Origin: Anaerolineae bacterium
Lineage (GTDB): Bacteria > Chloroflexota > Anaerolineae > JAFGEY01
DNA length: 7,820 bases
Assembly (NCBI GenBank): GCA_016931365.1
Contig: JAFGEY010000089.1
Span: 1 to 7,820 of the forward strand
Direction of reading: 5' to 3'
Of this stretch, positions 1 to 7,820 are shown piece after piece. The notes under the pieces are model-generated. The model was not told the origin of the DNA and searched no databases. It saw only the letters and a program-made list of their open reading frames with translations. Position numbers and translations under genes: made by a program. How positions within the stretch are numbered: position 1 is the first letter of the stretch; each line of letters starts with the position of its first letter.

Positions 1-37
1 GCGTACCCATGACAGGCTATACCCCTTGCTCCTGACA

Positions 38-229
38 TCAAAACAAACTCAACTGCTCCCCACGCCCCTCTGCCCGCTTGTGCGGCGTGTGGTGGCGCGA
101 GGTCATGCCCAGGCCATAGCGAACGCGCAGCGCCTCAAAATGCGCGTACAGCCGCCTGGCGTCCGGAACCGGACAGCCGTAACGCTGCTGGTATTTCTGC
201 TTTTCGCTGCGACTCTGTCTTGTTCGGAG
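38..229 (-). pseudogene. 3' remnant of an unknown gene, C-terminus QLSLF
   Basis: An open frame reads on the minus strand to a TGA at 38-40. Its last ~55 codons are GC-rich at third positions and encode a basic stretch (RRLYAHFEALRVRYGL, then SRHHTPHKRAEG) ending in QLSLF. That pentapeptide fits the known consensus for binding the DnaN sliding clamp (QL[S/D]LF), which is often found at the extreme C-terminus of replication, repair and some mobile-element proteins. There is no in-frame ATG before the short 'MTSRHH' tail. Further upstream the frame runs into AT-rich DNA holding the promoter of the next gene, so the 5' part appears to be lost. I cannot name the family. It may instead be a chance open frame, but the clean C-terminal motif and codon pattern argue for a real remnant. 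The upper boundary at about 229 is an estimate based on composition. Confidence 0.4.
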
Positions 230-260
230 ATGGAAGACAACATAAACCTTACTACTATAC

Positions 261-289
261 TTGCATTCAATTGGAGAATATGCTATAAT
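261..289 (+). promoter_or_regulatory. Extended -10 promoter of the first small membrane protein gene
   Basis: TTGCAT at 261-266 is a weak -35 box. A 17-nt spacer separates it from a perfect TATAAT at 284-289, which is preceded by TG at 281-282 (extended -10). Transcription should begin near 295-297, leaving a leader of roughly 42 nt before the ATG at 338. The surrounding 225-300 is markedly AT-richer than its flanks. The same layout recurs in front of the paralogous gene (1556-1584). Confidence 0.75.
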
Positions 290-337
290 GACCACAGAAT
301 CGGGTATGTTGAGCTTGAGGGCTGAAAGGCGGATCAA

Positions 338-577
338 ATGATTTCAACGGTCACGACAACCACAGTATCAACGGTCACCACCATTGCCCTTGCCGGTTCG
401 TTCTCATTGATCGCCATTCTGACGCTCCTGGCGTTCCTGATTCAAAAAGAGCTTGTTACGACACAGTCGAGTCGCCGGGCGCTGATGCTGGGCCGCGTGC
501 TGAACATCGGCATCGTGCCCCTGTTGATGGGGTTCGCGCTGATTGTCGCTGTACAGGTCGCCCAAGTGTTGCACTGA
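338..577 (+). CDS. Small two-helix membrane protein, 79 aa (copy 1)
   Basis: I do not recognise a named family. The protein has a Ser/Thr-rich N-terminus (MISTVTTTTVSTVTT), a hydrophobic helix at about residues 16-36, a polar and basic loop (QKEL...SSRR, about 36-50) and a second helix at about 54-76, so it is probably a membrane hairpin. It starts at ATG 338 with GAAAGG at 324-329 as ribosome site. It aligns without gaps to the 79-residue product of 1635-1874: about 50 of 79 residues are identical, including MISTVTTTT, AILTLLA and RVLNIGIVPLL. In the first nine residues 7 of the 8 codons after the start use different synonymous codons, which is good evidence that selection acts on the protein. 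It has its own promoter and terminator and converges on a CPBP protease gene 79 nt downstream. Function is unknown; a partner or substrate of that protease is a guess from the conserved pairing. Confidence 0.85.
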   Translation: MISTVTTTTVSTVTTIALAGSFSLIAILTLLAFLIQKELVTTQSSRRALMLGRVLNIGIVPLLMGFALIVAVQVAQVLH

Positions 578-604
578 GCGCCCGTCCGTTCGCCGCTCGT
601 TCGA

Positions 605-633
605 GGCTGTGGGATTTTTCCACAGCCTTTTTT
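605..633 (+). terminator. Rho-independent terminator of small gene copy 1
   Basis: A perfect 8-bp stem (GGCTGTGG 605-612 with CCACAGCC 620-627) encloses a 7-nt loop and is followed by six T at 628-633. It lies 27 nt after the small gene's stop. The opposite strand has no T-run after the hairpin, so the terminator serves the plus-strand transcript only. It ends about 24 nt from the convergent protease stop codon. Confidence 0.9.
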
Positions 634-656
634 GTTGCCGGACGCCGGGGGGAGCG

Positions 657-1484
657 CTACCCGCCGAACCACGGCAGAAACGGCATCACCAAAAAGAGGA
701 CGATGTTGGTGATGCCGTGCGCGAACGTGACGCCCACGATCGAGCGCGTGCGCTCGGCGGCCCAGCCGAAAAAAAGCGCCACCGCAAAGACAAAGAAAAC
801 GTCTACCAGCGACTTGTAGCCCACGTGCAGGATGGCAAACAACGCGGCCACATAGAGGATTCCCCACCGCCGGCCCAGGACGTCGATCGTCACCCGCTGC
901 ATCACGCCACGAAAGATCAATTCTTCCTCAAAGCCGGTGCTCACCAGGAGAATCAGCGCCGGCAGCCAGACCGCCGCCCAGGTCAGGCCCGGCGCGAGCG
1001 GGGCCGGGACCAAGATCGCATACTCGACAGCGCCGAGGAGCAGGCCGGTGGATGCGATGCCCAATTGAGCCAGCCCTTTGCGCCGGGTGAGTCCCATATC
1101 CTGCGCGTTGAGGCCAAGCACGCGCGCCATGACCAAGGTTGCCACAAAGAGGGGCGCGCTCACGATCAGGTACCAGTACAGGATTGGAAAACCGGCCAGC
1201 GGCAGGGACAGGCTGAGCAGCCGAATGAGCGGCGCAAAAGCCAGGCTGAGCAGCAGCTTGTGGGCGGGACGCTCCCGGGCAAGCGCCGTGTGGATCAGGA
1301 GAGTTGCCAGCAAAATACTGTGCAGTACCAGACCGGCTCGCGGCTCCACCAACGCGGTGAGCACTTCGGCTACGCTTAGCGCCGCCAGGTACGCCAGGGC
1401 CAGATAGAGATCTGACGAACGAGCGGGAGATATTGCCGGGCTGTCTGGGGTAAGAGACAATAGATTGCCCTCGGTGGTTGTCAT
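657..1484 (-). CDS. CPBP-family intramembrane metalloprotease (copy 1)
   Basis: This is a polytopic membrane protein of the CPBP/Abi (CAAX protease and bacteriocin-processing) family, glutamate-dependent proteases of the Rce1 type that cut or process peptides in the membrane. With the start at 1484 it has 275 residues. All three family motifs are present: EExxxR (E187, E188, R192), FxxxH (F216, H220) and HxxxN (H256, N260). Hydrophobic helices fill about residues 26-270. I chose ATG 1482-1484 because GGAGC (1494-1498) lies 9 nt before it; the upstream ATG at 1503-1505 (7 residues longer) has no ribosome site. The gene converges with the small-protein gene at 338-577 and is a clear paralogue of the protease at 2065-3150 (shared blocks such as FAPLIRL/LAPLIRL, ELIFRG, MQR and the TRSI.GVT.AHG motif), but it lacks that protein's N-terminal TPR-like domain. 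Family assignment is sure; substrate unknown. Confidence 0.92.
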   Translation of the reverse strand: MTTTEGNLLSLTPDSPAISPARSSDLYLALAYLAALSVAEVLTALVEPRAGLVLHSILLATLLIHTALARERPAHKLLLSLAFAPLIRLLSLSLPLAGFPILYWYLIVSAPLFVATLVMARVLGLNAQDMGLTRRKGLAQLGIASTGLLLGAVEYAILVPAPLAPGLTWAAVWLPALILLVSTGFEEELIFRGVMQRVTIDVLGRRWGILYVAALFAILHVGYKSLVDVFFVFAVALFFGWAAERTRSIVGVTFAHGITNIVLFLVMPFLPWFGG

Positions 1485-1499
1485 CGTTACGCTGCTCCG

Positions 1500-1514
1500 A
1501 TTCATTGCATGAAT
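1500..1514. promoter_or_regulatory. Dyad ATTCAT-TGC-ATGAAT before protease copy 1
   Basis: A perfect 6-bp inverted repeat with a 3-nt centre lies 16-30 nt upstream of the chosen protease start, in the divergent intergenic region between protease copy 1 and small gene copy 2. It overlaps the alternative ATG at 1503-1505. It could be an operator, but a dyad this short can arise by chance. I found no convincing -35/-10 pair for the protease itself. Confidence 0.25.
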
Positions 1515-1555
1515 AAATTGTTACTAAAATGAAATGGTCTCGCTGATTGCGCCCA

Positions 1556-1584
1556 TTGCCAGAGCGCCTGAGTCATGATACACT
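1556..1584 (+). promoter_or_regulatory. Extended -10 promoter of the second small membrane protein gene
   Basis: TTGCCA at 1556-1561 matches five of six consensus -35 bases. A 17-nt spacer leads to TACACT at 1579-1584, preceded by TG at 1576-1577. The layout, and the distance from the -10 box to the start codon (50 nt), nearly match the promoter of copy 1 (48 nt). This placement puts the in-frame ATG at 1575 upstream of the expected transcript start near 1590, and so favours the GTG at 1635 as the true start. Confidence 0.6.
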
Positions 1585-1634
1585 TGGATCAGAGATCTGG
1601 TTTCGTCCAGAGAGTGGAAGAAAGGCTCATTGCA

Positions 1635-1874
1635 GTGATATCAACCGTTACAACCACGACCATTTCTATCGTCACCACGCTTTCGCTTGCCGGGTCGTTG
1701 GCCATAGTCGCCATCCTCACCCTCCTGGCGTTGTTAATTCATAAAGAATTGACGACCGCCTCCCACAAGCGCACGGCCCGGATCTTGAGCCGCGTGCTCA
1801 ACATCGGCATCGTGCCGCTGCTGGCCGTTTTCACCTTCATCGTCGTGGTCAAGGTCGTCGCCGCACTCCAATAG
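1635..1874 (+). CDS. Small two-helix membrane protein, 79 aa (copy 2)
   Basis: This is a paralogue of the product of 338-577 with the same length, the same Thr-rich start (MISTVTTTTISIVTT), a helix at about 16-36, a basic loop (HKEL...HKRTAR) and a second helix at about 54-76. The start is taken as GTG 1635, because there the protein aligns residue for residue with copy 1, GAAAGG (1620-1625) lies 9 nt before it, and the proposed promoter excludes the longer ATG-1575 form. The RVLNIGIVPLL block is nearly identical even in DNA (30 of 33 bases), while the N-terminal block is conserved only as protein. The gene converges on the second CPBP protease (stop at 2065) just as copy 1 converges on the first. 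Function is unknown; I do not recognise a domain. Confidence 0.85.
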   Translation: MISTVTTTTISIVTTLSLAGSLAIVAILTLLALLIHKELTTASHKRTARILSRVLNIGIVPLLAVFTFIVVVKVVAALQ

Positions 1875-1899
1875 CGCGCCAACTCTGACCAGGAACCAG

Positions 1900-1929
1900 G
1901 CCGTGGGAGCAACTATCCCACGGCTTTTT
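1900..1929 (+). terminator. Rho-independent terminator of small gene copy 2
   Basis: A perfect 9-bp stem (GCCGTGGGA 1900-1908 with TCCCACGGC 1916-1924) has a 7-nt loop and is followed by five T (1925-1929). It lies 25 nt after the stop codon, the same position as the terminator of copy 1. The stem cores resemble each other (GCTGTGG and GCCGTGG), which fits descent from one ancestral terminator with compensating changes. Confidence 0.9.
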
Positions 1930-1967
1930 GCGTTTAATCTCAATGCCCGTGAGCGAATTCAATTTGC

Positions 1968-2061
1968 ACAGGATTGGCTGGATTTTCAGGATGAACAGGA
2001 TCAAGCGTTTTTTAACATATACAAAATTGCGCAAATATCCTGTAAATCCTGTTCATCCTGT
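1968..2061. repeat. 9-nt-periodic palindromic repeat (ACAGGATnn / ATCCTGTnn)
   Basis: The left arm holds four units at a strict 9-nt spacing starting at 1968, 1977, 1986 and 1995 (ACAGGAT, GCTGGAT, TCAGGAT, ACAGGAT). The right arm holds three inverted ATCCTGT units at 2037, 2046 and 2055. The 15-mer at 1987-2001 is the exact reverse complement of 2046-2060, so the whole can fold into a long hairpin with an AT-rich loop. From memory, repeats of this ATCCTGT type are scattered between genes in many unrelated bacteria. The element ends 3 nt before the stop codon of protease copy 2, and the equivalent spot in module 1 lacks it, so it was probably inserted after duplication or lost from the other copy. 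Confidence 0.8.
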
Positions 2062-2064
2062 CGT

Positions 2065-3150
2065 TCATTTGCCGGACTGCGCCAGCGCCGGCATGATCAA
2101 AAAGAGCATCACATTGGTCAGTCCGTGCGCGAGCGTGACGCCCCAAATGCTGCGCGTTTTGTTCACGGCCCAAGAAAAGATCAAGCCCACCGCAAAGACA
2201 AAAGGAATGTCCCACTGCGACGCATGGCCCATGTGCAGCATGGCAAAAAGCCCGGATACATACACCAGGCCCGGATTCCCCAGCACTTCGGTTGCCGCAC
2301 GCTGCATGATCCCGCGAAAGATCAACTCTTCGACCAGGCCGGTACAAATCAGCAGGATCAGCGCCGGAAGCAACAGGTCTCCCCAGGTGGCGGCCTTGAC
2401 CAGGGGGGCCGGCCGCAGCAACCGGTATTCGACGTAGCCAAAGAGCAGCCCGCTGCTGCCAATCAGCATCTGCGGCAGAATCTGTGGCCGGTTCAGGCCG
2501 ATCTGCCGGGGAGTGAACCCGGCCAGGCGCGCGATCAGCCAGGTTGCCGCCATCAGGGGCACACTGGTGATCGGATACCAGTAGATCAGTGGGAGGCCGG
2601 ACAGGGGCATGGTGAGGCTGACCAGCCGGATCAAGGGCGCCAGCGCCAGGCTGAGAAAAAATTTGTAAAAGGGACGCCGCCAGATCAAGGCCGCATGGAG
2701 AATCAAGACGATCAGCAACGCGCTATATCCCCACAACCCGATCTGAGGATCGATCACCAGGGTAAGAAACTCGGCCCCGGTCAGGGCAAACAGATAGCCC
2801 AGGGCCAGCAGGAAAGGGCGATCGCGGACCGCCGCAATCCATGTCCGGGCCGCCTTGCTCCGCGCCGCGCCGCTTTGCCGCCCGCTCAGCGGAGAGCGGG
2901 CCTGGCCCGGCCCCAGCGCCTCCAGCCCCCGCCGGGCCAGCGCGTTGCGCCGGTTGATGGACAGCGCTTGAGCCAGGCAAAAACGCCGTTCCTCGTCTAC
3001 GTCTAAGGTATCGGCCAGCCACAGCCAGCCTCGCTCCGAGCCGGGGTCGTCATGGAGAACATCCTCCAGCAGGCGGCGCGCCGCGACCTTGCGCCCGGCC
3101 CGGAGCGCGGCAACGGCCTGCGCCAGCCGCGCGTCTTTAACTCCCGGCAT
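2065..3150 (-). CDS. CPBP-family intramembrane metalloprotease with N-terminal TPR-like domain (copy 2)
   Basis: The protein has 361 residues from ATG 3148-3150. Residues about 4-80 form two or three helical TPR-like repeats (RRLLEDVLHDDP..., WLWLADTL...DEERRFCLAQALSIN), a soluble module that usually binds proteins. A Gly/Ala/Arg/Ser linker (about 80-108) leads into a polytopic membrane domain with the CPBP motifs EExxxR (E274, E275, R279), FxxxH (F302, H306) and HxxxN (H342, N346). These are the glutamate-type active-site residues of Rce1-like proteases. The membrane part is a paralogue of 657-1484. The start was chosen because the TPR-like domain begins just after it; upstream in-frame ATGs lie inside the MITE-like repeat, and only a weak CAGGG precedes the chosen ATG. 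The gene converges on small gene copy 2. Substrate unknown; the TPR-like domain may recruit a partner. Confidence 0.9.
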   Translation of the reverse strand: MPGVKDARLAQAVAALRAGRKVAARRLLEDVLHDDPGSERGWLWLADTLDVDEERRFCLAQALSINRRNALARRGLEALGPGQARSPLSGRQSGAARSKAARTWIAAVRDRPFLLALGYLFALTGAEFLTLVIDPQIGLWGYSALLIVLILHAALIWRRPFYKFFLSLALAPLIRLVSLTMPLSGLPLIYWYPITSVPLMAATWLIARLAGFTPRQIGLNRPQILPQMLIGSSGLLFGYVEYRLLRPAPLVKAATWGDLLLPALILLICTGLVEELIFRGIMQRAATEVLGNPGLVYVSGLFAMLHMGHASQWDIPFVFAVGLIFSWAVNKTRSIWGVTLAHGLTNVMLFLIMPALAQSGK

Positions 3151-3178
3151 GGGATACCCTGCTTGCTGCCGATCTCCC

Positions 3179-3193
3179 GTTGGTGATACCAAC
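3179..3193. promoter_or_regulatory. Dyad GTTGGT-GAT-ACCAAC before protease copy 2
   Basis: A perfect 6-bp inverted repeat with a 3-nt centre lies 29-43 nt upstream of the protease start. It has the same 6-3-6 geometry as the dyad before protease copy 1 but a different sequence. It may be an operator half-site pair or a hairpin in the leader; there is no further support. Confidence 0.25.
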
Positions 3194-3223
3194 CCGGCGC
3201 TCCTCCTCGCCACCCTATATTTT

Positions 3224-3335
3224 GTCATTGCGAGGGCGTTTTTTGCCCGAAGCAATCTCCAAGAACGATAGTTTATGATAGTTTGGAGATTGCTTCGGTG
3301 GGTGAGCAAAGAACGCTCACCTACCTCGCAATGAC
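3224..3335. mobile_element. MITE-like nested inverted repeat (GTCATTGCGAGG ends), 112 bp
   Basis: The outer 12-bp ends GTCATTGCGAGG (3224-3235) and CCTCGCAATGAC (3324-3335) are perfect inverted repeats. Inside, 16 bp at 3247-3262 pair perfectly with 3283-3298 (CCGAAGCAATCTCC core). A further hairpin pairs 3297-3307 with 3315-3325 with one G-T wobble. There is no coding capacity. From memory, repeats with this 'CATTGCGAGG...GAAGCAATCTCC' signature occur between genes in many bacterial phyla, so this is likely a non-autonomous dispersed element. No clear target-site duplication is visible. It lies between the LCP gene and protease copy 2, which read in the same direction, and its hairpins could affect read-through. 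Confidence 0.85.
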
Positions 3336-3389
3336 GTTCATAAAACTGTAGAGTGGTTGGTTTCTCTATCGGACCCGGCCGGTCTGGAA

Positions 3390-4478
3390 CTATTGGATGA
3401 ACCTGGTGTCAATAAACTGGATCACCTGCTCCGTCTTGGGCACGAGCACGCGGTCCGGCCCTACCGTCACCAGATCGGCGCCCAGTTCCAGGTACACGAT
3501 GGACACATCCGGCTCTTGCAGCAGGCAGGCCAGGCTGAGAAACTGGTTGACGTTGAGGTCGGTGACGACGTCAAGGTAAAACTCGTGCACCAGCGCGGGC
3601 AGTTTGGCCAGCGTGGCCGGACGGGTGAGCTGGGCATACAGCGCCTGGAGCACCTGCTTTTGCCGATCGATGCGATCCCATTCGCTCGGCGACGCATCGC
3701 CGGGCGCCTGGATGATGCGCACATAATCCAGGACGGCCTGGCCATTCAACACCTGCGGCCCGGCGTAAAAATACCCAAATAAGGGCGCGCCGTTCACGTC
3801 GCGCGGCAGGTCGATGGACAGCCCGCCCAGCGCATCAACCATGTCACGAAAGGCCTCTTGCTTGACGCTGATGTACTGATCCGGCGCGAGCCGCAGGTTG
3901 TCGGCCAGCGTCTGGGCAAAGAGGGCGGCGGCATAGGCCATTTTGCGCCGCTCGCTGCCGGCCTTGAGCTGTTTGGCCTGGTAGTAGGCCAGCGTCAGCG
4001 TGGTGGCCTCGATCCTGGCCGGGGCCAACTGCGGCGTGCTCACCCACAGGTCCGGCGGCAGGGCCAGCACGCGCACGGTTTGGGCGTCATAATCCACCTT
4101 GACCAGGCGGATCGCGTCCGCGCCGCGCGGCGGGCGATCCTCCGGCGAGCTTTCCCCCAGCAGCAGCACGATCATGCTGCCCTGTTGGCCGCAGACGCCG
4201 CCGACCCGGGCCGGCGTAGGGGTGGGCGTGGGTGCTATGGCGGTGGCCGTCGAGGTGGCCGCGGCCGGCGGCGCCGTCTGCGTCGCCGTAGCTGCCGGGG
4301 TTGCTGCCGGCGTCGCCGTTGGCAGCATACTGACCGGCGTTGTGGCCGGCGGCGTCGTGGCCGGCGGCGTGACTTTCAGCCGAGGCCCCAACGGGAGGCG
4401 CAACAAGAGCCACACCGCGCCGATAACGAGCACGAGGACGAGCACGACAATCAAGATCGCACGACGAGAGAGTTTCAT
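3390..4478 (-). CDS. LCP (LytR-CpsA-Psr) family protein, variant active site
   Basis: LCP proteins are membrane-anchored enzymes that move lipid-linked glycans onto the cell wall or other surface acceptors. This one has 362 residues. There is a single N-terminal membrane anchor (about 8-27), a disordered Pro/Thr/Ala linker (about 36-92) and an extracytoplasmic LCP domain (about 101-282). Family marks are ADAIRLVKVD (D121), the LPxDLWV block (140-146), ALGGLSIDLP, VLNGQAVLDYVR and the RIDRQ motif (269-273). The 'PRD' arginine is replaced by proline at residue 142 (LPPDLWV). A C-terminal extension (about 283-362) has no recognised domain. ATG 4476-4478 has a strong AAGGAGT site 6 nt upstream. 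The gene lies downstream of DUF1616 and glycosyltransferase genes, which fits glycan attachment. Whether the variant is catalytically active is uncertain. Confidence 0.85.
   Translation of the reverse strand: MKLSRRAILIVVLVLVLVIGAVWLLLRLPLGPRLKVTPPATTPPATTPVSMLPTATPAATPAATATQTAPPAAATSTATAIAPTPTPTPARVGGVCGQQGSMIVLLLGESSPEDRPPRGADAIRLVKVDYDAQTVRVLALPPDLWVSTPQLAPARIEATTLTLAYYQAKQLKAGSERRKMAYAAALFAQTLADNLRLAPDQYISVKQEAFRDMVDALGGLSIDLPRDVNGAPLFGYFYAGPQVLNGQAVLDYVRIIQAPGDASPSEWDRIDRQKQVLQALYAQLTRPATLAKLPALVHEFYLDVVTDLNVNQFLSLACLLQEPDVSIVYLELGADLVTVGPDRVLVPKTEQVIQFIDTRFIQ
4342..4371 (-). repeat. 15-bp tandem duplication in the LCP linker
   Basis: Two adjacent 15-bp units (4342-4356 and 4357-4371) differ only in their last base. 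They encode the repeated PPATT pentapeptide of the Pro/Thr/Ala linker. This is typical of slippage in a disordered spacer and probably only affects its length. Confidence 0.8.
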
Positions 4479-4484
4479 CTGAAC

Positions 4485-4491
4485 ACTCCTT
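4485..4491 (-). promoter_or_regulatory. Strong ribosome binding site of the LCP gene
   Basis: AAGGAGT on the minus strand lies 6 nt before ATG 4478 and fixes the start. No convincing -35/-10 pair was found in the 4492-4614 gap. Confidence 0.75.
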
Positions 4492-4580
4492 TCAAAACCA
4501 GAGTCACGGGAATAACACCCCCCGCCGGACGGTAACGCACCTCAACCAGCCAAGAAAGTGTTTTTCCGGCGCAAAACCGC

Positions 4581-4597
4581 AAAAACCTCCGGGAGGG
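4581..4597 (-). terminator. Possible weak terminator after the DUF1616 gene
   Basis: On the minus strand, CCTC and GAGG flank a 3-nt centre (within 4586-4596) and are followed by five T (4585-4581), 18 nt after the DUF1616 stop. The stem is short (4 bp, or 6 bp with a bulge), so termination would be partial. If real, it separates the glycosyltransferase/DUF1616 operon from the LCP gene. Confidence 0.35.
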
Positions 4598-4614
4598 TGA
4601 GCAATTACTTGGAA

Positions 4615-5511
4615 TCAGTGTTTGTTGACATTCAGCCATAGTCTTAACAGTCGATAAGGTTGGTCGGTTGCGTCTTTCTGAATGTCACTGAACAGCCGGA
4701 ACTCCACCTGCTGATCTTGCCCCGTCCAGGGCATTGCCCAGGTAACCGGCTGCTCGACCCGCTGTTCGCGGGCCAACTCGAACGGCCCAGCCGCACCGAC
4801 CTGGACTTGCCGGTTTTCCCAAATGTCCACTGCCCATATCTCTACCCGGTAGGTGTGCGCGTTTCGCTCCAGGTTGTGCAATCCCATTGTCACCGAAAGC
4901 ATCTCTCCCGGCGCTGCCTCGCGCGGATACAGCTCCGCCAGGCCCTCCTCGCCCAGAATGTAGAATTCGGTAAAAAAGTCTCCTGGCTTTGGCCGGATGA
5001 CAATTGCAGATGTAGAGATTATAGCCATCACCAACGTCCCGGCCAACACACCATAAAGTACGCGATTGATACGATCTTGGGCGCCCCACCACCCTTTAGG
5101 GTTGATCTTAACATTGATCCCATAACGCGCCTCGGGCGGCAGCCGTTTGCGCCGCCACAGAGCGGCAACTGAAAAGACTGCGATCAGCAGCCCTTCGCCA
5201 ATCACAATAGGCCAGAGCCGGATACCCCAGGGCAGGCGATCCAGGATCAGTGCCAGGGGCGGGATCACGGCGATGCTCAGCCCGAAGGAGAGTGCCCATC
5301 GTTCCGGCCCGTCCAATTCTCCATCTCGGGGAAAGACTGTGGCCTGGAGCGCATAACCCGGCACAAAGAGCACAAAGGTCAGCCCCAGCGCCAGCCGCAC
5401 CATCGGCAGCAGCGCCGGCACGCCCTGTACTTCCGTCGCAATGAGGGCGAGCAGCACCACGCCCAGCGCGGCAATGATCGAGAATTCATTGCGGATTTTC
5501 ACCTGTCCCAT
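4615..5511 (-). CDS. DUF1616 family membrane protein
   Basis: This is a 298-residue membrane protein. Hydrophobic helices lie at about 11-28, 33-57, 71-90, 98-119 and 151-173, followed by an extracytoplasmic beta-rich tail (about 174-298). The tail opens with the family's typical FTEFYILG block (180-187) and a PGEMLSVTMGLHNLE segment. DUF1616 has no established biochemical role, but such proteins are often found beside polysaccharide and glycosylation genes in archaea and Chloroflexota. The start is ATG 5509-5511, where the protein begins MGQVKIRNEF. It lies only 4 nt after the stop of the upstream glycosyltransferase, so translation is probably coupled. The longer open frame reaching 5646 would overlap that gene by more than 100 bases and is rejected. 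The family call is from pattern memory and fairly sure. Confidence 0.82.
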   Translation of the reverse strand: MGQVKIRNEFSIIAALGVVLLALIATEVQGVPALLPMVRLALGLTFVLFVPGYALQATVFPRDGELDGPERWALSFGLSIAVIPPLALILDRLPWGIRLWPIVIGEGLLIAVFSVAALWRRKRLPPEARYGINVKINPKGWWGAQDRINRVLYGVLAGTLVMAIISTSAIVIRPKPGDFFTEFYILGEEGLAELYPREAAPGEMLSVTMGLHNLERNAHTYRVEIWAVDIWENRQVQVGAAGPFELAREQRVEQPVTWAMPWTGQDQQVEFRLFSDIQKDATDQPYRLLRLWLNVNKH

Positions 5512-5515
5512 GCTT

Positions 5516-6643
5516 TCACGTCTTCCCCAGTACTTTCTCATAAACCTCGACTGTCGCGCGCGCCGTTCGCTCCCATGTGAACCGGGCGGCGCGGGCCAGA
5601 CCGCGTTGCCGGAGATCATCCCGCAGATCACTATCACCCAAAACACGAACTATGGATGCCGCCAGAGCATCGACATCGGTGGGGTCAATGGCAATGGCAG
5701 CGTCGCCTACCACCTCCGGCAGGGAGGCCGCACTAGAGCAGACCACGGGTGTGCCGCAGGCCATAGCCTCCAGCGGCGGCAACCCGAACCCCTCGTAGAG
5801 GGAGGGAAAGGCAAAGAGCGTCGCCGCGTTGTAAAAGAGGGCCAGATCCTGATCGGTAACGTGATCGATCAAGAGTACATCATTCCCCAGGTCCAGTTCG
5901 CTGATCTGCCGGCGCAAAGCCTCAGCCTGCGGTCCGTATTGGATCGAACCGATCTTGATGAGCCGCAGGTCGGGCCTCTGTGCATGCACAGCAGCGAAAG
6001 CTCGCAGCAGCCTCGACAGGTTTTTACGTGGGTTCTCGGACCCGACATAGAGAATATACCGCAGCGATGGATCAAGCTGAAACCGCTGGTAGAATGCCTG
6101 CGGTACTGCGCGGGGATGAAAGATACTGTGCACAACACCCAAGTGGACCACGTGAACCTTACCTTCAGGATACCCGAGCGTCGCAACTACCGCCTGTTTG
6201 GTGAACTGAGAGTCGCTGATCAACGCATCAGAGCATTTCAGGCCCGCCATGGCCCACTGATCGAACCACCGGTCTATTGGATGTTGAAACGTGCTCTGCT
6301 CAACATCGTCACGGACCAGGAAAGGCACGATATCGTGGACGGTGACGACAACGGGACGTACATGAGGGTGCAGCCAGAGCATGATTGCCATCTGCTGCGT
6401 CGTCAGGTGGGTCAAAGTGCCCCGCTTCAGGCCGGCGGAGAGTGGGTAGGTGGTAAAGAAGGTGCGCACGTCAAAGCCGAAGGGGGATAGCAGCCTATGC
6501 GCAAGCCGCACCAGAAGACCATGGGTAGGCCGCCTCAGGGTATAGGTGATATCGGCCTGTTCCAAAGCGCGACACAGGCACGTCGTGTAACGCGCAAGTC
6601 CGATCATCTGCTGGTAGTTCCGGGTAACAAGCTGCACGTTCAT
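5516..6643 (-). CDS. GT4-type glycosyltransferase (group 1)
   Basis: This is a 375-residue retaining GT-B glycosyltransferase that adds a sugar from a nucleotide-sugar donor to a growing glycan on the cytoplasmic side. The N-terminal acceptor domain contains VHDIVP (about 102-107), typical of mannosyl/rhamnosyl-type GT4 enzymes. The C-terminal donor domain has [15 protein letters not shown] (R206, K207 phosphate contacts), the EX7E motif E284...E292 (EGFGLPPLE) and ACGTPVV. Length is normal for the family. The start is ATG 6641-6643, with a perfect AGGAGGT (6650-6656) 6 nt upstream, immediately after the GT2 gene's stop; the 15-residue longer open frame would overlap GT2. It sits in the middle of the GT2-GT4-DUF1616 operon. 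Donor and acceptor cannot be read from the sequence. Confidence 0.92.
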
Positions 6644-6649
6644 TTCGAG

Positions 6650-6656
6650 ACCTCCT
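6650..6656 (-). promoter_or_regulatory. Consensus ribosome binding site of the GT4 gene
   Basis: AGGAGGT on the minus strand lies 6 nt before ATG 6643 and sits in the 14-nt gap after the GT2 stop codon. It decides the start of the GT4 gene. Confidence 0.85.
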
Positions 6657-6657
6657 C

Positions 6658-7794
6658 TTACAAGTTCAAGGCGTCGCATAGCGTGCATGCCAGCCGGTAG
6701 TTAATCGCAAACAGTCCATTGCAGAGCCTCGTTATAGATCTACCGAGCACACCACCGGTTACCGTCACCGGGTTCAGCCGGTAGGTGCGTGTCTTCAGGA
6801 TCTCAGCATCGGATACCGACCGGTTTGACTGGACACACCGGCGGACACGCAGGATAACTTGCGGGTGCGTGAGCAGCCAACCCAGTGTGTGGAGTTTGGC
6901 CCGTAAGCCGGGTTGACCGCAACGCCAGGCCAGGAACCACTCGATCACCTCGGCCAGCAGAAGGCCAGGCGCGAGCAGCAGCAGGGTGGGCCACTGCCAG
7001 TTCTTCAGATTCATCAGGACACGGTTGCGCATCGAATGATAGAGCTGATTGTAGCCGGGGCCAACTTCCTGATAGTCGTGGAGCACCATCGAGGCCGGCA
7101 CATAGTAGCTGTTATATCCCTGAAGTTGAGCTCGCCAGGAGAGATCGGTCTCCTCATAGTACATGTAGAACGTCTCATCAAAGCCACCCAGCGCCTCCCA
7201 AAGCTTGCGCCGTACCGCAAAGGAAGCCCCGCTTACAGCGTTGATGATCTTTGCATCTAGTAGATATTCAACGGGATCCTGAAATCCCCGGCTAAAGACC
7301 AGGCCGGTGTAATGCACATCCTGCCCGCAAAGGTGGATCCGTCCGGGACGACCCATCTGCAGAACCTTGGATGTCGTCAGCCCGATGTTGGACTGCGCCA
7401 GTGGCTCAATCAGCGACAACAACCACCCCTGCGTGACCTCTGTATCCTGGTTCAGAAAGACCAGGATATCCCCTTTTGCCACGTGTGCGCCCTGGTTGCA
7501 CGCTGCAGCAAACCCCCGATTGGTCTCGTTACGTATCAGGCGGACGGTTGGGAACCGCACTGCAACCAGATCAGCACTGCCGTCGGTTGAGGCGTTGTCA
7601 ACCACGATGATCTCGGTGCCGTCGGTCACGTCATCTTGGAGTGCAGCAAGACACTTTTCTAGATAGCGACACCCATTATAGCCTACGACTATAATGCTCA
7701 GCAGTGGCAGCGCGGCATTTTGAAGTTGACGTTCTATAGCTGTTCCGAAAAAGATTTGGGGGTGATCAGCACGCGTGTGCGATTTGACAACCAC
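6658..7794 (-). CDS. GT2-family glycosyltransferase (rhamnosyltransferase-like)
   Basis: This is a GT-A fold inverting glycosyltransferase of the WbbL/COG1216 type, which often transfers rhamnose or related sugars in surface polysaccharides. From GTG 7794 it has 378 residues. Motifs: LSIIVVGYN (32-40), VVDNASTDGS (64-73), NRGFAAACNQG (92-102), the nucleotide/metal-binding LNQDT (114-118), VSGASFAVRR (187-196) and GGFDETFYMYYEETDLSWR (203-221) with the acidic catalytic region. A hydrophobic segment at about 268-287 probably anchors it to the membrane. The start is uncertain: no good ribosome site precedes GTG 7792-7794, and the frame stays open to the window edge, so the gene may begin outside. 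It is followed by the GT4 gene after 14 nt. Confidence 0.9.
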   Translation of the reverse strand: MVVKSHTRADHPQIFFGTAIERQLQNAALPLLSIIVVGYNGCRYLEKCLAALQDDVTDGTEIIVVDNASTDGSADLVAVRFPTVRLIRNETNRGFAAACNQGAHVAKGDILVFLNQDTEVTQGWLLSLIEPLAQSNIGLTTSKVLQMGRPGRIHLCGQDVHYTGLVFSRGFQDPVEYLLDAKIINAVSGASFAVRRKLWEALGGFDETFYMYYEETDLSWRAQLQGYNSYYVPASMVLHDYQEVGPGYNQLYHSMRNRVLMNLKNWQWPTLLLLAPGLLLAEVIEWFLAWRCGQPGLRAKLHTLGWLLTHPQVILRVRRCVQSNRSVSDAEILKTRTYRLNPVTVTGGVLGRSITRLCNGLFAINYRLACTLCDALNL

Positions 7795-7820
7795 CCCAAT
7801 ATGTCTATCCTTGCCCTCAA

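Follow-up and report, generated by a model that had tools for sequence, protein, structure and literature searches.

Comparison across genomes shows joint retention of a small two-helix protein and a predicted CPBP protease in bacteria and archaea

Results

Two small genes are each faced by a CPBP gene

The window, i.e. the whole 7,820-nt stretch of DNA that was analysed, contains two genes for 79-aa two-helix proteins, each of which is faced by a gene for a CPBP/Rce1-like protease. SMALL1 (338..577, + strand), a membrane protein with a Thr-rich N-tail, is preceded by an extended -10 element (TGCTATAAT, 281..289, +), read by eye as TGnTATAAT and not listed by the motif scan, and by the Shine-Dalgarno sequence GAAAGG (324..329, +). 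An intrinsic-terminator-like hairpin found by scan (603..629, +) lies in the interval between SMALL1 and CPBP1 (657..1505, - strand), which encodes 282 aa, or 275 aa from the next Met. In the second copy the extended -10 element (TGATACACT, TGnTACACT, 1576..1584, +) was listed by the scan with its TG and is followed by GAAAGG (1620..1625, +), SMALL2 (1635..1874, +), a second scanned hairpin (1898..1926, +) in the SMALL2/CPBP2 interval and CPBP2 (2065..3150, -), a 361-aa protein with a TPR-like N-terminal part and a CPBP domain. Both GAAAGG sites are readings of the sequence. All parts of the two-copy layout described in an earlier note on this DNA (promoter, GAAAGG, 79-aa protein on the + strand, terminator, CPBP gene on the - strand) could be located. 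Further genes encode a LytR-CpsA-Psr protein (3390..4478, -; PF03816, 1.5e-20), which provides an envelope context, and a DUF1616 protein (4615..5511, -; PF07760, 2.8e-61), a recurrent neighbour of the pair.

The mechanically called SMALL2 reading frame begins at 1575 and comprises 99 aa; we set its start to the GTG at 1635, giving 79 aa, because homologues begin with MISTVTT and GAAAGG is found at 1620-1625. Purine-rich, Shine-Dalgarno-like stretches also precede the 9 homologous small-gene starts listed. Terminator-like sites are not in excess in the window (6, as compared with a mean of 6.7 in shuffled sequences), so the case for terminators rests on their position directly 3' of both small genes.

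As the earlier note had proposed, both partners are paralogous between the copies, with 59% identity over 63 aa for SMALL1 and SMALL2 (E 8e-15) and 53% over 253 aa for CPBP1 and CPBP2. Each of the four proteins is nearer to relatives in other organisms than to its paralogue, and duplication of the pair is, judged from these sequences, old. Duplication as a unit is compatible with the data, but as the closest relatives of each copy are in other organisms this part of the proposal is unproved.

CPBP1 and CPBP2 are predicted intramembrane glutamic proteases

By sequence, CPBP1 and CPBP2 belong to the CPBP/Rce1-like intramembrane glutamic proteases and are predicted to be proteases, scoring 59.9 bits (3.1e-16) and 69.4 bits (3.2e-19) with PF02517, for which the cut-off is 22.4. 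By fold, too, CPBP matched Rce1. The TPR hits of CPBP2, including TPR_14 (0.0015), all lie below the Pfam cut-offs. CPBP1 has the catalytic residues of the EExxxR, H and HxxxN motifs, namely E194, E195, R199, H227, H263 and N267. Among 90 paired proteases, a set that takes in CPBP2, they are found in 88, 89, 89, 84, 90 and 88 rows, respectively, and they are invariant across the 20 rows of a separate CPBP alignment; six weak members (L054, L056, L057, L059, L247 and L248) have no H227.

The small protein forms an unnamed family

The N-tail of the small protein is Ser/Thr-rich and uncharged, K or R being present in 2 of 85 rows, and the loop carries 3.4 K/R on average in the same 85 rows, the 5 of 90 rows without the landmark being left out of the charge count. 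The tail presumably lies outside the cell. STVT forms the head of the tail in 55 of the 90 paired rows; other rows have variants, and the members at L272 and L274-L278 have a different, Ser/Ala-rich head. Conservation extends across both helices, beyond any single cut site, and the conserved positions and the two hydrophobic helices are maintained from bacteria to archaea. The alignments contain no conserved Cys and no other known CPBP processing motif. In an AF2 model of modest confidence (pLDDT 77, pTM 0.42) the Thr-rich tail is predicted to be helical rather than free.

The Thr tracts vary in length and their codons are mixed, adjacent Thr pairs using the same codon in 90 of 280 cases as compared with 27% expected. 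Slippage or phase variation of the tract is disfavoured by this mixture. A leader peptide such as thrL acts as a threonine attenuator; for the small protein we rejected such a role, as both helices are conserved, the Thr codons are mixed and no threonine operon is among the recurrent neighbours listed.

Searches against Pfam, NCBIfam and PADLOC returned no curated family above cut-off, and a fold search gave nothing usable. The precomputed annotation of one homologue (P0036) includes PF26161, which our local Pfam scan did not return. The small protein represents an unnamed family with a threonine-rich tail in organisms whose envelopes are very different.

CPBP genes accompany the small gene across phyla

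The small protein has relatives in Chloroflexota, in Desulfotomaculum-type Bacillota and in two groups of archaea; Desulfotomaculum copahuensis (L028) and Kouleothrix aurantiaca (L030) are among the named strains that carry the pair. In a first scan the fetched stretch held a CPBP gene at 36 of 45 small-gene loci, whereas chance predicts one within 6 kb in 0.66 of 42 genomes. Over 110 loci, which count the window, omit near-identical archaeal loci and include two loci from each of a few genomes, a CPBP gene lies within 6 kb in 82; six short loci (L244, L246, L247, L248, L253 and L260) picked after their CPBP had been seen are left out of this number, which becomes 88 of 116 with them, and L109-L122, fetched for having no CPBP within 1.5 kb, bias it in the opposite direction. 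A CPBP neighbour is present in 64 of the 79 loci with 3 kb of sequence on each side, and 14 of the 30 short loci (L231-L260) carry one inside a flank of about 1.5 kb. The earlier expectation that homologues of the small protein would mostly be flanked by CPBP genes, and more often than by chance, is borne out. Most often the adjoining CPBP belongs to a single distinct subfamily, separable from paralogues in the same genome.

The layout varies by lineage between convergent, operon-like and divergent. Convergence, part of the module as the earlier note described it, is usual in Chloroflexota and Methanobacteriota-type archaea but does not define the pair: in Bacillota both genes run in the same direction with CPBP first. 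What is conserved is thus the pair, without a fixed arrangement.

Joint retention extends beyond adjacency. In 707 pooled genomes from four groups selected for containing the small protein, 100 have both families, 12 the small protein only, 11 the CPBP subfamily only and 584 neither (Fisher values uncorrected for kinship). Presence was scored at thresholds of 1e-3 for the small protein (1e-4 in the phylum of G040) and 1e-25 and 1e-20 for CPBP, and on the best first-look candidates only (for CPBP the best 10 of up to 27), so that presences may be missed. Of 149 genomes in the phylum of G041, 19 have the small protein and exactly these 19 have the CPBP; small protein, CPBP and both are found in 22, 20 and 19 of 249 genomes in the class of G001, in 28, 24 and 22 of 113 in the class of G028, and in 43, 48 and 40 of 196 in the phylum of G040. 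Both genes are also retained where they are unlinked: the distance is about 22 kb in G034 and 47 kb in G369, and in G261 and G088 they lie on separate contigs. Comparison of sequences from bacteria and archaea shows that the distinct CPBP subfamily and the small protein are retained together. In G306, which was scored as having the CPBP alone, a wider model finds a small gene adjoining it (L200).

Copy numbers rise in step (Spearman 0.60) over 40 genomes with 66 small and 77 CPBP genes in total. At L275 and L276 two or three small genes lie close to one CPBP; we did not count this in favour of a client role because a second CPBP is found about 2.5 kb past the end of L276 and copy numbers are balanced.

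The trees of the two families correspond more closely than in shuffled pairings, with r 0.77 in a Mantel test as compared with a mean of 0.23 and a maximum of 0.55 after shuffling; this set includes one wrong row, SMALL2 being assigned to CPBP1 by the nearest-gene rule, and tandem small copies in L275 and L276 that have one protease in common. The 12 Halobacteriota-type rows alone gave r 0.95, with little separation from the shuffle maximum of 0.94.

The pair lies among envelope genes

Around the pair lie genes for surface glycans and surface proteins, with DUF1616 a frequent member. A DUF1616-type gene is located within 6 kb in 47 of 110 loci (Chloroflexota 23/48, Bacillota 19/29, Halobacteriota-type 5/19); at the Methanobacteriota-type loci it is near none of 14, whereas CPBP is near all 14. 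Glycosyltransferase clusters accompany 20 of 48 Chloroflexota and 7 of 29 Bacillota loci, and SLH, Big_2, PKD/PGF-CTERM, exosortase and nucleotidyl-transferase neighbours were each found in single tested examples. The pair probably has a role in the envelope. Over 80 genomes, a general function as exosortase accessory found no support: exosortase genes are present in 12 of the 40 genomes that have the pair and in 7 of the 40 that lack it. In some archaeal loci an exosortase gene adjoins the pair.

Discussion

Comparison with known systems

Plantaricin-type CPBP immunity genes adjoin genes for small proteins, the bacteriocins. The earlier hint at bacteriocin processing or immunity found no support: unlike a secreted, diversified peptide, the small protein has two hydrophobic helices and shares conserved positions across bacteria and archaea, and none of the four window proteins had a match in PADLOC, which also speaks against a defence system. 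Unlike substrates of the CAAX protease Rce1/MmRce1 (PDB 4cad), the small protein has no CAAX motif or conserved Cys, and the CPBPs carry additional helices at the N-terminus, with TPR domains in some members. SagB, which forms a peptidoglycan release complex with SpdC (PDB 6u0o), is a hydrolase. The CPBPs studied here differ from LyrA/SpdC, in which key catalytic residues are missing (excerpt of PMC7387801).

MrtJ/JDVT-CTERM and the myxosortases (MrtX, MrtC, MrtP, MrtS, MrtA) resemble the pair in that an intramembrane protease of the CPBP family comes with a dedicated gene for a membrane-anchored partner, in the PF02517 core and in a surface role. However, all NCBIfam Mrt models listed scored far under their cut-offs (for CPBP1, MrtJ 40.6 of 75, MrtS 35.7 of 130, Mrt_core 31.6 of 100), and the small protein is a two-helix hairpin without invariant Cys or C-terminal sorting tail. 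We therefore rejected membership in the myxosortase group, whose targets have an invariant Cys, a TM helix and a basic C-terminus. Like the earlier note, which knew of no such system, we found no description of the pair in the open-licence literature searched or in family libraries. Prokaryotic CPBP proteases are termed largely unexplored in an excerpt of PMC11980579; one subfamily now has a candidate partner in four bacterial and archaeal groups, so that the question of its target becomes testable with two genes.

Function of the pair

The small protein and CPBP are almost certainly functionally paired, and their co-occurrence points to an undescribed cell-surface system. Adjacency, genome presence and tree agreement uphold the proposal of a dedicated protease/small-protein pair. 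The best explanation as a whole, to which we give a probability of about 0.4, is a dedicated two-component membrane module in which the small protein is cut by the protease. The small protein would be a membrane hairpin whose uncharged tail lies outside the cell and whose charged loop lies within it. The protease would recognise tail and hairpin and cut within or beside the membrane, and the cut may mature or release a small surface component acting in one pathway with the glycosyltransferases, the DUF1616 protein and the S-layer-type proteins encoded nearby. By a hair, we favour the small protein as client rather than subunit because in the window its gene has a promoter and a terminator to itself and because MrtJ is a precedent for a CPBP with one dedicated target (excerpt of PMC11980579). 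The client role is weakened by the missing Cys or processing motif and, like the module as a whole, by the non-universal head and the members without H227; genomes with only one of the families weaken the module further, and the helical tail in the AF2 model argues against a free tail.

Nearly as credible is that the small protein stays uncut and is an obligate subunit or regulator, its hairpin packing on the protease and its outward tail gating or extending the active-site groove, with another surface protein as the real client. Conservation through both helices, not at a cut site alone, and the co-varying copy numbers fit a subunit equally well. We consider it rather unlikely that both genes serve one envelope pathway, such as S-layer or glycoprotein assembly, without contact, in which case the small protein would be a spacer in the envelope or a Thr-rich acceptor of O-glycans and the protease would process other pathway proteins: the DUF1616, glycosyltransferase and surface-protein neighbours and the variable Thr tracts with mixed codons would suit such a role, but the Methanobacteriota-type loci keep CPBP and not DUF1616, and the exosortase counts also speak against it. 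Chance neighbourhood or hitch-hiking of two unrelated families, which would draw on the 0 to 15 CPBP genes per genome, is practically negligible in view of the observed adjacency, the single subfamily usually involved, the persistence of the link across phyla and layouts, and the pooled presence counts, strongly contrary even if uncorrected for kinship.

In the core family, the conserved N-terminal head on a variable-length tether would be in keeping with an acceptor. In a surface-anchoring machine common to bacteria and archaea, which we regard as a long shot, CPBP would cut surface proteins and transfer them to the outward N-terminus of the small protein. The Thr-rich hairpin would then be both membrane anchor and acceptor in a sortase-like reaction carried out by a glutamic intramembrane protease.

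Two SMALL/CPBP pairs alternate in the window

The earlier note had described small-protein genes alternating with CPBP protease genes, and the gene layout agrees with it: SMALL1 (338-577, 79 aa) and SMALL2 (1635-1874, 79 aa), members of a family of small two-helix membrane proteins (SMALL), lie on the plus strand, and the proteases CPBP1 (657-1505) and CPBP2 (2065-3150) on the minus strand. For SMALL2 a longer mechanical ORF found no support among homologues, and GTG 1635 was taken as the start. Sequence reading and scans placed an extended -10 element, a GAAAGG Shine-Dalgarno sequence and a terminator-like hairpin at each small gene. Beyond the pairs the window encodes a LytR-CpsA-Psr protein, a DUF1616 protein, a type mentioned in passing by one paper of the literature searched, and two glycosyltransferases; close relatives of the window proteins, where named, come from Anaerolineae or other Chloroflexota. 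A 15-bp inverted repeat (CAGGATGAACAGGAT) after the SMALL2 gene (1987-2060) is REP-like, and an intergenic perfect 16-bp inverted repeat with a 20-bp spacer (3247-3298) resembles a small repeat element.

Both partners are paralogous, as had been proposed, with 59% identity over 63 aa for SMALL1 and SMALL2 and 53% over 253 aa for the proteases. The co-divergence that the earlier note had suggested looking for was found, SMALL and CPBP tree distances correlating with r = 0.77 (90 rows), compared to a mean of 0.23 and a maximum of 0.55 for pairings shuffled within groups. SMALL1 is closely related to P0006 and CPBP1 to P0041, the longest contig being 4,291 bases for both relatives; for SMALL2 and CPBP2 the relatives are P0002 (89%) and P0160 (82%), both with a longest contig of 3,499 bases; the equal sizes suggest that P0006 and P0041, and likewise P0002 and P0160, share a contig. 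As each pair has its own close relatives elsewhere, the tandem array is old and its partners have been kept matched. The proposed duplication of the pair as a unit is compatible with this; a single local duplication is not shown by the trees.

SMALL and its CPBP partner are distinct families

A protein search for SMALL yielded 38 entries, including the window's own two, and a search of genome contigs 45 loci, mostly labelled Chloroflexota, the remainder being mainly Peptococcaceae or Desulfotomaculum-type Bacillota, Methanobacteriaceae and Methanosarcinales. SMALL forms a separate family, and none of the members scanned falls under a Pfam or NCBIfam model. In an alignment of 37 SMALL rows chosen to span groups, with weak members excluded, M1, L34, E38, P61 and F66 never vary, and there is almost no variation at I2, S3, T4, V5, T6, T9, L30, K37, N56 and L62. 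STVT forms the head in 55 of 90 paired rows, with variants such as MITTVT, MLSIVT and MISTIT elsewhere and a different, Ser/Ala-rich kind at L272 and L274-L278. Behind it follows a Ser/Thr-rich tract of variable length and mixed codons (at L014, Thr makes up 15 of the first 19 residues). AF2 models SMALL as a two-helix hairpin with moderate confidence. Since K or R occurs in the tail in only 2 of 85 rows and the loop carries 3.4 K/R on average, the positive-inside rule places both termini probably outside the cell. Typical members are also present at L015 (labelled Gammaproteobacteria) and L024 (labelled Deltaproteobacteria); in the protease tree L024 groups with Bacillota, and genome G015 has no PF02517 match, so these labels or bins look doubtful.

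The CPBP partner is a distinct subfamily. The catalytic positions (CPBP1 numbering) are kept in most of the 90 paired proteases (E194 in 88, E195 in 89, R199 in 89, H227 in 84, H263 in 90, N267 in 88), and the six rows lacking H227 are weak or divergent members. A profile built from CPBP1 relatives, whose rows resemble some of the Chloroflexota members scored and are not close to the Bacillota and archaeal ones, gave 228-426 bits for 63 of the 70 proteases nearest to SMALL. The remaining scores were those for L053 (34), L054 (174), L056 (111), L057 (115) and L059 (123) and for the truncated L110 (94) and L129 (26). Of 20 further CPBP genes taken from these genomes, 13 were not matched and seven scored 19-97. 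NCBIfam myxosortase models scored far below cut-off. The one archaeal protease scanned, L139, has TPR repeats N-terminal to the protease, as has, weakly, CPBP2.

SMALL and CPBP genes are neighbours and co-occur

SMALL homologues adjoin CPBP genes far above chance, a point the earlier note had left to be checked: in the first scan CPBP was found in 36 of 45 loci (stretches of up to 6 kb fetched on each side) versus an expectation of 0.66 of 42 genomes. In a wider set it lies within 6 kb in 82 of 110 loci; where 3 kb are available on both flanks it is present in 64 of 79 and absent in 15. Weak SMALL matches (L056, L057, L059) adjoin a CPBP gene too. Within 3 kb, 26 of 36 Chloroflexota loci and all 14 Methanobacteriota-type loci are convergent, 12 of 13 Bacillota loci have both genes in one direction, CPBP leading, and the 11 Halobacteriota-type loci are mixed (six convergent, four divergent).

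The two families also co-occur in four genome groups, whose taxonomic identity is deduced: SMALL, the CPBP subfamily and both are found in 22, 20 and 19 of 249 genomes (class of G001), 28, 24 and 22 of 113 (class of G028), 19, 19 and the identical 19 of 149 (phylum of G041), and 43, 48 and 40 of 196 (phylum of G040). Pooled, 100 genomes have both, 12 SMALL only, 11 CPBP only and 584 neither; the p-values, which ignore kinship, are 2e-24, 6e-16, 2e-24 and 5e-30. Both families are present, though unlinked, in G034 (~22 kb apart) and G369 (47 kb), and on separate contigs in G261 and G088. In the G040 group the two families are expanded in certain archaeal genomes, to as many as six SMALL and four CPBP genes.

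In the open-licence literature searched there was neither a match for 'MISTVTT' nor a description of the pair. Pairing of a CPBP protease with a dedicated membrane partner is known in general; SMALL and CPBP are a new pair of families of this kind, and their distribution is unusually wide and clean.

Neighbours of the pair in other lineages

In 11 of 14 Methanobacteriota-type loci (L127-L131, L135-L140) a secreted-looking protein of ~207-262 aa directly follows SMALL. These proteins resemble one another at the C-terminal end, which contains a single Cys (e.g. PPVLCxLAAGG), and could be clients. At Halobacteriota-type loci an exosortase lies beside the pair (L261 and L263 by PF09721, L266 by eye). 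A DUF3485 gene also adjoins the pair at these loci, as tested for L261. A geranylgeranyl-reductase-like flavoprotein directly adjoins SMALL at Bacillota loci such as L036, L037 and L109-L113 (one scanned, L111); counted over a distance of 6 kb, such a gene is present at 17 of 29 Bacillota loci. The archaeal loci L275 and L276 have two and three consecutive SMALL genes near a CPBP gene, apparently paralleling the tandem array of the window.
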